Part shown: positions 1 to 64,000 of the stretch, one piece after another
How the letters are laid out: each line of letters begins with the position of its first letter
Numbering within the stretch: the stretch's first letter is position 1
DNA from: Aquabacterium sp. OR-4
Lineage (GTDB): Bacteria; Pseudomonadota; Gammaproteobacteria; Burkholderiales; Burkholderiaceae_C
Assembly: GCF_025290835.2 (NCBI RefSeq)
Contig: NZ_JAOCQD020000003.1
Span: forward strand, 682,001 to 746,000
Direction: 5' to 3'
DNA length: 64,000 bases
Program-made: the position numbers and the translations under genes
The notes under the pieces: generated by a model
The model's input: only the letters and a program-made list of their open reading frames with translations
Database searches by the model: none
What the model was told of the DNA's origin: nothing

Positions 1-770
1 GATGCGCAGGGTGAGGCCCATGTTGAAGGCGCGCCACATCGGAAAGTTCACCATCTTGTCCTGCGCCACGCCGATCACGCTGACCGTGGCGCGGCGCCCG
101 GCCAGGCGCAGCGCCAGACTGATGGTGGCCTCATGGCCCACGGCCTCCAGCACGCAGTCGGCCATGCAGCCTTGCGTGGCCTCGGCCAGCTGCGCGGCCA
201 GGGTCTTGGGGTCGTCGGCGTCCAGCACGGTGGCGCCCAGGCTGGCGGCCAGCGCGCGGCGCTCGGGCACGCGGTCGATGGCAAACACGCGGCTGGCGCC
301 CATCACGAAGGCCGATTCCACGCCCATCAGGCCGATGGGCCCCAGGCCCACCACGGCCACGGTGCTGCCGGGGCCGATGTCGGCATTGCGCGCGCCGAAC
401 CAGGCGGTGGCCTGGGCGTCGGTGAGCATCAGCGCCTGCTCGTCGCTCAGGCCTTCGGGGATGGCCCGGGCGTTGAAATCGGCCGCTGGCACGCGCAGGT
501 ACTCGGCCTGGCTGCCCTGCAGCTTGGTGCTCAGGCCGTAGCAGCTGCCGGAGTTGGTGACGCAGCGGTTTACCACGCCGGCCAGGCAGGCCGGGCACTG
601 GCCGCAGCCCACAGCGGCCGACACCATCACGCGCTGGCCCACCTTGAGCTGGCGCACGCCGCGGCCGGCCTCCACCACCTCGCCCACGGCCTCATGGCCC
701 ACGCAGAAGCCGATGTCTTCCGAGAAACCATGGCCGAGGTAGATGTGCAGGTCGCTGCCGCAGATGGCGC
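1..770 (-). pseudogene. Zinc-dependent alcohol dehydrogenase, 5'-truncated copy
   Basis: This is a second copy of the zinc alcohol dehydrogenase at 3492-4544, read leftward and running off the left edge. Similarity stops at 770, just upstream of the codons for the ICGSDLHIY zinc-site region. The same frame stays open only to about 804 and has no start codon, so the first ~34 residues are missing. The retained part carries the catalytic core, the structural-zinc loop and the Rossmann GLGPIG motif. The 3' end is outside the window. It is probably a non-expressed remnant, unless the ATPase gene to its right or a fusion supplies a start. The truncation coincides with the edge of the low-GC insert. 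Confidence 0.75.
1..770. repeat. Long direct repeat, left copy (partner 3672-4441)
   Basis: Positions 1-770 match 3672-4441 in the same orientation. The first 375 bases are identical. The remaining 395 differ at 24 positions (about 6%), counted by eye. The copies flank the low-GC ATPase gene. Recombination between them would excise it and restore a single dehydrogenase gene. Confidence 0.95.
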
Positions 771-813
771 GAACTGCGGCGCGGCAGTTGCGCTTCGGCG
801 AGATTCAGCTAGC

Positions 814-3276
814 CTAATCGTCCAGTAGACCATTATCCCTAAGACTTCTAGCCACCCTAGCAAAGGACGCAGCAGAAGATTGCCGCGTACTACTCCAATC
901 GAAGTACGGTTTAGCCTCCATGGTACTCCATGTCATGTCGAGATAGTCTAAAAATGCCCTCGCCCTATGGTATCTAGCAAGCAATCTATTGTCATTTACG
1001 TCTGAAAGCAACTTCGTACGAATATTTTCATCGAGAATATTCGTATCAAAGGCCATAGCCTCTAGAAATGAAAACTCGGCCGCCCACCTCTTATAGTGAT
1101 ACGCACCAACCGAGGTAACGCGGAATGCTTCCGGAAGTCCTCGCTCCCTTAATTCCTCACCCGTATCAAGAAGCCGTCTTTCAGTAGTCTCCACCAACTT
1201 TCGACGCGTCAGTTTCTGTAGATGTGCCGCAGTCTGATCAACAGTAAATCCGCTCTTCTGCATTTCGCCCAAAATTGCGGACGCGGAAATAAACCCGTCA
1301 GTTTGCGCCGTCTGCGCTCCGTCCCATGACAGGTAACCGATAATCATGAGCGAAAGAAAATGCTCCTTCTGGTCCCGATACACTAGCGAGAATACATTGG
1401 TTGCAGCAGAAGACTCCTCTTGAAAATGAGAATACTCCGACAGCAGCGCGGCTTTTGAAAACTCGTGCAATGGAACATCATAGTAACCTTGCTCGGTGAT
1501 AATCTGAACAATCCGCTCCGATTCAACATTTGGACTACCCAAGTACTTTGAAACCAGTTCAATCGCCAATCGGACGTTGCCGCCACTTACATTTACGATG
1601 AATTCATTTAAATCCCGATTTCTTGCCAAGGATCGCAACAAAGCTCCAATCAGCTTGGCAAGGCTATCAACATGTAGCGTGACCCCGCCAACACGCTGCA
1701 CGGGAATTTCACCTTCAGCCATCCGAAGCGCAAACTCAAGCCGCTTCTGAATTGCCTCTTCAAGCTTTGGGGGTGGGATAACAAATATCTTAGTGGGATA
1801 AGCCGAGAGGGTACCACTGCGCTTTGAGGCATGAAAGGTCTGCGGCCGCAGCGCTATGAAAACCAATGCCGCCCAGCTATCCGCAATTTCCTGAGCGATC
1901 AGAAATGCCTCCTGCTGAACCTCAAAGCTACGCTGGTCAGCATTATCAATGATGATAATTGATTGACACTTCTTCATCTGAGCAGCGTACGCGAGCGCGA
2001 GCCGTAGATGGGTCTCCCGCTTGTCAGCCAACTTTCGCATCAAGTCGATTCGTTGCTGTAAAAACTTTGGAGGATCAACCTCCTTCAACTCGGAGTTAAA
2101 CCCTTCGTCGTAATCTCGCAACTCGCGCTTATATATGTCCTCCATCAACGGCTTACCTGTCAGGTTAATGCCAAATTGATCCCTGAGGGTGGCCTCCACC
2201 TGATCAAGCAAAGCATCTTTTGGCGTAGCACTCAAAGTTGCCCGGTTGCCTAAGTCAAAATATATTGAAATGGATTTTGAAAAGGCATCCTTTCCAGTAA
2301 CCTGCATGAGGTGTTTTAAAAAAGTTGTCTTACCTACACCAACGTCGCCAACCAATACAACTGGCCTTTTAGCCAGCGCTTCTTGAAGAACCTGCTGAGT
2401 GAACGGCTCCGATCGCGTCGCGCCTCTCTTAGGATTAACCAGTTCTACTCGACTGCCGGGCTCACCCGAAGTAAAAAGAGCCGCGTAACGAGCGGCGATG
2501 AGATTCTTCCCAACTAGCGAGTATTGTGTGAGGGGGCCACTTTCACAATAACAACTCTCAAGAAAGTTCCGCTCCTGGTCAGTAACCCTGCCCAAATCCT
2601 CAATGACAAGAGCCGCCGCATTCTTGACCGACTCCTGAAACGCGCTGCTGTATTTGTGCTCGAAATAATTCAGGCATGTGGCGGAAATTTTCGGCGGAAG
2701 CGAAGCTGGAATCGCCCCTGTCAGCCTGTCAACTAGTCGCTTGTCTTCAACACCTTCCCTGCTTAGGACCTCGTAGATTAAATCAAACCCTCGCACAATC
2801 TCATCATAACCATCGAATACCAAAGCATCCCCCTGCAAAGGGGACTTGCCATCAAGGTTTGTAGCGAGGAAAGCGATCAACTGCGGCCCATTCGCGACAG
2901 CCACCGGACCAACTCCACGACTGGCACCATAAAGCTGTGCCTGCCGGACGGCCGCTGCCACGTCTGGATCAAAACTCATCAAGGAATTTAGAGTTACCCT
3001 TATCTTATTCTTCCTTGGCGGAATTCGGAAAGGAACCTTGGCATGCTTGGCTTCGACAATCAGTGACCGAGGTTGTCCGCATTCATAATCAGTCCTAGCT
3101 TCGTTCTCATAAACCTCTACTTTAATTTCCGAGCGAGGCCAATTTAGACACTCCTCCAAAAGCTTGTCGATGAATGAGAATCGTGTCTGAGCTTCGTTAC
3201 TTAGCTCACCCAGAGGGGAAAACTCTTGGATGAGCTTTTGGAGATTGCTTCGGGCGACTGAATATTCAATTGTCAT
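814..3276 (-). CDS. Nuclease-like/P-loop ATPase protein (putative defence gene)
   Basis: An 820-residue protein of unassigned family, with start ATG at 3276. Near the N-terminus, D63 followed by E75-x-K77 (local sequence LIVEAKHAK) fits a PD-(D/E)xK or HsdR_N-like nuclease core. A Walker A motif, GDVGVGKTT, lies at about residues 310-318. A Walker B strand, SIIIIDNAD, lies at about 439-447, as in STAND/AAA-type ATPases. The C-terminal half is helical with no motif I recognise. Base composition is clearly lower in GC than its neighbours, and the gene sits alone between two dehydrogenase copies, so it looks acquired. A nuclease-like domain joined to a STAND-like ATPase suggests anti-phage or anti-plasmid defence, but that is inference. 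An ATPase of another family is possible. Confidence 0.7.
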   Translation of the reverse strand: MTIEYSVARSNLQKLIQEFSPLGELSNEAQTRFSFIDKLLEECLNWPRSEIKVEVYENEARTDYECGQPRSLIVEAKHAKVPFRIPPRKNKIRVTLNSLMSFDPDVAAAVRQAQLYGASRGVGPVAVANGPQLIAFLATNLDGKSPLQGDALVFDGYDEIVRGFDLIYEVLSREGVEDKRLVDRLTGAIPASLPPKISATCLNYFEHKYSSAFQESVKNAAALVIEDLGRVTDQERNFLESCYCESGPLTQYSLVGKNLIAARYAALFTSGEPGSRVELVNPKRGATRSEPFTQQVLQEALAKRPVVLVGDVGVGKTTFLKHLMQVTGKDAFSKSISIYFDLGNRATLSATPKDALLDQVEATLRDQFGINLTGKPLMEDIYKRELRDYDEGFNSELKEVDPPKFLQQRIDLMRKLADKRETHLRLALAYAAQMKKCQSIIIIDNADQRSFEVQQEAFLIAQEIADSWAALVFIALRPQTFHASKRSGTLSAYPTKIFVIPPPKLEEAIQKRLEFALRMAEGEIPVQRVGGVTLHVDSLAKLIGALLRSLARNRDLNEFIVNVSGGNVRLAIELVSKYLGSPNVESERIVQIITEQGYYDVPLHEFSKAALLSEYSHFQEESSAATNVFSLVYRDQKEHFLSLMIIGYLSWDGAQTAQTDGFISASAILGEMQKSGFTVDQTAAHLQKLTRRKLVETTERRLLDTGEELRERGLPEAFRVTSVGAYHYKRWAAEFSFLEAMAFDTNILDENIRTKLLSDVNDNRLLARYHRARAFLDYLDMTWSTMEAKPYFDWSSTRQSSAASFARVARSLRDNGLLDD

Positions 3277-3491
3277 GCTTCTTGGCCAACTGTCCTCAGC
3301 GCAGATGATCGCAGAGGCCACATCAAACCGACAAGCAGAACGACTGCGTGCGACGCCAATCCACCACTCTTAAAACGTTCTTGCTGAGGCGCGCGCATTT
3401 CCATGCCAATTGATGCATGTAGCGACTCACAACGAATAGCTCCTCATGGACCAAGCAAGAGTGCGAGACATTGCCTTGCCATGGCGGCCCG
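3277..3491. other. Spacer upstream of ATPase gene
   Basis: Intermediate-GC sequence between the ATPase start and the end of the intact dehydrogenase. It must hold the leftward promoter of the ATPase gene, but no confident -35/-10 pair, terminal inverted repeat or target duplication was found. Confidence 0.4.
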
Positions 3492-4544
3492 TCACTTCCC
3501 CGGCTTCAACACCATCTTCAACGCCCCGTCTTCGCGCTTGTCGAACAGCTCATACGCTCTAGCACCTTCGCTGAGCGACAGGCGATGGCTGATGAAGCGC
3601 TCAGGGTGCAGACGGCCGCTTTGCACCAGCGGCACCAGGGCCGGCCATTCCTCGGGCACCGAGCAGGTGCCGATGCGCAGGGTGAGGCCCATGTTGAAGG
3701 CGCGCCACATCGGAAAGTTCACCATCTTGTCCTGCGCCACGCCGATCACGCTGACCGTGGCGCGGCGCCCGGCCAGGCGCAGCGCCAGACTGATGGTGGC
3801 CTCATGGCCCACGGCCTCCAGCACGCAGTCGGCCATGCAGCCTTGCGTGGCCTCGGCCAGCTGCGCGGCCAGGGTCTTGGGGTCGTCGGCGTCCAGCACG
3901 GTGGCGCCCAGGCTGGCGGCCAGCGCGCGGCGCTCGGGCACGCGGTCGATGGCAAACACGCGGCTGGCGCCCATCACGAAGGCCGATTCCACGCCCATCA
4001 GGCCGATGGGCCCCAGGCCCACCACGGCCACGGTGCTGCCGGGGCCAATGTCGCCATTGCGCGCGCCGAACCAGGCGGTGGCCTGGGCGTCGGTGAGCAT
4101 CAGCGCCTGCTCGTCGCTCAGGCCTTCGGGGATGGCTCTTGCGTTGAAATCGGCCGCGGGCACGCGCAGGTATTCGGCCTGGCTGCCCTGCAGCTTGGCG
4201 CTCAGGCCGTAGCAGCTGCCCGAGCCGGTGACGCAGCGGTTCACCACGCCGGCCAGGCAGGCCGGGCACTGGCCGCAGCCCACGGCAGCCGACACCATCA
4301 CGCGCTGGCCCGGCTTGAGCTGGCGCACGCCGCGGCCGGCCTCCACCACCCCGCCCACGGCCTCATGGCCGACGCAAAAGCCGGTGTCTTGCGAGAAGCC
4401 GTGGCCGTGGTAGATGTGCAGGTCGCTGCCGCAGATGGCGCAGGCGGTGACCCGGACGATGGCGTCGCGCTCGTCCTCGATCTTCGGGTCGATCAAGTAG
4501 GTGAACCGGATGTCGCGGGTGCCGAAGTAGGCCAGGGCTTTCAT
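3492..4544 (-). CDS. Zinc-dependent alcohol dehydrogenase
   Basis: A 350-residue medium-chain dehydrogenase. Start ATG at 4544 gives MKALAYFG. The catalytic zinc site is visible as CGSD near residue 38 and GHE near residue 61. A cysteine-rich structural-zinc loop (CGQCPAC...C) lies at about 90-105, and the NAD(P) fold motif VGLGPIGLMG is near 170. Members oxidise alcohols or polyols to aldehydes or ketones with NAD(P)+; the substrate cannot be read from sequence. It lies 22 bp downstream of the acyl-CoA dehydrogenase on the same strand and is probably co-transcribed. Its 5' two-thirds is duplicated at the left edge of the window. Confidence 0.88.
   Translation of the reverse strand: MKALAYFGTRDIRFTYLIDPKIEDERDAIVRVTACAICGSDLHIYHGHGFSQDTGFCVGHEAVGGVVEAGRGVRQLKPGQRVMVSAAVGCGQCPACLAGVVNRCVTGSGSCYGLSAKLQGSQAEYLRVPAADFNARAIPEGLSDEQALMLTDAQATAWFGARNGDIGPGSTVAVVGLGPIGLMGVESAFVMGASRVFAIDRVPERRALAASLGATVLDADDPKTLAAQLAEATQGCMADCVLEAVGHEATISLALRLAGRRATVSVIGVAQDKMVNFPMWRAFNMGLTLRIGTCSVPEEWPALVPLVQSGRLHPERFISHRLSLSEGARAYELFDKREDGALKMVLKPGK
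3672..4441. repeat. Long direct repeat, right copy (partner 1-770)
   Basis: Right member of the dehydrogenase direct repeat. Identity is complete over 3672-4046 and about 94% over 4047-4441, an abrupt change that suggests gene conversion or a recombination breakpoint near 4047. Confidence 0.95.
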
Positions 4545-4566
4545 GCTGGGTCGGTCTTTTCGGGTG

Positions 4567-5898
<1,332 letters not shown>

Positions 5899-5967
5899 CG
5901 CTCAGGCTCTCGACAGTGAAAATGCAAACCCTGCGGTCGCCGCGGAACCGGCTCTGCCGGGCCGCTG

Positions 5968-6014
5968 GTGGCGCCCCCTTGAGGGGGAGGCGCCGCAGGC
6001 GCTTCGGGGGTGGG
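5968..6014. repeat. GC-rich double-hairpin intergenic repeat (copy 1)
   Basis: Two adjacent hairpins: a CCCCCTTGAGGGGG stem near 5974-5987, then GGCGCC...GGCGC ending in CTTCGGGGG. The element directly abuts the SDR stop codon. Related copies lie at 50691-50733 and 60871-60941. It may terminate the leftward SDR transcript. Confidence 0.65.
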
Positions 6015-6776
6015 TCAAGCCAGCGACAGGCCGCCATCACAGGCGATGGTCTGCCCCGCCATGTACGCGGCCAGTGGCGAGGCCAGAAACAGCACCGCGC
6101 CGGCCATGTCAGCCGGCGTGCCGATGCGGTGCATGGGGATGCGGGCCAGCGCGCCGTCCAGCCGCCTGGGGTGGGCCGTGGTCACCTTGGTGAGCTTGGT
6201 GTCCACCAGGCCCGGCGCCATGCCGTTGACCCGGATGCCTTCGGGTGCCCAGGCCACGCCCAGCGTGCGCACCAGGCTGATGGCGCCGGCCTTGCTGGCG
6301 GCATAGGCCGGGTTGCCCACATTGGCGCCATAACCGGCGATGCTGCTGACGATGACGATGCGGCCGCCCTGGCGCCCATCCGACGGCAACAGCGCCGGCT
6401 TGAAGCGGCGGCAGCAGTGCATCAGGCTGTCGAGGTTGACGGCCATCACCTGCGCCCAGCCCGCGCGCTCGAACTCGCCGCGGCCGTAGACCACGGTGCC
6501 CTGGCACAGCACCAGCACGTCCAGCCTGGCGCCGGCGCCACCGGGCTGCGGCGCGGCGGCAATGGCATCGGGCTCGGCCACGTTCACGCCCTGGTAGTGC
6601 AGGCCGGTCAGGTCGCTGCCGTCGCTGTCGGCATAGTCGGCAGCGCTGGCGCGCGTGCCCCACACATGCACCTCGGCGCCACGGGCGCGGAAGGCCTGGG
6701 CCACGCCGTTGCCGATGCCGCTGCTGCCGCCCACCACCAGCACACGCTGGCCGGCAAAGCTGGTGTCGTCCGTCAT
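6015..6776 (-). CDS. SDR family oxidoreductase
   Basis: A 253-residue classical short-chain dehydrogenase/reductase. Start ATG at 6776 gives MTDDTSFAG. It shows the cofactor motif GGSSGIGNG, the catalytic serine in IVSSIAGYG, the YAASK catalytic Tyr/Lys pair and the C-terminal ACDGGLSLA. The usual NNAG is replaced by LCQGT, which is unusual but tolerated in some subgroups. It is an NAD(P)-dependent oxidoreductase of unknown substrate. It is preceded by a GC-rich gap of ~180 bp and followed by the double-hairpin repeat, so it is probably monocistronic. Confidence 0.88.
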   Translation of the reverse strand: MTDDTSFAGQRVLVVGGSSGIGNGVAQAFRARGAEVHVWGTRASAADYADSDGSDLTGLHYQGVNVAEPDAIAAAPQPGGAGARLDVLVLCQGTVVYGRGEFERAGWAQVMAVNLDSLMHCCRRFKPALLPSDGRQGGRIVIVSSIAGYGANVGNPAYAASKAGAISLVRTLGVAWAPEGIRVNGMAPGLVDTKLTKVTTAHPRRLDGALARIPMHRIGTPADMAGAVLFLASPLAAYMAGQTIACDGGLSLA

Positions 6777-6957
6777 GCCGCGCTCCCCATTCGATCTGGT
6801 GCGTTGCATGGTGCGCCCGCCGGGCGGCGCGCGGGCGTCGCGCGGTGGACAGCCCGGCATCAGGGCATGCCCGCAGGCCGGGTGTCGCCTGGGTGTCGCC
6901 TGGGGGCGTCAGGCGGGCGCGCTGGTCGGCCGTTGGGCCGCCGGCGCGTGCGTCCGT

Positions 6958-7647
6958 TCAGTTGGCCGCGAAGCAGTAGAAGCGGCCGCTGCCGCCGGTG
7001 CGCACCAGGGCTTCCTGGCTGCAGCCTGCCGAGGGGTGCGAGAAGTTCCAGCTCTTGGCCCAGTTCTCGGGCAGCGGGCCGATGCGGTCGTGGTGGCCCA
7101 CGATGGCCGAGCCTTCGGTGCTGCTGGTCCAGGCGCGGCAGGTGGTGTCGGCCTGCGGCGCGAAGGCGGTGCCGTCGTCGCGCGAGCCGGTCAGGATGTC
7201 GTGCTCGTTGGGCGTGTCGCCGCGGCCGTTGACCGTGCGGCCGCGCTCGTCCAGTGCGGTGGCCTTGGTGATGGCGCCGCCGGCATGCAGCTCGGTGGCA
7301 TCGCGCGCCACCAGCACGCCCGCGGCGTTGTACCAGGGGCCGGCGCCGATGCGGTCGCGGGCGTTGACGGCCGGCACCGCCGCCGCGCTGGCGGTGGCAA
7401 AGATCGGCGGCAGGCTCAGGTAGGCACGCCAGGTGCGGGCCCCGGCGCCACTGGCGCCCGAGGCGGCGGCCAGCTTCTGGCAATGCGCGTCGGCGCCGGC
7501 CAGGCCACCCAGGTTGCCGCCCTGCCCCGAGCCGACGCTGGTGACGAAAAAGCCCAGCGGGCCGCTGGCCGGCGTGCTGGCGCAGCCCGACAGCATGCCG
7601 GCAACGGCCAGGGCACAGGCGGTGGACAGTGAGAGGGCTCGGCGCAT
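6958..7647 (-). CDS. Secreted lipoprotein, possible C-type-lectin-like fold
   Basis: A 229-residue exported protein. Start ATG at 7647 gives MRRALSL, a hydrophobic signal and a lipobox ending LSGC near residue 20. The mature part begins FFVTSVGSGQGGNLGGLAG and contains regularly placed cysteines (HCQKL, TTCRAW, AGCSQ, FYCFA). This layout resembles DUF1554 and related lectin-like lipoproteins. The surface location follows from the lipobox. Function is unknown. No operon partner is evident. Confidence 0.7.
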   Translation of the reverse strand: MRRALSLSTACALAVAGMLSGCASTPASGPLGFFVTSVGSGQGGNLGGLAGADAHCQKLAAASGASGAGARTWRAYLSLPPIFATASAAAVPAVNARDRIGAGPWYNAAGVLVARDATELHAGGAITKATALDERGRTVNGRGDTPNEHDILTGSRDDGTAFAPQADTTCRAWTSSTEGSAIVGHHDRIGPLPENWAKSWNFSHPSAGCSQEALVRTGGSGRFYCFAAN

Positions 7648-7852
7648 CGGCAAACTCCAGTGAGATCGGTTGAGGGGTGACTGAGCATCGTACAAAAGCC
7701 TGGCGGTGTACGTGCCAGGGCCCGGCTTTTGTCCTCAGGGTGTTCCCGATCTTCCGGCTGGGCGGTCTCGCCGGCTCGCCTGGTCAGGCGGCGCGGGCCC
7801 GGTCGGGCCGGCCCGGCCCGGCTTGCGGCGGGCGGCGGGCGGCGGGCGGCTG

Positions 7853-8815
7853 TCAGTCGATGCTGATGCCCTGGGTCACGCTGGCCCACTGGGTGCGCTC
7901 GGTGGCCGCGCGCTGGGCCACCTGCTCGGGGCTGCCCGTCCAGGCGTCGTAGCCCTGCTCGGCCAGGGCCTTGGCCAGCTCGGGCTGGGCCAGGGCCTTG
8001 CGCGTGGCGTCCAGCAGGCGGGCCGCCACCGCGGGCGGCAGCTTGTTGGGGGCGTACAGCGCATACCAGCCGCCCACGTCAAAACCCGGCAGACCGGCCT
8101 CGGCCATGGTGGGCACCTCGGGCAGGGCCGCGCTGCGGCGGCCGGCGCTCAGCGCGATGGCGCGCACCCGGCCACTGGCGATGTGGCCGCGCGCGGTGCT
8201 CAGGATGTCGAACATCATCGTCAGCTGGCCGCCGATCAGATCGGACATCGCCGGCCCGCTGCCCTTGTAGGGCACGTGCAGCAGCTGCGTGCCGGTGCGC
8301 TGGGCCAGCAGCTCGCCGCTCAGGTGGTTGCTGCTGCCGATGCCGGCCGAGCCAAAGCTCAGCTTGCCTGGCTGGGCCTTGGCCAGCGCCACCAGCTCCT
8401 TGAGGCTTTGCGCCGGCACATCCTTGTGAACCACCAGCACATTGCTGTAGTTCACCAGCGGGGCCACCGGCGTGATGTCGCGGGCCGGGTCGAAGGGCAT
8501 CTTCTTCATCACGTGGGGGCCGATGGTCAGCGGCGGGCTGGCGGCAAACCACAGGGTCAGGCCGTCGGGCGCGGCGCGGGCCACGGCGTCGCCGGCCAGC
8601 GTGGCATTGGCGCCGGGCTTGTTTTCCACCTGCACCGGCTGGCCCAGCTCCTTGGCCAGGGCCGGCGCCAGCAGGCGCGCCGCGGCGTCCACCGGGCCGC
8701 CGGCGGCATAGCCCACCAGCAGGCGCACGGGGGCTGGCTGCGCCCAGGCTGCCAAACACAGCGATGACGCCACCATCGCCAGCAAGGCGCGGCGCAAAAC
8801 GCAGGCACGGTTCAT
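7853..8815 (-). CDS. Bug-family tripartite tricarboxylate transporter binding protein
   Basis: A 320-residue periplasmic binding protein of the Bug/TctC family. It has a signal peptide (about residues 1-25, ending AAWAQ), then PVRLLVGYAAGGPVDA, LAKELGQPVQVENKPGANA and YKGSGPAMSDLIGGQ, which are diagnostic of the family. These proteins bind carboxylates or other small acids in the periplasm. No TctA or TctB membrane genes are adjacent, which is normal for the expanded Bug paralogues of Burkholderiales. It lies between an SDR gene and a lipoprotein gene on the same strand. Confidence 0.92.
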   Translation of the reverse strand: MNRACVLRRALLAMVASSLCLAAWAQPAPVRLLVGYAAGGPVDAAARLLAPALAKELGQPVQVENKPGANATLAGDAVARAAPDGLTLWFAASPPLTIGPHVMKKMPFDPARDITPVAPLVNYSNVLVVHKDVPAQSLKELVALAKAQPGKLSFGSAGIGSSNHLSGELLAQRTGTQLLHVPYKGSGPAMSDLIGGQLTMMFDILSTARGHIASGRVRAIALSAGRRSAALPEVPTMAEAGLPGFDVGGWYALYAPNKLPPAVAARLLDATRKALAQPELAKALAEQGYDAWTGSPEQVAQRAATERTQWASVTQGISID

Positions 8816-8936
8816 GTTGAACGCTCGCTTGAGGCCGGTGAACCCGGCGCTGGTGGTGGCTCAGGTGGTGGCGCGGGTGGTGGCGCGGGTGGTAGTGCAG
8901 ATGGCGGCGCCGGCGCCGCCACGGCGGGGGTGGGCG

Positions 8937-9851
8937 TCAGATCGGGTCCCAGCCGAAGACATCGGCCGAGCGATCCATGGCCACGAAGCTGCCCTTCAGC
9001 GCGGGCATCGCATGCTCGGCAATGTGCTGCGGGGTCCAGCCGTCGCCGCGGTGCACGCTGCGGATCGGGCGCGGCTGGCTCATCAGAAAGATCTCGTTGT
9101 TGCGCACCGCAAAGACCTGGGCGTTGACCTCTTTGGCCGCGTCACTCAGCAGGTAGACGGCCAGCGGCGCGATCTTGGCCGGCGTCATCTGCTGCATGCG
9201 GGCCACGCGGGCCTGCTGCTCGGGCGTGTCGGTCGGGATCGAGCCGATCATGCGGCTCCAGGCAAAGGGCGCGATGCAGTTCGAGCGCACATTGAACTTG
9301 GCCATGTCCAGCGCCACGCTCTTGCTGAAGGCGGTGAGGCCCAGCTTGGCGGCGCTGTAGTTGGCCTGGCCGAAGTTGCCGATCAGGCCCGAGGTGCTGG
9401 TCATGTGCACGAAGGCGCCGCTGCCCTGCTCCTTGAAATGGTTGGCCGCGGCGCGGCTGACGAACCAGCTGCCGTACAGGTGCACCTTGATCACGGCGTC
9501 CCACTCGGGATCGCTCATCTTGTGAAAGATGCGGTCGCGCAGGATGCCGGCGTTGTTGACCACCCCGTCGATGCGGCCGAAGTGATCGAGCGCGCACTGG
9601 ATGATGCGGTTGGCCGCCACCGCCTCGGCCACGCTGTCGGTGCTGGCCACGGCCTGGCCGCCGGCGGCCTTGATCTCGTCGACCACCTGCTGCGCCGGGC
9701 CGGTGCTGGCGCCCTCGCCGGTGGTGCTGGTGCCCAGGTCGTTGACCACCACCCGGGCGCCTTCGGCCGCCATTGCCAGCGCGATGTCGCGGCCAATGCC
9801 GCCGCCCGCGCCCGTGACCACCACCACCTTGCCATCCATCATGCCTGCCAT
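8937..9851 (-). CDS. SDR family oxidoreductase, MFE-like
   Basis: A 304-residue SDR. ATG codons at 9851, 9842 and 9839 are all possible; 9851 (MAGMMDGK) is listed. It shows the cofactor motif TGAGGGIGRD, the NDLG segment typical of hydroxyacyl-CoA dehydrogenases of multifunctional-enzyme type, NNAG, and the active site S/YSAAK. A C-terminal extension of ~50 residues (SQPRPIRSVHRGDGW...) goes beyond the basic fold and is seen in this subgroup. The likely role is 3-hydroxyacyl-CoA or related oxidoreduction. It is divergent from gnd. Confidence 0.85.
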   Translation of the reverse strand: MAGMMDGKVVVVTGAGGGIGRDIALAMAAEGARVVVNDLGTSTTGEGASTGPAQQVVDEIKAAGGQAVASTDSVAEAVAANRIIQCALDHFGRIDGVVNNAGILRDRIFHKMSDPEWDAVIKVHLYGSWFVSRAAANHFKEQGSGAFVHMTSTSGLIGNFGQANYSAAKLGLTAFSKSVALDMAKFNVRSNCIAPFAWSRMIGSIPTDTPEQQARVARMQQMTPAKIAPLAVYLLSDAAKEVNAQVFAVRNNEIFLMSQPRPIRSVHRGDGWTPQHIAEHAMPALKGSFVAMDRSADVFGWDPI

Positions 9852-10173
9852 GTCTCGTCTCGCTTGCGTGTGTGTCGATGCCGGCCGCGCGCAGCGCCGC
9901 CCGGTCCAGCCGCCAGCGTGCCCGCCGGGGCGCCGTCGCGCCATTCGGCTTTGCCAAGGGGCCACTTCGCCGCGGCCAAAGCGCTTGGCCGCTTGCGACA
10001 GGCCGGCGCGGCGCGGTGAGCGGTCTGGCCAATCGCGCGGCGTGGCGGGCGCCCTGGCGGCGCTGCAGCACAGGCCGGCGCCGCGCCGCATGTGGACAAC
10101 CACGACACGCCGGCGCCCGGCCACGGCCGACAATCGGCCGCCTGATCCACTGCTGCCCCAAGCGCGTTTGCCC
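9852..10173. other. Divergent intergenic region, SDR / gnd
   Basis: A 322-bp GC-rich spacer between divergent genes. It should carry both promoters, but no convincing sigma-70 elements, operator palindrome or small ORF was found. Confidence 0.4.
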
Positions 10174-11643
10174 ATGACACAAGCTGCCAACATCGGCCAC
10201 ATCGCCATCGTGGGCCTGGGCGTGATGGGCCGCAATCTGGCGCTGAACCTGGCCGACCACGGCCACACGGTCATCGCCTACGACCTGCAGCCCGCGGCTG
10301 CCCTGCAGGCGCAAGAGGCCGCCGTGGCGCGCGGCGCTGCCGCCAGCGGCCAGGTGCTGGCCGTGGCCACGCCGGCCGAGCTGGTGGCCGCGCTGGCGCC
10401 GCCGCGCAAGATCTTGCTGATGGTGAACGCCGGCGCGCCGGTGGATGCGGTGCTCGAGCGCCTGCTGCCGCTGCTGGCCGCGGGCGACATCGTGATCGAC
10501 GGCGGCAACAGCCGCTTCACCGACACCGAGCGCCGCAGCGCCGCGCTGGCCGCGCGCGGCCTGCACTTTGTGGGCAGCGGCATCTCGGGCGGCGAAGAAG
10601 GCGCACGCCACGGCCCGGCGCTGATGCCCGGTGGCTCGGCCGAGGCCTGGGCCGCCATCCGGCCGCTGTTCGAGGCCATTGCCGCGCAGGCGCATGGCCA
10701 GCCGTGCGTGGCCCACATCGGCCCCGGTGGCGCCGGGCATTACGTGAAGATGGTGCATAACGGCATCGAGTACGCCGACATGCAGCTGATCTGCGAGGCC
10801 TATGCGCTGCTGGCCGCCGCCGGGCTCGACAACGACCCGATGGCCGCCGTGTTTGCGCGCTGGAACGCCGGGCCGCTGCAGAGCTACCTGATCGAGATCA
10901 CCGCCAAGATCCTGGCCCAGCGCGACGCCGACACCGGCCGCCATGTGCTGGACCTGATCCTCGACAAGGCCGGCCAGAAGGGCACCGGGCAGTGGACCCT
11001 GGTGGACGCCGCCGAGCGCGCGGTGGTGGTCAGTGCCATGGGCGCGGCGGTGGACGCGCGCGTGCTGTCGTCACTGAAGGCCGCCCGCGTGGCCGCCAGC
11101 ACCCAGCTGGCCGGGCCCGATGGCCGCATCGACCCCGCCACCCTGCCCGGCGGCGCCGAGGCCTGGGTGGCCCTGGTGCACGACGCGCTGATGGCCGCCA
11201 AGATCGTGGCCTATGCGCAGGGCTTCGAGCTGATGGCCACCGCCGGGCGCGAGCGTGGCTGGGGGCTGGATCTGGCCGCCATCGCCCGGCTGTGGCGCGG
11301 CGGCTGCATCATCCGTGCGCAGTTTCTGGACCGCATCGCCGAGGCCCAGGCCGCGCCTTCAACGGCTGGCGCGCCGGTGGCCAACCTGATGCTGGCGCCC
11401 TGGTTCCGCGACACGCTGGCGCGGGTGCAGGGGCCGTGGCGCGAGGTGCTGGCCACGGCCGTGCGCACCGGGGTGCCGGTGCCGGCCATGAGCGCCGCCC
11501 TGGCCTACCACGACAGCTGGCGCAGCCCGCGGCTCAGCGCCAACCTGCTGCAGGCCCAGCGCGACTTCTTTGGTGCCCACACCTACGAGCGGATCGACCG
11601 CCCGGCCGGCCAGCATTTTCATACCGAGTGGCCGCAGGCCTGA
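10174..11643 (+). CDS. gnd: 6-phosphogluconate dehydrogenase, decarboxylating
   Basis: A 489-residue enzyme with start ATG at 10174 (MTQAANIGH). It converts 6-phosphogluconate and NADP+ to ribulose 5-phosphate, CO2 and NADPH in the oxidative pentose phosphate pathway. It has the nucleotide-binding GLGVMGRNLALN, the strand DGGNSRFTDTERR, the substrate loop GSGISGGEEGARHGP, the catalytic VKMVHNGIEYADMQ and a C-terminal HTEWP. The length matches the long dimeric family. A strong hairpin follows the stop. Confidence 0.95.
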   Translation: MTQAANIGHIAIVGLGVMGRNLALNLADHGHTVIAYDLQPAAALQAQEAAVARGAAASGQVLAVATPAELVAALAPPRKILLMVNAGAPVDAVLERLLPLLAAGDIVIDGGNSRFTDTERRSAALAARGLHFVGSGISGGEEGARHGPALMPGGSAEAWAAIRPLFEAIAAQAHGQPCVAHIGPGGAGHYVKMVHNGIEYADMQLICEAYALLAAAGLDNDPMAAVFARWNAGPLQSYLIEITAKILAQRDADTGRHVLDLILDKAGQKGTGQWTLVDAAERAVVVSAMGAAVDARVLSSLKAARVAASTQLAGPDGRIDPATLPGGAEAWVALVHDALMAAKIVAYAQGFELMATAGRERGWGLDLAAIARLWRGGCIIRAQFLDRIAEAQAAPSTAGAPVANLMLAPWFRDTLARVQGPWREVLATAVRTGVPVPAMSAALAYHDSWRSPRLSANLLQAQRDFFGAHTYERIDRPAGQHFHTEWPQA

Positions 11644-11665
11644 GGGCCTGCACGCCAGCCGCAGC

Positions 11666-11690
11666 CGCGGCCCGGCGGTGCCGGGCCGCG
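11666..11690. terminator. Bidirectional hairpin between gnd and a membrane gene
   Basis: A perfect 10-bp stem (CGCGGCCCGG / CCGGGCCGCG) with a 5-nt loop lies between convergent genes. It is a likely terminator for both directions, although no U-tract follows. Confidence 0.65.
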
Positions 11691-11701
11691 GGCGGCCGGG
11701 C

Positions 11702-12112
11702 TCAGATGGGCATGGCCTGGCCGTTGTTCAGGCGCAGCCAGCCGCGGCCGATGCGGTAGATGGCCCACACGCCCAGCACCAGCATGCCCAGCACCCAGGT
11801 GCCGAAGCCGACGATCACCAGCATCAGCGGCCCCGACACCAGGGCCACGATCACGGCCCACAGCAGCGCGAACCAGAAGGTGCGGATCTGCCAGGCAAAG
11901 TGCGTTTCGAGCCAGGTGCCGCGGGCGTCGCCGCGCTTCACGTAGTTCAGGATCACCGCAATGATCGAGGGCCAGCCGAACAGGAACGAGCCCACCAGGC
12001 TGGCCGCCCCGAACGCCCCCAGGGCCAGGCCCAGGGCGTGCAGGCCGTAGCAGATCTGCAGGATGCGCAGCAGGTCACGGTCGGAACCGACGGCAACGAC
12101 GGGGGCGTTCAT
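11702..12112 (-). CDS. Small membrane protein, DUF4870-like
   Basis: A 136-residue integral membrane protein with start ATG at 12112 (MNAPVVAVG). It has three to four hydrophobic segments: residues ~18-45, ~63-90 and a pair around 85-120. The order LLRILQICYGLHALGLA...VILNYVKR...ETHFAWQIRTFW...IYRIGRGWLRLNNG matches the DUF4870/Tic20-like family of small bacterial membrane proteins. Function is unknown. It is convergent with gnd. Confidence 0.75.
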   Translation of the reverse strand: MNAPVVAVGSDRDLLRILQICYGLHALGLALGAFGAASLVGSFLFGWPSIIAVILNYVKRGDARGTWLETHFAWQIRTFWFALLWAVIVALVSGPLMLVIVGFGTWVLGMLVLGVWAIYRIGRGWLRLNNGQAMPI

Positions 12113-12226
12113 GGCAGGTGGCCCGGTGAAGGGCTGGCGGTGAAAAGAGCGCCCATCATGCACCGCGGCGCTGCCGCACGCGGGCCGATGCGACCATCTG
12201 CCGCACGCGGCGATGGTCTGCCGCCG

Positions 12227-12256
12227 GGTGGGATGCAAGGCGGTGGGATGCAAGGC
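12227..12256. repeat. 15-bp tandem duplication
   Basis: Two exact copies of GGTGGGATGCAAGGC, plus a partial third, lie in the region between the divergent membrane-protein and AraC genes. They may affect the promoters there; nothing else is recognised. Confidence 0.8.
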
Positions 12257-12326
12257 GGTGGGCGCCGGCCGGTGCGCTGGCATGCCCGCGACAGCCACCG
12301 CGCGGCCGCCTGCGTAGCATGGCCGC

Positions 12327-13460
12327 GTGAACCACCCCGAACCTTGGCCCCGGCGGCTGCCGCCCGCGCGGCCCATGCAGCCCGTGCCGCCCGCATCCGC
12401 CGCAGCCGCCGCAGCCGCCGCAGCCGCCGCAGCCGCCGACGGGCTGGCCCAGCACACCGTGGCCATCGTGCAGGTGCGCAGCGTGCTGCAGGGGGCGCAG
12501 CACCTGGGGCTGGATCTGGCGCCGCTGCTGGCGCGGGCGGGCATATCGCCGGCGCTGCTGGCGTCGCCGCTGGCGCGGGTGTCGCACACCCAGTACGCGC
12601 TGCTGCTGCGCGCCCTGCGCCGCGCCACGCGCAGCGAGCTGTGGGGCCTGACCGAGCAGCCGCTGCCGGTGGGCAGCTTTGGCCAGTGCGCGGCGCGCCT
12701 GGTGCATTGCGCCCGTCTGGGCGATGCGCTGCGCGCGGGCTTCGCTTTTCATCACCTGCTGATCGGCGACTTCACCGCGCGGCTGCAGGTGCAGGCCGGC
12801 ACACCGGCGCTGGCGCGGGTGCAGATCGTGCGCCGCGCACCGTTCAACCCGCGGCTCGACTATGCGCAAAAAGCCTTCATGCTGTTTGCCTTTGGCATGG
12901 CCTCGTGGCTGGTGGCGCGGCGGGTGCCCATCGTGGCGGTGGACTACACCGAGCCGGTGCCCGGCAGCGACAGCTCACGCGTCTACCAGGCCCCCATTCG
13001 CGCCGGTCAGCCGCACCTGGGCTTCACCTTCGAGGCCCGCTGGCTCGATCTGCCGGTGGTGCAAAGCCCGCAAAGCCTGCGCGAGTTTCTGGCCCGTGCG
13101 CCGGGCAATCTGCTGATCAAGTACCGCGATCCGGGCAGCGTGACCGAGCGCATCCGCCGCCTGCTGCGCCGCCACCTGGGCGGCGAAATGCCTTCGCTCG
13201 AAGCCGTGGGCGAGGCGCTGGCCATGACCCCGCAAACCCTGCGCCGCCGCCTGCGCGACGAAGGCCGCGGCTACCAGGCCCTGAAAGACGATCTGCGCCG
13301 CGACGCCGCCATCGCGCTGCTGGCCCAGCCCGAGCTGCCGCTGATCGAGGTGGCGGTCCGCGTGGGCTTCTCCGAAGCCAGCACCTTTCACCGGGCGTTC
13401 AAGAAGTGGTGCGGCGTGGCGCCGGGTGAATACCGCCACACCCGGCTGCACGGCAGCTGA
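12327..13460 (+). CDS. AraC family transcriptional regulator (arabinose-binding-like N-domain)
   Basis: A 377-residue regulator of the OruR/ArgR-like AraC subgroup. An alanine-rich leader (residues ~22-38, encoded by GCAGCCGCC repeats) precedes an N-terminal ligand domain (LGLDLAPLLARAGISPALL). The C-terminal double helix-turn-helix includes MTPQTLRRRLRDEG and IEVAVRVGFSEASTFHRAFKKWCGVAPGEYR. It probably activates an unlinked or adjacent catabolic gene in response to a small ligand; the target cannot be read here. The alanine tract may mean the true start lies a little downstream. Confidence 0.88.
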   Translation: MNHPEPWPRRLPPARPMQPVPPASAAAAAAAAAAAAADGLAQHTVAIVQVRSVLQGAQHLGLDLAPLLARAGISPALLASPLARVSHTQYALLLRALRRATRSELWGLTEQPLPVGSFGQCAARLVHCARLGDALRAGFAFHHLLIGDFTARLQVQAGTPALARVQIVRRAPFNPRLDYAQKAFMLFAFGMASWLVARRVPIVAVDYTEPVPGSDSSRVYQAPIRAGQPHLGFTFEARWLDLPVVQSPQSLREFLARAPGNLLIKYRDPGSVTERIRRLLRRHLGGEMPSLEAVGEALAMTPQTLRRRLRDEGRGYQALKDDLRRDAAIALLAQPELPLIEVAVRVGFSEASTFHRAFKKWCGVAPGEYRHTRLHGS

Positions 13461-13485
13461 GCACACTGGCGTTGCCCACCGGCGA

Positions 13486-13578
13486 CTGGCGACTGGCGAG
13501 CGGCCAGCGGCCAGCGGCCAGCGGCTACCGGCTACCGGCTACCGGCTACCGGCTACCGGCTACCGGCTACCGGCTACC
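13486..13578. repeat. 7-bp microsatellite block
   Basis: A run of 7-bp units: GGCGACT-type, then GGCCAGC three times, then GGCTACC eight times (13523-13578). It fills the space between the convergent AraC and secreted-protein genes and contains the stop codon of the latter. The copy number is expected to vary by slippage. Confidence 0.9.
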
Positions 13579-14101
13579 GGCAGGTGGCCACGAACACCCG
13601 GCGCACCACCCGGCCCAGCAGCTGCTGGCGCTCGTTGTACGCTTCCAGCAGCACGTGGCCGCCAAACTTGTCTGACCTGGCCGCCAGCTCGAAGGTCTTG
13701 ATGCGCCGCACGGCGCCCAGCGCAAAGGGCAGCTGCAGCGGCCCCGGGCCGTGCGCCAGGCCCAGCAGCTTGTGCAGGTGCACCAGCGAGCGCTCGGCAC
13801 CATTGAAGCCGGCGTACTCGGGCCCGTACGGATCGGCCGCCAGGTTCAGGCCAGGGCGGATCACCTCGTCGGCCACCACGCCGTGTGCGCGGGTGGTCAC
13901 GCCGTTGACCTGGGCCTCGTAGCCGTTCTCGCCCTTCAGCACGATGGCAACCGCCTGCACGCCCTGCCCCATCGCCGAAAAATCGGCCGAGCAGGCCAGC
14001 TGGGCCTGGGCCTGGGCCTGGGCCGCGGCCGGGCCCGTCAAGCAGCAGGCCAGGCCCAGCAGCAGCGCTTGGCGTTTCAGTGGCACGGGCGGGTGGGGCA
14101 T
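13574..14101 (-). CDS. Secreted hypothetical protein
   Basis: A protein of ~175 residues with start ATG at 14101. It has a signal peptide (KRQALLLGLACCLTGPAAA) followed by an AQAQAQ stretch. The mature part begins LACSADFSAMGQGVQAVAIV and ends in a basic strand, VVRRVFVATCR. No family is recognised. The stop codon lies inside the GGCTACC microsatellite, so slippage there would change its C-terminus. It follows the SnoaL-like gene on the same strand. Confidence 0.6.
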   Translation of the reverse strand: MPHPPVPLKRQALLLGLACCLTGPAAAQAQAQAQLACSADFSAMGQGVQAVAIVLKGENGYEAQVNGVTTRAHGVVADEVIRPGLNLAADPYGPEYAGFNGAERSLVHLHKLLGLAHGPGPLQLPFALGAVRRIKTFELAARSDKFGGHVLLEAYNERQQLLGRVVRRVFVATCR

Positions 14102-14236
14102 GGGGGCGGCGGCGGCCTGGGCTGGGCCAGGGCAAGCGAGGGGTGGGTCTGGCCGCCGGCCGATGCAAGCCGCCAGGCCGGCCATTGTGCGCCGCGGTTC
14201 GGCCGGGTGGCCCCCCCGGCGCTGCGCCCCCTGGGA

Positions 14237-14698
14237 TCAGTTGTGCTCGGGCATGGCTGACGAGTGGTGGCTGGTGATCAGCCACTGCCGCCCGTTCCAC
14301 TTGTAGGTGTAGGTGTAGCGGGCGTGCACGGCACTGCCATCGCCAAAGGTAAAGGTGTACAGGCCGGCGTCCACGGCGGTATTGCAGTCGATCTCGATCG
14401 TGCGGCTGTCGATGGCACCCACCGGCTTGCGCTGCATGAAGTGCTCGAAGTAGTCCTCTTTTTCCTCGGCGGTCAGACGCGGCTTGTTGGACACCGTGGG
14501 CAGCAGAATCGACTTCTTGTCGTAGTGTTGAACCACCTTGCCGGGCTCACCGGTCTGCAGCGAGGCGTTCCAGCGGTCGAACAGCGCCGCCACTTCCTTC
14601 TCGGAGGTGGCCTTGCAATGCTCGGTGTGGGCAAAGGCGCCCGGGGCCACAGCAAGCAACAGGGTGGCGGCAAGGGCAGTGATGCGAAGAGGCAGCAT
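14237..14698 (-). CDS. Secreted SnoaL/DUF4440-like protein
   Basis: A 153-residue exported protein with start ATG at 14698. The signal peptide ends near AFAHTE. The mature domain has the cone-shaped SnoaL/NTF2-like pattern: VAALFDRWNASLQTGEPGKV, a pocket segment YDKKSILLPTVSN, then beta strands ending YKWNGRQWLITSHHSS. It resembles the SgcJ/EcaC or CaMKII-association-like proteins. Role is unknown. A GGAG Shine-Dalgarno sequence and a perfect inverted repeat lie directly upstream. Confidence 0.78.
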   Translation of the reverse strand: MLPLRITALAATLLLAVAPGAFAHTEHCKATSEKEVAALFDRWNASLQTGEPGKVVQHYDKKSILLPTVSNKPRLTAEEKEDYFEHFMQRKPVGAIDSRTIEIDCNTAVDAGLYTFTFGDGSAVHARYTYTYKWNGRQWLITSHHSSAMPEHN

Positions 14699-14708
14699 GA
14701 ACGCTCCG

Positions 14709-14728
14709 GAATTGACGATGGTCAATTC
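14709..14728. promoter_or_regulatory. Inverted repeat (possible operator) upstream of the SnoaL-like gene
   Basis: A perfect 8-bp inverted repeat, GAATTGAC-N4-GTCAATTC, ends about 10 nt from the start codon of the leftward gene. The spacing would let a dimeric repressor occlude the ribosome-binding/promoter region. The regulator is unknown. Confidence 0.5.
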
Positions 14729-14902
14729 TTCAATGCCCCGCTTAAGCCCAGATTAAGGCCGGCCGGCAGCACTGCGTCATGGCCTGCGACAGCGCGCCAC
14801 GGCCGATGCTTGCACAGCCGCAGAACCCTTCCACACCAACCTTACCCACGACTGCAGTCGGGTGCCCGGTGCGGTCTTGACCCCGGGCGTGGGGTTCAAG
14901 CG

Positions 14903-15115
14903 TCAGGCCTCAGCCGGCCGCACATAGGCTTCGGCGTGTCGCGGCAGGTCATCATTCAAGTTCCACCAGCTGGCCTTTGATCCGGTGAAGGCATGAAAGC
15001 CCAGTGACGCCTCGACGGGCGCGCTGAGCAGCCCGGCACGGATGCGAACCACCTCCGGCAAGGCATGCCGGCGGCTGAGAGCCGCGCACGCGGTTTGGGC
15101 TACCCGACGGGCCAC
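14903..15115 (-). CDS. Possible small ORF overlapping the cupin gene end
   Basis: A 70-codon ORF from GTG 15115 that overlaps the end of the cupin gene by 16 bp. The C-terminus (GFHAFTGSKASWWNLNDDLP) looks protein-like and not random GC-rich frame. It may be a degraded C-terminus of a longer enzyme or a translationally coupled small protein. No family is assigned. The 177 bp on its left (14726-14902) hold no other gene. Confidence 0.3.
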   Translation of the reverse strand: MARRVAQTACAALSRRHALPEVVRIRAGLLSAPVEASLGFHAFTGSKASWWNLNDDLPRHAEAYVRPAEA

Positions 15116-15561
15116 GGCGATCCATCCTTGCGGCAGAAGCGCCGGCCCTGCTCATCGTGGTGCATGACCAGGTCATGATCCGAGTAGTGCACCACACCGC
15201 GTACCGCCCGCGCGCCGACGACCAAGACGGTAGCGTCAGCGTTTGTCCGGTTCTCCAGGCAGTGGCCCACCGGGACACCGGCCTTCCAAGCAGCGGCTTC
15301 ACCGGCCCTCAGCAACGACTCGTCGTCTTCGATGAGTACCACCTCTCCGGCCAGCACGTATGCAAATTCGTCTTCTGTCAGATGCCAATGCCTGAACGAC
15401 GAACGAGAACCAGGCGGCAGACGCTCGATGTGGACGCCGAACTGAGACAGGCTGGCTTGATCGCCAAGAACCAGCTCGCTGAACGCCCCCCTGGACAAGC
15501 CGGCAAGGCGGTTGATCTTCTCGGGGATGTTCTCCCAGCAGGTGACGTCGAGCTTGGGCAT
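15100..15561 (-). CDS. Cupin domain protein
   Basis: A 153-residue single-domain cupin with start ATG at 15561. Motif 1 is seen as RHWHLTEDEFAYVLAGEV, with the metal-binding His and Glu. Motif 2 appears as AGVPVGHCLENRT. Cupins of this size bind a divalent metal and act as isomerases, dioxygenases or binding proteins. The gene follows the homocysteine methyltransferase on the same strand with a gap of ~50 bp, so they may be co-transcribed. GC content is somewhat below that of the surrounding genes. Confidence 0.85.
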   Translation of the reverse strand: MPKLDVTCWENIPEKINRLAGLSRGAFSELVLGDQASLSQFGVHIERLPPGSRSSFRHWHLTEDEFAYVLAGEVVLIEDDESLLRAGEAAAWKAGVPVGHCLENRTNADATVLVVGARAVRGVVHYSDHDLVMHHDEQGRRFCRKDGSPWPVG

Positions 15562-15612
15562 ATGGGTGTGAGCAATAGGCTGAGTTGGGCCGCAGACGCG
15601 TGCGTGTGATCT

Positions 15613-16545
15613 TCATCCACCCCACGCATCTCTCACCGCACGAAGGTGACGCCAATCGGTCCCACAGCAACCGCCCACGATGTTCAGGTTCGGCAAGGCG
15701 CTCTTGAGGCCCCGATACCGTTGCGCGAGATCGCTCGGATCGCCTATGTCCAGTTCGGCCGATGCGTCGAGTTCAGCGTGACTCTTCGTCGAAGCGTTGG
15801 CGCGAAGGCCGCGAATGCGTTCAATCCAGGGCTCGCCCCTCTTCAAGACGCCTGCAAAGTGACTTGGATGAGCACAATTGATTGCGAAGTAAGCCGGCGG
15901 CGCCAGCGCGTCCACTCGTTCGATGGCATCGCCCAGCGCCTCACCGCTTGGAAGCCGGCCATCCGTCTCGACGGTAAAAGAGATCGCGACCGGCAGTCCC
16001 ACGCGCTGCGCCGCCAGCGAAATGCCGAGGGCTTCGGCCGAGGTTGTCATCGTCACCGCAGAGAGCATGTCCACCCCGCCCGATGCAAGTGCTTCAGCCT
16101 GCAGGCAGTGATAGCTGGTGGCGGCGGCCACGCTGTCCGGTGCATTGGCAACGTAGCCGTCTCCCCGCGGGCCGATGACTCCGCTGACAACCATGGGCCC
16201 ACTGAGCCGCGGCGCCCAGCGTGAACGCATGGAACACATCATCTGGGCTGCGGCGTGGTTGACTGCCCTCAGGTGTTCACTATCGACACCTAGAAGCGCG
16301 GCCCAGTCGGGATTGGCGCGCCACGTCGGCGTTTCAAGCACGAAGCCAGCCCCGCTCATCTCGGCGCAGAGTTCGAGGTATGGCACGTAGTAACTCTTCA
16401 AACGCTCGCGGCCGAGTTCATCTGCGAGCAGCGTAAACGCCGCAAAGTGTGGAAGCTCGATCTTGTCGAGGAAGACGAGCGAAGTCTCAAGGCCACCGTC
16501 GCTCAGGAAGACCTGTCCGGTCAGTTGGGGAAGCATGCTCGCCAC
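15613..16545 (-). CDS. Homocysteine S-methyltransferase family protein
   Basis: A 310-residue enzyme of the homocysteine methyltransferase (MmuM-like) fold. A strong AGGAGG eight bases before the GTG at 16545 fixes the start. Motifs are LSDGGLETSLVF at the N-terminus, FVLETPTWRANPDW, an internal cysteine in FAINCAHPSHF, and the zinc-binding NIVGGCCGTDWRHL near the C-terminus. The family transfers a methyl group to homocysteine (donor S-methylmethionine or SAM). Substrate specificity is unproven. The gene is followed by the cupin gene. Confidence 0.9.
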   Translation of the reverse strand: MASMLPQLTGQVFLSDGGLETSLVFLDKIELPHFAAFTLLADELGRERLKSYYVPYLELCAEMSGAGFVLETPTWRANPDWAALLGVDSEHLRAVNHAAAQMMCSMRSRWAPRLSGPMVVSGVIGPRGDGYVANAPDSVAAATSYHCLQAEALASGGVDMLSAVTMTTSAEALGISLAAQRVGLPVAISFTVETDGRLPSGEALGDAIERVDALAPPAYFAINCAHPSHFAGVLKRGEPWIERIRGLRANASTKSHAELDASAELDIGDPSDLAQRYRGLKSALPNLNIVGGCCGTDWRHLRAVRDAWGG

Positions 16546-16717
16546 GATCTGTACCTCCTTGGCCAAAAGCCGGTTTTACCGACGGTACGAGCACATGTCG
16601 CGGTGGGCAATCCCGCAGTCGGCGATGTCTGCGCGAGCATGCTGAGCCGGCGAAGGGGCGCTTTCGAGCATTGGGTATCGGGCCGAGAGGTGCGGTGTCC
16701 ATTGATCTCAGACCCTA

Positions 16718-17895
16718 GTGTAGTGCGCGTGAATTTATAGAACTTATTTGCGCCGGCATACTCAGACGTTCCAGGAGGCTGGAACAGTGCGGGTTGCCAA
16801 GACGATTGAACTGGACGCAGACACCGAGCGCGAGCTCCGTGTGCTGGCCAAGCGCCGAACGGTGGAGGCCCGGTTGCAGCAGCGTGCGCTGGTCGTGCTG
16901 CTGGCCGCCGAGGGCCGGCAGAACAAGGACATCGCTGTCGATGCAGGACTGGATCGGCGCCAGGTCGCCATGTGGCGCGAGCGCTTCCTCAGCGGTGGCA
17001 TCGACGCGCTGCGCAAGGACGCCCCACGCAGCGGCCGTCCGGCCACGATCACCGCTGAGATGGAGTCGCGCATCGTGCAGGCCACGCTGCACGACAAGCC
17101 GGTCGACGCCACGCACTGGAGCACCCGCACCTTGGCCGCGCACCTGGGTGTGGGAGCCACCACCGTGCGTCGGGTTTGGCAGAGCAACGGCCTGAAGCCG
17201 CACCTGAGCCGCACGTTCAAGCTCTCGCGTGATCCACGGTTCGAGGACAAGTTGCTCGACGTCGTCGGCCTGTACATGAACCCGCCCGAGCACGCCCTGG
17301 TGCTCAGCTGCGACGAGAAGAGCCAGATCCAGGCGCTCAACCGTACACAGCCGGGTCTGCCGATGAAGCGCGGGCGTGCCGGCACCGTGACCCACGACTA
17401 CAAGCGCCACGGCACGACCACGCTGTTTGCCGCGCTCAACACGGTGGACGGCAAGGTGATCTCGATGTGCCAGCCGCGCCACCGGCATACCGAGTGGCTG
17501 AAGTTCTTGCGGCTGATCGACCGCCGCACGCCCAAGCACCTGGGCCTTCACCTGATCGTGGACAACTACGCCACCCACAGCCACCCCGAGGTGCAGAAAT
17601 GGCTGGCGCGTCATCCGCGGTTCGTCATGCACTTCACGCCGACCAGCGCTTCGTGGCTGAACATGGTCGAACGCTTCTTCCGCGACATCACCGACAAGCG
17701 CATCCGGCGTGACAGCTTCGCCAGCGTTGCCGAACTGGAGCTGGCCATCGACCTGTACGTGGCCCATCACAACATCGATCCCAAGCCGTTCATCTGGACG
17801 GCCCGCGCGACCGACATCCTGGCCAAGGTGACCCGGGCCAAGGCCGCCCTGGTCACCGCACCGGAATAAGTACAGAACAGAGCGGCGCACTGCAC
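16718..17895 (+). mobile_element. IS630-family insertion sequence
   Basis: A complete element flanked by TA at 16716-16717 and 17896-17897, the expected IS630/Tc1 target duplication. The ends form imperfect inverted repeats beginning GTGTAGTGCGC and, on the other strand, GTGCAGTGCGC. One transposase ORF fills it. It lies just distal to the integron cassette array. Confidence 0.9.
16787..17869 (+). CDS. IS630 family transposase
   Basis: A 360-residue DDE transposase. A GTG start at 16787 is chosen because AGGAGG lies eight bases upstream. The N-terminal helix-turn-helix region (NKDIAVDAGLDRRQVAMWRE) is followed by a winged-helix part. The DDE catalytic core shows SCDEKSQIQAL, LIVDNYATHSHPEV and NMVERFFRDIT. 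Gene and ends are intact, so it may be active. Confidence 0.93.
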   Translation: MRVAKTIELDADTERELRVLAKRRTVEARLQQRALVVLLAAEGRQNKDIAVDAGLDRRQVAMWRERFLSGGIDALRKDAPRSGRPATITAEMESRIVQATLHDKPVDATHWSTRTLAAHLGVGATTVRRVWQSNGLKPHLSRTFKLSRDPRFEDKLLDVVGLYMNPPEHALVLSCDEKSQIQALNRTQPGLPMKRGRAGTVTHDYKRHGTTTLFAALNTVDGKVISMCQPRHRHTEWLKFLRLIDRRTPKHLGLHLIVDNYATHSHPEVQKWLARHPRFVMHFTPTSASWLNMVERFFRDITDKRIRRDSFASVAELELAIDLYVAHHNIDPKPFIWTARATDILAKVTRAKAALVTAPE

Positions 17896-17897
17896 TA

Positions 17898-18089
17898 GAG
17901 CGAAGGCAGCCCCGCGACGATTACCTGTCTTGAGGTATCCAACCCTCGCATATCAGCCTGAACAACCGTCGCACATCCACTCATCGGGTGGCAGCAACAG
18001 GCTCCGTCGCGTTCCCCGTCCGGCAACGGGTTCCACCATCATCTGTTTGCGCAGAGGGATTCATGCGCGCTCTTGACAGACAGAAGCCA
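17898..18089. other. Spacer between IS630 and cassette array
   Basis: About 190 bp with no convincing ORF, repeat or site. It separates the insertion sequence from the distal attC remnant. Confidence 0.4.
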
Positions 18090-18161
18090 TATCAACGTTT
18101 GACATGTGGGGTGACCGCAGGGCGCAGCCTTTTGGAAATCCCCTCGATGGAAGGGTTAGGC
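18090..18161 (-). other. Degenerate distal attC (cassette 8)
   Basis: One end is a canonical GTTAGGC at 18155-18161. The other end retains only CAACGTTTGA and lacks a consensus core. It is probably the decayed last attC of the array, belonging to the monooxygenase cassette. Confidence 0.55.
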
Positions 18162-18253
18162 GTCTTTGCGGCCCTGAGCTGAAACAAGTTTTTGTTCGGC
18201 ATCGGTGAGTACGGACGGTAGGCACAAAGGCAGATATCGGGGGGTTCTGCCGG

Positions 18254-18562
18254 TCACGGTTTCTTCACCCAGACAGGAGTGAGTTGCACTACTTGGGGTG
18301 GCCCTTCAAGCAATGACTCTACTTCACGAAGATAGGAGAGATAGCTCTGTGTGGAGAGGAACGCCTGAGCTTCTTCGGGAGAGGTGTATTGCTGGAAGGC
18401 GCATATTGACTCAGGGTCGGCGTTGTCTTGGCAATAGAAGTAGGCCATGTGGCCCTGGTTTTCCTGAATGGCAGGTGCCATGTGCTTCAACCATATGGAT
18501 TGAACTTGGCTTCGTTTGCCAAGCAGAGTCTTGTGCTTGATAAATAGCGCAGTACTGGACAT
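18254..18562 (-). CDS. Antibiotic biosynthesis monooxygenase (ABM) domain protein, cassette 8
   Basis: A 102-residue protein with start ATG at 18562 preceded by GGAG. The pattern KHKTLLGKRSQVQSIWLKHM ... GHMAYFYCQDNADPESICAF fits the ferredoxin-like ABM family (quinol or heme-type monooxygenases without prosthetic group). The C-terminal half has the usual SYLSYLREVESLL helix. It occupies the distal cassette and is oriented with the array. Substrate is unknown. Confidence 0.75.
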   Translation of the reverse strand: MSSTALFIKHKTLLGKRSQVQSIWLKHMAPAIQENQGHMAYFYCQDNADPESICAFQQYTSPEEAQAFLSTQSYLSYLREVESLLEGPPQVVQLTPVWVKKP

Positions 18563-18611
18563 TGCTTCTCCTTCAATATGAGGATGTGAGATCGGCGGCC
18601 GAAGTTGAGCC

Positions 18612-19183
18612 GCCTAACGAATGGAAGGGCCTTCCCCGCCCCGAGTGATCCGCGAAGCGAGGCGCCCGAGAGAGGCGTCAAGATGGGAAGTGCGAAATCT
18701 CATCAACTCACTTGGAAGGGGAAGGCCCATGACCATGGCGAGGAAGAAATAGCCCGCAGCCTGCGCGGCAACTGGCGCAGTGCGACACCGAGATCGAGGC
18801 GCAGTTGGGTCGGCTGCACATCAACGCCGACGAGCCCGCCAAGGGCAAGAAGCGCGGCAAGGCGCGCAACGCGCCGAAGTTCGACCTGCGCACGCGGCTG
18901 TTCCAGATGTGCGGGGTGGACCTCACGCGCATCGACGGCATCGACGTGACCACCGCGCTGGCGGTGATCTCCGAGGTTGGCACCGACATGGGCAAATTCG
19001 CCAGCGACAACCTGCCGAGCGGTTCGTATCTGGGGCCTCGGCCAACGGTGCCGAAACAAGCCCGCCTGTAGATGTGCAGTCTGTTCCTTGTGGGTGGCGT
19101 CAACGCGCATCGCTCCTGGCATTGGGATCAAACGGGGAAATCAAATCAATCCGTAGCGCGTCGGCTCGAACGAGGGGTTAGGC
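18612..19183 (-). other. attC of the VapBC cassette, split by IS110 remnant
   Basis: A core GCCTAAC at 18612-18618 and a matching GTTAGGC end at 19177-19183, with the typical CTCGAACGAGG arm, lie 560 bp apart. IS110-family transposase sequence lies between them. IS1111-attC elements of the IS110 family are known to insert specifically into attC sites, so this looks like one interrupted attC. The left arm after GCCTAAC does not match the other sites, placing the insertion next to the core. Confidence 0.6.
18751..19071 (+). pseudogene. IS110/IS1111-family transposase fragment
   Basis: About 90 residues resemble the central to C-terminal part of IS110-family transposases: CDTEIEAQLGRL, then FDLRTRLFQMCGVDLTRIDGI and TALAVISEVGTDMGKFAS. 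The N-terminal DEDD catalytic domain and the C-terminal serine motif are absent, and the frame runs into unrelated sequence before TAG at 19069. It is a dead remnant. An 11-bp inverted repeat (GGGCCTTCCCC near 18627, partner near 18719) lies to its left. Confidence 0.75.
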
Positions 19184-19237
19184 GCCGCCGTGTGTACAGA
19201 CGCGTGTATGATGTGTATCTCCTATATGGAGGTTGCC

Positions 19238-19432
19238 GTGCGAACGAACATTGTGATTGACGACAAGCTCATGGAAGCCACGCTTAAGGCTACTGGCCTG
19301 AAGACAAAGCGCGAAGCGGTTGAACAGGGTCTGCGGACTCTGCTGCGCTTGAAGCAGCAGACGGAGCTGCGGAAGCTGCGAGGCAAGTACGAGTGGGAGG
19401 GAGATCTTGACGCGATGAGGCGCGACAAGTGA
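19238..19432 (+). CDS. vapB: VapB-family antitoxin, cassette 7
   Basis: A 64-residue antitoxin. A GTG start at 19238 is favoured by GGAGG about five bases upstream. The ribbon-helix-helix N-terminus (RTNIVIDDKLMEATLKATG) and a charged C-terminal tail (YEWEGDLDAMRRDK) match VapB type II antitoxins, which bind the promoter and neutralise VapC. Its stop overlaps the VapC start by 4 bp. The gene is inverted relative to the array, so it needs its own promoter; TGTACA and TGTAT motifs near 19193-19212 are candidates. Confidence 0.9.
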   Translation: MRTNIVIDDKLMEATLKATGLKTKREAVEQGLRTLLRLKQQTELRKLRGKYEWEGDLDAMRRDK

Positions 19433-19836
19433 TTTTGGTCGACTCTAGTGTCTGGATCGACTTCTTTCGAAACACGCCGACCCCGCAGGCTGAATGGCTA
19501 GACGCCCACCTTGGCGATGAAGGTCTTGTAGTTGGCGATCTCATCCTTGCCGAAGTGCTCCGAGGGTTCAAGGACGACCGTGGTTTCAACGAGGCTAGAC
19601 GGCTGCTGGCGCGCCTGGAACAAGTAGCGCTTTGCGGAGAAGACCTTGCCGTGGAAGCTGCGCGCAACTTCAGGCGCCTTCGATCTCGTGGCGTCACGGT
19701 GCGCGGAACTATCGACGTTGTCATCGCAACCCGATGCATTTCGGATGGCCTTCGGCTCCTGCACAGCGACCGAGACTTTGATCCGTTTGTAGAGCATCTC
19801 GGCCTCCGCATAGTGGATTGCGGCGCCAACGTTTGA
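19429..19836 (+). CDS. vapC: VapC-family PIN ribonuclease toxin, cassette 7
   Basis: A 135-residue PIN-domain toxin with GTG start at 19429, coupled to vapB. The acidic residues expected for metal-dependent RNase activity are visible: D5 (VDSSVWID), E42 (LAEVLRG), D96 (GTIDVVIA) and D114/D116 (HSDRDFD). VapC toxins cleave tRNA or rRNA when the antitoxin is degraded. The stop codon lies within the next attC. In integron arrays such pairs are known to stabilise cassettes against loss. Confidence 0.93.
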   Translation: MILVDSSVWIDFFRNTPTPQAEWLDAHLGDEGLVVGDLILAEVLRGFKDDRGFNEARRLLARLEQVALCGEDLAVEAARNFRRLRSRGVTVRGTIDVVIATRCISDGLRLLHSDRDFDPFVEHLGLRIVDCGANV

Positions 19837-19937
19837 GCTAACCAGACCGCCACAGCGTGACGGCGGCTGGGCCAGAATGAAATGGAGGCCCGGACGGCGG
19901 CATGCTGTGGTGGGTCTGGTTGAGCGAAGGGTTAGGC
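19824..19937 (-). other. attC site (cassette 6)
   Basis: About 114 bp from CGCCAAC to GTTAGGC, with arms GCTAACCAGACC / GGTCTGGTTGAGC pairing around a long central stem. The GCT-AAC versus GCTCAAC asymmetry supplies the extrahelical base. It serves the minus-strand gene on its right. Confidence 0.88.
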
Positions 19938-19956
19938 CTCAGTCCGCAATCGATGA

Positions 19957-20466
19957 TTAGCCTTTGATAAGTGCTCCGACGATTGAGCCAATGAGCCCGC
20001 CTACGGCGCCAGCCAGCGCCACCCACCAGCGTCGGTCCTTCTGATGCTCCAGTGCACGTGAGTGGAGATTGACCGCTGTGTCTACCAGTGTCTTGATGTC
20101 AGATGCTGCAAGTGGGACACGCGAAATGCGCAATTTCTGATCCCCGGTTAGCGCTTCGTATTCTTCGTTCGACAAGACGCGCATGGCATCAACATCGAAT
20201 CGCTTGGGGAACTGGCGGCGCCAGACAAGCGATGCCTTCTCGCGTGCGGAGTCAAGACGAAAGAACTCGGGGTGTTGCTCGAAGAGGCGCTTCCACTTGT
20301 CTCCCTGAGTTTTGTCGGCGGCGATTCGGTCCGCCCAATCCTCGTGGGTTAACTTGTAGAACTTGTAGGTCGCCATCGCCTGAATTGCGGCGATCACGTC
20401 GCCCAGCCGACCAGGCTCGGCGAGGTACGGCGACGGTGGCGCGGAGTTTGACCAAGGCAGTTGCAC
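19957..20466 (-). CDS. Cassette 6 hypothetical membrane-anchored protein
   Basis: A 169-residue protein. GTG at 20466 is chosen for its upstream AAGGAG. The soluble N-terminal part (ATYKFYKLTHEDWADRI, WKRLFEQHPEFFRL) has no known domain. A short C-terminal transmembrane segment with glycine zippers (WVALAGAVGGLIGSIVGALI, ~145-165) ends the protein, so it is probably tail-anchored. Function is unknown. It follows array orientation. Confidence 0.65.
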   Translation of the reverse strand: MQLPWSNSAPPSPYLAEPGRLGDVIAAIQAMATYKFYKLTHEDWADRIAADKTQGDKWKRLFEQHPEFFRLDSAREKASLVWRRQFPKRFDVDAMRVLSNEEYEALTGDQKLRISRVPLAASDIKTLVDTAVNLHSRALEHQKDRRWWVALAGAVGGLIGSIVGALIKG

Positions 20467-20481
20467 GACCGTTCTCCTTGA

Positions 20482-20607
20482 GGCCAACGTTTGAGCTGAG
20501 GCGCGAGCGCCGGTGTGGTGCTTGGCCCGCTGTACGGATGATGAACAGCACCGGGAAGCGGGCCAAGTGCCACGCCGGTGTGAGTCGCCTCGAGCGAAGG
20601 GTTAGGC
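20482..20607 (-). other. attC site (cassette 5)
   Basis: About 126 bp from GGCCAAC to GTTAGGC. The arms GCTGAGGCG and CGCCTCGAGC pair with one unpaired base, and the central stem is long. The terminal spacer sequences match the other attC sites although the stem sequence differs. Confidence 0.85.
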
Positions 20608-20617
20608 CCCGTGATCG

Positions 20618-21184
20618 ATGAAGGAACATGCCGTAAAGTACGGCTCTGCTGAAGACCAAGCTAGCTTAGGGAAACACCAAATGTTAAGCCGAATCAAGAT
20701 GCTATTCGCCAGGAAGAGGGACTTGTCGGATGAGTTCTTGAATGCTGCGATTTCAAATTGGTTCGGTCCCGACGCTGAGCTGACTGAGGATGTCAAGTCA
20801 CGCCTACAAGCAACAATGGACGCAGCGGCGCTCATCGCATATATCGCAGAGGTGCAATTGGCCTTGCTAGGGCAGGGCACAGCAAACAAGTGGTGGAGAC
20901 ATCGAGCCGTTGTATTTGGCTATGTCAGTGGCGTTTCAGATGGTATGGCTAAGTCTAGAGGCGAGTCCAGTAATTGGCCTGGGCTCCTTACTTGTATGGC
21001 GGCGATCAACTTTCTTCTGAAAGGCCGCTGGGATGAGCAAGATGTATTTGACACTTGTAGTCGTTTAACTGAGAGCGGAGATCCGCAATTTCAGAAGGGT
21101 GCAATGGCTGGATTTGATGACAGTCAGCGGCTGGCTATGAATGGTCCTCGGACTGGACTTATTGGCGCCTTGCAAGGCGAATGA
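20618..21184 (+). CDS. Cassette 5 hypothetical protein (inverted)
   Basis: A 188-residue protein with start ATG at 20618; an internal ATG at 20681 (MLSRIKML) is an alternative. It is mainly helical and soluble, with a tryptophan-containing core (NKWWRHRAVVFGYVSGVSDG). No domain is recognised. It is on the strand opposite to the array orientation, so it would need its own promoter, like the VapBC cassette. Confidence 0.6.
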   Translation: MKEHAVKYGSAEDQASLGKHQMLSRIKMLFARKRDLSDEFLNAAISNWFGPDAELTEDVKSRLQATMDAAALIAYIAEVQLALLGQGTANKWWRHRAVVFGYVSGVSDGMAKSRGESSNWPGLLTCMAAINFLLKGRWDEQDVFDTCSRLTESGDPQFQKGAMAGFDDSQRLAMNGPRTGLIGALQGE

Positions 21185-21235
21185 TCTGCTGCTTGCCGGA
21201 GGTGAGTCGTTTGCATGCTTGGCTGGCAAGTCGGG

Positions 21236-21348
21236 GCCTAACGTTTGAGCTAACCGGACCGTTGCGGTATGCGGCTAAAGGCCCAGAATGAAATTGAGGG
21301 CCTTTGGCCGCATGCCGCAATAGGTCCGGTTGAGCGAATGGTTAGGCG
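21236..21348 (-). other. attC site (cassette 4)
   Basis: About 113 bp from GCCTAAC to GTTAGGC. It is nearly identical to the sites at 22965 and 23618, including GCTAACCGGACCGTTGCGG and the matching other arm. Confidence 0.92.
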
Positions 21349-21354
21349 TCATGC

Positions 21355-21984
21355 TTATGCTGCGGCCAGACTATCGAATTTGCGGATGAAAGCTGCTTTC
21401 AAACTGGCTTCTTCCGTTAGTTCTTGTTTAAAATCAGATATGTATGTCAGCAAAGCTGCTTGAAAGTTATTCCGAAACACAATCTTGTCCTCAACACTAG
21501 CGACAAGTCCGTCAGGTCCATCTGCCCAAATTCGCCACCCGGACTTTGTTCTTGCCTCGTGCACCAACGCGCAGCGAACATTTGCGTAGAAGTCTCTCGC
21601 TGAACTGAGCGTAAATGTCGACAGGAATGGCGGGTGTTTGCTCAAGAATCGTGAAAATACTTCACCACTTGCGGAATATTCATATTCTCCAAGTTTTTGT
21701 CCCTTCTTGGGATGGCAATAATTGGTTCCTTCCCTTGTTGATTCTAGGAACTCTATCAGTGAGCATTGAATAACAAGAATGGAAAATCCTTCGCCTTGGA
21801 GATGTAGGTGTTCTTGCAATACAGCTATTGGATCCAGATATCGAAGTTTGAGTCTTGTAAGAAAGTAGTCCGAATATGCTTCATACCAGGCTGAGGAATC
21901 ATCGTCTATCAGCCTAGGCCTGATGGCTTGCCAGTCCGTGGCCGTTTTCCACCCAGCGATGTAGTCTGCGGTATCGAATTTCAT
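21355..21984 (-). CDS. Cassette 4 protein with HEPN-type RX4H motif
   Basis: A 209-residue helical protein with start ATG at 21984. Near the C-terminal third, R137-CALV-H142 (NVRCALVHEART) gives the R-x4-H signature of HEPN ribonuclease and HEPN-like domains, preceded by a helix (LSSARDFYANV) as in that fold. The family is common in toxin-antitoxin and anti-phage systems, but many HEPN-like proteins are not nucleases. No partner MNT antitoxin is in the cassette. The gene follows array orientation and its stop lies 6 bp from attC. Confidence 0.62.
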   Translation of the reverse strand: MKFDTADYIAGWKTATDWQAIRPRLIDDDSSAWYEAYSDYFLTRLKLRYLDPIAVLQEHLHLQGEGFSILVIQCSLIEFLESTREGTNYCHPKKGQKLGEYEYSASGEVFSRFLSKHPPFLSTFTLSSARDFYANVRCALVHEARTKSGWRIWADGPDGLVASVEDKIVFRNNFQAALLTYISDFKQELTEEASLKAAFIRKFDSLAAA

Positions 21985-21987
21985 GAC

Positions 21988-22116
21988 GCTTAACGTTTGA
22001 GCTAAGCGGGCGACGACGGCAGGACGCCAGGCCCGGGCTGGCGAAAATGTACCGCGTACCGCCAGACCGGGCCTGGTGGCCTGCCGTTGGCGCTCCGCTT
22101 GAGCGAGGGGTTAGGC
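21988..22116 (-). other. attC site (cassette 3)
   Basis: About 129 bp from GCTTAAC to GTTAGGC. The arms GCTAAGCGG and CCGCTTGAGC show the same single-base asymmetry, but the central stem differs from the 112-bp class. Confidence 0.88.
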
Positions 22117-22134
22117 GTCTCCGCGTTCACGGCC

Positions 22135-22608
22135 TTACCGTCGCCTTGACGAAGTGAACTGCGCCTTGATGATGCGACCGGTCAGAACGACTACGAGAAC
22201 CAGTCCAAAGATCACTACGGCTGTGCGAAGGAGGTTTTCGGCGATCTGGGTCAACAATAGAGTCCAGGTCACAAAGCCCCCCAGGAGAAGAGTGATCAGT
22301 GGAACTACAAGAGTGACGGGAACAGCCAGAACAATCGCAAGCAAGACGTTTAACTTTAACCAAGCCCGCAGACCGCCGTTTGGGGAGATGGCTTGCTCCA
22401 GCGACAATAGATTGAACCTGACCACTTCTGCGACGCGCTCGAAACTTGGCAGATTGTCTACGTCCGAGTCCAGTTCTGGCGGTGGAGGCGGCACCGGCCG
22501 CCATGCCGTCCGCAGCGCGGTGACGATGCGCACGTACAGCGCTGGCCCACGCAGAGCAGTTTCCATCGGTGAGCGCGAACTCGGCGCGTCGTTATCCCTG
22601 TTACTCAT
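22135..22608 (-). CDS. Cassette 3 membrane protein
   Basis: A 157-residue protein with start ATG at 22608. A proline-rich region (PVPPPPPE) is followed by two predicted transmembrane helices (LLAIVLAVPVTLVVPLITLL and VVIFGLVLVVVLTG), and it ends in a basic tail, SSRRR. No family is recognised. It overlaps the upstream lipoprotein gene by 8 bp, so the two form a translationally coupled pair within one cassette. Confidence 0.65.
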   Translation of the reverse strand: MSNRDNDAPSSRSPMETALRGPALYVRIVTALRTAWRPVPPPPPELDSDVDNLPSFERVAEVVRFNLLSLEQAISPNGGLRAWLKLNVLLAIVLAVPVTLVVPLITLLLGGFVTWTLLLTQIAENLLRTAVVIFGLVLVVVLTGRIIKAQFTSSRRR

Positions 22609-22930
22609 CGCGGCGTGCTCGCTCAGCCTTCTTGCGTGCTGACGATCCTAACGAGATTCCGAAGAGTACCGCAGCAACAGAACCGATGATTCCGAGTAAT
22701 GCGGCTATTCGCCAGAACTCAGAGGATTGCGCTTCCTTCTCGCGCTTTTGCTTCTCTTCGGCAAGCATGCGCTGAGTCTCCTCCTTTGCCGCTCTCTCGT
22801 TGTTTGCACGCTCGGTTTGTCTGACTTCCTCGGCGGTGGGCCCAGGAGCGGGCGCCTCTTCTTTCTTTCCGCACCCACCGAGCGAAATGAGGATGCAAAA
22901 GGCGGCAGCGTAGCGTTTGTATTGATTCAT
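22601..22930 (-). CDS. Cassette 3 lipoprotein with coiled coil
   Basis: A 109-residue protein with start ATG at 22930. A signal peptide ends in the lipobox SLGGC (near residue 20). A charged helix rich in E, K, R and Q (~32-66) follows, likely a coiled coil. A C-terminal hydrophobic segment (IAALLGIIGSVAAVLFGISL) ends in a basic tail. It would be anchored by lipid and by a transmembrane helix, possibly in different membranes. Function is unknown; it probably works with the coupled membrane protein. Confidence 0.65.
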   Translation of the reverse strand: MNQYKRYAAAFCILISLGGCGKKEEAPAPGPTAEEVRQTERANNERAAKEETQRMLAEEKQKREKEAQSSEFWRIAALLGIIGSVAAVLFGISLGSSARKKAERARRDE

Positions 22931-22964
22931 GCGGACAGACTGTAGCGGAGTTCCTTCTTGAGAC

Positions 22965-23076
22965 GCCTAACGTTTGAGCTAACCGGACCGTTGCGGTATG
23001 TGGCTAAAGGCCCAGAATGAAATGGCGGGCCTTTGGCCGCATGCCGCAATGGGTCCGGTTGAGCGAATGGTTAGGC
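22965..23076 (-). other. attC site (cassette 2)
   Basis: About 112 bp from GCCTAAC to GTTAGGC, nearly identical to those at 21236 and 23618. The stop of the nuclease-like gene lies inside it. Confidence 0.92.
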
Positions 23077-23583
23077 CTCGGCTGCACCACTCTTCGTACT
23101 CTCTATTACGGTTGTCAATGTTCCGCTGATTATGCTTGCAGATGCAGAAATGGAATCGGGGGCCATAGAAAGCATGATTTGATTCAGAAATTTCAGAATG
23201 TACTCTGTAGTCGTTGAGTTCTCATTCAACCGAACTGAGATGATGTTTTCGGCCGTGGCGATGAATTTTGCACCTTCCTGTAATCCCATTGGGCTCACAA
23301 TAATCCCACCAACGGCGCCAGTATCTTGGATACGGTATGCGATAGCGGCTGTATCTTCTTGAGTTATTCGGCTACTTGTGTACCGCCGAATTTCGACAAT
23401 TACAAAATTTTCCCCGTCTGGTTTGACTCCTTTCGCGTCAATCTCCCATTTTGTTCCTGATTTCAACCCAGCGACATGTTGTTTTCCTTCTACGTGTTCA
23501 AGCCCTAGTCTCGTGCTGATCTTATGAAGAAGGTGCGTGGCTACCTCTTCGTATGTTTTCCAGGGTTTGTCGTTTGTCTTCAT
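23071..23583 (-). CDS. Cassette 2 Mrr-like PD-(D/E)xK-fold protein
   Basis: A 170-residue protein with start ATG at 23583. The order D49 (WEIDAKGVKPDG), then FVIVEIRRYTS with E64-x-R66, then a GGIIVSPMGLQEGAKFIA helix-strand matches restriction-endonuclease Mrr-type domains. The usual lysine of ExK is arginine here, so catalysis is uncertain. It could be a small DNA-cleaving or DNA-binding defence protein, or an inactive relative. No methyltransferase is nearby. Confidence 0.62.
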   Translation of the reverse strand: MKTNDKPWKTYEEVATHLLHKISTRLGLEHVEGKQHVAGLKSGTKWEIDAKGVKPDGENFVIVEIRRYTSSRITQEDTAAIAYRIQDTGAVGGIIVSPMGLQEGAKFIATAENIISVRLNENSTTTEYILKFLNQIMLSMAPDSISASASIISGTLTTVIESTKSGAAEA

Positions 23584-23617
23584 GTGCTGGCGAGTGAGTA
23601 GGGATTTTGACTCCGAG

Positions 23618-23729
23618 GCCTAACGTTTGAGCTAACCGGACCGTTGCGGTATGTGGCTAAAGGCCCAGAATGAAATGGCGGGCCTTTAGCTGCATGCCGC
23701 AATGGGTCCGGTTGAGCGAATGGTTAGGC
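23618..23729 (-). other. attC site (cassette 1)
   Basis: About 112 bp from GCCTAAC to GTTAGGC, almost identical to the neighbouring site at 22965. It terminates the first (proximal) cassette. Confidence 0.92.
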
Positions 23730-23747
23730 CTCATGCGCTGGTTAGCA

Positions 23748-24293
23748 TTATTGATTCGCCGCCCGACGCCGCAGAGGTTGTACAAACCGTGTCGGGATGA
23801 GTTCAAGAATTGCAGCTAGGCAGCGACTCGCTGTGTTCAAATTCTGTACTTGATGATTGAGCATCTCTAGTGTTTTGAGGCCATGAAAGAGATTGTTGCG
23901 AAGGCGATATATAATAATCATGAGGGCTAGGAGTTTTTCCTCATCTGTCGTAAGTCGACCAGACAGTACACCTTCGACATGATCGCGCCTGTCATTTGGC
24001 CGAAAGTACAGGCTTTCGAAGTAGTCGTTGAAACCGTCAGGTGATTGATACCTAAACTGCCAGAATGATAAGCAATCTTGAAGAGACTGCTTTGCCGATT
24101 GCGATGCTCTGGCAGATTGATAATGTTGTATGGCTCTCTGGAATGCGGCAATCGAGGCGCGATTTTCGCAAAGTGTGCTCTCAAAGAAGTTCCACATCGT
24201 CGTAAATGATGCCACTGATTTGTTTGCTTCATCAGTGAGGTTGGTTCCGCCAGTTGTGTTGGCGGCGATCCATTCCGTGGCGTTGAATGTCAT
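23748..24293 (-). CDS. Cassette 1 HEPN-domain protein
   Basis: A 181-residue helical protein with start ATG at 24293. The sequence IIIYRLRNNLFHGLKTLEML contains R132-NNLF-H137, an R-x4-H motif in the RxRNxxxHG form common in apea-like HEPN proteins. An upstream charged helix (TTDEEKLLALMI) completes the usual layout. These proteins are often RNases in toxin-antitoxin or phage-defence settings, but activity here is inference. It is the proximal cassette, best placed for transcription from an integron promoter. Confidence 0.68.
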   Translation of the reverse strand: MTFNATEWIAANTTGGTNLTDEANKSVASFTTMWNFFESTLCENRASIAAFQRAIQHYQSARASQSAKQSLQDCLSFWQFRYQSPDGFNDYFESLYFRPNDRRDHVEGVLSGRLTTDEEKLLALMIIIYRLRNNLFHGLKTLEMLNHQVQNLNTASRCLAAILELIPTRFVQPLRRRAANQ

Positions 24294-24323
24294 ATACGAT
24301 GGCGTTTCGGTGTTGGGTATGAG

Positions 24324-24360
24324 GCCTAACCTGCTTTATACGTCAACCCATCCGCCCGCA
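24324..24360 (-). other. Lone core site, candidate attI or array edge
   Basis: On the minus strand, GTTAGGC (24330-24324) is preceded by TTGACGTATAAAGCAG and has no attC-like arms. This is what the cassette-proximal half of an attI site looks like. No intI gene follows on the right, so it may be the relic of a lost platform. Confidence 0.45.
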
Positions 24361-24434
24361 GGCAGATATGGCCACCGGTAGACACAGCACGGCCTGTCTC
24401 TGCTCAGTCGGCTCAAATGCCTGCCAGTGGCCAG

Positions 24435-24456
24435 TTGTTGCCACCACTGGCAACAA
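24435..24456 (-). terminator. Hairpin downstream of the 24522-25601 gene
   Basis: A perfect 9-bp stem (TTGTTGCCA / TGGCAACAA) with a 4-nt loop lies between the hypothetical gene and the cassette array. It could block leftward read-through into the array. The rest of 24331-24521 shows nothing else. Confidence 0.5.
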
Positions 24457-24521
24457 GCGTCCACCTGTAGGCACGCGCCAATGGCCCAGCGCGCTGCGCG
24501 CAGCAACAAGGCCATTCGCCG

Positions 24522-25601
24522 TCATTGGCGCTTCTCCATGGCCCCACCCGGCACTGCGCCGTAGCCGTCATTCACGCGGGCAAAGCTCAATTCGCGCTCG
24601 GCGTCCATGAAGGCCCGCAATCCGTCCATTTGAAGCGGTCGCAATTCGGGCAGATGGTGCAGCGCAATTTCGGCGGCCAGGGCCCAGTCCACATCGGTGG
24701 CTTGGGGGTTGATCCACAGCGGGGCGTCTGCGGCTTCGGCGGGGCGGGCGTTCAGCAGGGTCTGGGCGGCGCTGCTGGCCTGGGTGTTGGCCGCGCTGTG
24801 GCCTGCACCGGGGCCGGGCATGGGCGCCAGCAGCACGTGCTGGGGCCAGCGGCCGGGGTGGGGGGCGTCGGCGCTGGGGGGCGCCCACAGCAACAGCAGA
24901 TGTTGGGCGTCGTGGCTTTCCACCACCGGGCCAGCCAGTGGGATGCCGCCGGCAGGGCCGTGGCCATGGGCCGATACAAACTCGGTGCTGGCCTGCAGCA
25001 CCAGGCGGTGCGCGCCTATCCAGGCGCCGGGCTGCCAGCGCGGCAGCACGCGGGGGTCGGTTGCGTGGCGCAGGTGCAGGGTTTGCGGGTCGGGCTGCCA
25101 GTCATCGGCCGGGTGGGTGCCGGCCTGGGCGGCGGTGGCGGCTGCGGCGCAGGCCTGGCGGCCGATGTCGTGCAGCAGTGCGTCTTGTGCCGCTGCGTTG
25201 GCGGGCGCGCCGGTGGGCGCGTGGGGCAGGTCGAGCACGGGCACGTCGGTCACGTCGTCGGCCTGCCAGCGTTCGCCGTTGCGCAGCAGGCCGCCCTTGG
25301 CGGCTTTGGGGCTGACGGTGGCCGCAGCGGGCTCGGGGTGCAGGATGCTGCTCAGGCCCGACAGGTCGGTGGGGTCGCTGTCGGCGGAGGGGGCGCCACG
25401 GTGGCCGCTGTGGCCGCGCGCCGTGCCGCCTGGGTGCAGGCGGCGCAAGAAGTCGTCCAGCGCGTGGGTGGGGTCGTCGTCGTCGTCGGCCTGGGGTCCG
25501 GGTGCCGGGCGGCCGGGGCTGTGGCCGGAGGCTGTGGGGTGGGCATCGTGGCGGTGGGGGGCGTTCCGCCGTGCCGCCGGGTCGTCAGGGGGCGTGCTCA
25601 T
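24522..25601 (-). CDS. Hypothetical protein with disordered N-terminus
   Basis: A 359-residue protein with start ATG at 25601. The first ~100 residues are low-complexity (Pro, His, Asp-rich, with a DDDDDPTH run). The C-terminal ~230 residues look folded: HRLVLQASTEFVSAHGHGP, QHLLLLWAPPSADAP, ALAAEIALHHLPELRPLQMD. No family is recognised. Neighbouring genes give no functional link. Confidence 0.6.
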   Translation of the reverse strand: MSTPPDDPAARRNAPHRHDAHPTASGHSPGRPAPGPQADDDDDPTHALDDFLRRLHPGGTARGHSGHRGAPSADSDPTDLSGLSSILHPEPAAATVSPKAAKGGLLRNGERWQADDVTDVPVLDLPHAPTGAPANAAAQDALLHDIGRQACAAAATAAQAGTHPADDWQPDPQTLHLRHATDPRVLPRWQPGAWIGAHRLVLQASTEFVSAHGHGPAGGIPLAGPVVESHDAQHLLLLWAPPSADAPHPGRWPQHVLLAPMPGPGAGHSAANTQASSAAQTLLNARPAEAADAPLWINPQATDVDWALAAEIALHHLPELRPLQMDGLRAFMDAERELSFARVNDGYGAVPGGAMEKRQ

Positions 25602-25794
25602 GGGCCCATTCTGCGCTGGCTGGCTGGCCTTGTGGCCGGCTGTCATGCCCCTGTCACGGGGGATTCAAGTGGCCGGCCCATCATCGGCGCTGCGCGGCCT
25701 GCTGGTGCGGGCTTGGTTGGCCTGGGTAGCCTTGGGAGGCTGGGTGCCGTTGTTGGTGCGGGCCGTTGCGGCCCACGCTGCCCCGGGGTGTTGC

Positions 25795-25944
25795 TCAGCC
25801 CTGGGCAATGCGGCGCTGCTGGCGCCGGTCTTGCCAGCGGCTGCGGGCCAGGGCCAAGCATTCCAGCAGGCCGAACACCAGCGCGGCCAGAATCACCGGC
25901 CAGTGGGCCATGGCCGATGCGGAAGAGCGAGACGGATGCAGCAT
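25795..25944 (-). CDS. Small membrane protein
   Basis: A 49-residue protein. A GGAG nine bases upstream supports ATG 25944. One transmembrane helix (WPVILAALVFGLLECLAL) is followed by a strongly basic tail (RSRWQDRRQQRRIA), giving an N-out/C-in topology. Function is unknown. It is divergent from the M14 peptidase gene. Confidence 0.5.
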   Translation of the reverse strand: MLHPSRSSASAMAHWPVILAALVFGLLECLALARSRWQDRRQQRRIAQG

Positions 25945-26068
25945 GCGATGAATCTCCAGCCGGGCCAGCCCTGGTGCGGCCCGCAGCGTGGCAGTCTGCG
26001 CGGCATGCATGACGTTTGCGTGTCAGGCACCGGCGTGCTGCTGATCCGCCTGGCGCAGGGCGCCCGCC

Positions 26069-27196
26069 ATGTCGGCTGAGCCGGCGCGTGGCCAGGCGGC
26101 AGATCGCGGGGCCGATCCGGCCGACCGGGCTGATCCGGGTAATCCGGGCCGTGTGGCCGATGCCGCCGCGGGCCACGGCCCTGCCGATCTGCCGGTGCTG
26201 GCCGAGGTGCGGCATCTGGCCAGCATCAGCGGCGGGCTGGCGCAATGGCGCGCGGTGTGCGAGGTGCACACCGGCGGCCGGCGCTTCGAGGTGCCGGTGG
26301 TCACGCTGGGCAACCCCGATCCGGCCGCGCCGGCGGTGGGTTTTTTTGGCGGGGTGCACGGGCTTGAGCGCATTGGCGCCGAGGTGGTGGTGGCCGGCCT
26401 GCGCCACCTGGTGCAGCGCCTGCGCTGGGACGACGCGCTGCACGCGCTGCTGGCCGGTGTGCGCGTGGTGTTCATGCCGGTGGTCAACCCCGGCGGGTTG
26501 TGGCGTGGCACGCGAGCCAATCCGCAGGGGGTTGACCTGATGCGCAACGCGCCGGTGGATTGCGCCGGCGGCGCGCCGCCGCTGATTGGCGGCCAGCGCT
26601 TTGGCCCGGCGCTGCCCTGGTACCGCGGCGCGGCGGGCGCACCGATGGAGCCCGAATCGCAGGCGCTGTGCGCCGTGGTGCAGCACGAGCTGCTGAGCCA
26701 CCGCGTTTCGCTGGCGGTGGATTGCCACTCGGGCTTTGGCCTGCGTGACCGGCTGTGGTTTCCGTTTGCGCACACGGCGCAGCCGGTGCCGCAGCTGCCT
26801 GAATGGCTGGCGCTGGCGCGTCTGCTTGACGACAGCCTGCTGCACCACCGCTATGTGTTCGAGCCGCAGAGCCGGCAGTACCTGGCGCATGGTGACCTGT
26901 GGGATCACCTGGTGCTGCAGGCGCCGGCCGAGCGGCTGTTTCTGTCGCTCACGCTCGAGATGGGCTCGTGGCTGTGGGTGCGCAAGAACCCGCGCCAGGT
27001 GTTCTCGCGCCGCGGCATCTTCAATCCGCAGATCGCCCATCGCCAGCAGCGTGTGCTGCGCCGCCACCTGGGCCTGCTGGATTTTGTGCTGCGTGCGGCC
27101 TACAGCCACCGGCGCTGGCTGCCCGCGGCGAATGACCGCGCCGCGCTGCACCAGGCGGCGCTGGATCGCTGGTACCGCCGCGCGCCCGCACCATGA
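26069..27196 (+). CDS. M14 family zinc carboxypeptidase-like protein
   Basis: A 375-residue protein with start ATG at 26069. The zinc-binding H-x-x-E lies in GGVHGLERIG (about residue 94), and the later histidine ligand in VDCHSGFG. The region between has VVNPGGLWRGTRANPQGVDLMRN, typical of M14 (succinylglutamate desuccinylase/carboxypeptidase) enzymes that bind the substrate carboxylate through Arg/Asn. A catalytic glutamate probably lies in SLTLEMGSW. No signal peptide is seen, so it is probably cytoplasmic. It overlaps the next gene by 4 bp (ATGA). Confidence 0.85.
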   Translation: MSAEPARGQAADRGADPADRADPGNPGRVADAAAGHGPADLPVLAEVRHLASISGGLAQWRAVCEVHTGGRRFEVPVVTLGNPDPAAPAVGFFGGVHGLERIGAEVVVAGLRHLVQRLRWDDALHALLAGVRVVFMPVVNPGGLWRGTRANPQGVDLMRNAPVDCAGGAPPLIGGQRFGPALPWYRGAAGAPMEPESQALCAVVQHELLSHRVSLAVDCHSGFGLRDRLWFPFAHTAQPVPQLPEWLALARLLDDSLLHHRYVFEPQSRQYLAHGDLWDHLVLQAPAERLFLSLTLEMGSWLWVRKNPRQVFSRRGIFNPQIAHRQQRVLRRHLGLLDFVLRAAYSHRRWLPAANDRAALHQAALDRWYRRAPAP

Positions 27197-28032
27197 GCAC
27201 CGCCAGCCCGGCCACCTGGGTGCTGTTGCGCGGCCTCACGCGCGAGGCCGGGCACTGGGGCGGTTTTGGCGCCCAGCTGGCCCAGGCCCTGGCCCGCGTG
27301 CCGGCCGGCCCGGGCCCTGGCGCGGGGGGGCGCGCGGTGGGCGTGGCGCCGCGCATCGTGATGCTGGATCTGCCCGGCGCGGGCGCGCTGCACCAGGCGC
27401 GCTGCCCGCTGCAGGTGCAGGCCATGCTGCCAGCCTGCCAGGCGCAGCTGCAGGCGCTGGGGGTGGCGGGGCCGGTGCATTTACTGGGCCTGTCGCTGGG
27501 CGGCATGGTGGCCACGGCCTGGGCGGCCACGCAGCCGCGCCAGGTGGCGGCGCTGGTGGTGGTGAACACCAGCCTGCGCCCGCACAGCCCCGTGCAGCAG
27601 CGCCTGCAGCTGCGCCATCTGCCGCATTTGCTGCGCCTGCTGGCGCCGGCCGATGCGCTGGCGGCCGAGCGGGCGATCCTGGCCCTCACCAGCGCCTGGC
27701 CCGAGCGCCATGCCGCGGTGCTGGCCGATTGGGTGGCCATTCGGCAGGCCCGGCCGGTGCGCGCGGCCAATGCGCTGCGCCAGCTGTGGGCCGCGGCGCG
27801 CTTTTCGCACCCCGGCGCGCCACCGCCGGTGCCCACCCTGGTGCTGGGCAGTGCGGGCGATGGGCTGGTGAGTCCGCGTTGCTCGCAGGCGCTGGCCCAG
27901 GCCTGGGGTTGCGCGTTTGTGCAGCATCCTGCCGCCGGGCACGACCTGCCGCTGGACGATGGTGCCTGGGTGGCGGCGCAGGTGGCCGCGCAAATGGCCG
28001 CCTGGGTGGCGGCCGGCGCGCCTGGCCCGTGA
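27193..28032 (+). CDS. Alpha/beta hydrolase
   Basis: A 279-residue protein with ATG 27193 overlapping the peptidase stop. The nucleophile elbow GLSLGGMVA (Ser near residue 101) and a C-terminal catalytic His in PAAGHDLPLDD are visible, with an Asp candidate in LGSAGDGLV. The N-terminal strand WVLLRGLTREAGHWGGF is the oxyanion region. The translational coupling suggests it acts together with the M14 protein, for example on an ester or amide substrate, but this is inference. Confidence 0.87.
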   Translation: MSTASPATWVLLRGLTREAGHWGGFGAQLAQALARVPAGPGPGAGGRAVGVAPRIVMLDLPGAGALHQARCPLQVQAMLPACQAQLQALGVAGPVHLLGLSLGGMVATAWAATQPRQVAALVVVNTSLRPHSPVQQRLQLRHLPHLLRLLAPADALAAERAILALTSAWPERHAAVLADWVAIRQARPVRAANALRQLWAAARFSHPGAPPPVPTLVLGSAGDGLVSPRCSQALAQAWGCAFVQHPAAGHDLPLDDGAWVAAQVAAQMAAWVAAGAPGP

Positions 28033-28170
28033 TGGCCTGCGGCCCGCGCCGCCGCGTGTAGCCAACGTGACGCATGCCGGTCGACACCCCGCCCTAGACT
28101 GGGCCGCCCACGGCAACAGACCGGCCCCACGCCGGCGGGCCGCGCTTCACACCGCAGGAGACAAGGCCCG

Positions 28171-29355
28171 ATGAACACCCCCGCGCTCTCACGCCTGGCA
28201 GCGGCCCTGCTGCTGGGCGCCGCCACCTGGGCCGGGCTGCCCGCCCTGGCGGCCAGCAAAACCGAGATCAAGCTCGGCAACACCGTGCCCTACAGCGGCC
28301 CGGCCTCGTTCTACGGCCTGGTGGGCCAGGCCGCGGTGGCCTGCTTTGCCGAGGTCAACGACCGCGGCGGCATCAACGGCCGCAAGGTCACGGTGCTGAG
28401 CCTCGACGACGCGCTGCAGCCGCCCAAGACCGTGGAACAGGTGCGCCGGCTGGTCGAGCAGGACGAGGTCGACGCGGTGATCAACCAGGTGGGCACGGCC
28501 ACCGCCTCGTCGGTGCGCAAGTACCTCAACGAGCGCAAGGTGCCGCAGCTGTTCGTGATGTCGGGCTCGAACAACTTTCAGCAGCCGAAAGACTTTCGCT
28601 ACAGCACCTCGGCGCTGATGAGCTACGAGTTCGAGGCCAGGGTGTATGGCCAGCTGATCGCGCGCGACAAGCCCGGCGCCAAGCTGGCCATCCTCTACCA
28701 GAACGACGACTACGGCAAAGACTACCTGCGTGGCCTGAAGGCCGGCTGGGGCAAGGCGCTGGCCGCCGAGATCACCTACGAGCAGACCGACCCCACGCTC
28801 GATTCGCAGATCGTGGCGCTCAAGAGCGCGGGCGCCGATGTGGTGGTGCTGGCGGCGTATTCCAAGCAGGTGAGCCAGTCGCTGCGCAAGATCAACGAGC
28901 TGGGCTGGAAGCCGCAGGTCTGGATCAGCCATGTCTCGGCCCAGGTGCACCCCACGCTGTCGAACGTGGGCCTCGACAACGCCGTGGGCGTGATGACCGC
29001 CTCGGTGATCAAGGACCCGTCCGACAGCAGCTGGCACAACGACGCCGACTACAAGGTGTACCTGGCCTGGATGCAGAAATACCTGCCCAAGGCCGACATC
29101 AACAACTCCAGCTTTGCCTCGGTGTACGCCACCTGCGCGGCCATGACCCAGGTGCTGAAGGCCGCCGGTGAAGACCTGGGCCGCGAGAACATCCTGCGGC
29201 AGATGACGCAGCTGAAGGACTTCAGCGCCCCGATGCTGCTGCCCGGCGTGACCATGGGCATGTCGGCCGACAACTACAACCTGTTCCGCAAGATCCAGAT
29301 CCTGCGCTTTGACGGCAAGCGCTGGGTGCCCCAGGGCAAGCCGGTGGGCGATTGA
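28171..29355 (+). CDS. ABC transporter substrate-binding protein (branched-chain amino acid type)
   Basis: A 394-residue periplasmic protein with start ATG at 28171 and a signal peptide ending near ALAASK. It has the Peripla_BP_6/LivK order: IKLGNTVPYSGPAS, INGRKVTVLSLDDALQPPKTVEQVRRLVEQ, then LAILYQNDDYGKDYLRGLK. The family binds branched-chain amino acids, amides or aromatic acids. Its LivHMGF partners are not nearby, so it must use a distant transporter. It is followed by the Nudix gene after only 2 bp. Confidence 0.92.
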   Translation: MNTPALSRLAAALLLGAATWAGLPALAASKTEIKLGNTVPYSGPASFYGLVGQAAVACFAEVNDRGGINGRKVTVLSLDDALQPPKTVEQVRRLVEQDEVDAVINQVGTATASSVRKYLNERKVPQLFVMSGSNNFQQPKDFRYSTSALMSYEFEARVYGQLIARDKPGAKLAILYQNDDYGKDYLRGLKAGWGKALAAEITYEQTDPTLDSQIVALKSAGADVVVLAAYSKQVSQSLRKINELGWKPQVWISHVSAQVHPTLSNVGLDNAVGVMTASVIKDPSDSSWHNDADYKVYLAWMQKYLPKADINNSSFASVYATCAAMTQVLKAAGEDLGRENILRQMTQLKDFSAPMLLPGVTMGMSADNYNLFRKIQILRFDGKRWVPQGKPVGD

Positions 29356-29357
29356 GC

Positions 29358-30167
29358 ATGGCGCCAAGCAACGCGCCCTTCGGCCTGCCGGTGGTGCCGG
29401 CGCGCCCGGCGGCCACCACGCTGGTGCTGCGCGATGGCGCGGCGGGGCTCGAGGTGCTGATGGTGCGGCGCTCGCTGCAGGCCAGCTTCATGCCCGGGGC
29501 CTATGTGTTCCCCGGGGGCGCGGTGGACGCGGCCGATGCCCTGGCCGCGCCGCTGTGCGACGAGCCGGCCGCGGCGCTGGCCGCACGCATCGGCCGGGTG
29601 GCCCAGGTGGGTGAGCAGGCGCTGGCCTTTGCGGTGGGCGGCCTGCGCGAATGTTTCGAGGAATGCGGCCTGTGGCTGGGCGCGGCCAGTGCCGGCGCGG
29701 CCGACTGGCCGGCGCTGCGCGCGCGCCTGCACGGCGGCGAGCCGCTGCAGGGCCTGGCCGCGGCCGCCGGCCTGCGGCTGCACACCTCGGTGCTGCAGCC
29801 CTTCAGCCACTGGGTCACGCCGCTGGGCCTGCCCAAGCGCTTTGACACGCTGTTTTTCGTGGCCCTTGCACCACCCGGCCAGGTGCCCGAGGTGGATGCC
29901 GGTGAAACCACCACGCTGGCCTGGGTGAACCCGGCGCAGGCGCTCGACGACCGCCGGCGCGGCGAGTTTCCGATGGAGTTCGCCACGGTGAGCACGGTGC
30001 GCCAGCTGCTGCCCTTTGGCAGTGCGGCGGCGCTGCTGGCCCATGCCGCGGGCCTGAGCAGCCTGCCGCCGCTGCACCCGCGGCTGACCCTGGGCGCCGA
30101 TGGCCGGCCCAGCGGCGTGCTGCTGCCCGGCCAGCCCGGTTACGACGATCTGTGGGGCGACGGCTGA
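29358..30167 (+). CDS. NUDIX hydrolase
   Basis: A 269-residue protein with start ATG at 29358. The Nudix box is partly visible as GLRECFEECGLWLG (the RExxEExG core), preceded by PGAYVFPGGAVDAADAL. The long insertion between the glycine-rich start and the RE core resembles the NUDT19/CoA-diphosphatase-like subgroup that acts on acyl-CoA. Its position directly before a thiolase supports a CoA-related role by inference only. Confidence 0.88.
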   Translation: MAPSNAPFGLPVVPARPAATTLVLRDGAAGLEVLMVRRSLQASFMPGAYVFPGGAVDAADALAAPLCDEPAAALAARIGRVAQVGEQALAFAVGGLRECFEECGLWLGAASAGAADWPALRARLHGGEPLQGLAAAAGLRLHTSVLQPFSHWVTPLGLPKRFDTLFFVALAPPGQVPEVDAGETTTLAWVNPAQALDDRRRGEFPMEFATVSTVRQLLPFGSAAALLAHAAGLSSLPPLHPRLTLGADGRPSGVLLPGQPGYDDLWGDG

Positions 30168-30231
30168 ACGCCCGCTGGCCCACCGCGGGCGCTGCGCCCG
30201 CCCCCCATCCCCCACCCCACCGGAGACACCC

Positions 30232-31470
30232 ATGACCGAGGCTTTCATCATCGACACCTGCCGCACGCCGCGCGGCATTGGCAAGCTGGGCAAGGGCGCG
30301 CTGGCCGACTTTCATCCGCAGCACCTGGCGGCCACCGTCTTGAAGGCGCTGGCCGAGCGCAACCAGCTCAATACCGCCGATGTGGACGACGTGATCTGGG
30401 GCACCAGCACCCAGCGCGGCAAGCAGGGCAACGACATGGCCCGCATGGCCCTGCTGGATGCGGGTTATGACCCGCGCGCCAGCGGCGTCACGCTCGACCG
30501 CTTTTGCGGCTCGGGCATCACCAGCGTCAACCTGGCGGCGGCGTCCATCCTGTCGGGCATGGAAGATCTGGTGATTGCCGGCGGCTGCGAGATGATGAGC
30601 TACACCGCCACGCTGGCCGATCCCAAGGCGCCGCCGGTGATGGACGCCGGCAACCTGCGCCTGCGCGCGCGGGTGCCGCAGTCGCACCAGGGCGTGTGCG
30701 CTGACGCCATCGCCACGCTGGAAGGCATCTCGCGCGAGGCGCTCGACGACCTGGCTTATGTGAGCCAGCAGCGCGCCGCGCTGGCCATCGAGCAGGGCCG
30801 CTTTGCCCGCAGCCTGGTGCCGGTGCACCGCGACGACGGCACGCTGGCGCTGGGCCACGAGGAGTTTCCGCGCCCGCAGACCACGCGCGAGGGCCTGGCG
30901 GCGCTGAAGCCGGCCTTCGAGATGCTGGCCAATGTGGTGGTGGACGAGGCCGGCAACACCTACGGCGGCCTGATCCGCCAGGTGTTCCCTGACCTGAAGA
31001 TCCAGCACAGCCACCATGCCGGCAACAGCAGCGGCGTGGTCGACGGCGCCGGTGCGCTGCTGCTGGCCTCGGCCGGCTATGTGAACAAGAGCGGGCTCAA
31101 GCCGCGCGCCCGCGTGCTGGCCATGGCCAACATGGGCGACAGCGCCACGCTGATGCTCAACGCGCCGGTGCCGGCCGCGCGCAAGGTGCTGGCCAAGGCC
31201 GGGCTCACGGTGGACGACATCGACCTGTGGGAGATCAACGAGGCCTTCGCCGTGGTGGCCGAGAAGTTCATCCGCGATTTGCGCCTTGACCGCGACAAGG
31301 TCAATGTCAATGGCGGCGCGATGGCTCTCGGCCACCCGATCGGCGCCACCGGCTCGCTGCTGATCGGCACCGTGCTCGATGAGCTCGAGCGCCGCGACCT
31401 GAAGCGCGGCCTGGTCACCATGTGCGCGGCCGGCGGCATGGCCCCGGCGATCATCATCGAACGGGTCTGA
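30232..31470 (+). CDS. Acetyl-CoA C-acyltransferase (thiolase)
   Basis: A 412-residue thiolase with start ATG at 30232. The acyl-binding cysteine is in LDRFCGSGITSVNLAAAS (about residue 91), with GNSSGVVDGAGALLLAS and the C-terminal GGAMALGHPIGATGS and CAAGGMAPA. It cleaves 3-ketoacyl-CoA or condenses acetyl-CoA. The length and motifs match FadA/PaaJ-like degradative thiolases. No adjacent FadB gene was found. Confidence 0.93.
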   Translation: MTEAFIIDTCRTPRGIGKLGKGALADFHPQHLAATVLKALAERNQLNTADVDDVIWGTSTQRGKQGNDMARMALLDAGYDPRASGVTLDRFCGSGITSVNLAAASILSGMEDLVIAGGCEMMSYTATLADPKAPPVMDAGNLRLRARVPQSHQGVCADAIATLEGISREALDDLAYVSQQRAALAIEQGRFARSLVPVHRDDGTLALGHEEFPRPQTTREGLAALKPAFEMLANVVVDEAGNTYGGLIRQVFPDLKIQHSHHAGNSSGVVDGAGALLLASAGYVNKSGLKPRARVLAMANMGDSATLMLNAPVPAARKVLAKAGLTVDDIDLWEINEAFAVVAEKFIRDLRLDRDKVNVNGGAMALGHPIGATGSLLIGTVLDELERRDLKRGLVTMCAAGGMAPAIIIERV

Positions 31471-31651
31471 GGGGCTGCGGCCCTTGTGGCGCGGGCCGCG
31501 GCGGCGGCCTCCGGGCTGGCCCGGCCGGGCCCGGCCGATGCGGTGAGAATGGGCGCTGACCATGCCCGGTGCCAGCCCCGCCACCTCTGCCGCCCCCGCC
31601 TCCCGCGCCAGCCCCTTGTGCGGCCCAGTGCCGGCCCGGCGTGGGTGGCGT

Positions 31652-32283
31652 ATGTTGCGCGTGCGGCGCGTGCGGCGCGTGGGGCGCGCACCGGTGGCGC
31701 CCGGCAGGCCATGGCAAGAAGGACTGTGCCTGGCCATCGGCCTGTACCTGCTGGGCCTGGCCCAGGCCACATGGGCCCAAGCCGGCCCTGCCCCAGCCAC
31801 CTTTGCCCAGGCCACGGTGGCCGTGGCCGATGGCGAGCCCGTGAGTCCGATCGCGTTTTCGCAGTTCTTCCAGCAGCCCAGCGGGCCGCGCGGCCTGCAG
31901 ATCAGCGAGGCCCTGCGTGCGGTCGATGGCCGGCGGGTGCGGCTGGTGGGGCACATGGTGGCGCAGCAGCAGCCGCGGCCCGGGCGCTTCTTGCTGGCGC
32001 CGCGGCCGGTGCTGCTGAGCGAGCACGCCGACGGCGAGGCCGACGATCTGCCGCCCAGCGCCGTGCTGGTGCTGCTGGATGCCGCCCACAGCGGCCATGT
32101 GCTGCCGCACCGCAGTGGCGCGCTGGCCCTGGTGGCCGCTTGCTGGTGGGCCGGCACGAGGCCGACGACGGCCGCGTGGTGTGGGTGCGGCTGCAGCTCG
32201 ACGCCGATGCGGTGCGCGATGGCGCGGCCTTTGGCGTGGCGCCGCCGCTGCTGCGCCTGCCTGCCGTGGGCCATGGCCATTGA
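31652..32283 (+). pseudogene. Secreted hypothetical protein (DUF3299-like), frameshifted
   Basis: The reading frame starts at about ATG 31652 with a signal peptide (LCLAIGLYLLGLAQATWAQA) and runs through RRVRLVGHMVAQQQPRPGRFLLAPRPV. Near 32132-32136 the frame moves by one base. The other frame continues GRLLVGRHEADDGRVVWVRL to a stop at 32283. One missing G (GTGGCC for GTGGGCC) explains the shift. It could be a real pseudogene or an assembly error. Function is unknown. It lies directly upstream of the alkaline phosphatase. Confidence 0.55.
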
Positions 32284-32317
32284 TTTGCGGCGGCCAGCCC
32301 GCCGGCTTGCCTTGGAG

Positions 32318-34615
32318 ATGACAACGATGCCCCAGACGTTTTTGGCCCAACCCCAACCCCAACCCCAACCCCAATCCCGAACCCAGTCCCGAACTCGGTC
32401 TCGAACCCGACCCCAGCGCTGTGCTTGGCGGCCGGCCGCCGCCGTGGCCGCCAGCGTGGCGCTGCTGGGCCTGGCGCTGCCGGCCGCCGTGGCCGCGCCG
32501 GCCGTGAGCCGGCTCACGCCGCCCAGCGAGCTGTTTGCCAGCGGCCGGCCGGCGCCGGTGATCGCGCGTTTTCTGCCTGGCCAGCGCTTTGACCTGCAGG
32601 CCACGCTGCGGCCCGATGCGGGCCGGCGCATCGTGTCGGCCCGCTTCGCCATCGATGGCCAGCCGGTGGCCGCGGAGGTGGCGTTGCGCGACTGCGCCAG
32701 CGGCTGCCGCAAGGGCCTGGCGCCCGAGACGGCGGTGGCCACGGTGCGTGCGGTGACGGTGGATCAGGCCGGGCTGCACCGCTTCAGCGTCGAGGCGCGG
32801 CAGGACGACGGCGCCACGGTGCGTGCCGAGGGCAATTTCGAGATCGTGCCGTTCCAGACGCCGCTGGGCGGGCCGGTGAAGAACATCATCCTGCTGGTGG
32901 GTGATGGCATGGGCGTGGCGCACCGCACGGCGGCGCGCATCGTGCGCGGCGGTTATGCCCAGGGCAAGGTGATCGAGCCGCTGGCGATGGACAGCTTTCC
33001 GGCCACGGCCCTGGTCAAGACCGCGTCGCTGAACTCGGTGGTGACCGATTCGTCGCCGGGTATGACGGCCTATGTGCTGGGCAACAAGAACGACAACAAC
33101 GAGCAGGGCGTGTTTCCGGACGACACGCTCGATGCCTTTGACAACCCGCGCATCGAGTATCTGTCGGAGTACCTGCACCGCACCCGCGGCCTGGCGCTGG
33201 GCATCGTGACCACCGCCGATGTGTTCGATTCGACCCCCGCCGGCAATGCGGTGCACACCAGCCACCGCGGGGCCGGCACTGGCATCGTCGACCAGTTTTT
33301 TGACGACCGCGCGCGCACCGGCCTGACGGTGCTGATGGGCGGCGGGCGCAAGTGGTTTCTGCCGGCCGGCACACCGGGCTCGGCGCGCAACGAGCGCTTC
33401 GACTACGCCTTCTCGGCCACCGAGCCGCACACCGCGCAGATCGTGCAGCGCTGGGGCGCGGCGCCGGGCGCCATCGACAGCCAGCGCGATCTGCTGGCCG
33501 ACTTTCAGCGTGCGGGCTGGCGCTACGCCGCCACCCGCAGCCAGCTCGACGCGCTGGCGCCCACCGGCCACGAGCCCCTGCTGGGCCTGTTTGCGTTTTC
33601 GAACATGAACGTCGCGCTCGACAAGATCGACGGCCGGCGGCGCCAGGCGGCGGGATTGCCGGCCACCGGCGTGGTCGACGACTTCGGCCTGCCCGACCAG
33701 CCCATGCTCGACGAGATGGCGGCCAAGGCGCTGGCCGTGCTGGCCCGCCAGCCCAAGGGCTTTGTGCTGATGATCGAGGGCGCGTCGATCGACAAGCAGG
33801 CGCATGCGATGGACTCGGAGCGCTGGATGCTCGACACCCTCGAGTTCGACCGCGCGGTGGCGCTGGCGCAGGCGTTTGCGCGCCAGCGCGGCGACACCCT
33901 GGTGGTGGTGACGGCCGACCACGAATGCGCGGGTGCGGCCGTGATCGGCGCCTCGCGCGTGAGCGACAGCCGGCTGCAGGCGCTGGCCCAGGCCGGCGGC
34001 AAGGAGAACCTGCGCGATCCGGTGGTGGGCGTGTACGAGCAGGCCGGGTTTCCGCGTTACCGCATCGCTGCCGATGGCTACCCCGAGACGACCGACATCG
34101 ACCAGCGCCTGCTGGTGGGCTATGGCGCCAACGCCGACCGCCACGAAGACTGGCGCACCAACCCCCGGCCCTGGCGCGATGCCAATGCGGTGGCACCCGG
34201 GGTGGCCGCGCGGGTCGCTTCGGGCGCGTCGGGCGCTGCGGCTGGAGGTGCGGCGAGTGGCACGGCGGGTGGGGCGGCGGCGGGCTCGGCTGGGGGCGTG
34301 GGCGCATCGGCGGCATCGGCTGCTGCGGCCGGCAGCACCGTGCTGCTGGGCTACCCGGCCAATGCCCTGGCGCGCGATGCCGAGGGGCGCTTCCTGGTCA
34401 CCGGCCAGGTGCCGGGCAGCAGTGCGGCGCACACCGCCACCGACATTCCCTTGTCGGCCTTCGGGCCTGGGGCGCTGGCCTTTACCGGCGTGATCGACAA
34501 CACCGACGTGTTCTTCAAGCTGGCCCAGGCGGCCGTGCGCGGCGTGGTGGCCCCGGCCAGCCTGGCCGGGCCCTGGCCGCAGCCGGCCCAGGCCACGCCC
34601 CGCCGCAGGCGCTGA
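32318..34615 (+). CDS. Alkaline phosphatase family protein
   Basis: A ~765-residue enzyme with ATG 32318 preceded by GGAG; a second ATG is at 32327. The N-terminus is a low-complexity QP/SRT run encoded by hexamer repeats, followed by a hydrophobic export signal (AVAASVALLGLALPAAVA). After an Ig-like domain (~60-165), the phosphatase core begins IILLVGDGMGVAHRTAARI. VVTDSSPGMTAY holds the nucleophilic Ser, IEGASIDKQAHAMD the metal ligands and VVVTADHECAG another metal site. A flexible Ala/Gly region (~630-670) lies near the C-terminus. It is predicted to be periplasmic or secreted. Confidence 0.88.
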   Translation: MTTMPQTFLAQPQPQPQPQSRTQSRTRSRTRPQRCAWRPAAAVAASVALLGLALPAAVAAPAVSRLTPPSELFASGRPAPVIARFLPGQRFDLQATLRPDAGRRIVSARFAIDGQPVAAEVALRDCASGCRKGLAPETAVATVRAVTVDQAGLHRFSVEARQDDGATVRAEGNFEIVPFQTPLGGPVKNIILLVGDGMGVAHRTAARIVRGGYAQGKVIEPLAMDSFPATALVKTASLNSVVTDSSPGMTAYVLGNKNDNNEQGVFPDDTLDAFDNPRIEYLSEYLHRTRGLALGIVTTADVFDSTPAGNAVHTSHRGAGTGIVDQFFDDRARTGLTVLMGGGRKWFLPAGTPGSARNERFDYAFSATEPHTAQIVQRWGAAPGAIDSQRDLLADFQRAGWRYAATRSQLDALAPTGHEPLLGLFAFSNMNVALDKIDGRRRQAAGLPATGVVDDFGLPDQPMLDEMAAKALAVLARQPKGFVLMIEGASIDKQAHAMDSERWMLDTLEFDRAVALAQAFARQRGDTLVVVTADHECAGAAVIGASRVSDSRLQALAQAGGKENLRDPVVGVYEQAGFPRYRIAADGYPETTDIDQRLLVGYGANADRHEDWRTNPRPWRDANAVAPGVAARVASGASGAAAGGAASGTAGGAAAGSAGGVGASAASAAAAGSTVLLGYPANALARDAEGRFLVTGQVPGSSAAHTATDIPLSAFGPGALAFTGVIDNTDVFFKLAQAAVRGVVAPASLAGPWPQPAQATPRRRR
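32346..32414. repeat. Degenerate CCCCAA/CCCGAA hexamer repeat in coding DNA
   Basis: About eleven six-base units (CCCCAA, then CCCGAA-like) encode the N-terminal QPQPQPQP-SRTQSRT stretch of the phosphatase. Because the unit is a multiple of three, copy-number change would alter length without shifting frame. Confidence 0.85.
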
Positions 34616-34658
34616 GCCGACTCGCCGCAGTCGCCGCCAGGCCGGGAGAAACCCGGTA

Positions 34659-34674
34659 TTGCAAACGATTGCAA
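34659..34674. promoter_or_regulatory. LacI-type operator upstream of sugar MFS gene
   Basis: TTGCAAACGATTGCAA is a near-perfect palindrome around a central CG, the usual form for LacI-family regulators. It lies about 70 bp before the transporter start. The likely ligand is the LacI protein encoded at 40202-41371. Confidence 0.65.
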
Positions 34675-34744
34675 TGTGCCATCATGCGGCTGTGGGCAGC
34701 CGGTCGGGTGCCTGCGTCTGTGTCACTGCCATGAGTTTCGAGCC

Positions 34745-36118
34745 ATGAGCGTCAGCGCCCCGAATGCCAGTGCGGCGGCCAGCCCCGCGGCGGCCGGCCT
34801 GCCCAAGCCCCACCTGTCGTTCTGGCAGGTGCTGAACATGAATGTCGGCTTCTTCGGCATCCAGTTCAGCTTCGGGCTGCAGCAAAGCAACATGAGCCCG
34901 ATCTACCAGTACCTGGGCGCCGATGAAGCCAGCCTGCCGCTGCTGTGGCTGGCTGGCCCGGTCACCGGTCTGGTGGTGCAGCCCATCATCGGCGCGATGA
35001 GCGACCGCACCGACAGCCGCTGGGGCCGCCGCACGCCCTACTTCCTGATCGGCGCGCTGCTGTGCAGCCTGGGCCTGCTGCTGATGCCCTTCAGCCCGGC
35101 GCTGTGGTTCGCGGCCTCGCTGCTGTGGATCCTGGATGCGGCCAACAACGTCACCATGGAGCCCTACCGCGCCTACGTGAGCGACCGCCTGCCGCCGCAG
35201 CAGCACTCGATCGGCTTTCTGAGCCAGAGCGCCTTCACCGGCCTGGCGCAGACCCTGGCCTACCTGGCCCCCAGCCTGCTGGTGTGGCTGGGCATGAACA
35301 AGGACGCGGTCAACGGCAACAACATCCCCCACATCACCATCGCGGCCTTCCTGATCGGTGCGGTGTTCTCGATCAGCACCGTGTGGTGGAGCGTGCGCAC
35401 CACGCCCGAGCTGCCGCTCAGCGCCGATGAGCGGGCGCGCATTCGCGCGCTGCCGCGCGGCGTGGCCGCCACCCTGGGCGAGATCTGGCAGGCCCTGCGC
35501 GAGATGCCGGCCACCATGCGCCGGCTGTGGTGGATGAAGCTGTTCCAGTGGTACGGCATGCTGTGCTACTGGATCTACATCGTGCCGGCGCTGGCCAGCA
35601 GCATGTTCGGCACGCGCGACGCGGCCTCGGTGGGCTTTCGCGATGCCGGGCTGCTGAACGGCCAGATCGGCGGCTTCTACAACGCCGTGGCCTGTGTGGC
35701 GGCCTTTGCCATGGTGCCGTTCACGCGGCGCCTGGGCGCCCAGCGTGTGCACGCCTTCTGCCTGGTGGCGGCGGGCATCGGCATGTGGGCCATTCCGGCC
35801 ATCCGCGACAAGGCGCTGCTGTTCGTGCCGATGCTGGGCGTGGGCCTGGCCTGGGCCAGCATCATGGGCAATCCGTATGTGCTGCTGGCCGGCAGCATTC
35901 CGCCCGAGCGGGCGGGCGTCTACATGGGCATCTTCAACATGTTCATCGTGCTGCCCATGATCCTGCAGATGCTGACCCTGCCGCTGTACTACCAGTCGCT
36001 GCTGGGCGGCCAGCCCGAGAACGTGATCCGCCTGGCCGGCACGCTGCTGATCGCAGCCGCCGTGGCCGTGCTCTTCGTGCCCGGCCGCGCGGCCGGCGCC
36101 ACCCACTCCAACACCTGA
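34745..36118 (+). CDS. MFS transporter, SLC45/sucrose-maltose type
   Basis: A 457-residue inner-membrane transporter with start ATG at 34745. It has about 12 hydrophobic helices. The motifs [25 protein letters not shown] and [20 protein letters not shown] mark the glycoside-pentoside-hexuronide/SLC45-like group that carries sucrose or maltose. It is 5 bp upstream of a sucrose phosphorylase gene in an apparent operon, so sucrose (or a related glucoside) is the likely cargo. A LacI-type operator precedes it. Confidence 0.9.
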
Positions 36119-36123
36119 ATCCG

Positions 36124-37722
36124 ATGAAGAACCAGGTTCAACTGATCAGCTATGTCGACCGCCTCGGCGGCGGCAACATCGCGGCGCTGCAGGCCTTGCT
36201 GCGCGGCCCGCTGCAAGGCCTGTTTGGCGGCGTGCACCTGCTGCCCTTCTATCACCCGATCGACGGCTCGGATGCCGGCTTCGACCCGATCGACCACACC
36301 CGGGTCGACGCCCGGCTGGGCGACTGGGCCAGCGTGTCGGCCCTGACGCAGGACGTGGACGTGATGGCCGACGTGATCGTCAACCACATGTCGAGCCAGT
36401 CGCCGCAGTTTCTCGACTACTCGGCGCGGGGCAGCGAATCGGCCCACGACGGCCTGTTTCTCACGCTGGACGCGGTGTTTCCGCAGGGCGCCACCGAGCG
36501 CGATCTGCTGGCCATCTACCGCCCGCGGCCCGGCCTGCCCTTCACGATGGCCACGCTGGGCAATGGCCAGCGCCGGCTGCTGTGGACCACCTTCACCGCG
36601 CAGCAGGTCGACATCGACGTGCAGCACCCGCAGGGCCGGGCCTACCTCAGCGGCATCCTGCGCACGCTGGCCGCGGCCGGCATCCGCATGGTGCGGCTGG
36701 ACGCGGTGGGCTATGCCATCAAGAAGGCCGGCGCCAGCTGCTTCATGATGCCGGAGACCTTTGCCTTCATCGACGCCTTCGCGGCCGAGGCGCGGGCGCT
36801 GGGCATCGAGGTGCTGGTCGAGATCCACGCCTACCACCGGCGGCAGATCGAGATCGCCGAGCGGGTTGACTGGGTGTACGACTTCGCGCTGCCGCCGCTG
36901 GCGCTGCATGCGCTGTTTTTTGGCAGCGCGGCGCCGCTCAAGCGCTGGATCGCGATCCGGCCGAACAATGCGCTCACGGTGCTCGACACGCACGACGGCA
37001 TCGGCGTGATCGACATCGGCGCCGACGTGGCCGACCGGGCCGGCTCGCCCGGCCTGGTGCCACCGGCCGAGCTGGATCTGCTGGTGGAGCTGATCCACGA
37101 GAACAGCGGGGGCCAGAGCCGCCAGGCCACCGGCGCGGCAGCCAGCAACCTCGACCTGTACCAGGTGAACTGCAGCTTCTACGACGCCCTGGGCCGCGAC
37201 GACGCGGCCTATCTGGCGGCGCGGGCCATCCAGTTCTGGCTGCCCGGCGTGCCGCAGGTGTACTACGTGGGCCTGCTGGCCGGCCACAACGACATGGCCT
37301 TGCTGGCGCGCAGCGGCGTGGGCCGCGACATCAACCGCCACCACTACAGCGCAGACGAGATTGCGGCCGACCTGCAGCGCCCGGTGGTGCGTGCGCTGTG
37401 CGGGCTGATCCGCCTGCGCAACAGCCACCCGGCCTTTGGCGGCGAGTTCGTGCTCGAGCCCAGCCCCGACGACCGCCTGCTGCTGGCCTGGCAGCACCAA
37501 ACCGCCGATGGCGTGCTGCACGAGGCGCGGCTGGCGGTGGACCTGGTCGAACGCGTGGCGCTGCTGGAGTACAGCCTGCCTGTTGCGCCTGTTGCGCCTG
37601 TTGCGCCTGTTGCGCCTGGGGCGCCAGGTGAACCGGTTGAAGGCGCCGCCGCTGGCCAGGCCGGGCATGCAGGCCCGCGCCGGCGCCTGCGCCTGGATGC
37701 CGCGGCCGATTTTTCTGGCTGA
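36124..37722 (+). CDS. Sucrose phosphorylase (GH13_18 family)
   Basis: A 532-residue GH13 enzyme with start ATG at 36124 (MKNQVQLISYVDRLGGG, the family signature). The catalytic nucleophile Asp is in MVRLDAVGY, the acid/base Glu in LVEIHAYH and the stabiliser Asp in VLDTHDGIG. It converts sucrose and phosphate to glucose 1-phosphate and fructose in the cytoplasm. The closely related glucosylglycerate or sucrose-6-phosphate phosphorylases cannot be excluded. The C-terminal region carries an unusual PVA repeat and a proline/glycine-rich tail beyond typical length. It follows the MFS gene by 5 bp. Confidence 0.88.
   Translation: MKNQVQLISYVDRLGGGNIAALQALLRGPLQGLFGGVHLLPFYHPIDGSDAGFDPIDHTRVDARLGDWASVSALTQDVDVMADVIVNHMSSQSPQFLDYSARGSESAHDGLFLTLDAVFPQGATERDLLAIYRPRPGLPFTMATLGNGQRRLLWTTFTAQQVDIDVQHPQGRAYLSGILRTLAAAGIRMVRLDAVGYAIKKAGASCFMMPETFAFIDAFAAEARALGIEVLVEIHAYHRRQIEIAERVDWVYDFALPPLALHALFFGSAAPLKRWIAIRPNNALTVLDTHDGIGVIDIGADVADRAGSPGLVPPAELDLLVELIHENSGGQSRQATGAAASNLDLYQVNCSFYDALGRDDAAYLAARAIQFWLPGVPQVYYVGLLAGHNDMALLARSGVGRDINRHHYSADEIAADLQRPVVRALCGLIRLRNSHPAFGGEFVLEPSPDDRLLLAWQHQTADGVLHEARLAVDLVERVALLEYSLPVAPVAPVAPVAPGAPGEPVEGAAAGQAGHAGPRRRLRLDAAADFSG
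37582..37617. repeat. 9-bp in-frame tandem repeat in the phosphorylase gene
   Basis: Four exact copies of GTTGCGCCT encode (VAP)4 in the C-terminal domain. Slippage changes length without frameshift. Confidence 0.95.
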
Positions 37723-37726
37723 CGAT

Positions 37727-37737
37727 GCAATCGTTGC
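37727..37737. promoter_or_regulatory. Weak LacI-type half-palindrome
   Basis: GCAATCGTTGC, a shorter odd-spaced version of the GCAATCGATTGC site, follows the phosphorylase stop. It may be an auxiliary operator for the receptor promoter. Confidence 0.4.
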
Positions 37738-37806
37738 CATCCCGCAACGTGATGACTCGGTCAAACCCTTCGGGAGACTTTGATTTTCAGGGTTTCGCCG
37801 GATAAC

Positions 37807-37818
37807 GCAATCGATTGC
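37807..37818. promoter_or_regulatory. LacI-type operator upstream of TonB receptor
   Basis: GCAATCGATTGC is a perfect 12-bp palindrome centred on CG, followed by ACGCGATGCAATCC. It lies about 90 bp before the receptor start and shares the GCAA..TTGC half-sites with the site at 34659. This suggests one regulator for the sucrose genes. Confidence 0.65.
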
Positions 37819-37904
37819 AACGCGATGCAATCCAACCCGACACGCCATGATTCAGGGGTGCGCGCCGCCGGCCCCGATGCCCACCACCCACAGGAGACAA
37901 GACC

Positions 37905-40214
37905 ATGAACCCCCGTGCCCTTTCGCTTCGCCCCGTGGCCGCTGCAGCCGCCACCGTGGCCGCCAGCCTGTGCCTGATGCCGGCGCTGGCCCAGGCCCAG
38001 CAGGCCGCAGCGGCCAGTGGCGCCGCGGCCGGTGACGGCCTCAAGCTCGACAGCGTGGTGATCACCGGCACCTCGACCGCGCGCACGAAGATGAAGCAGT
38101 CGGTGTCGCTGTCCACCCTCGACGGCGACTCGCTGCAAAACACCGTGGCCGCCAGCGCCACCGATGTGCTGCGCACCGTGCCCGGCCTGCGCGCCGAGTC
38201 GAGCGGTGGTGAGGGCAATGCCAACCTGGGCGTGCGTGGCCTGCCCATGAGCGACGGCGGCGGCCGCTATGTGCAACTGCAGGAAGACGGCCTGCCGGTG
38301 CTGCTGATCGGCGACATGTCGTTCGCCACCGCCGACCAGTTCGTGCGTGCCGATTTCATGACCGACGGCGTCGATGTGATCCGCGGCGGCTCGTCGTCAA
38401 CTTTGGCCACCAATGCACCCGGGGCCATCGTCAACTTCCGCAGCAAGACCGGCAAGGCCGCCGGCGGTGCGCTGGGCTTCTCGACCGGGCTCGACCACCG
38501 CCAGATGCGGCTCGACTTTGCCTACGGCGGCAAGCTGGGCGATGGCCTGACGTTTCAGATGGGCGGCTTCTACCGCCATGGCGAAGGCCCGCGCAACACC
38601 GACGTGACGCTCGAGAACGGCGGCCAGTTCCGCGCCAACCTCACCAAGGACCTGGGCCAGGGCAGCTACCTGCGCGTCAACTTCAAGAGCCTGCATGACA
38701 AGACCCCCACCTACCTGCCGGTGCCGGTGGTGGCCAATGGCAGCAGGATCGAGACGATTGCCGGTGTCGATCCGCGCCAGGCCTTCTTCGTGAACAGCAA
38801 GTTCGCCAGCGATGTGGTGGTCGACAAGAACGGCAACCGCGTGGCCACCAACCCGGCCGACGGTCTGCAGGTGAAAGTGGATTCGATCGGCCTCGAAGGC
38901 CAGTTCAACCTGGGCGGCGGGCTGCAGATCACCGAGCGCTTTCGCAAGAGCGCGATCAGCGGCCGCTTCATCGGCGTGTTTCCGGCAGGCAGCCAGCCGG
39001 CCGACTATGCGGGCACGGCCAAGGTGTTCTCGGCGCACATCTTCAACACCTCGCTCGACGACATGGGCAATGTGTTCAACGACCTGCGCATCAGCAAGGA
39101 GCTGGCGCTGGCGGCCGGCAGCAAGCTCACGCTGGTGGGCGGCTTGTTCAACGGCCAGCAGAACGTGGGCCAGACCTGGTACTGGAACCGCTACAACATC
39201 GGCCTCGGCGGCGATGGCGCGGGCGTCTACAACAACGCCGGCGCCGCCAGCACCGGCGCGGTGGGCGATGCCACCACCACCTGGGGCGGCTGCTGCTTTC
39301 GCAACATCGACGTGCGCGTGACCGCCACCGCGCCCTACGCCGCCCTCACCTTCGAGCAGGGCCCGCTGAGCATCGACGCCAGCGTGCGCCACGACCGGCA
39401 ACAGGGCAGCGGCACGCAGAAGTTCGGCAGCGCCACCACAGGCACCTGGAACCCGGCGCGGCTCAACGCCATCGGCTGGCGCAGCGACGCCACCTCGTAC
39501 TCGGTGGGCGCCAACTACGAGCTGCAGCGCAACCTGGCGCTGTTTGCCCGCGCCAGCCACGGCGCCTCGTGGAAGTCGCCCGACCGCGTGGTGTGGGACC
39601 TGGACGTGGACAGCGGCAAGGCGCCCTACCCGCTCAACGAGATCGACCAGGTCGAGGCCGGCGTCAAGTACCGCGGCCAGGGCTTCTCGGCCTTCGTCAC
39701 CGCCTTCTTCGCCAAGACCCGTGAAGGCGCCGGCTACGAGCTGACCACCCAGACGGTGAAGAACAACTCGTACGAGTCCAAGGGCATCGAGGCCGAGTTC
39801 TCCACCCAGATCGGCCCGGTGCGCCTGATCGGCGGCGCCACGCTCACCGATGCGCAGATCACCTCGGGCAGCAACATGGGCAAGACCCCGCGGCGCCAGG
39901 CCAGGCTGGTGTACCAGCTGTCGCCCAGCTACGTGATCGGGCCGGTCGAGTTGGGGGCCAGCATCGTGGGCACCACCAAGAGCCATGCGCAGGACGACAA
40001 CGTGGTGGTGCTGCCGGGCTATGCCACGGTCAACACCTACCTGAACTACGAGCTGCGCGAGAACCTCACGCTGCAGCTGGGCGTGAACAACCTGTTCAAC
40101 ACCCTGGCCTACACCGAGGCCGAGGGCCAGAACAACCTGGGCACCAACCCGCTGTACATCGCCCGCGCCATCAACGGCCGCAGCGCCAAGCTGGCGGTGC
40201 GCTACAGCTTCTGA
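37905..40214 (+). CDS. TonB-dependent receptor
   Basis: A 769-residue outer-membrane receptor with ATG 37905 after AGGAG. A signal peptide ends near LAQAQQA. The plug domain (~45-165) includes DSVVITGTSTARTKMKQS and IRGGSSSTLATNAPGAIVNF. A 22-strand beta-barrel follows, ending AKLAVRYSF with the C-terminal aromatic typical of Omp85-inserted barrels. Flanked by a sucrose transporter, phosphorylase and LacI regulator, it probably imports sucrose or an oligosaccharide across the outer membrane. TonB and ExbBD are not local. Confidence 0.93.
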   Translation: MNPRALSLRPVAAAAATVAASLCLMPALAQAQQAAAASGAAAGDGLKLDSVVITGTSTARTKMKQSVSLSTLDGDSLQNTVAASATDVLRTVPGLRAESSGGEGNANLGVRGLPMSDGGGRYVQLQEDGLPVLLIGDMSFATADQFVRADFMTDGVDVIRGGSSSTLATNAPGAIVNFRSKTGKAAGGALGFSTGLDHRQMRLDFAYGGKLGDGLTFQMGGFYRHGEGPRNTDVTLENGGQFRANLTKDLGQGSYLRVNFKSLHDKTPTYLPVPVVANGSRIETIAGVDPRQAFFVNSKFASDVVVDKNGNRVATNPADGLQVKVDSIGLEGQFNLGGGLQITERFRKSAISGRFIGVFPAGSQPADYAGTAKVFSAHIFNTSLDDMGNVFNDLRISKELALAAGSKLTLVGGLFNGQQNVGQTWYWNRYNIGLGGDGAGVYNNAGAASTGAVGDATTTWGGCCFRNIDVRVTATAPYAALTFEQGPLSIDASVRHDRQQGSGTQKFGSATTGTWNPARLNAIGWRSDATSYSVGANYELQRNLALFARASHGASWKSPDRVVWDLDVDSGKAPYPLNEIDQVEAGVKYRGQGFSAFVTAFFAKTREGAGYELTTQTVKNNSYESKGIEAEFSTQIGPVRLIGGATLTDAQITSGSNMGKTPRRQARLVYQLSPSYVIGPVELGASIVGTTKSHAQDDNVVVLPGYATVNTYLNYELRENLTLQLGVNNLFNTLAYTEAEGQNNLGTNPLYIARAINGRSAKLAVRYSF

Positions 40215-41371
40215 GCGGGCCCGGCCACCGGCGCCGGTGCCGGCGCCGGTGGCTGCGCGGAGGATGACGCCGGTGTTTGCGCTTGCGCCGGCGCGCCGCA
40301 GGACTGCCGCTGCACCAGGTGCGGCACCAGCTGCGGCACCAGCTGCGGCACCCGATCGGGCGCCAGCGCCGCGCTGGCGCCGCTGTCGCCCATCTGGGCG
40401 CGCAGCAGGCTCAGGGCCTGGGCGCCGTGGCCCTGCGGATCGGAATGCACCGTGGTCAGCGGCGGTGTGGCAAAGGCGGCCAGCGGAATGTCGTCGTAGC
40501 CCACCACCGCCACGTCCTGCGGCACGCGCAGGCCGGCCTGCTGGATGGCCTGCAGCGCGCCGAAGGCGATGGTGTCGTTGCCGGCAAACAGCGCCGTGAT
40601 GCCCGGCCGCCGCGCCAGCAGCGCCCGCGTGGCGCGCCAGCCGCTCTCGGCGCTGAAGTCGCCGCGCGCCAGCCAGTGCGCCGGGGCGTCGATGCCGTGC
40701 TGTGCCAGCGCGTTGCGCCAGCCGGCCTCGCGCTGCGCCGCGGCATGGAACTCGGTGGACGCATAGTTGACGAAGCCGATCGCCCGATGGCCCAGCCCGA
40801 TCAGGTGCTGCACCGCCAGCTGGGCCGATTGCGCCGTGTCGTCGCCCATGGCGTGGCGCGGTGATACCTCGGGCAGGCCGCAGCCCAGCACCACCAGCGG
40901 CAGGCCGGATTCGATCAGCTGCTGCACATGCGCCAGCTCGGCCGTGCGCAGGTGCGCCAGGATCAGGCCGTCGATGCGGCGGCTGCGCACCAGCTGCACA
41001 AAGTCGCCCGGCTCGCGCCCCGCCCCCTCGGTGGATTCGATCAGCAGCCGCAGGCCATGCTGGTGGCACTGGGCGTTGATGCTGGCCAGCAGCTGCGCCA
41101 GAAACGCATCCACATGCAGGTGCGCCAGGCTGGGCAGCACCAGGGCCACGGTGCCGGTGGCGCCGCCGGCCAGCATGCGCGCGGCGGCATGCGGCTCGTA
41201 GCCCAGCTCGCGCGCGGCCTGCAGCACCCGCTGGCAGGTGGCCTGGCTGATGCCGCGGTCGGTGATGCCGTTGAGCACGAAGGACACCGTGGTGCGCGAC
41301 ACCTGGGCACGCTGGGCCACATCGGCGCTGGTGGGCCCGCGGTTCAGGCCGGTGCGTTGGCTGCGATTCAT
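40202..41371 (-). CDS. LacI family transcriptional regulator (sucrose module)
   Basis: A 389-residue repressor with start ATG at 41371. The N-terminal helix-turn-helix TSADVAQRAQVSRTTVSFVLNG and hinge (ELGYEPHAAARML) precede a periplasmic-binding-like ligand domain (GTVALVLPSLAHLHVDAFLAQ through AVVGYDDIPLAAFATPPLTTV). The C-terminus has an extra Ala/Pro-rich tail of ~45 residues. It is convergent with the receptor gene, overlapping its stop by 13 bp. It probably binds the CG-centred palindromes at 34659 and 37807 and is induced by sucrose or a product. Confidence 0.92.
   Translation of the reverse strand: MNRSQRTGLNRGPTSADVAQRAQVSRTTVSFVLNGITDRGISQATCQRVLQAARELGYEPHAAARMLAGGATGTVALVLPSLAHLHVDAFLAQLLASINAQCHQHGLRLLIESTEGAGREPGDFVQLVRSRRIDGLILAHLRTAELAHVQQLIESGLPLVVLGCGLPEVSPRHAMGDDTAQSAQLAVQHLIGLGHRAIGFVNYASTEFHAAAQREAGWRNALAQHGIDAPAHWLARGDFSAESGWRATRALLARRPGITALFAGNDTIAFGALQAIQQAGLRVPQDVAVVGYDDIPLAAFATPPLTTVHSDPQGHGAQALSLLRAQMGDSGASAALAPDRVPQLVPQLVPHLVQRQSCGAPAQAQTPASSSAQPPAPAPAPVAGPAQKL
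40225..40252. terminator. Strong hairpin at the convergent receptor/LacI ends
   Basis: CCACCGGCGCCGG and its perfect complement are separated by two bases just after the receptor stop and inside the 3' end of the LacI gene. It is the likely terminator of the receptor transcript. Confidence 0.6.
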
Positions 41372-41373
41372 TG

Positions 41374-41434
41374 AGGGTTAACCCTTAAACCTAACACGCG
41401 TTAGCTTTTTTACGATGCGACTAACGCGCTTTAG
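41374..41434. promoter_or_regulatory. Triple palindrome block between LacI and galT
   Basis: AGGGTTAACCCT (41374-41385) is a perfect palindrome. CTAACACGCGTTAG (41391-41404) and CTAACGCGCTTTAG (41421-41434) are near-palindromes sharing CTAA half-sites. They lie between divergent lacI and galT and are likely operators. Their sequence differs from the sucrose operators, so a different regulator, such as the second LacI at 43888, may act here. Confidence 0.6.
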
Positions 41435-41477
41435 ATTCAGTGTAGCGCGAGGTTTCTGGCCTTCTCCGAGATCACCC

Positions 41478-42599
41478 GTGACCCCAGCGTTCAACCCCGC
41501 CGAGCATCCGCACCGCCGGCTCAACCCGCTCACCGGCCGCTGGGTGCTGGTGTCGCCCCACCGCGCCAAGCGGCCCTGGCAGGGCCAGCAGGAGCCGCTG
41601 GACGCCACCGCCCGCCCGGCGCACGACCCCGACTGCTACCTGTGCGCCGGCAACGCCCGCATCACCGGCCAGCGCAATCCGCCCTACACCGGCACCTTCG
41701 TCTTCGACAACGACTTTGCCGCGCTCACCGCGGACGAGCTGGGGCCGGCCACCGGGGCCGAGCCTGAAGCCGCTGCGGCGTCAGGCAGCCTGTTCACCAC
41801 CGCGCCGGCGCGCGGCCTCAGCCGGGTGATCTGCTTCTCGCCCGACCACGGCCGCACCCTGCCCGAGCTGCCGCTGCCGGCCATCCGCGGCGTCATCGAC
41901 ACCTGGTGCGCGCAGACCGCCGAGCTGGGCCGCCAATGGCGCTGGGTGCAGGTGTTCGAGAACAAGGGCGCGATGATGGGTTGCAGCAACCCGCATCCGC
42001 ACGGCCAGGTGTGGGCCTGCGACTTCGTGCCCGAAGAGCCGGCGCTCGAAGACGCCCACCAGCGCGCCTGGCAGCAGCAGCATGGCCGCGTGATGCTGGC
42101 CGAGCTGGCCGCGCGCGAGGCCGCACTGGGCACCCGCGTGGTGGTGAAGACGCCGCTGTGGCTGGCCATCGTGCCGCACTGGGCCACCTGGCCGTTCGAG
42201 ACCCTGCTGCTGCCGCGCTTTGCCGTGCAGCGCCTGCCCCAGCTCGATGAGGCCCAGCGTGCCGACCTGGCCGTGGCGCTGAAGGAGCTCACCGCGCGCT
42301 ACGACAACCTGTTCGGCTGCTCGTTCCCGTACTCGATGGGCTGGCACGGCGCGCCGTTCGACCCCGCGGCCCCAGCCGCCGGCGGCAGCGGCGCCGCGCC
42401 GGGCGATGTGTCGCACTGGCAGCTGCACGCCCACTTCTACCCGCCGCTGCTGCGCTCGGCCACGGTGCGCAAGTTCATGGTCGGCTTCGAGATGCTGGCC
42501 GAGGCGCAGCGCGACCTCACGCCCGAGCAGGCCGCCGAGCGCCTGCGCGCCGTGCCCGCCCGCCACTACCTTGACCCCCTGCCCGCCAGCCCGGACTGA
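41478..42599 (+). CDS. galT: Galactose-1-phosphate uridylyltransferase
   Basis: A 373-residue enzyme. GTG 41478 is preferred because the upstream in-frame ATG at 41415 would put an operator palindrome inside the coding region. It has [23 protein letters not shown] at the N-terminus and the active-site His-Pro-His in [14 protein letters not shown]. Zinc-site cysteines appear in CYLCAGN. It exchanges UMP between UDP-glucose and galactose 1-phosphate (Leloir pathway). galK starts 4 bp after it. Confidence 0.92.
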
Positions 42600-42603
42600 C
42601 GCC

Positions 42604-43782
42604 ATGACCTCCCTGATCGATGCCGACCTGCGCCAGCGCGTGCTGCGCAGTTTTGAGTCCAGCTTCGGCCACGCCCCGAGCGCACTGGTGCAGGCCCCGG
42701 GCCGCGTCAACCTGATCGGTGAGCACACCGACTACAACGGCGGCTTCGTGCTGCCCTGCGCCATCGACCGCCAGACCCTGGTGGCCCTGCGCCCGCGTGC
42801 CGACCGCCAGGTGCTGGTGGTGGCGGCCGACCGCCAGGGCGCGCGTGATGGCTTCTCGCTGGACGAGCCCATTGGCCACCGCGCCGACGCCAGCTGGAGC
42901 CACTACGTCCGCGGCATGGTGCAGGTGATGCTGGCCCACGGCCTGCCGCTGCAGGGCATGGAGCTGGCCATTGCCGGCAACGTGCCGCAGGGGGCGGGGC
43001 TGTCGTCGTCGGCCTCGCTCGAGGTGGCGGTGGGCCAGGCCTTCAAGACCGCGCAGGGCCTCGACGAGCTGCCGCCCACGCTGCTGGCCCAGCTGGCGCA
43101 GCGCGCCGAGAACGAGTTTGTCGGCATCCGCTGCGGCATCATGGACCAGCTGATCTCGGCCCGCGGCGAGCGCGAGCATGCGCTGCTGATCGATTGCCGC
43201 TCGCTGCAGGCCCGCGCCGTGCCCCTGCCCGCCGGCGTGGCGGTGATGATCGTGCACAGCCGCGTGCGTCGCGGCCTGGTGGACAGCGAGTACAACACCC
43301 GGCGCCAGCAGTGCGAGGCCGCGGCCGCCCACTTTGGCGTGCCGGCGCTGCGCGACGTGGGCCTGGCCCAGCTTGACGACCCGGCTGCCACCGCCGGGCT
43401 GGACGGCGTGGTGCTGCGCCGCGCGCGCCACATCGTGAGCGACAGCGCGCGCACCGTGGCCGCCGCCCAGGCGCTGGCGGCCGGTGATCTGCAGGCCATG
43501 GGCCGGTTGATGGCGGCTTCGCATGTCTCGATGCGCGACGACTTCGAGATCACCCATCCGGCGGTGGACGAGCTGGTGGCCATCCTGCAGCAGGCCATCG
43601 GCGCCGAGGGCGGCGCACGCATGACCGGCGGCGGCTTTGGCGGCTGCGCCGTGGCCCTGCTGCCCGAGGCCCGCGTGGCCGCCGCCACCGAGGCGGTGCG
43701 CAGCCACTACCGCTCGCCCGAGGGCGAGCCGGGCACGGTGTGGGTGTGCCGGGCGGCCGACGGCGCTTCAGCCGTGGCCTGA
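42604..43782 (+). CDS. galK: Galactokinase
   Basis: A 392-residue GHMP kinase with start ATG at 42604. It has the galactokinase signature [21 protein letters not shown], the ATP-binding [17 protein letters not shown] and the C-terminal [13 protein letters not shown]. It phosphorylates galactose to galactose 1-phosphate, the substrate of GalT encoded directly upstream. galE and galM are not in the window, so UDP-galactose epimerase must be elsewhere. Confidence 0.95.
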
Positions 43783-43800
43783 TCGCCGCCGGCGGCTCGT

Positions 43801-43842
43801 CAGCCGTTGATCGCCAGCCGTTGATCGCCAGCCGTTGATCGC
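43801..43842. repeat. 14-bp tandem repeat after galK
   Basis: Three exact copies of CAGCCGTTGATCGC, then two degenerate copies to about 43875, fill the gap between the convergent galK and lacI-type genes. Confidence 0.92.
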
Positions 43843-43887
43843 CTGCGGCGGCTTGGCATCCGCTGATCGCCAGCCGCTGACGCGACA

Positions 43888-44895
43888 TCAGCTGCTCTGG
43901 CGCACCACCAGCTCGGTGCGCAGCAGCCGGCTGCCCACGCGCTCACCGGCCAGCTGGGCCAGCAGGCCCTGCACCAGCAGCACGCCGGCCTCGCTGATCG
44001 GCTGGCGCACGGTGCTGATCGGCGGCTCGAAGTTGGCCGCCAGCGCGATGTCGTCGTAGCCCACCACGCGCACGTCGTCGGGCACCCGGCGGCCATGGCG
44101 GCGCAGCGCGCTGATCACGGTCATGGCCATCAGGTCGGAGGCGCAGAACACGGCGTCAAAGGCCAGCTTGTCGCGCACCAGCTGATCGACCTCGCGGCGG
44201 ATGTCGTCGGCCACAAAGGGCACCGGCCGGGCCAGTGCCGGGTCCACCGTGCGGCCGATGCGGGCATGGGCGCGCTCCCAGCCCTGCATGCGCTGGCCGA
44301 TCTCGGGCAGCTCGGGGTCGCCCATGAACAGCACGCGCTGCGCACCGCGCTCGATCAGATGGGCGGTGGCCAGCTCGCCGCCGGCGATGTTGTCGCTGCC
44401 CACCGTGGCGTACAGCTGCTGCGGCATCTGCGCGCCCCACACCACGAAGGGCACACCCTGCACGGCCATGGCATTGAGCTGGTCGTGGTGATGCCACTGG
44501 CCCACCAGCACCACGCCCGAGGCCTGGCCGGTGCGCCAGGGCCGCGCGGCTTCATCCAGATGGCCGGCATCGACGCGGGTGATCAGCATGTCGTGGCCGC
44601 GGTCGGTCAGCGCATCCGCCAAGCTGCCGATCAGGCTCAGGAAAAACGGGTCGCTCAGGTGCTGCCGGGTTTCGGGGTCGTAGGGCACGATCACCGCCAC
44701 GGTGCGGTTCTGCTTGAGCCGCAGGTTCTGCGCCCCGATGTTGATGCTGTAGTTGAGCGAACGCGCCAGCTCGGCCACGCGGGCACGGGTTTCGGCATTG
44801 ACCAGGGTGCTGTCGGACAGTGCCCGCGACACGGTGGACACCGACACGCCGGCCAGCCGCGCAATGTCGGACATCTGCACCCGTGAGGGGCGCAC
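43888..44895 (-). CDS. LacI family transcriptional regulator (second)
   Basis: A 335-residue regulator. GTG 44895 is listed; GTG/ATG codons just inside (MQMSD or MSDIARLAG) are alternatives. It has the helix-turn-helix MSDIARLAGVSVSTVSRALS, hinge ARSLNYSINIGAQNL and a sugar-binding-protein-like effector domain, TVAVIVPYDPETRQHL through VVGYDDIALAANFEPPISTV. It is convergent with galK. Targets could be the galTK operators or the epimerase gene to its left; neither is proven. Confidence 0.88.
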   Translation of the reverse strand: MRPSRVQMSDIARLAGVSVSTVSRALSDSTLVNAETRARVAELARSLNYSINIGAQNLRLKQNRTVAVIVPYDPETRQHLSDPFFLSLIGSLADALTDRGHDMLITRVDAGHLDEAARPWRTGQASGVVLVGQWHHHDQLNAMAVQGVPFVVWGAQMPQQLYATVGSDNIAGGELATAHLIERGAQRVLFMGDPELPEIGQRMQGWERAHARIGRTVDPALARPVPFVADDIRREVDQLVRDKLAFDAVFCASDLMAMTVISALRRHGRRVPDDVRVVGYDDIALAANFEPPISTVRQPISEAGVLLVQGLLAQLAGERVGSRLLRTELVVRQSS

Positions 44896-45087
44896 CAGGC
44901 CGCCGGGGCCGGTTGGGGCGAGGCTTGCCGGGTCGGCGGCTGAAGCGGCGGGGGGTGGACGTACGGCGGACCATGCGGCAGACCATGCACTGGGGCGGGC
45001 GGGACGGCGGGCACTGCGTCCCGTGGGGGCTTGCGTGACGATGATGCCACGGCCCTCCTGGCCGCCACGCCCTTGCCGGGCGCGGCT

Positions 45088-46106
45088 TCAGCCGGCCAGG
45101 CCCTTCAGCGCCTCAGGGTGTTCCCGATGGTCGGCGATGTACTGGCGAATGATGTCGTCGAAGCTGGCATCGGCCTGCAGGCCCAGCGCCTGGGCGCGCG
45201 CCGCCGACGCCGCCTGCGGCCAGCGCGCCACGATGCCGGCAATGCGCACGTCGTGCTGGAAGCTCACCCGCGCGCGCACGGCCGGGCCGGCCACGCGCTC
45301 GAGTGCATCCAGCATCTGCTGCACGGTGACGGTGAGGCCCGGCAGGTTGAGCGCGGTGCGGCCGGCGTAGGCGTCGCGGCTGGCCTCGTACACGGCGATC
45401 AGCCCGGCCACGGTGCTGGCCGGCGAGGCCACCGGGTGCGAGGTCTCGGGCGCCACCGGGCACACCGACGGCTCGCCCGCCAGCGGCTCACGGATGATGC
45501 CGCTGAAGAACGACGAGGCGGCGCCATTGGGCCGGCCGGGGCGCACGGTGACGGTCATCAGCCGCGCGCTGCGGCCGTCGATGAAGCCCTTGCGGGTGTA
45601 GTCGGCCACCAGCTGCTCACAGATGTACTTCTGGATGCCGTAGCTGGTTTGCGGCGTGGGCAGGGTGTTGTCGGTCACCACGGCCGGCATCGGGTGGGCC
45701 TCGTCAGGCCGAACACCGCCACCGAGCTGCTGAACACCAGGCGCGTGGGCGCCGCCCCGGCCTGCACGCGGGCGCGCAGGGCATCGAGCAGCGCACGGGT
45801 GCTGTCGAGGTTGGAGCGCAGGCCCAGCTCGAAATCGGCCTCGCACTCGCCCGATACCGCGCTGGCCAGATGGAACACGCCGTCAAAGGCCTCGTCGCGC
45901 AGCGCCTCGCACTGCGCCAGCAGCGGGCTGGTGCGGGCCTGCACGCGCGGGTCGGCGGCCAGATCGGCCAGGTGCGGGCCCAGCGCGAACTGGTCGGACA
46001 GCACGATGCAGCGGATGGGCGTGCCAGCCAGCGTGCCGCGGGCCAGCAGGGTGCGCGCCAGGCGCGCGCCGACGAATCCGGCGCCGCCGGTGATCAGGAT
46101 CTTCAT
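45088..46106 (-). pseudogene. DenD-like NAD-dependent epimerase/dehydrogenase, frameshifted
   Basis: The N-terminal part (ATG 46106) has the extended-SDR motif ILITGGAGFVGARLA and LVFSSSVAVFG. Near 45707-45710 one C appears missing. The other frame continues PDEAHPMPAVVTDNTLPTPQ with the active-site YGIQK and VRPGRPNGAASSF to a stop at 45088. The joined protein matches the D-erythronate dehydrogenase (DenD)-like family, which oxidises four-carbon sugar acids. It may be a true pseudogene or a base-call error in a GC run. It overlaps the FCD regulator gene by 4 bp. Confidence 0.75.
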
Positions 46107-46939
46107 GTCAGGGTCTGGCTCGGCTTGGTGGGCTTGGAGGTCTTGGCGGTCTTGGCGGGGGCCGCCGGGCGGGCGGGCTTCGGCGACCGTGGCGCCTTCA
46201 GCGGCGGCGCGGGCAGGGCCAGCGAGGGCAGCTTGCGGCGCGGCGAGCCGAGCACCTGCTCGATGTCTTCCTGCGCGCCGTCGATCTGCAGCAGCGAGGC
46301 GCGCTCGGCGCGGTCGGCGTCGCGGGCGATCAGCGCATCCAGCACGGCGCGGTGCAGCGGCAGCGATTGCGCGGGGCCGTCAGGCCGCGAGGTCGAGATC
46401 TCGAAGCTGGTGCGCAGCAGCGCGCCCAGCGCCTTGCCCATCTGCACCATCATGCGGTTGTGGCAGGCGTGCAGCAGGCCCTGGTGAAAGCGCAGATCGT
46501 GGGCCACGTAGTCGCCGCCCAGCTCGATGGCGGCCTTCATGCCGGCATAGGCGGTCTCGATCTCGGCAATGTCGGCGGGCGTGGCGCGCTCGGCCGCCAT
46601 GCGCACGGCGGCCGGCTCGACGATGCGGCGCAGCTCCTGCAGATCACGCAGAAACTCGCGCGTGAGGCCGATGCGCGACTGCCAGGCCACCACCGAGGGA
46701 TCGAACCAGTTCCACTGGTCGGCCGGCAGCACGCGCGTGCCCACCTTGGGCCCGGTGGTCACCAGGCCCTTGGCCACCAGCGACTTGATGGCCTCGCGCA
46801 CCACGGTGCGGCTGACGCCCAGCTCGGTGCACAGCTGGGCCTCGGGCGGAATGCTGCCCACATGGCCGTAGCGGCCCGACACGATGGCCTCACCCAGCAG
46901 ATCGAGTGTGTGGCCCAGGACGTTCTTGATGGCGTTCAT
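46103..46939 (-). CDS. FCD-domain GntR family regulator
   Basis: A 278-residue regulator with start ATG at 46939. The winged helix (PPEAQLCTELGVSRTVVREAIKSL) precedes an FCD ligand domain with metal-binding residues in DLRFHQGLLHACHN and LHRAVLDALIARD. The basic Ala/Pro/Lys C-terminal tail (AKTAKTSKPTKPSQ) is unusual. It lies between a sugar-acid SDR gene and the DenD-like gene, so it probably represses this cluster and releases on binding a sugar acid. It may act at the divergent region 53220-53363. Confidence 0.9.
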   Translation of the reverse strand: MNAIKNVLGHTLDLLGEAIVSGRYGHVGSIPPEAQLCTELGVSRTVVREAIKSLVAKGLVTTGPKVGTRVLPADQWNWFDPSVVAWQSRIGLTREFLRDLQELRRIVEPAAVRMAAERATPADIAEIETAYAGMKAAIELGGDYVAHDLRFHQGLLHACHNRMMVQMGKALGALLRTSFEISTSRPDGPAQSLPLHRAVLDALIARDADRAERASLLQIDGAQEDIEQVLGSPRRKLPSLALPAPPLKAPRSPKPARPAAPAKTAKTSKPTKPSQTLT

Positions 46940-46952
46940 GAGCCCGCGATTG

Positions 46953-47723
46953 TCACAGCGAGGCGGTCACGCCGCCGTCGACGTACAGGATGTGGCCGTT
47001 GACGAAGGCCGCGGCGTCGCTGGCCAGAAACACGCAGGCCGGCGCCAGTTCTTCCACCTCGCCCCAGCGGCGGCTGGGCGTGCGGCTGAGCAGCCAGCCG
47101 CTGAAGGTGTCGTCGGCCACCAGCTTGGCGGTGAGCTCGGTCTTGAAGTAGCCCGGCCCCAGGCCGTTCACGGTGATGCCGTGCGGCCCCAGGTCGATGG
47201 CCATGCCCTTGGTCAGCATCTTCACCGCGCCCTTGCTGGCGGCATAGGGCGCGATGCCGGGGCGGCCCAGCTCGCTTTGCACCGAGGCGATGTTGATGAT
47301 GCGGCCGCGCTGGCGGCCCACCATGCGCCGCGCCACGGCCTGGCCCACGATGAACAGGCTGTCGACATTGGTGCGCATGATGTCGGCCCAGTCTTGCGCG
47401 GCAAACTCGTGGAAGGCACCGCGGCGCTGGATGCCGGCGTTGTTGACCAGGATCTCCACCGGCGCCAGCTCGGCCTCGATGGCGGCCACGGCGGTGTCGA
47501 CCTGCGCGGCGTCGGTCACGTCGAAGGTGCGGGCCTGCACGTTGAGGCCTTCAGCGGCCAGCGTGGCGCGGGCGGCCTCGAGCTTGCCGGCGTCGCGGCC
47601 GTTGAGCACCACTGCGGCGCCGGCCTGGGCCAGGCCGCGGGCCAGGGCCAGGCCGATGCCGGCCGACGAGCCGGTGACCAGGGCCAGCTTGCCATCGAGG
47701 CGGAAGGTGGAGGCGTCGATCAT
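46953..47723 (-). CDS. SDR oxidoreductase, gluconate 5-dehydrogenase-like
   Basis: A 256-residue enzyme with start ATG at 47723 (MIDASTFRL). It has the cofactor motif TGSSAGIGLALARG, ILVNNAG, the catalytic Ser in IASVQSELG and the YAASK pair. The GPGYFKTELTAKLVAD loop resembles IdnO/Gno-type 5-keto-gluconate reductases. With the L-idonate dehydrogenase-like enzyme at 55903 it could interconvert L-idonate and gluconate, but that is inference. It is co-oriented with the sugar ABC transporter genes upstream. Confidence 0.85.
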   Translation of the reverse strand: MIDASTFRLDGKLALVTGSSAGIGLALARGLAQAGAAVVLNGRDAGKLEAARATLAAEGLNVQARTFDVTDAAQVDTAVAAIEAELAPVEILVNNAGIQRRGAFHEFAAQDWADIMRTNVDSLFIVGQAVARRMVGRQRGRIINIASVQSELGRPGIAPYAASKGAVKMLTKGMAIDLGPHGITVNGLGPGYFKTELTAKLVADDTFSGWLLSRTPSRRWGEVEELAPACVFLASDAAAFVNGHILYVDGGVTASL

Positions 47724-47742
47724 CGAGCGTGCGGCCGGTGGG

Positions 47743-48822
<1,080 letters not shown>

Positions 48823-48834
48823 GATGTTTGTGAG

Positions 48835-49677
48835 TTAGCTTTTTACAGCGCCGGCGGTGAGGCCGGAGACCATGTAGCGCTTGAAGGCGTAGTAGATGGC
48901 GGCGGGCGGCGCGGCGTAGACCAGGCCGGTGGCCATCAGCACCTCCCACGGCGAATCGTCGGCGGCCAGAAAATTGCCCAGTGCCACGGCCAGCGTGATG
49001 TCGGTCTCGGCCGAGAGCAGCAAAAAGCCGTAGAGGTATTCGTTCCAGGCCAGCAGCAGCGCGTAGGTGCCCACCGCCACCAGGCTGGGCACCATCAGCG
49101 GCACATACACCAGGCGAAACAGCTGCAGCGGGCTGGCGCCGTCGATGCGCGCCGCTTCGTCCAGCTCCCAGGGCAGCTTGTCGCTGGCCTGCTTGAGCAC
49201 CCAGATGCAGTAGGGCGTGGCAATCGTCACCATGGCCAGGATCAGCGACCAGTGGTTGTTCAGCAGGCCGTAGGTGGCCATGGTCTTGTACATCGGCACG
49301 GCCAGAAAGGCCGCGGGGATGAAGTAGGTGAACAGCGCCAGGTTCATCACCGTGCGGCCGCCGCGCACCTTGAGCCGGCTGATCGCAAAGGCCGCGCAGG
49401 TGGCGATGCCCAGCGTGATCACGCCCACGCTCACCGCAATGAACAGCGAGTTGCCCAGCTGCGTCCAGAAGTGGGTGAGGTAGTAGTGCTTTTGCTGGAA
49501 CACGGTGGCGAAGTTGTCCAGCGTGGGCTCCTTGGGCCACAGGCGGCCGCTGGTGGCCTGGTCACGCGGCGAGATCGCGAACAGCATCAGGTGGTAGACG
49601 GGGATCAGCGTCCACAGCAGCACCGGAATGCCCACCAGCAGCAGCTGGGCCTCGGTGATGAACTTCTTGAGTTTCAT
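48835..49677 (-). CDS. Sugar ABC permease (MalG/UgpE type)
   Basis: A 280-residue inner-membrane permease with about six transmembrane helices. The EAA loop appears as KLPWELDEAARIDGASPLQLFRLVYVPL, the coupling helix that docks on the ATPase. It pairs with the permease encoded just upstream (gap 10 bp). Confidence 0.93.
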   Translation of the reverse strand: MKLKKFITEAQLLLVGIPVLLWTLIPVYHLMLFAISPRDQATSGRLWPKEPTLDNFATVFQQKHYYLTHFWTQLGNSLFIAVSVGVITLGIATCAAFAISRLKVRGGRTVMNLALFTYFIPAAFLAVPMYKTMATYGLLNNHWSLILAMVTIATPYCIWVLKQASDKLPWELDEAARIDGASPLQLFRLVYVPLMVPSLVAVGTYALLLAWNEYLYGFLLLSAETDITLAVALGNFLAADDSPWEVLMATGLVYAAPPAAIYYAFKRYMVSGLTAGAVKS

Positions 49678-49687
49678 GTCAGCCGGC

Positions 49688-50545
49688 TCACTTCGACAGG
49701 CGCTTCATCATCAGGAACACCATCGGCAGCACCAGCGGCAGCGCGACGACGATGGTGGCCATGGCCAGCTCGATCTGATCGAGCCGCAGGTAGCGGATGC
49801 CGAGCGTGGCCAGCACATGGGTCAGGTCGGCCGGGCCGCCGCCGGTGAGCAGGTAGACGCTGTTGAAGTCACCCAGGGTCCAGATCATCGACAGCACGCT
49901 GCTGGTGATGTACAGGCCGGCCATCGACGGCCAGGTGATGAAGCGGAACTTCTGCCAGCGGGTGGCGCCGTCGACGCTGGCGGCCTCGTAGTGCTCGGCC
50001 GGAATGGCCAGGCGGCCGGCCAGCAGGATCAAGGTCCAGAAGGGCAGTGACTTCCAGATGTGCATCAGCATCGAGAAGCTCAGCGCCAGCATCGGGTCGT
50101 TGAGCCAGTTCGGCCCGTCGAGCCCGGTGAGCTTGAAATAGGTGGTGTTGATCACGCCCCATTCGGGGTTGAGCATGAAGCGCACGCTCAGGATCGTGGG
50201 AATGCTGGGCACCGCCCACGGCAGGATGAAGATGGCCGAGAGGATCTTGATCCACCAGCGCGCGGTGACGAAAAATCCCGACAGCCCCAGCGCGATCAGC
50301 ATCTTCAGGTTCACCGCCACCACGATGAAGATCACCGTGTTGATGGCCGTGCGAAAGAAGATCGGGTCTTCGAACAGCTTCACATAGCTGGACGGATGGC
50401 GCGCCAGCCACAGGCCGTAGCCCACCGGGTACAGCACGAAGACGACGAACACCAGCAGGTAGGGCAGCAGCATCGCCCGGCCCCAGAAGGTCCAGGGGCT
50501 CATCGGCCGTGCAGGTAGCGGTGCGGGAAGGGCTGCGGTGCTCAT
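49688..50545 (-). CDS. Sugar ABC permease (MalF/UgpA type)
   Basis: A 285-residue permease with about six transmembrane helices. Its EAA loop is EHYEAASVDGATRWQKFRFITWPS. It forms the transmembrane pore with the protein of the downstream gene. It is separated from the binding-protein gene by about 190 bp that include a GC-rich double hairpin, which may lower permease expression relative to the binding protein. Confidence 0.93.
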   Translation of the reverse strand: MSTAALPAPLPARPMSPWTFWGRAMLLPYLLVFVVFVLYPVGYGLWLARHPSSYVKLFEDPIFFRTAINTVIFIVVAVNLKMLIALGLSGFFVTARWWIKILSAIFILPWAVPSIPTILSVRFMLNPEWGVINTTYFKLTGLDGPNWLNDPMLALSFSMLMHIWKSLPFWTLILLAGRLAIPAEHYEAASVDGATRWQKFRFITWPSMAGLYITSSVLSMIWTLGDFNSVYLLTGGGPADLTHVLATLGIRYLRLDQIELAMATIVVALPLVLPMVFLMMKRLSK

Positions 50546-50690
50546 GGCTCGCTGTATTCAGACATCGACAGAAGCGCTGTCAGGTCGGCGGGGATAGGGC
50601 GATGGGCACGACCGGGGCGCGCCACGCACGCGCGCAGCGCCGTGCACCTTCAAGCAGTCGCGCCAGCCCGGCTTGGCCGGGCTGGCCGGG

Positions 50691-50733
50691 ACGCCCCCCT
50701 GGGGGGGAAGCGCCCCTGGGCGCTTCGGGGGGG
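50691..50733. repeat. GC-rich double-hairpin intergenic repeat (copy 2)
   Basis: CGCCCCCCTGGGGGGG followed by GCGCCCCTGGGCGC and CTTCGGGGGGG. The arrangement matches the copy at 5968-6014. It abuts the stop codon of the binding-protein gene and probably protects or terminates that transcript. Confidence 0.65.
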
Positions 50734-50734
50734 C

Positions 50735-52111
50735 TTAGTTCGCGGCGACGGTCTTGATGCGCGAGATCATCTCGTCCACCGCCTTGTCCACCGGCACCTT
50801 CTCGCTCAGGATGCGGTTCATGGCCTTGGCCCAGACGTTCTCGTTGTTGAGCACCGTGAACTTGTAGTTCTTGGTGAACTCGAACGGCACCGTGCCGCTC
50901 TTGAACTGGTTGTACACGGCCACGCGGTGGGCATCGGCCTTCCAGAAGGCGCTCTCCTGTGCCGTCTTCTGCACCGGGAACCAGCGGCCCTGCGAGCCTT
51001 CCACATACGGCGTGAGGTTCTTCTCGTCGAGCATGAAGCTGACGAACTGCTTGGCCAGCGCCTTCTGCTTGGCGTCCTTGAAGATCACGCCCACCTTCAC
51101 CGCGGCGCGGTACTGCATCTTGCTGCCGTCGGGCTTGGTCGGGAAGCCGGCGGTGGCGATGTTCTCGGCGTAGTTCTTCTTGGCCGTGGCGCGCTGGGCC
51201 TCGGTGAGCGTGGCGTTGGTGCTGTCATCGAGCCACTTGGCGGCAATCGAGATCGTCGCGTTGTGGGTCAGGATGATGGTCTTGTTGTGGAAGGCGACGT
51301 TGTTGTCGGGGTCCTTCCAGGCGGTGGACGACGGCGGCGTGCAGTTCTTGCCGTACACCGAGGTGTAGTCGGTCATCGCATTGATCAGGCCCTGGCGCAC
51401 GGCCGGGTCGTCGACCAGCAGCTTGCCCGAATCGTTCACCAGCTTGACGTTGTGCGCGTCCATGAAGGTCAGGAACGAGTAGAACGCGTCGCTCGAATCC
51501 ACGCCCATCGGGAAGCCGGTGGCATAGCCGCGCGAGCCGGTCTTCTGGCGGTAGGCGCTCTGCACCTTGTCGCACCAGAAGCTCCAGTAGCCCTTCCAGT
51601 CTTTCGGGATGTCGGTGTCCTTGAAGCCCGCCTCGGCCAGCATGTCCTTCCAGTACTGGATGTGCATGGTCTGCTGCTTGATCGGGAAGGCGTAGTACGC
51701 GCGCTTGCCGTCGGCGTTGTTCAGCAAGAAGGCGGTGGACAGCGCCTGCGGCTCGAACTTGGCGCGCAGCGGATCGATGATCGAGCTGAGGTCTTCGAGC
51801 TTGCCGTCATAGGCCCACTTGGCCGCCACCTGGAAGTCGTACACGTCGCCATAGGCCACATCGGGCGGGTTGCCGGCATCGAGTGCGGCCACGCTCTTGG
51901 GGATGATTTCCTGCGGCGCATACAGCGACAGCGCGACCTTGCTCTTGGTCTTTTCCTCGAAGGCCTTCACGGCGGCAAACAGTGCGTCGTCCTCGCCCTT
52001 GTAGTAGCCCTTGTTCCACCACACGGTGAGGGTCTGCTGGGCAAATGCCGAGGTGGTGGCCATCAGGCCGGCGGCGATCAAGGCGCCGGTGATCCAGTTG
52101 CGTGCATGCAT
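50735..52111 (-). CDS. Sugar ABC extracellular binding protein
   Basis: A 458-residue periplasmic protein with ATG 52111 preceded by GGAG. The signal peptide ends near SAFAQQ. The mature protein begins TLTVWWNKGYYKGEDDALFAA, typical of MalE/UgpB family 1 binding proteins, and includes PDVAYGDVYDFQ and FLTFMDAHNVKLVND. It delivers a carbohydrate or sugar acid to the permease encoded downstream. The catabolic neighbours suggest a sugar acid or deoxy sugar. Confidence 0.92.
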   Translation of the reverse strand: MHARNWITGALIAAGLMATTSAFAQQTLTVWWNKGYYKGEDDALFAAVKAFEEKTKSKVALSLYAPQEIIPKSVAALDAGNPPDVAYGDVYDFQVAAKWAYDGKLEDLSSIIDPLRAKFEPQALSTAFLLNNADGKRAYYAFPIKQQTMHIQYWKDMLAEAGFKDTDIPKDWKGYWSFWCDKVQSAYRQKTGSRGYATGFPMGVDSSDAFYSFLTFMDAHNVKLVNDSGKLLVDDPAVRQGLINAMTDYTSVYGKNCTPPSSTAWKDPDNNVAFHNKTIILTHNATISIAAKWLDDSTNATLTEAQRATAKKNYAENIATAGFPTKPDGSKMQYRAAVKVGVIFKDAKQKALAKQFVSFMLDEKNLTPYVEGSQGRWFPVQKTAQESAFWKADAHRVAVYNQFKSGTVPFEFTKNYKFTVLNNENVWAKAMNRILSEKVPVDKAVDEMISRIKTVAAN

Positions 52112-52208
52112 CGAGATGTCTCCAGTCGTGGCCCGTTGGGCGGGCTTGTCAATGGCGGTCATGCCGGATGATGATCGTATGATGAATGATGTCTGCTCAG
52201 CCCGGGAC

Positions 52209-53219
52209 TTACCCGTGGCCGCGGCACTCGGGCACCGGCGTGGGCGGTGTCTGGCCGCTGAAGTGGGCGGCCAGATTGGCCTGCGCCAGATCGGCCATGG
52301 CCTGGCGCGTGGCGCGCGTGGCACTGCCGATGTGCGGGGCCAGCACCACCTGCGGCAGCGCGCGCAGGCGCTCGGGCACCCGCGGTTCGTCGGCAAACAC
52401 ATCGAGGCCGGCGCCGGCGATCACGCCGCGCTCGAGGGCGTCGATCAGCGCGGCTTCGTCCACCACCGAGCCGCGGGCCACATTGACCAGGATGCCGCGC
52501 TCGGCCGAGCTGCCGCCCAGCGCGGCCAGCACCTGGGCATTGACCAGGTGGCGGGTGCCGGCACCGCCGGGCGTGATCAGCACCAGAAAGTCGCTCTCGG
52601 CGGCCAGGGCCTGGGCACTGGGCAGGTAGCGCCAGGGCAGCCCGGGCTTGGCCGAGCGCGCGGTGTAGGCAATGGCCATGTTGAAGGCCGCGGCGCGCTG
52701 CGCAATGGCCTGGCCGATGCGGCCCATGCCCACGATGCCCAGGCGCGCGCCGCTCATCTTGCGTGCCAGCGGCAGTGGCCCGGCGGCGGCCCACTGGCCG
52801 CTGCGCACATGGTGGTCGGCCAGCGGGATCTGGCGCGCGGTGGCCAGCATCAGGGCCAGGGCCAGGTCGGCGACATCGTCGTTGAGCACATCGGGCGTGT
52901 GCGTGACCATCACGCCGCGGGCACGGGCGGCGGCCACGTCGATGCCGTCGTAGCCCACGCCCATCACCGAGATCACCTCCAGGGCCGGCAGGCTGGCGAT
53001 GAGCTCGGCGCTGACCTTGCTTTCGCCGCTGGCCGCAATGCCGCGGATGCGCGGCGCCACGGCGGCAAAGGCGGCCGGATCGCTCTCGTGCAGGCGGTCG
53101 TGCAGCGTGAAGGCGGCGCGCAGCTGCGGCTCGAGCAGGGGCGACGGGCGGGTCACCGACAGGATCTCGGCCGGGGCCTGCGCGGCTGTGCCCGCTGGCG
53201 TGGATGGGGGTGCGTTCAC
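52209..53219 (-). CDS. 2-hydroxyacid dehydrogenase (GhrB-like)
   Basis: A 336-residue NAD(P)-dependent D-2-hydroxyacid dehydrogenase. GTG 53219 is preferred over ATG 53276 because GGAG lies about ten bases upstream, while 53276 has none. It has MGVGYDGIDVAAARARGV, the Rossmann GIVGMGRIGQAI, ARGSVVDEAALIDALE, and the catalytic Glu (DVFADEP) and His (LAPHIGSAT). It probably reduces glyoxylate, hydroxypyruvate or a 2-keto sugar acid. It is divergent from the dehydratase operon. Confidence 0.9.
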   Translation of the reverse strand: MNAPPSTPAGTAAQAPAEILSVTRPSPLLEPQLRAAFTLHDRLHESDPAAFAAVAPRIRGIAASGESKVSAELIASLPALEVISVMGVGYDGIDVAAARARGVMVTHTPDVLNDDVADLALALMLATARQIPLADHHVRSGQWAAAGPLPLARKMSGARLGIVGMGRIGQAIAQRAAAFNMAIAYTARSAKPGLPWRYLPSAQALAAESDFLVLITPGGAGTRHLVNAQVLAALGGSSAERGILVNVARGSVVDEAALIDALERGVIAGAGLDVFADEPRVPERLRALPQVVLAPHIGSATRATRQAMADLAQANLAAHFSGQTPPTPVPECRGHG

Positions 53220-53363
53220 CGCTGCGCTCTCCTGCAAAAACTCGGGGGTTCCACGGGTATTCGGCTCAATCGTCATACCATAGTATCTCGACACAACAAA
53301 CCCGGGCGCCCGGGAAAACGAGAACACCGGCCGCCCGCAAAGCCAGAGCACCGTGAGCACACG
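53220..53363. promoter_or_regulatory. Divergent promoter region with GntR-type operator
   Basis: This 144-bp region separates leftward and rightward sugar-acid genes. At 53275-53286, ATACCATAGTAT fits ATAC-N-AT-N-GTAT, a near-palindrome of the size recognised by FCD-type GntR regulators. The FCD regulator at 46103-46939 is the natural candidate. -10/-35 elements were not assigned. Confidence 0.5.
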
Positions 53364-55109
53364 ATGAGCGACACACCGAAGAAAAAACGCGCCAAGGATC
53401 TGCGCAGCCAGCAGTGGTTCGGCCGCCAGGACCGCGACGGCTTTGCCTACCGCAGCTGGGTCAAGGGCAAGGGCGTGCCGCACGACCAGTTCGACGGCCG
53501 GCCGGTGATCGGCATCTGCAACACCTTTAGCGAGCTCACGCCCTGCAACAGCCATTTCCGCACGCTGGCGGAACAGGTGAAGATCGGCGTCTACGAGGCC
53601 GGCGGCTTTCCGCTCGAGTTTCCGGTGATGAGCCTGGGCGAGACCCTGCTGCGCCCCACCGCCATGCTCTACCGCAACCTGGCCAGCATGGATGTCGAAG
53701 AGAGCATCCGCGGCAACCCGATCGACGGTGTGGTGCTGCTGATGGGCTGCGACAAGACCACGCCCAGCCTGCTGATGGGCGCCGGCAGCGTGGACCTGCC
53801 CACCATCGGCGTCAGCGGCGGGCCCATGCTCAACGGCAAGTGGCGCGGCCAGGAGCTGGGCAGCGGCACCGGCGTGTGGAGCATGAGCGAGCAGGTGCGC
53901 GCCGGCACGCTGAAGCTGGCTGATTTTTTCGAAGCCGAGAGCTGCATGCACCGCAGCCACGGCCACTGCATGACCATGGGCACCGCCAGCACCATGGCCA
54001 GCATGGTCGAGGCGCTGGGCGTGGGCCTGCCCGGCAATGCCGCCTACCCGGCGGTCGACGGCCGGCGCAATGTGCTGGCGCGGGCCGCCGGCCGGCGCAT
54101 CGTCGAGATGGTGCATGCCGACCAGACGCTGTCGAGCATCCTCACCCGAGAGGCCTTCGAGAACGCCATCCGCACGCTGGCGGCCATTGGCGGCAGCACC
54201 AATGCGGTGATCCACCTGATCGCCATTGCCGGCCGCCTGGGCGTGCCGCTGTCGATCGACGATTTCGACCGCCTGGCCAGCGAGCTGCCCTGCCTGGTGA
54301 ACCTGCAGCCCAGCGGCGAACACCTGATGGAAGACTTCTGCTACGCCGGCGGCCTGCCGGTGGTGATGCGCCAGCTGCTCGAGGCCGGCCTGCTGCACGG
54401 TGAGGCCATCACCGCCAACGGCCGCAGCATGGCCCAGAACGTGGCCGAGGCCGAGAACTTCGATCCGCGCGTGATCAAGACCATGGCGGCGCCCTTCAAG
54501 CCCGCCGCCGGCATTGCCGTGCTGCGCGGCAACCTGGCACCGCGCGGCGCGGTGATCAAGCCCAGCGCGGCCACGCCGGCGCTGATGCAGCACACCGGCC
54601 GCGCGGTGGTGTTCGAGAACAGCGACGACTTCCATGCCCGCATCGACGACGAGGCGCTCGATGTCGACGAGACCTGCATCCTGGTGCTGAAGAACTGCGG
54701 CCCCAAGGGCTACCCGGGCATGGCCGAGGTGGGCAACATGCCGCTGCCGCCCAAGATCCTGCGCAAGGGCATCACCGACATGGTGCGCATCAGCGATGCG
54801 CGCATGAGCGGCACCGCCTACGGCACCGTGGTGCTGCACACCGCGCCCGAGGCCGCGGCCGGTGGCACGCTGGCCCTGGTAAAAAGCGGTGACCTGATCA
54901 CGCTGGACGTGGCCGGCCGCCGCCTGCACCTGCATGTGGACGATGCCGAGCTCGAGACGCGCCGCGCCGCCTGGCAGCCGCCCAAGCCACCGCTGGACAG
55001 CGGCTACTGGAAACTCTACGTCGACCATGTGCTGCAGGCCGACGAGGGGGTCGATCTCGACTTCCTGCGCGGCAAGCGTGGCGCCTTCGTTCCCAAAGAC
55101 AACCACTGA
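53364..55109 (+). CDS. IlvD/EDD family sugar-acid dehydratase
   Basis: A 581-residue iron-sulfur dehydratase with start ATG at 53364. Fe-S ligand cysteines are visible in VIGICNTFSELTPCNSHF, VLLMGCDKTTPS and SCMHRSHGHCMTMGTASTMA. The C-terminal RISDARMSGTAYGTVVLH is diagnostic. The WFGRQDRDGFAYRSW opening and length match the L-arabinonate/D-xylonate/L-fuconate-type branch rather than IlvD itself. It makes a 2-keto-3-deoxy sugar acid, the substrate for the downstream SDR and FAH-family enzymes. It leads the rightward operon. Confidence 0.92.
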   Translation: MSDTPKKKRAKDLRSQQWFGRQDRDGFAYRSWVKGKGVPHDQFDGRPVIGICNTFSELTPCNSHFRTLAEQVKIGVYEAGGFPLEFPVMSLGETLLRPTAMLYRNLASMDVEESIRGNPIDGVVLLMGCDKTTPSLLMGAGSVDLPTIGVSGGPMLNGKWRGQELGSGTGVWSMSEQVRAGTLKLADFFEAESCMHRSHGHCMTMGTASTMASMVEALGVGLPGNAAYPAVDGRRNVLARAAGRRIVEMVHADQTLSSILTREAFENAIRTLAAIGGSTNAVIHLIAIAGRLGVPLSIDDFDRLASELPCLVNLQPSGEHLMEDFCYAGGLPVVMRQLLEAGLLHGEAITANGRSMAQNVAEAENFDPRVIKTMAAPFKPAAGIAVLRGNLAPRGAVIKPSAATPALMQHTGRAVVFENSDDFHARIDDEALDVDETCILVLKNCGPKGYPGMAEVGNMPLPPKILRKGITDMVRISDARMSGTAYGTVVLHTAPEAAAGGTLALVKSGDLITLDVAGRRLHLHVDDAELETRRAAWQPPKPPLDSGYWKLYVDHVLQADEGVDLDFLRGKRGAFVPKDNH

Positions 55110-55121
55110 CCTCACCGCCCC

Positions 55122-55883
55122 ATGAGCACTGTCAACAACAAGTACGCCCTGGTCACGGGCGCCAGTTCCGGCATCGGCCGCGCCTGCGCCCTGGGCCTGC
55201 TGGCCGAGGGCTGGACCGTGGCCCTGGTGGGCCGCCGTGCCGATGCGCTGGCCGAAACCGCCGCGGCGGCCGGTGCGGCCGCCAGCCGCGCCCATGCCCT
55301 GCCCTGCGATGTGAGCGACGAACACGCGGTGGCCGCGTTGTTCGACACCGTGCGCCAGCGCTTCGGCCGGCTCGACCTGCTGTTCAACAACGCCGGCGTG
55401 TCGCTGCCCAACACCTTGCCGGGCGATCTGTCGGCCAGCGAGTGGCGGCGCGCGGTGGATGTCAACCTGCACGGCATGTTCTTCTGCCTGTCGGCGGCCT
55501 TCAGGCAGATGCAGACGCAAACGCCGCAGGGCGGGCGCATCATCAACAACGGCTCGATCTCCGCCCATGTGCCGCGGCCCGGCACCATTGCCTACACGGC
55601 CACCAAGCATGCGGTGAGCGGCCTGACCCGCGCCGCCGCGCTGGACGGCCGCAACTTCGACATCGCCGTGGGCCAGATCGACATCGGCAACGTGGCCAGC
55701 GACATGACGCTGAAGATGGCCGCCGGCGTGCCCCAGCCCGATGGCAGCGTGCGCCCCGAGGCGCGCATGGACATGGGCTCGCTGGTCGAGACCTTCATGG
55801 CCATGACCCGCCTGCCGCTGAGCGCCAATGTGCTGTTCACCACCGTGATGGCCACCAGGATGCCCTTCGTGGGCCGTGGCTGA
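55122..55883 (+). CDS. SDR family oxidoreductase
   Basis: A 253-residue classical SDR with start ATG at 55122. It has TGASSGIGRACALG, LFNNAG, the catalytic Ser in NNGSISAHV and the YTATKHAVSG pair. Glycine-rich cofactor binding with no acidic residue after beta2 suggests NADP or dual use. It lies 12 bp after the dehydratase gene, clearly in the operon. It probably oxidises an aldose or a keto acid of the same pathway. Confidence 0.87.
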   Translation: MSTVNNKYALVTGASSGIGRACALGLLAEGWTVALVGRRADALAETAAAAGAAASRAHALPCDVSDEHAVAALFDTVRQRFGRLDLLFNNAGVSLPNTLPGDLSASEWRRAVDVNLHGMFFCLSAAFRQMQTQTPQGGRIINNGSISAHVPRPGTIAYTATKHAVSGLTRAAALDGRNFDIAVGQIDIGNVASDMTLKMAAGVPQPDGSVRPEARMDMGSLVETFMAMTRLPLSANVLFTTVMATRMPFVGRG

Positions 55884-55902
55884 CCGTTCACCAAGGCCCG
55901 AC

Positions 55903-56928
55903 ATGACCCTCGCCTGCCAGATCCACGCCGCGCACGACCTGCGCCTGGTTGATGAAGCCCCGCCTGAACTGGGCCCGCACGATGTGCGCCTGCGCCTGGG
56001 CGCCGGCGGCATCTGCGGCTCCGACCTGCACTACTACACCCATGGCCGGGTGGGCGCGTTCACGGTGCGCCAGCCGCTGGTACCAGGGCACGAGGCCTCG
56101 GGGGTGGTGGATGCGGTGGGCAGCGCCGTCACGCGGGTGCAGGCCGGTGACCGCGTGGCCTGCAACCCCTCGCATGCCTGCGGCCGCTGCAGCTACTGCC
56201 GCGCCGGCCGCGGCAACCTGTGCCGCAGCATGTTCTTCCTGGGCAGCGCCAGCGTTTTTCCGCATGCGCAGGGCATGTTCCGCGAGCGTTTCGTGCTGGG
56301 CGAGGCCCAGCTCACGCCCATCACCGAGGCCCACATCAGCCTGGGCGAGATCGCCTGCGCCGAGCCGCTGTCGATCGGTCTGCATGCCATCCACCGCGCC
56401 GGGCCGGTGCTGGGCGAGACGGTGTTCATCACCGGCGGCGGCACCATCGGCTGCATGACGGCGCTGGCCGCGCGCCTGGCCGGCGCGGCGCGCGTGATCG
56501 TGGCCGATGTGCAGCCGCGCGCGCTCGAGGTGGCGCTGCAGTGCGGTGCCGACGAAGTGCTGCGCAGCGACCAGGTCGACATCGCGGCCTGGGCCGATGT
56601 GGCCGAGGTCAGCCTCGAGTGCGCCGGCCACCCCGGTGCGCTGCTGAGCTGCCTGACGGTCACCCAGCGCGGCGGCCGCATCATCCAGGTGGGCACGCTG
56701 CCCGACGAGATCGCGTTTCCGGCCAACAAGATCATGGCCCGCGAGCTGGACTACCGCGGCGTGTTTCGCGCCCACCTGGCCTTTGACTGGGCGGTGCAGG
56801 CCATCCGCAGCCGGCGTGTGGATGTGCGCCCGCTGATCAGCGCCCAACTGCCGCTCAGCCGTGCGCAAGAGGCCTTCGACCTGGCACTCGACAAGACCCG
56901 CAGCACCAAGGTGCAGCTGGTGACCTGA
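55903..56928 (+). CDS. L-idonate 5-dehydrogenase-like zinc alcohol dehydrogenase
   Basis: A 341-residue medium-chain dehydrogenase with start ATG at 55903 (MTLACQIHA). GICGSDLHYYTHGRVGAFTV is the characteristic L-idonate/sorbitol-type segment. PGHEASG and a four-cysteine structural-zinc loop (CGRCSYCRAGRGNLC) follow, then the cofactor motif ITGGGTIGCM. It is likely to oxidise a secondary alcohol of a sugar acid (for example L-idonate to 5-ketogluconate). It sits in the middle of the operon. Confidence 0.88.
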   Translation: MTLACQIHAAHDLRLVDEAPPELGPHDVRLRLGAGGICGSDLHYYTHGRVGAFTVRQPLVPGHEASGVVDAVGSAVTRVQAGDRVACNPSHACGRCSYCRAGRGNLCRSMFFLGSASVFPHAQGMFRERFVLGEAQLTPITEAHISLGEIACAEPLSIGLHAIHRAGPVLGETVFITGGGTIGCMTALAARLAGAARVIVADVQPRALEVALQCGADEVLRSDQVDIAAWADVAEVSLECAGHPGALLSCLTVTQRGGRIIQVGTLPDEIAFPANKIMARELDYRGVFRAHLAFDWAVQAIRSRRVDVRPLISAQLPLSRAQEAFDLALDKTRSTKVQLVT

Positions 56929-57006
56929 CCCACCCGCCGAAGCGCCGGCGTCGGCTGGGCTGCTTCGCCGACCTGCCCTGACTTCCACGCTGGAGACCCC
57001 GATCCC

Positions 57007-57789
57007 ATGACCACGACCCAGCCCGGCCGCCTGGCCGGCAAGACCGCCCTCGTCACCGCCGCCGGCCAGGGCATCGGCCGCGCCACCGCGCTGGCCTATG
57101 CGGCCCAAGGTGCGCGCGTGATCGCCACCGACATCAACACCGCGCTGCTCGACAGCCTGGCCGCCGAGCTGGCGGGCCTGGGCCCGGGCCACGCCGTGCA
57201 GCGCCTGGATGTGACCGACCCCGAGGCGATCCGCGCGCTGGCCCAGGCCCACCCGCAGGTGAACGTGCTGTTCAACGGCGCGGGCTTTGTGCACGCCGGC
57301 AGCGTGCTGCAGTGCACCGAGGCCGATTTCGACATGGCCGTGACGCTGAACGTGCGCTCGATGTTCCGCACCATCCAGGCCTTTGCACCGGCCATGCTGG
57401 CGGCCGGTGGTGGCGCCATCGTCAACGTGGCCTCGGTGGCCGGCAGCATCAAGGGTGCGCCCAACCGCTTCATCTACGGCACCACCAAGGCGGCCATCAT
57501 CGGCCTGACCAAGGCAGTGGCGGCCGACTTCATCACCCAGGGCGTGCGCTGCAACGCCATCTGCCCGGGCACGGTGGAGTCGCCCAGCCTGCGTGACCGC
57601 ATCGCCGCCCAGGCCGCCGCCAGCGGCCAGACGCTTGCGCAGGTGGAGGCCGCCTTCGTGGCCCGCCAGCCCATGGGACGCCTGGGCCAGGTGAGCGAGA
57701 TCGCCGCGCTGGCGGTGTACCTGGCCAGCGATGAATCCTCCTTCACCACCGGCACGGCCCAAGTCATTGACGGCGGCTGGAGCAACTGA
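57007..57789 (+). CDS. SDR, 2-keto-3-deoxy-L-fuconate dehydrogenase-like
   Basis: A 260-residue SDR with ATG 57007 after GGAG. It has TAAGQGIGRATALA, LFNGAG in place of NNAG, the catalytic Ser in NVASVAGSIKG and the YGTTKAAIIG pair. RFIYGTTKAAIIGLTKAVAAD and GTVESPSLRDRI match the BDH2/DHRS6-like subgroup that oxidises 2-keto-3-deoxy-L-fuconate or -rhamnonate at C4. The product would be hydrolysed by the FAH-family enzyme encoded next, which supports the assignment. Confidence 0.85.
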   Translation: MTTTQPGRLAGKTALVTAAGQGIGRATALAYAAQGARVIATDINTALLDSLAAELAGLGPGHAVQRLDVTDPEAIRALAQAHPQVNVLFNGAGFVHAGSVLQCTEADFDMAVTLNVRSMFRTIQAFAPAMLAAGGGAIVNVASVAGSIKGAPNRFIYGTTKAAIIGLTKAVAADFITQGVRCNAICPGTVESPSLRDRIAAQAAASGQTLAQVEAAFVARQPMGRLGQVSEIAALAVYLASDESSFTTGTAQVIDGGWSN

Positions 57790-57814
57790 CCTCTCTCGAC
57801 AGAAAGCACCGAGC

Positions 57815-58678
57815 ATGAAACTCCTCCGCCACGGCCCGCGCGCCAACCCCAAACCCGGCCTGCTCGATGCGCAGGGCCAGGTGCGTGACCTGTCGGGCCT
57901 GATCGGCGACATCACGCCGGCCACGCTGTCGCCCTCGTCGCTGGCGGCGCTGGCCAGCATGGACGCCGCCACGCTGCCGGTGGTGCCGCAAGGCGAGCTG
58001 CAGGTGCCGTTCACCGGCATGAGCAAGTTCATCGCCATCGGCGTGAACTACGCCGACCACGCGGCCGAATCCAACCTGCCCATCCCGGCCGAGCCCATCG
58101 TGTTCCAGAAGACGGTCGAAAGCGCCGTGGGCTGCAACCACCCGGTGGTGCTGCCCAAGGGCTCGGTGAAGACCGACTGGGAGGTCGAGCTGGGTGTGGT
58201 GATCGGCAGCCGCGCGCGCTACGTGGCCGAGGCCGATGCGCTGCAGCATGTGGCCGGCTACTGCGTGATCAACGACGTGTCCGAGCGCGAGTACCAGATC
58301 GAGCGCGGCGGCACCTGGGACAAGGGCAAGGGCTGCGACACCTTCGGCCCCATCGGCCCCTGGCTGGTGACCGCCGACGAGGTGGGTGACCCGCAGAACC
58401 TGGCCATGTGGCTGGAGGTGAACGGCCATCGCTACCAGAACGGCAACACCAAGACGATGATCTTCTCGGTGGCCAAGATCGTGGCCTACGTCAGCCAGTT
58501 CATGACCCTGAACCCCGGCGACGTGATCACCACCGGCACGCCGCCGGGCGTGGGCATGGGCGTCAAGCCCAACCCCGTGTTCCTGAAGGCCGGCGACGTG
58601 ATCCGCCTGGGCATCGAGAAGCTGGGCGAGCAGCAGCAGACCGTGCACGCCTGGGATGCGGCCCTGATCGACCGCTGA
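57815..58678 (+). CDS. Fumarylacetoacetate hydrolase family protein
   Basis: A 287-residue FAH-fold enzyme with start ATG at 57815. It has KFIAIGVNYADHAAE, the metal-binding WEVELGVVIGSRARY and NDVSEREYQ, DTFGPIGPWLV, and the late motif ITTGTPPGVGMG. In non-phosphorylative L-fucose/L-rhamnose routes such proteins cleave a 2,4-diketo-3-deoxy acid to pyruvate plus a hydroxyacid. The adjacent SDR gene makes this role likely. A ureidoglycolate or acylpyruvate hydrolase is the alternative. Confidence 0.9.
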   Translation: MKLLRHGPRANPKPGLLDAQGQVRDLSGLIGDITPATLSPSSLAALASMDAATLPVVPQGELQVPFTGMSKFIAIGVNYADHAAESNLPIPAEPIVFQKTVESAVGCNHPVVLPKGSVKTDWEVELGVVIGSRARYVAEADALQHVAGYCVINDVSEREYQIERGGTWDKGKGCDTFGPIGPWLVTADEVGDPQNLAMWLEVNGHRYQNGNTKTMIFSVAKIVAYVSQFMTLNPGDVITTGTPPGVGMGVKPNPVFLKAGDVIRLGIEKLGEQQQTVHAWDAALIDR

Positions 58679-58699
58679 CCGCACCGCAAGGCATCGCCC

Positions 58700-60229
58700 A
58701 TGAGCACCGGTCCCGTGATCCGCATCCATGCCGATGACAATGTCGTCATCGCGCGCCAGCAATTGGTGGGCGGCCTGGCGCTGCCGGCCGAGGGCATCAC
58801 CGTGGCCGGCCTGGTGCCGCCAGGCCACAAGCTGGCCACGCAGCCCATCCGGCAGGGCCAGCCGGTTCGGCGCTACGGCCAGATCATCGGCAGCGCCACG
58901 CGCGACATCGCGGCCGGCGAGCATGTGCACACGCACAACCTGGCCTTCAGCGCCTTCGAGCGCGCCCACGAGCCTGGCGCCGCGGCCACGCCCACCGCCT
59001 ATGAGGCGGCGCCGGCCAGCTTCATGGGCATCGTGCGCGCCGATGGCCGCGTGGCCACGCGCAACTACATCGGCGTGCTCACCAGCGTGAACTGCTCGGC
59101 CACCGCGGCGCGGGCGATTGCCGACCACTTCCGGCGCGACATCCGACCGGAGGCCCTGGCCGACTATCCCAACGTCGACGGTGTGGTGGCGCTGACCCAC
59201 GGCATGGGCTGCGCCACCGCCAGCGACGGCGAAGAACTGCAGGTGCTGCGGCGCACGCTGGGCGGCTATGCCCGGCACCCCAACTTTGCCGCCGTGCTGG
59301 TGGTGGGCCTGGGCTGCGAGACCAACCAGATCCAGGGCCTGATCGCGCAGGAAGGCTTGCAGGAGGGTGCGAAGCTGGCCGCCTTCAGCATTCAAGACAC
59401 CGGCGGCACGGCCAAGACCGTGGCGCGTGGCATCGAACTGGTGAAGGCCATGCTGCCCGAGGCCAACCGCGTGACGCGCCAGCCGGTGCCGGCCCGTCAC
59501 CTGGTGGTGGGCCTGCAGTGCGGCGGATCGGACGGCTACAGCGGCATCAGCGCCAACCCGGCGCTGGGCGCCGCGGTGGACCGCCTGGTGCGCCACGGCG
59601 GCACCGCCATCCTCAGCGAGACGCCCGAGATCTACGGCGGCGAGCACCTGCTCACCCGCCGCGCCGTGAGCGCCGAGGTGGCCGCCAAGCTGCTGCAGCG
59701 CATTGCCTGGTGGGAGGCCTACACCGCGCGCAACCAGATGCAGATGGACAACAACCCCTCGGCCGGCAACAAGGCCGGCGGGCTGACCACCATCCTCGAA
59801 AAAAGCCTGGGCGCCATCGCCAAGAGCGGCACCACCAACCTGGTGGACGTGGTCGAGTACGCGCAGGCCGTCACCGCCCAGGGCTTCGTGTACATGGACA
59901 CGCCGGGCTATGACCCGGTGTCGGCCACCGGCCAGGTGGCCGGCGGCGCCAACCTGATCTGCTTTACCACCGGGCGCGGCTCGGCCTATGGCTGTGCGCC
60001 CAGCCCGAGCCTGAAGCTCTCGACCAACAACGCGCTGTACACGCGCCAGGCCGACGACATCGACATCAACTGCGGCGACATCGTCGAGGGCGCCGAGACG
60101 GTGGACCAGGCCGGCGAGCGCATCTTCCGCATGATGTTGGCGGCGGCTTCGGGCGAGAAGACCAAGAGCGAGCTGCACGGCTACGGCCAGAACGAGTTCG
60201 TGCCCTGGCAACTCGGCGCCGTGATGTGA
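58700..60229 (+). CDS. UxaA family dehydratase (altronate/galactarate type)
   Basis: A 509-residue enzyme with start ATG at 58700. The N-terminal SAF-like domain (IRIHADDNVVIARQQL) precedes the UxaA core with FMGIVRADGRVATRNYIGVL, HGMGCATASDGEELQ, VGLGCETNQIQG and LQCGGSDGYSGISANPALG. FTTGRGSAYGCAPSPSLKLS lies near the C-terminus. The family dehydrates D-altronate, D-galactarate or related acids with Fe2+. Its presence beside an IlvD-type dehydratase gene means the cluster could handle two substrates. It is followed by two strong hairpins. Confidence 0.92.
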   Translation: MSTGPVIRIHADDNVVIARQQLVGGLALPAEGITVAGLVPPGHKLATQPIRQGQPVRRYGQIIGSATRDIAAGEHVHTHNLAFSAFERAHEPGAAATPTAYEAAPASFMGIVRADGRVATRNYIGVLTSVNCSATAARAIADHFRRDIRPEALADYPNVDGVVALTHGMGCATASDGEELQVLRRTLGGYARHPNFAAVLVVGLGCETNQIQGLIAQEGLQEGAKLAAFSIQDTGGTAKTVARGIELVKAMLPEANRVTRQPVPARHLVVGLQCGGSDGYSGISANPALGAAVDRLVRHGGTAILSETPEIYGGEHLLTRRAVSAEVAAKLLQRIAWWEAYTARNQMQMDNNPSAGNKAGGLTTILEKSLGAIAKSGTTNLVDVVEYAQAVTAQGFVYMDTPGYDPVSATGQVAGGANLICFTTGRGSAYGCAPSPSLKLSTNNALYTRQADDIDINCGDIVEGAETVDQAGERIFRMMLAAASGEKTKSELHGYGQNEFVPWQLGAVM

Positions 60230-60242
60230 CCCGACAGCACCC

Positions 60243-60279
60243 GGCCTCGCAGGTCTGCGAGGCCACCCGCCGGGCGGGT
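60243..60279 (+). terminator. Two tandem hairpins after the uxaA-like gene
   Basis: A perfect 10-bp stem GGCCTCGCAG/CTGCGAGGCC (60243-60264) is followed at once by ACCCGCC/GGCGGGT (60265-60279). They probably end or attenuate the operon before the Ldh-family gene. Confidence 0.6.
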
Positions 60280-60335
60280 GGGCCGGCCGGCTTCGGGCGG
60301 CCCAGCGCGCGTCCGGCCCTTCTTCGATCAGCCTC

Positions 60336-61472
60336 ATGAGCCATCCCATTGCTGCCGGGTCGATCCCGGTTCAACACGACACGCTGCGCACCTGGGCCAG
60401 CGCCTGCCTGCAGGCCGTGGACATGCCGCCCGACGACGCGGCCGAGCTGGCCGACAGCCTGGTGCAGACCAGCCTGTGGGGCGTGGACAGCCACGGCATC
60501 GCCCGGCTCACCCACTACCTCGACCGGCTGAGCCGCGGCTCGATCAAGGCCAGGCCGCAGCTGCAGATCACCCGCAGCGGGCCGTGCACGGCCCAGGTGG
60601 CGGGTGATGCCGGCCAGGGCATCGTGGTGGCGCACAAGGCCAACCGCCTGGCCATGGAGATCGCGCGCGAGAACGGCATCGCGGCCGTGGGAGTGAACGA
60701 TTCGTCGCACTGCGGCGCCATCGGGCTGTACACCCGCGCCGCGGCACGCCAGGGCTTCGTGGCCTTCGCGTTCACGCATGCCGACAGCATTGCGGCGCCG
60801 CACGGCGGCACGCGGCCCTTCTTCGGCACCAACCCGATCAGCATCGCGTTCCCCCGGGCCCGGGCCGGCGCCGAGCCGCCTCAAGACGGCCCGGTTCCCC
60901 TTGGGGGGCAGGCGCAGGGCGCCGTGGGGGCTGACCTCTATGGTGAACCCACCTGCCTGGACATGGCCACCACCTCGATCCCCTGGAACCGGGTGATGAA
61001 CGCCCGGCGCGAGGGCCACCCGCTGCCACCCGATGTGGCCATCGACGGCCAGGGCCGGCCCACCACCGATGCCGACGCCGCCATCGCCGTCACGCCGCTG
61101 GGCGGCGAGCAGTACGGCCACAAGGGCTATGCCATGGCGCTGATGGTCGACCTGCTGTGCGGGCCGCTGAACGGCGCACCGTTCGGCGCCCACATTCCGC
61201 CGATGTTCAAGGATCTGGACGCGCCGCGGCGCATCGGCGCGTTTTTCATCGTCATCGATCCGGCACGCTTTGCCGGCGGCGCGATGCTGGCCGCCGTGGT
61301 GGCGCAGCTGGCCGGCGAGCTGGCCGCCGAGCCCGGCAGCCCACGTTTGCCCGGCGACCCCGAGCGCGACCATGATCGGCAGCGCCGCGCCCAGGGCATT
61401 CCCATCGAGCCGGCGCTGGCCGAGCAGATGCGCGCCTGGAGCACGCGGCTGGGCGTGACGCCGCCGCTGTAG
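60336..61472 (+). CDS. Ldh family (malate/L-lactate/ureidoglycolate) oxidoreductase
   Basis: A 378-residue enzyme with start ATG at 60336. It has the family motifs LWGVDSHGIARLTHYL, VGVNDSSHCGAIGLYT, FTHADSIAAPHGGTRPFFGTNP and KGYAMALMVDLLCG. These NAD(P)-dependent enzymes use malate, lactate or 2,3-diketo-sugar acids. An in-frame stretch of about 25-30 residues (near 173-203, AEPPQDGPVPLGGQAQG) interrupts the usual AFP...LDMATT sequence and is encoded by a copy of the GC-rich hairpin repeat. The enzyme is otherwise complete. Confidence 0.9.
   Translation: MSHPIAAGSIPVQHDTLRTWASACLQAVDMPPDDAAELADSLVQTSLWGVDSHGIARLTHYLDRLSRGSIKARPQLQITRSGPCTAQVAGDAGQGIVVAHKANRLAMEIARENGIAAVGVNDSSHCGAIGLYTRAAARQGFVAFAFTHADSIAAPHGGTRPFFGTNPISIAFPRARAGAEPPQDGPVPLGGQAQGAVGADLYGEPTCLDMATTSIPWNRVMNARREGHPLPPDVAIDGQGRPTTDADAAIAVTPLGGEQYGHKGYAMALMVDLLCGPLNGAPFGAHIPPMFKDLDAPRRIGAFFIVIDPARFAGGAMLAAVVAQLAGELAAEPGSPRLPGDPERDHDRQRRAQGIPIEPALAEQMRAWSTRLGVTPPL
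60871..60941. repeat. GC-rich hairpin repeat inserted in frame in the Ldh gene (copy 3)
   Basis: CCGCCTCAAGACGGCCCGG and TTCCCCTTGGGGGGCAGGCGC...GCGCCGTGGGGG follow the hairpin plan of the copies at 5968 and 50691. Unlike them it lies inside a coding region, where it adds residues not found in the family core. Confidence 0.6.
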
Positions 61473-61497
61473 CCCGCGCATCGTGTCCAATCGGGCC

Positions 61498-61746
61498 ATG
61501 CCCGACGATCTGACCGACCTGACCGACCCCATTGACCCCACCGACCACCGGCTGACCGAGCTGGAGATCAAGCTCAGCTACGCCGAAGACGCGCTCGACC
61601 GCCTCAACGAGGTGATCGTGCGCCAGCAGACCCAGATCGACGCCCTGGTGCGCGAGGTGCTGTCGCTGCGCAGCCAGGCGGGCTCGGCCGATGCGGGCAG
61701 TGGCGCGATGCGCAGCCTGCGCGACGAGTTGCCGCCGCACTATTGA
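61498..61746 (+). CDS. slyX: SlyX family protein
   Basis: An 82-residue protein with ATG 61498; a GTG at 61483 is an alternative start. The coiled-coil core (TELEIKLSYAEDALDRLNEV, VRQQTQIDALVREVL) and the terminal LPPHY are characteristic of SlyX. The role of SlyX is poorly defined. The DNA encoding its C-terminus is the first unit of a 19-bp tandem repeat. Confidence 0.9.
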   Translation: MPDDLTDLTDPIDPTDHRLTELEIKLSYAEDALDRLNEVIVRQQTQIDALVREVLSLRSQAGSADAGSGAMRSLRDELPPHY

Positions 61747-61781
61747 GTTGCCGCCGCACTATTGAGTTGCCGCCGCACGAC
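61726..61781. repeat. 19-bp tandem repeat at the slyX 3' end
   Basis: Two full copies and one near-full copy of GAGTTGCCGCCGCACTATT. The first encodes the conserved PPHY end of SlyX including the stop, so the following copies are duplicated gene termini. Confidence 0.93.
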
Positions 61782-61916
61782 TGAGCCGGTGGGCGGGGCG
61801 GCGGGCCGAGCGCGCGCACGGCCGGCTGTCCCCGGGTTGACTGCGCACCAGGCCCTCGATCACCGACGCTCGGCGCTTTGCTGTCCGTGGCCGCGCAGGC
61901 GGCCTGCCCTGTGCCT

Positions 61917-62849
61917 GTGATCACCCTTGCCACGCGTTGGCGCAGCCTGTCCGAGCGGGCCGTGCGGCGCACCGCCCACTGGAGCCCCACCACCCGCGGC
62001 CTGCTGTGGGTCAGCAGTTCGGGCCTGATCTTCAGCATGCTCAATGCCGTGATGCGCGGGCTCACGCAGCAGGTCGATCCGTTCCAGGCGCAGTTTCTGC
62101 GCTACTTCGTCGGCCTGCTGGTGCTGCTGCCGGTGGTGTTGCCGGCCGGCTGGGCGGCCTATCGGCCCAAGGACGTGACGGCGCAGTTCACCCGCGGTGC
62201 GGTGCACACCCTGGGCCTGGGCCTGTGGTTCATGGCCTTGCCGCGCATTCCGCTGGCCGACATGACCGCCATCGGCTTCACCGGGCCGATCTTCATCATG
62301 ATCGGCGCGTGGCTGGTGTTCCACGAGCCCATGCGCTGGGAGCGCTGGCTGGCCACGCTGCTGGGCTTTGGCGGCGTGCTGATCATCGTGGGGCCCAAGC
62401 TGTCGGGCTCGGGCGGGGTGTGGCACCTGGTGATGCTGGCCTCGGCGCCGGTGTTCGCAGCCTCGTTCCTGCTGACCAAGGCCATGACCCGGCACGAGAG
62501 CGCGGGCGTGATCCTCGTCTGGCAGTCGATCAGCGTGTCGGTCATCAGCCTGCCGCTGGCCCTGTGGCACTGGCAGTCGCTGAGCCTGGTGCAGTGGGGC
62601 CTGTTCGGGCTGTGCGGCGTGCTGGGCAGCGCGGGCCACTACTGCCTGACCCGCGGTTTTGCCGCGGCCGACATCTCGGCCACGCAGTCGGCTCGGTTTC
62701 TCGACCTGGTGTGGTCGGCGGTGATGGGCTGGCTGCTGTTTGCCGATCTGCCCAGCGCGGCCACGCTGCTGGGCGGCAGCGTGATCAGTGCCGCCACGGT
62801 GTGGCTGGCGCGGCGGGAATCCCTGCGGCGCCAAGGCGCCGCAACTTAG
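61917..62849 (+). CDS. EamA/DMT family transporter
   Basis: A membrane protein of ~310 residues. GTG 61917 is a plausible start; a TTG at 61878 is in frame. About ten hydrophobic helices form two EamA repeats: LLWVSSSGLIFSMLNAVMRG and, in the second half, APVFAASFLLTKAMTRHESA. The family exports amino acids or metabolites. The stop codon is inside the first unit of a 31-bp repeat. Confidence 0.88.
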   Translation: MITLATRWRSLSERAVRRTAHWSPTTRGLLWVSSSGLIFSMLNAVMRGLTQQVDPFQAQFLRYFVGLLVLLPVVLPAGWAAYRPKDVTAQFTRGAVHTLGLGLWFMALPRIPLADMTAIGFTGPIFIMIGAWLVFHEPMRWERWLATLLGFGGVLIIVGPKLSGSGGVWHLVMLASAPVFAASFLLTKAMTRHESAGVILVWQSISVSVISLPLALWHWQSLSLVQWGLFGLCGVLGSAGHYCLTRGFAAADISATQSARFLDLVWSAVMGWLLFADLPSAATLLGGSVISAATVWLARRESLRRQGAAT

Positions 62850-62921
62850 GCAGGCCGGGCGCCAAGGCGCCGCAACTTAGGCAGGCCGGGCGCCAAGGCG
62901 CCGCAGCTTAGGCAGGCCGGG
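62829..62921. repeat. 31-bp tandem repeat at the EamA gene 3' end
   Basis: Three copies of a 31-bp unit (CGCCAAGGCGCCGCAACTTA plus 11 bases), the last with one change. The first contains the TAG stop. The rest of the 250-bp gap up to the chemotaxis gene shows nothing else. Confidence 0.93.
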
Positions 62922-63098
62922 CGCCTTGGCTCCCTGGCCGCCTGGGCCGTGCGCTAGTTCACGGTCTGGCCGGTGTGTGCACTCCATGCCGGCGATCGGG
63001 GGGCCGAAGACAAAGCCATGGATCGTCCACGGCGCAAGGGCAGTTGCGCGCTGGTGAGACCGATCACGCCTTGTCGTTCAACGTTTGAAAGCCTTCTC

Positions 63099-64000
63099 AT
63101 GTCCTTCACTGCCCATTGGCGCATCGGTCAGCGTCTGGCGCTGGCCTATGGCCTGATCGTGGCCCTGCTGCTGGCCGTCACCGCCGTCACGCTGCCGCAG
63201 CTGGCGTCCACCCAGGCGGCCACGCACAGCCTGGTGACCGAACAGGCCGAACGCCTGGCCCTGGCCAACGAGTGGCGCGAAGCCATCGCCACCAATTCGC
63301 AGCGCGCCCTGGCGCTGGGCCTGAGCGCCGACGAGAGCCTCAAGGAACACTTCGCCGACAAGATCAAGGCCACCAGCGCCCGCACCAGCGAGGTTCAGAA
63401 GCGCTACGCCGAGCTGGAGACCACGCCCGAAGGCCGTGCCGGCCAGGAGCGCCTGGCCGAGGTGCGCAAGCGCTACCTGGCCACCCGCGACGAGATGCTG
63501 GCCGCGCGCGGCGATGCCTCCAAGCTGGCCCAGACCGGCGCCAGCTTCAAGAAGATCGCCGAGGAGTACATGGGCGTGGCCACCGATGTGGTCAAGTTCC
63601 AGCAAGAGCGCGCCAAGGCCATGGGGGCCACGGTGGACCAGGCCATCGTCACCGCGCGCAGCGTGTTTCTGGGCGCGGTGCTGCTGACGGTGGTGCTCTG
63701 CGTGGTCTCGGGCCTGCAACTGGCGCGCTCGCTGGCCGCGCCGCTGGGCCAGCTGCAGGCCTCGGCCCAGCGCATTGCCGACGGTGACCTCAGCGAAAGC
63801 CTCAACACCACCGGCGAGCGCAGCGAGCTGGGCCGGCTGCACGACGCCATGGCCAGCATGCAGTCGGCCCTGCGCCGGCTGGTGCAGCAGGTGCGCGAAA
63901 GCAGCGATTCGATCCGCATCGCCAGCACCGAGGTGGCCTCGGGCAACACCGATCTGAGCCACCGTACCGAGTCGACGGCCAGCAATCTGCAGCAGACCGC
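63099..64000 (+). CDS. Methyl-accepting chemotaxis protein, 3' end outside window
   Basis: The first ~300 residues from ATG 63099 are visible. TM1 (LALAYGLIVALLLAVTAVTL) is followed by a four-helix-bundle periplasmic sensor (~30-185). TM2 (VFLGAVLLTVVLCVVSG) and a HAMP domain (LAAPLGQLQASAQRIADGDL) come next. The signalling domain begins at SGNTDLSHRTESTASNLQQT, the usual Burkholderiales MCP (Tsr-like) sequence with methylation-site glutamines. It senses an unknown attractant and signals to CheA/CheW. Confidence 0.93.
   Translation, partial: MSFTAHWRIGQRLALAYGLIVALLLAVTAVTLPQLASTQAATHSLVTEQAERLALANEWREAIATNSQRALALGLSADESLKEHFADKIKATSARTSEVQKRYAELETTPEGRAGQERLAEVRKRYLATRDEMLAARGDASKLAQTGASFKKIAEEYMGVATDVVKFQQERAKAMGATVDQAIVTARSVFLGAVLLTVVLCVVSGLQLARSLAAPLGQLQASAQRIADGDLSESLNTTGERSELGRLHDAMASMQSALRRLVQQVRESSDSIRIASTEVASGNTDLSHRTESTASNLQQT

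Follow-up and report, generated by a model that had tools for sequence, protein, structure and literature searches.

CALINs are attC clusters that lack a neighbouring integrase. One count puts them at 2961 against 2760 complete integrons, and two origins are offered for them in the part of that work drawn on here, namely the decay of an integron and the landing of cassettes elsewhere in the genome (PMC9024848). In Xanthomonas, CALINs lie away from the intI locus in about half of the genomes, and their mobilization in trans is stated in the portion of the report used here (PMC12444791). The integrases of mobile integrons are known to act at attI-like secondary sites as well, and genomes are described as frequently containing such sites, according to the relevant part of PMC10127599. 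Integrons have also recently been viewed as stores of anti-phage genes (PMC12409362, in the excerpt considered).

The structure at 18090-24330 of the window (the whole stretch of DNA that was analyzed, 64 kb in length) is a real integron-type cassette array and belongs to a type of element that is already known. It comprises eight integron-type cassettes and is read on the minus strand, an orientation that amends the first-pass annotation, whose coordinates and cassette count hold, with six of the attC sites intact, one split (attC7), and one decayed (attC8). The asymmetry of the attC sites, seen when they are read on the minus strand, places the beginning of the array on the right, with the first core at 24330, and its end on the left, at about 18096. 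The GCCTAAC...GTTAGGC cores and palindromes from which the array had been recognized are borne out by the covarying hairpins described below and by the distribution of GTTAGGC, which occurs 14 times in the window, with 13 copies lying within 18155-24330 (chance level from 100 whole-window shuffles: mean 3.05, largest 8). The GC content is indeed low (54.4% in the array vs 69.5% outside), and the genes follow the orientation of the array in six of the eight cassettes, those reversed being the vapBC cassette and the one carrying the gene at 20618-21184. No integron integrase is found nearby, in line with the earlier reading: the TIGR02249 profile and a tblastn search with the IntI of contig C2 both returned no match in the window at E 0.001, so that the intI adjoining attI and array that marks a complete integron is missing from the window. 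The locus is, with very little doubt, a CALIN.

Read on the minus strand, the attC sites begin with GCCTAAC and a 5-bp spacer, continue with an L'' that carries an extra base and with a long stem, and close with L', TCAAAC, and GTTAGGC. The intact sites are attC1 (23618-23729, 136.1 bits), attC2 (22965-23076, 131.8 bits), attC3 (21988-22116, 96.4 bits), attC4 (21236-21347, 131.7 bits), attC5 (20482-20607, 93.3 bits), and attC6 (19824-19937, 120.6 bits), all on the minus strand. These are the at least six covariance-model matches that the first-pass annotation had anticipated, with scores of 93-136 bits that are true by construction, the model having been trained on these six sites. Elsewhere at the array, the model found one extra weak site (18082-18167, minus strand, 21.1 bits, E 0.001), where the decayed attC8 lies (18090-18161, minus strand, 21.1 bits), and over the remainder of the 64 kb it found nothing better than E 0.01; five of the six hairpins were matched in antisense as well. 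Folded as plus-strand DNA, the six intact sites have energies 7.3-11.7 sd under those of shuffles. Three of the sites were folded on both strands, and in each of them the plus strand (the array's bottom strand) proved more stable than the minus strand (-40.6/-36.5, -45.3/-41.2, and -40.4/-32.2 kcal/mol); the plus-strand folds are read here by the bottom-strand rule for attC. The absence of an extrahelical base and the unpaired R and L boxes that would have spoken against attC sites were not seen: attC1 and attC4, when folded as minus strand, have both boxes paired and one L'' base unpaired.

Both-sided changes occur in 19 of 41 pairs among the six sites, where shuffles give 8.4 (sd 2.0), and in 27 of 41 pairs among 38 distinct sites from the window, C2, and two related genomes (G004 and G020), where shuffles give 17.0, in an alignment that was fitted to the covariance model and is hence biased towards it; partners slid out of register show far less covariation than the true ones. 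Folds and covariation thus give the six sites the paired boxes and extrahelical L'' base of an attC, features that attC8 lacks, its fold being no better than shuffles (z -0.05); the relatives of attC8 in G032 and G015 are intact palindromes. At gathering thresholds, Rfam returned nothing in the window or in the stretches L043 and L044, and a permissive search gave five miRNA-family matches, which were rejected as chance hairpins, their scores lying far under the families' own cut-offs.

Several of the cargo genes appear, by family likeness, to be toxin- or nuclease-like. Cassette 1 encodes a protein of 181 aa (23748-24293, minus strand) termed Apea-like HEPN after the name borne by two of the 120 homologues listed. 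It matches nothing in Pfam, gave no match at E 1e-10 outside the host among the 60 genomes searched (59 others), and has an R-x4-H invariant in 16 of 16 aligned sequences, which we liken to R-x4-6-H on a helical bundle, presumed here to be the HEPN ribonuclease motif. The 170-aa product of cassette 2 (23071-23583, minus strand) resembles Mrr_cat below the cut-off (18.4 bits, cut-off 21), and the four relatives scanned all exceed it; E-x-R stands in 12 of 12 aligned sequences, as against the E-x-K with the catalytic lysine of Mrr-type endonucleases. Cassette 3 holds two minus-strand genes, one for a 109-aa protein that is lipoprotein-like by eye (22601-22930, no family above cut-off) and one for a 157-aa membrane protein, again by eye (22135-22608, no family). 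The 209-aa protein of cassette 4 (21355-21984, minus strand) belongs to an unnamed family with R-x4-H, in which R137 and H142 are invariant throughout an alignment of 16, and a fold search with it gave no match. Cassette 5 carries a reversed gene (20618-21184, plus strand, 188 aa) with no family above cut-off, and cassette 6 a gene for 176 aa (19957-20487, minus strand) with no Pfam or NCBIfam match and a single weak PADLOC match (E 0.0022 across 51 residues). The reversed cassette 7 (19190-19836, plus strand) encodes VapB (19190-19432; VapB_antitoxin, 45.5 bits) and VapC (19429-19836; PIN, 48.7 bits; VapC equivalog, 163 bits). Cassette 8 encodes an ABM-like protein of 102 aa (18254-18562, minus strand; ABM, 20.6 bits, cut-off 23.1). 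The PADLOC matches, three in all and spread over two of the ten proteins, are weak and unconvincing, and sequence searches against solved structures yielded nothing useful. The statement that most of the cargo lacks an assigned function therefore stands in part: much of it has no family, but several genes can be placed (HEPN-like, Mrr-like, VapBC). As far as such likeness goes, the cargo would be in keeping with the view of integrons as anti-phage stores.

The earlier description of the array as integrase-less is right for the locus but not for the genome. In the host genome (6.63 Mb, 7 contigs), where a search for intI had been proposed, two IntI score above the TIGR02249 cut-off, both on contig C2, and next to one of them stands an array with 24 attC, of one family with those in the window. 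This IntI (C2:1091192-1092145) is an open reading frame with what we take to be the catalytic residues of a tyrosine recombinase, and upstream of its gene lies a presumed LexA-type box, judged by the LexA box consensus; its best named relatives are from Burkholderiales, e.g., Aquabacterium, Rubrivivax, and Piscinibacter MAGs (69-81%). The gene is followed by attI (core C2:1092769) and by 24 plus-strand attC matches that extend to C2:1117767. Five of the six intact window sites are 92-98% identical to C2 attC across at least 110 bp, the best C2 match of attC5 being only 74% identical. From these likenesses, the window array could well be served in trans by the C2 integrase. The low identity of attC5 speaks against this, and the two arrays have no cassette gene in common, which gives no sign of exchange in trans.

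Ahead of the first core lies an attI-like sequence (24331-24354, minus strand), where G 24330 and T 24329 flank the crossover. Of the 17 bp preceding the core, 12 agree with the C2 attI; among the 1085 GTT sites in the window this is the highest agreement, the runner-up reaching 10. Against a profile of 16 attI sites (17 collected, one identical duplicate dropped), the junction scores 11.84 bits, the highest of 2598 GTT sites (next 7.13) and inside the range of true attI left out one at a time (8.9-27.7 bits); an earlier five-site profile, applied to 2684 sites, ranked it second, below one in L044. The junction thus resembles the attI of related integrons, with one departure at position -1, which is G here and C in 16 of 16 profile sites, an invariance that is partly selected, since the 13 loci added to the profile were chosen by eye, out of 22 examined (80 fetched), for their resemblance to a 15-mer with CAC at its end. 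There may also be a short gapped match with the C2 spacer in a different register, which would count against the account preferred below. As for empty sites, the two flanks of the window array were never found together in relatives, and the relatives of gene X (24522-25646) and of the methyltransferase gene (15613-16566) sit in other neighborhoods.

At the left end, a 3' segment (16679-18095, minus strand) comprises about 240 bp common with the end of the C2 array, into which an IS630-type copy is inserted (~16717-17897; transposase DDE_3; the family name is our assumption). Identity is 97.6% in a 208-bp stretch on one side of the insertion and 100% in a 40-bp stretch on the other, and the presence of C2-like sequence on both its sides implies that the insertion is later than the segment. 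By this common stretch behind the last core, the two arrays have one distal boundary, their last cassettes being different, and the first-pass term chromosomal integron, apt as regards an integron-type array, is better replaced by CALIN with the distal boundary of the C2 array. The distal part of the segment probably represents one end of an IS110-family element located where the C2 array finishes: similar sequence adjoins an annotated IS110 family transposase in one plasmid relative, and of four plasmid stretches compared with the C2 element, three show DNA similarity over it. For records from Roseomonas, Martelella, and Mycobacterium, a gene table that is incomplete lists no IS110 gene at the like sequence. 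A group II intron, suggested by eye for the 3' segment, was rejected, Rfam being blank and the plasmid relative having the IS110 transposase next to it. Elements of the IS1111-attC group are IS110/IS1111-family elements inserted in an attC. The split attC7 (18612-19183, minus strand; R'' 19183, R' 18618) contains between R'' and R' an IS110-family-like remnant (~18619-19106), related DNA of which occurs in G002, G008, and G009 and, in an Aquabacterium plasmid, beside an annotated IS110 family transposase; Transposase_20 itself reaches only E 0.082, below the cut-off.

Similar arrays occur in relatives, where at most 59 attC candidates per genome were scored. G004 has at least eight attC among the matches listed (C15:277484-284516), with an attI-like start of 12.0 bits. 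Its sole IntI match at E 1e-30 lies ~190 kb from this array, with neither attC nor an attI-like site in the 19 kb taken around it, and the flank of the array has no match in the other 20 genomes of the same genus. The window and G004 arrays were discovered through their attC. On G006:C183 and G020:C118, attI-like starts are followed by attC with no intI on the stretches taken (from contig base 4000 onwards for G006; 14 of the 32.9 kb for G020), and the attI likeness of these two is not independent, as both were discovered by an attI pattern (23 matches in 60 genomes including the host's own, against 8 for a reversed control). G010 has an attI-like site and one attC at a contig end.

The best explanation of the locus as a whole, which we regard as probable, is a CALIN derived from a C2-like array, with cassettes served in trans. 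IntI would have fused a distal piece of such an array, at G^TT, with a chromosomal site that resembles attI, the left end would have been produced by a second event, and IS elements would afterwards have broken attC7 and the 3' segment. The joining of a distal piece would explain why the junction falls exactly on G^TT, why it resembles attI, and why platform sequence is missing. Cassette insertion at secondary or attG sites was reportedly described by Loot in 2024. That the 5' end originated at an attI-like secondary site is, on its own, an evenly balanced proposition, and insertion at a single site would not of itself yield the 3' segment of the C2 array; a further event has to be assumed at the left. 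In the attC sites, the bottom strands may fold as hairpins recognized in trans by the C2 IntI, in which case cassettes could still leave, and the locus at present would be a satellite store of small genes.

The main rival, possible and in our judgement rather unlikely, is the loss of intI from a second integron, in which intI and the intI-attI spacer were deleted to within ~25 bp of attI and a diverged attI remained with its cassettes. A junction score within the range of left-out true attI is what it expects, and decay in place does occur in G021 and G031, where partial or broken intI lie next to attI-like sites. However, when the upstream intI-attI regions were compared among seven complete integrons, every one matched one or more of the others, and the corresponding regions of the window, G004, G006, and G020 match none of the seven, no platform being present beyond ~25 bp in any of these four; four deletions halting so near attI would be a coincidence, with the caveat that G006 and G020 came from the attI pattern. 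Less likely again, and in our view improbable, is the copying of a piece of the C2 array by IS elements or by recombination between like attC, with the attI likeness due to chance. This would suit the IS630-type copies, 99.8-100% identical, that lie in the left flank of the window array and also within that of C2, as well as the probable IS110-family element end shared by the distal 3' segment and the C2 array end. But the right end stops exactly at the G^TT core with no IS there, the best attI score of 2598 sites is left to chance, and the IS630-type copy, lying inside the common segment, arrived after it.

If the preferred derivation from a C2-like array is extended to the genus, its integrons may commonly be split, a stationary intI seeding satellite arrays in trans at attI-like sites (the window, G004, and probably G006 and G020). 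This is a tentative reading, somewhat doubtful on the present comparisons, and a phage-type attC cluster on C1 that has no attI-like start (best 2.0 bits) speaks against such starts as a general rule. Were it true, a satellite array would retain a functional entry point at its 5' end and could go on acquiring cassettes, which a dead CALIN could not.

Compared with known systems, the window array shares with secondary or attG-site insertions the joining of cassettes to non-integron DNA at a GTT triplet (PMC10127599, in the part considered), from which it differs in that the empty site was not found in relatives. With sedentary chromosomal integrons, such as the C2 array and those of the Vibrio type, it has in common a single attC family, small cassettes, and mostly unassigned cargo, but it has no intI beside it and eight cassettes as against the 24 attC matches on C2. 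With published CALINs it shares several attC sites and cassettes without a neighboring intI (PMC9024848, PMC12444791), whereas its attI-like first junction and a distal boundary common with the home array, neither of them stressed in the portions of those two papers used here, set it apart. An attI-like start, the 3' end of the home array, and an open intI within one genome make the origin of a CALIN testable.

The array of the C2 integron, which lies in the same genome as the window, contains three near-identical IS630-type copies (L043, a stretch of C2, positions 1-2273 and 8889-10076), two of which are arranged head to tail and one of which is located within an attC site. A further contig of this genome, C6 (3058 bp), is 99.9-100% identical to part of the C2 array, lacks the stretch that in that array separates two like attC sites, and terminates in an IS630-type end. 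It represents either a cassette-deletion variant of the C2 array or an assembly branch.

A second IntI locus is present on C2 (within 586000-605999; L007) and an attC-like cluster on contig C1 (within 1694000-1705000; L046), each with phage-type cargo genes, which PHROGs assigns to dNMP phosphatase, PAPS reductase, DNA methyltransferase and HNH functions. The two loci have in common a methyltransferase unit, 98.9% identical over 753 columns, the ends of which fall within or close to attC-like sites.

Among the same-genus genomes, G003, G008 and G015 each carry at least 59 attC matches, 59 being the number of candidates scored per genome, with antisense matches included. In G004, an IntI that is 85% identical to that of the C2 integron is separated from an array by approximately 190 kb, and neither an array nor an attI-like site is found around it in the 19 kb taken (C15:81000-100000; L160).

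In the C2 integron, the interval that separates intI from attI contains an open frame of 168 aa (L006:12208-12714), and this region shows partial similarity to its counterparts in other complete integrons of the group.
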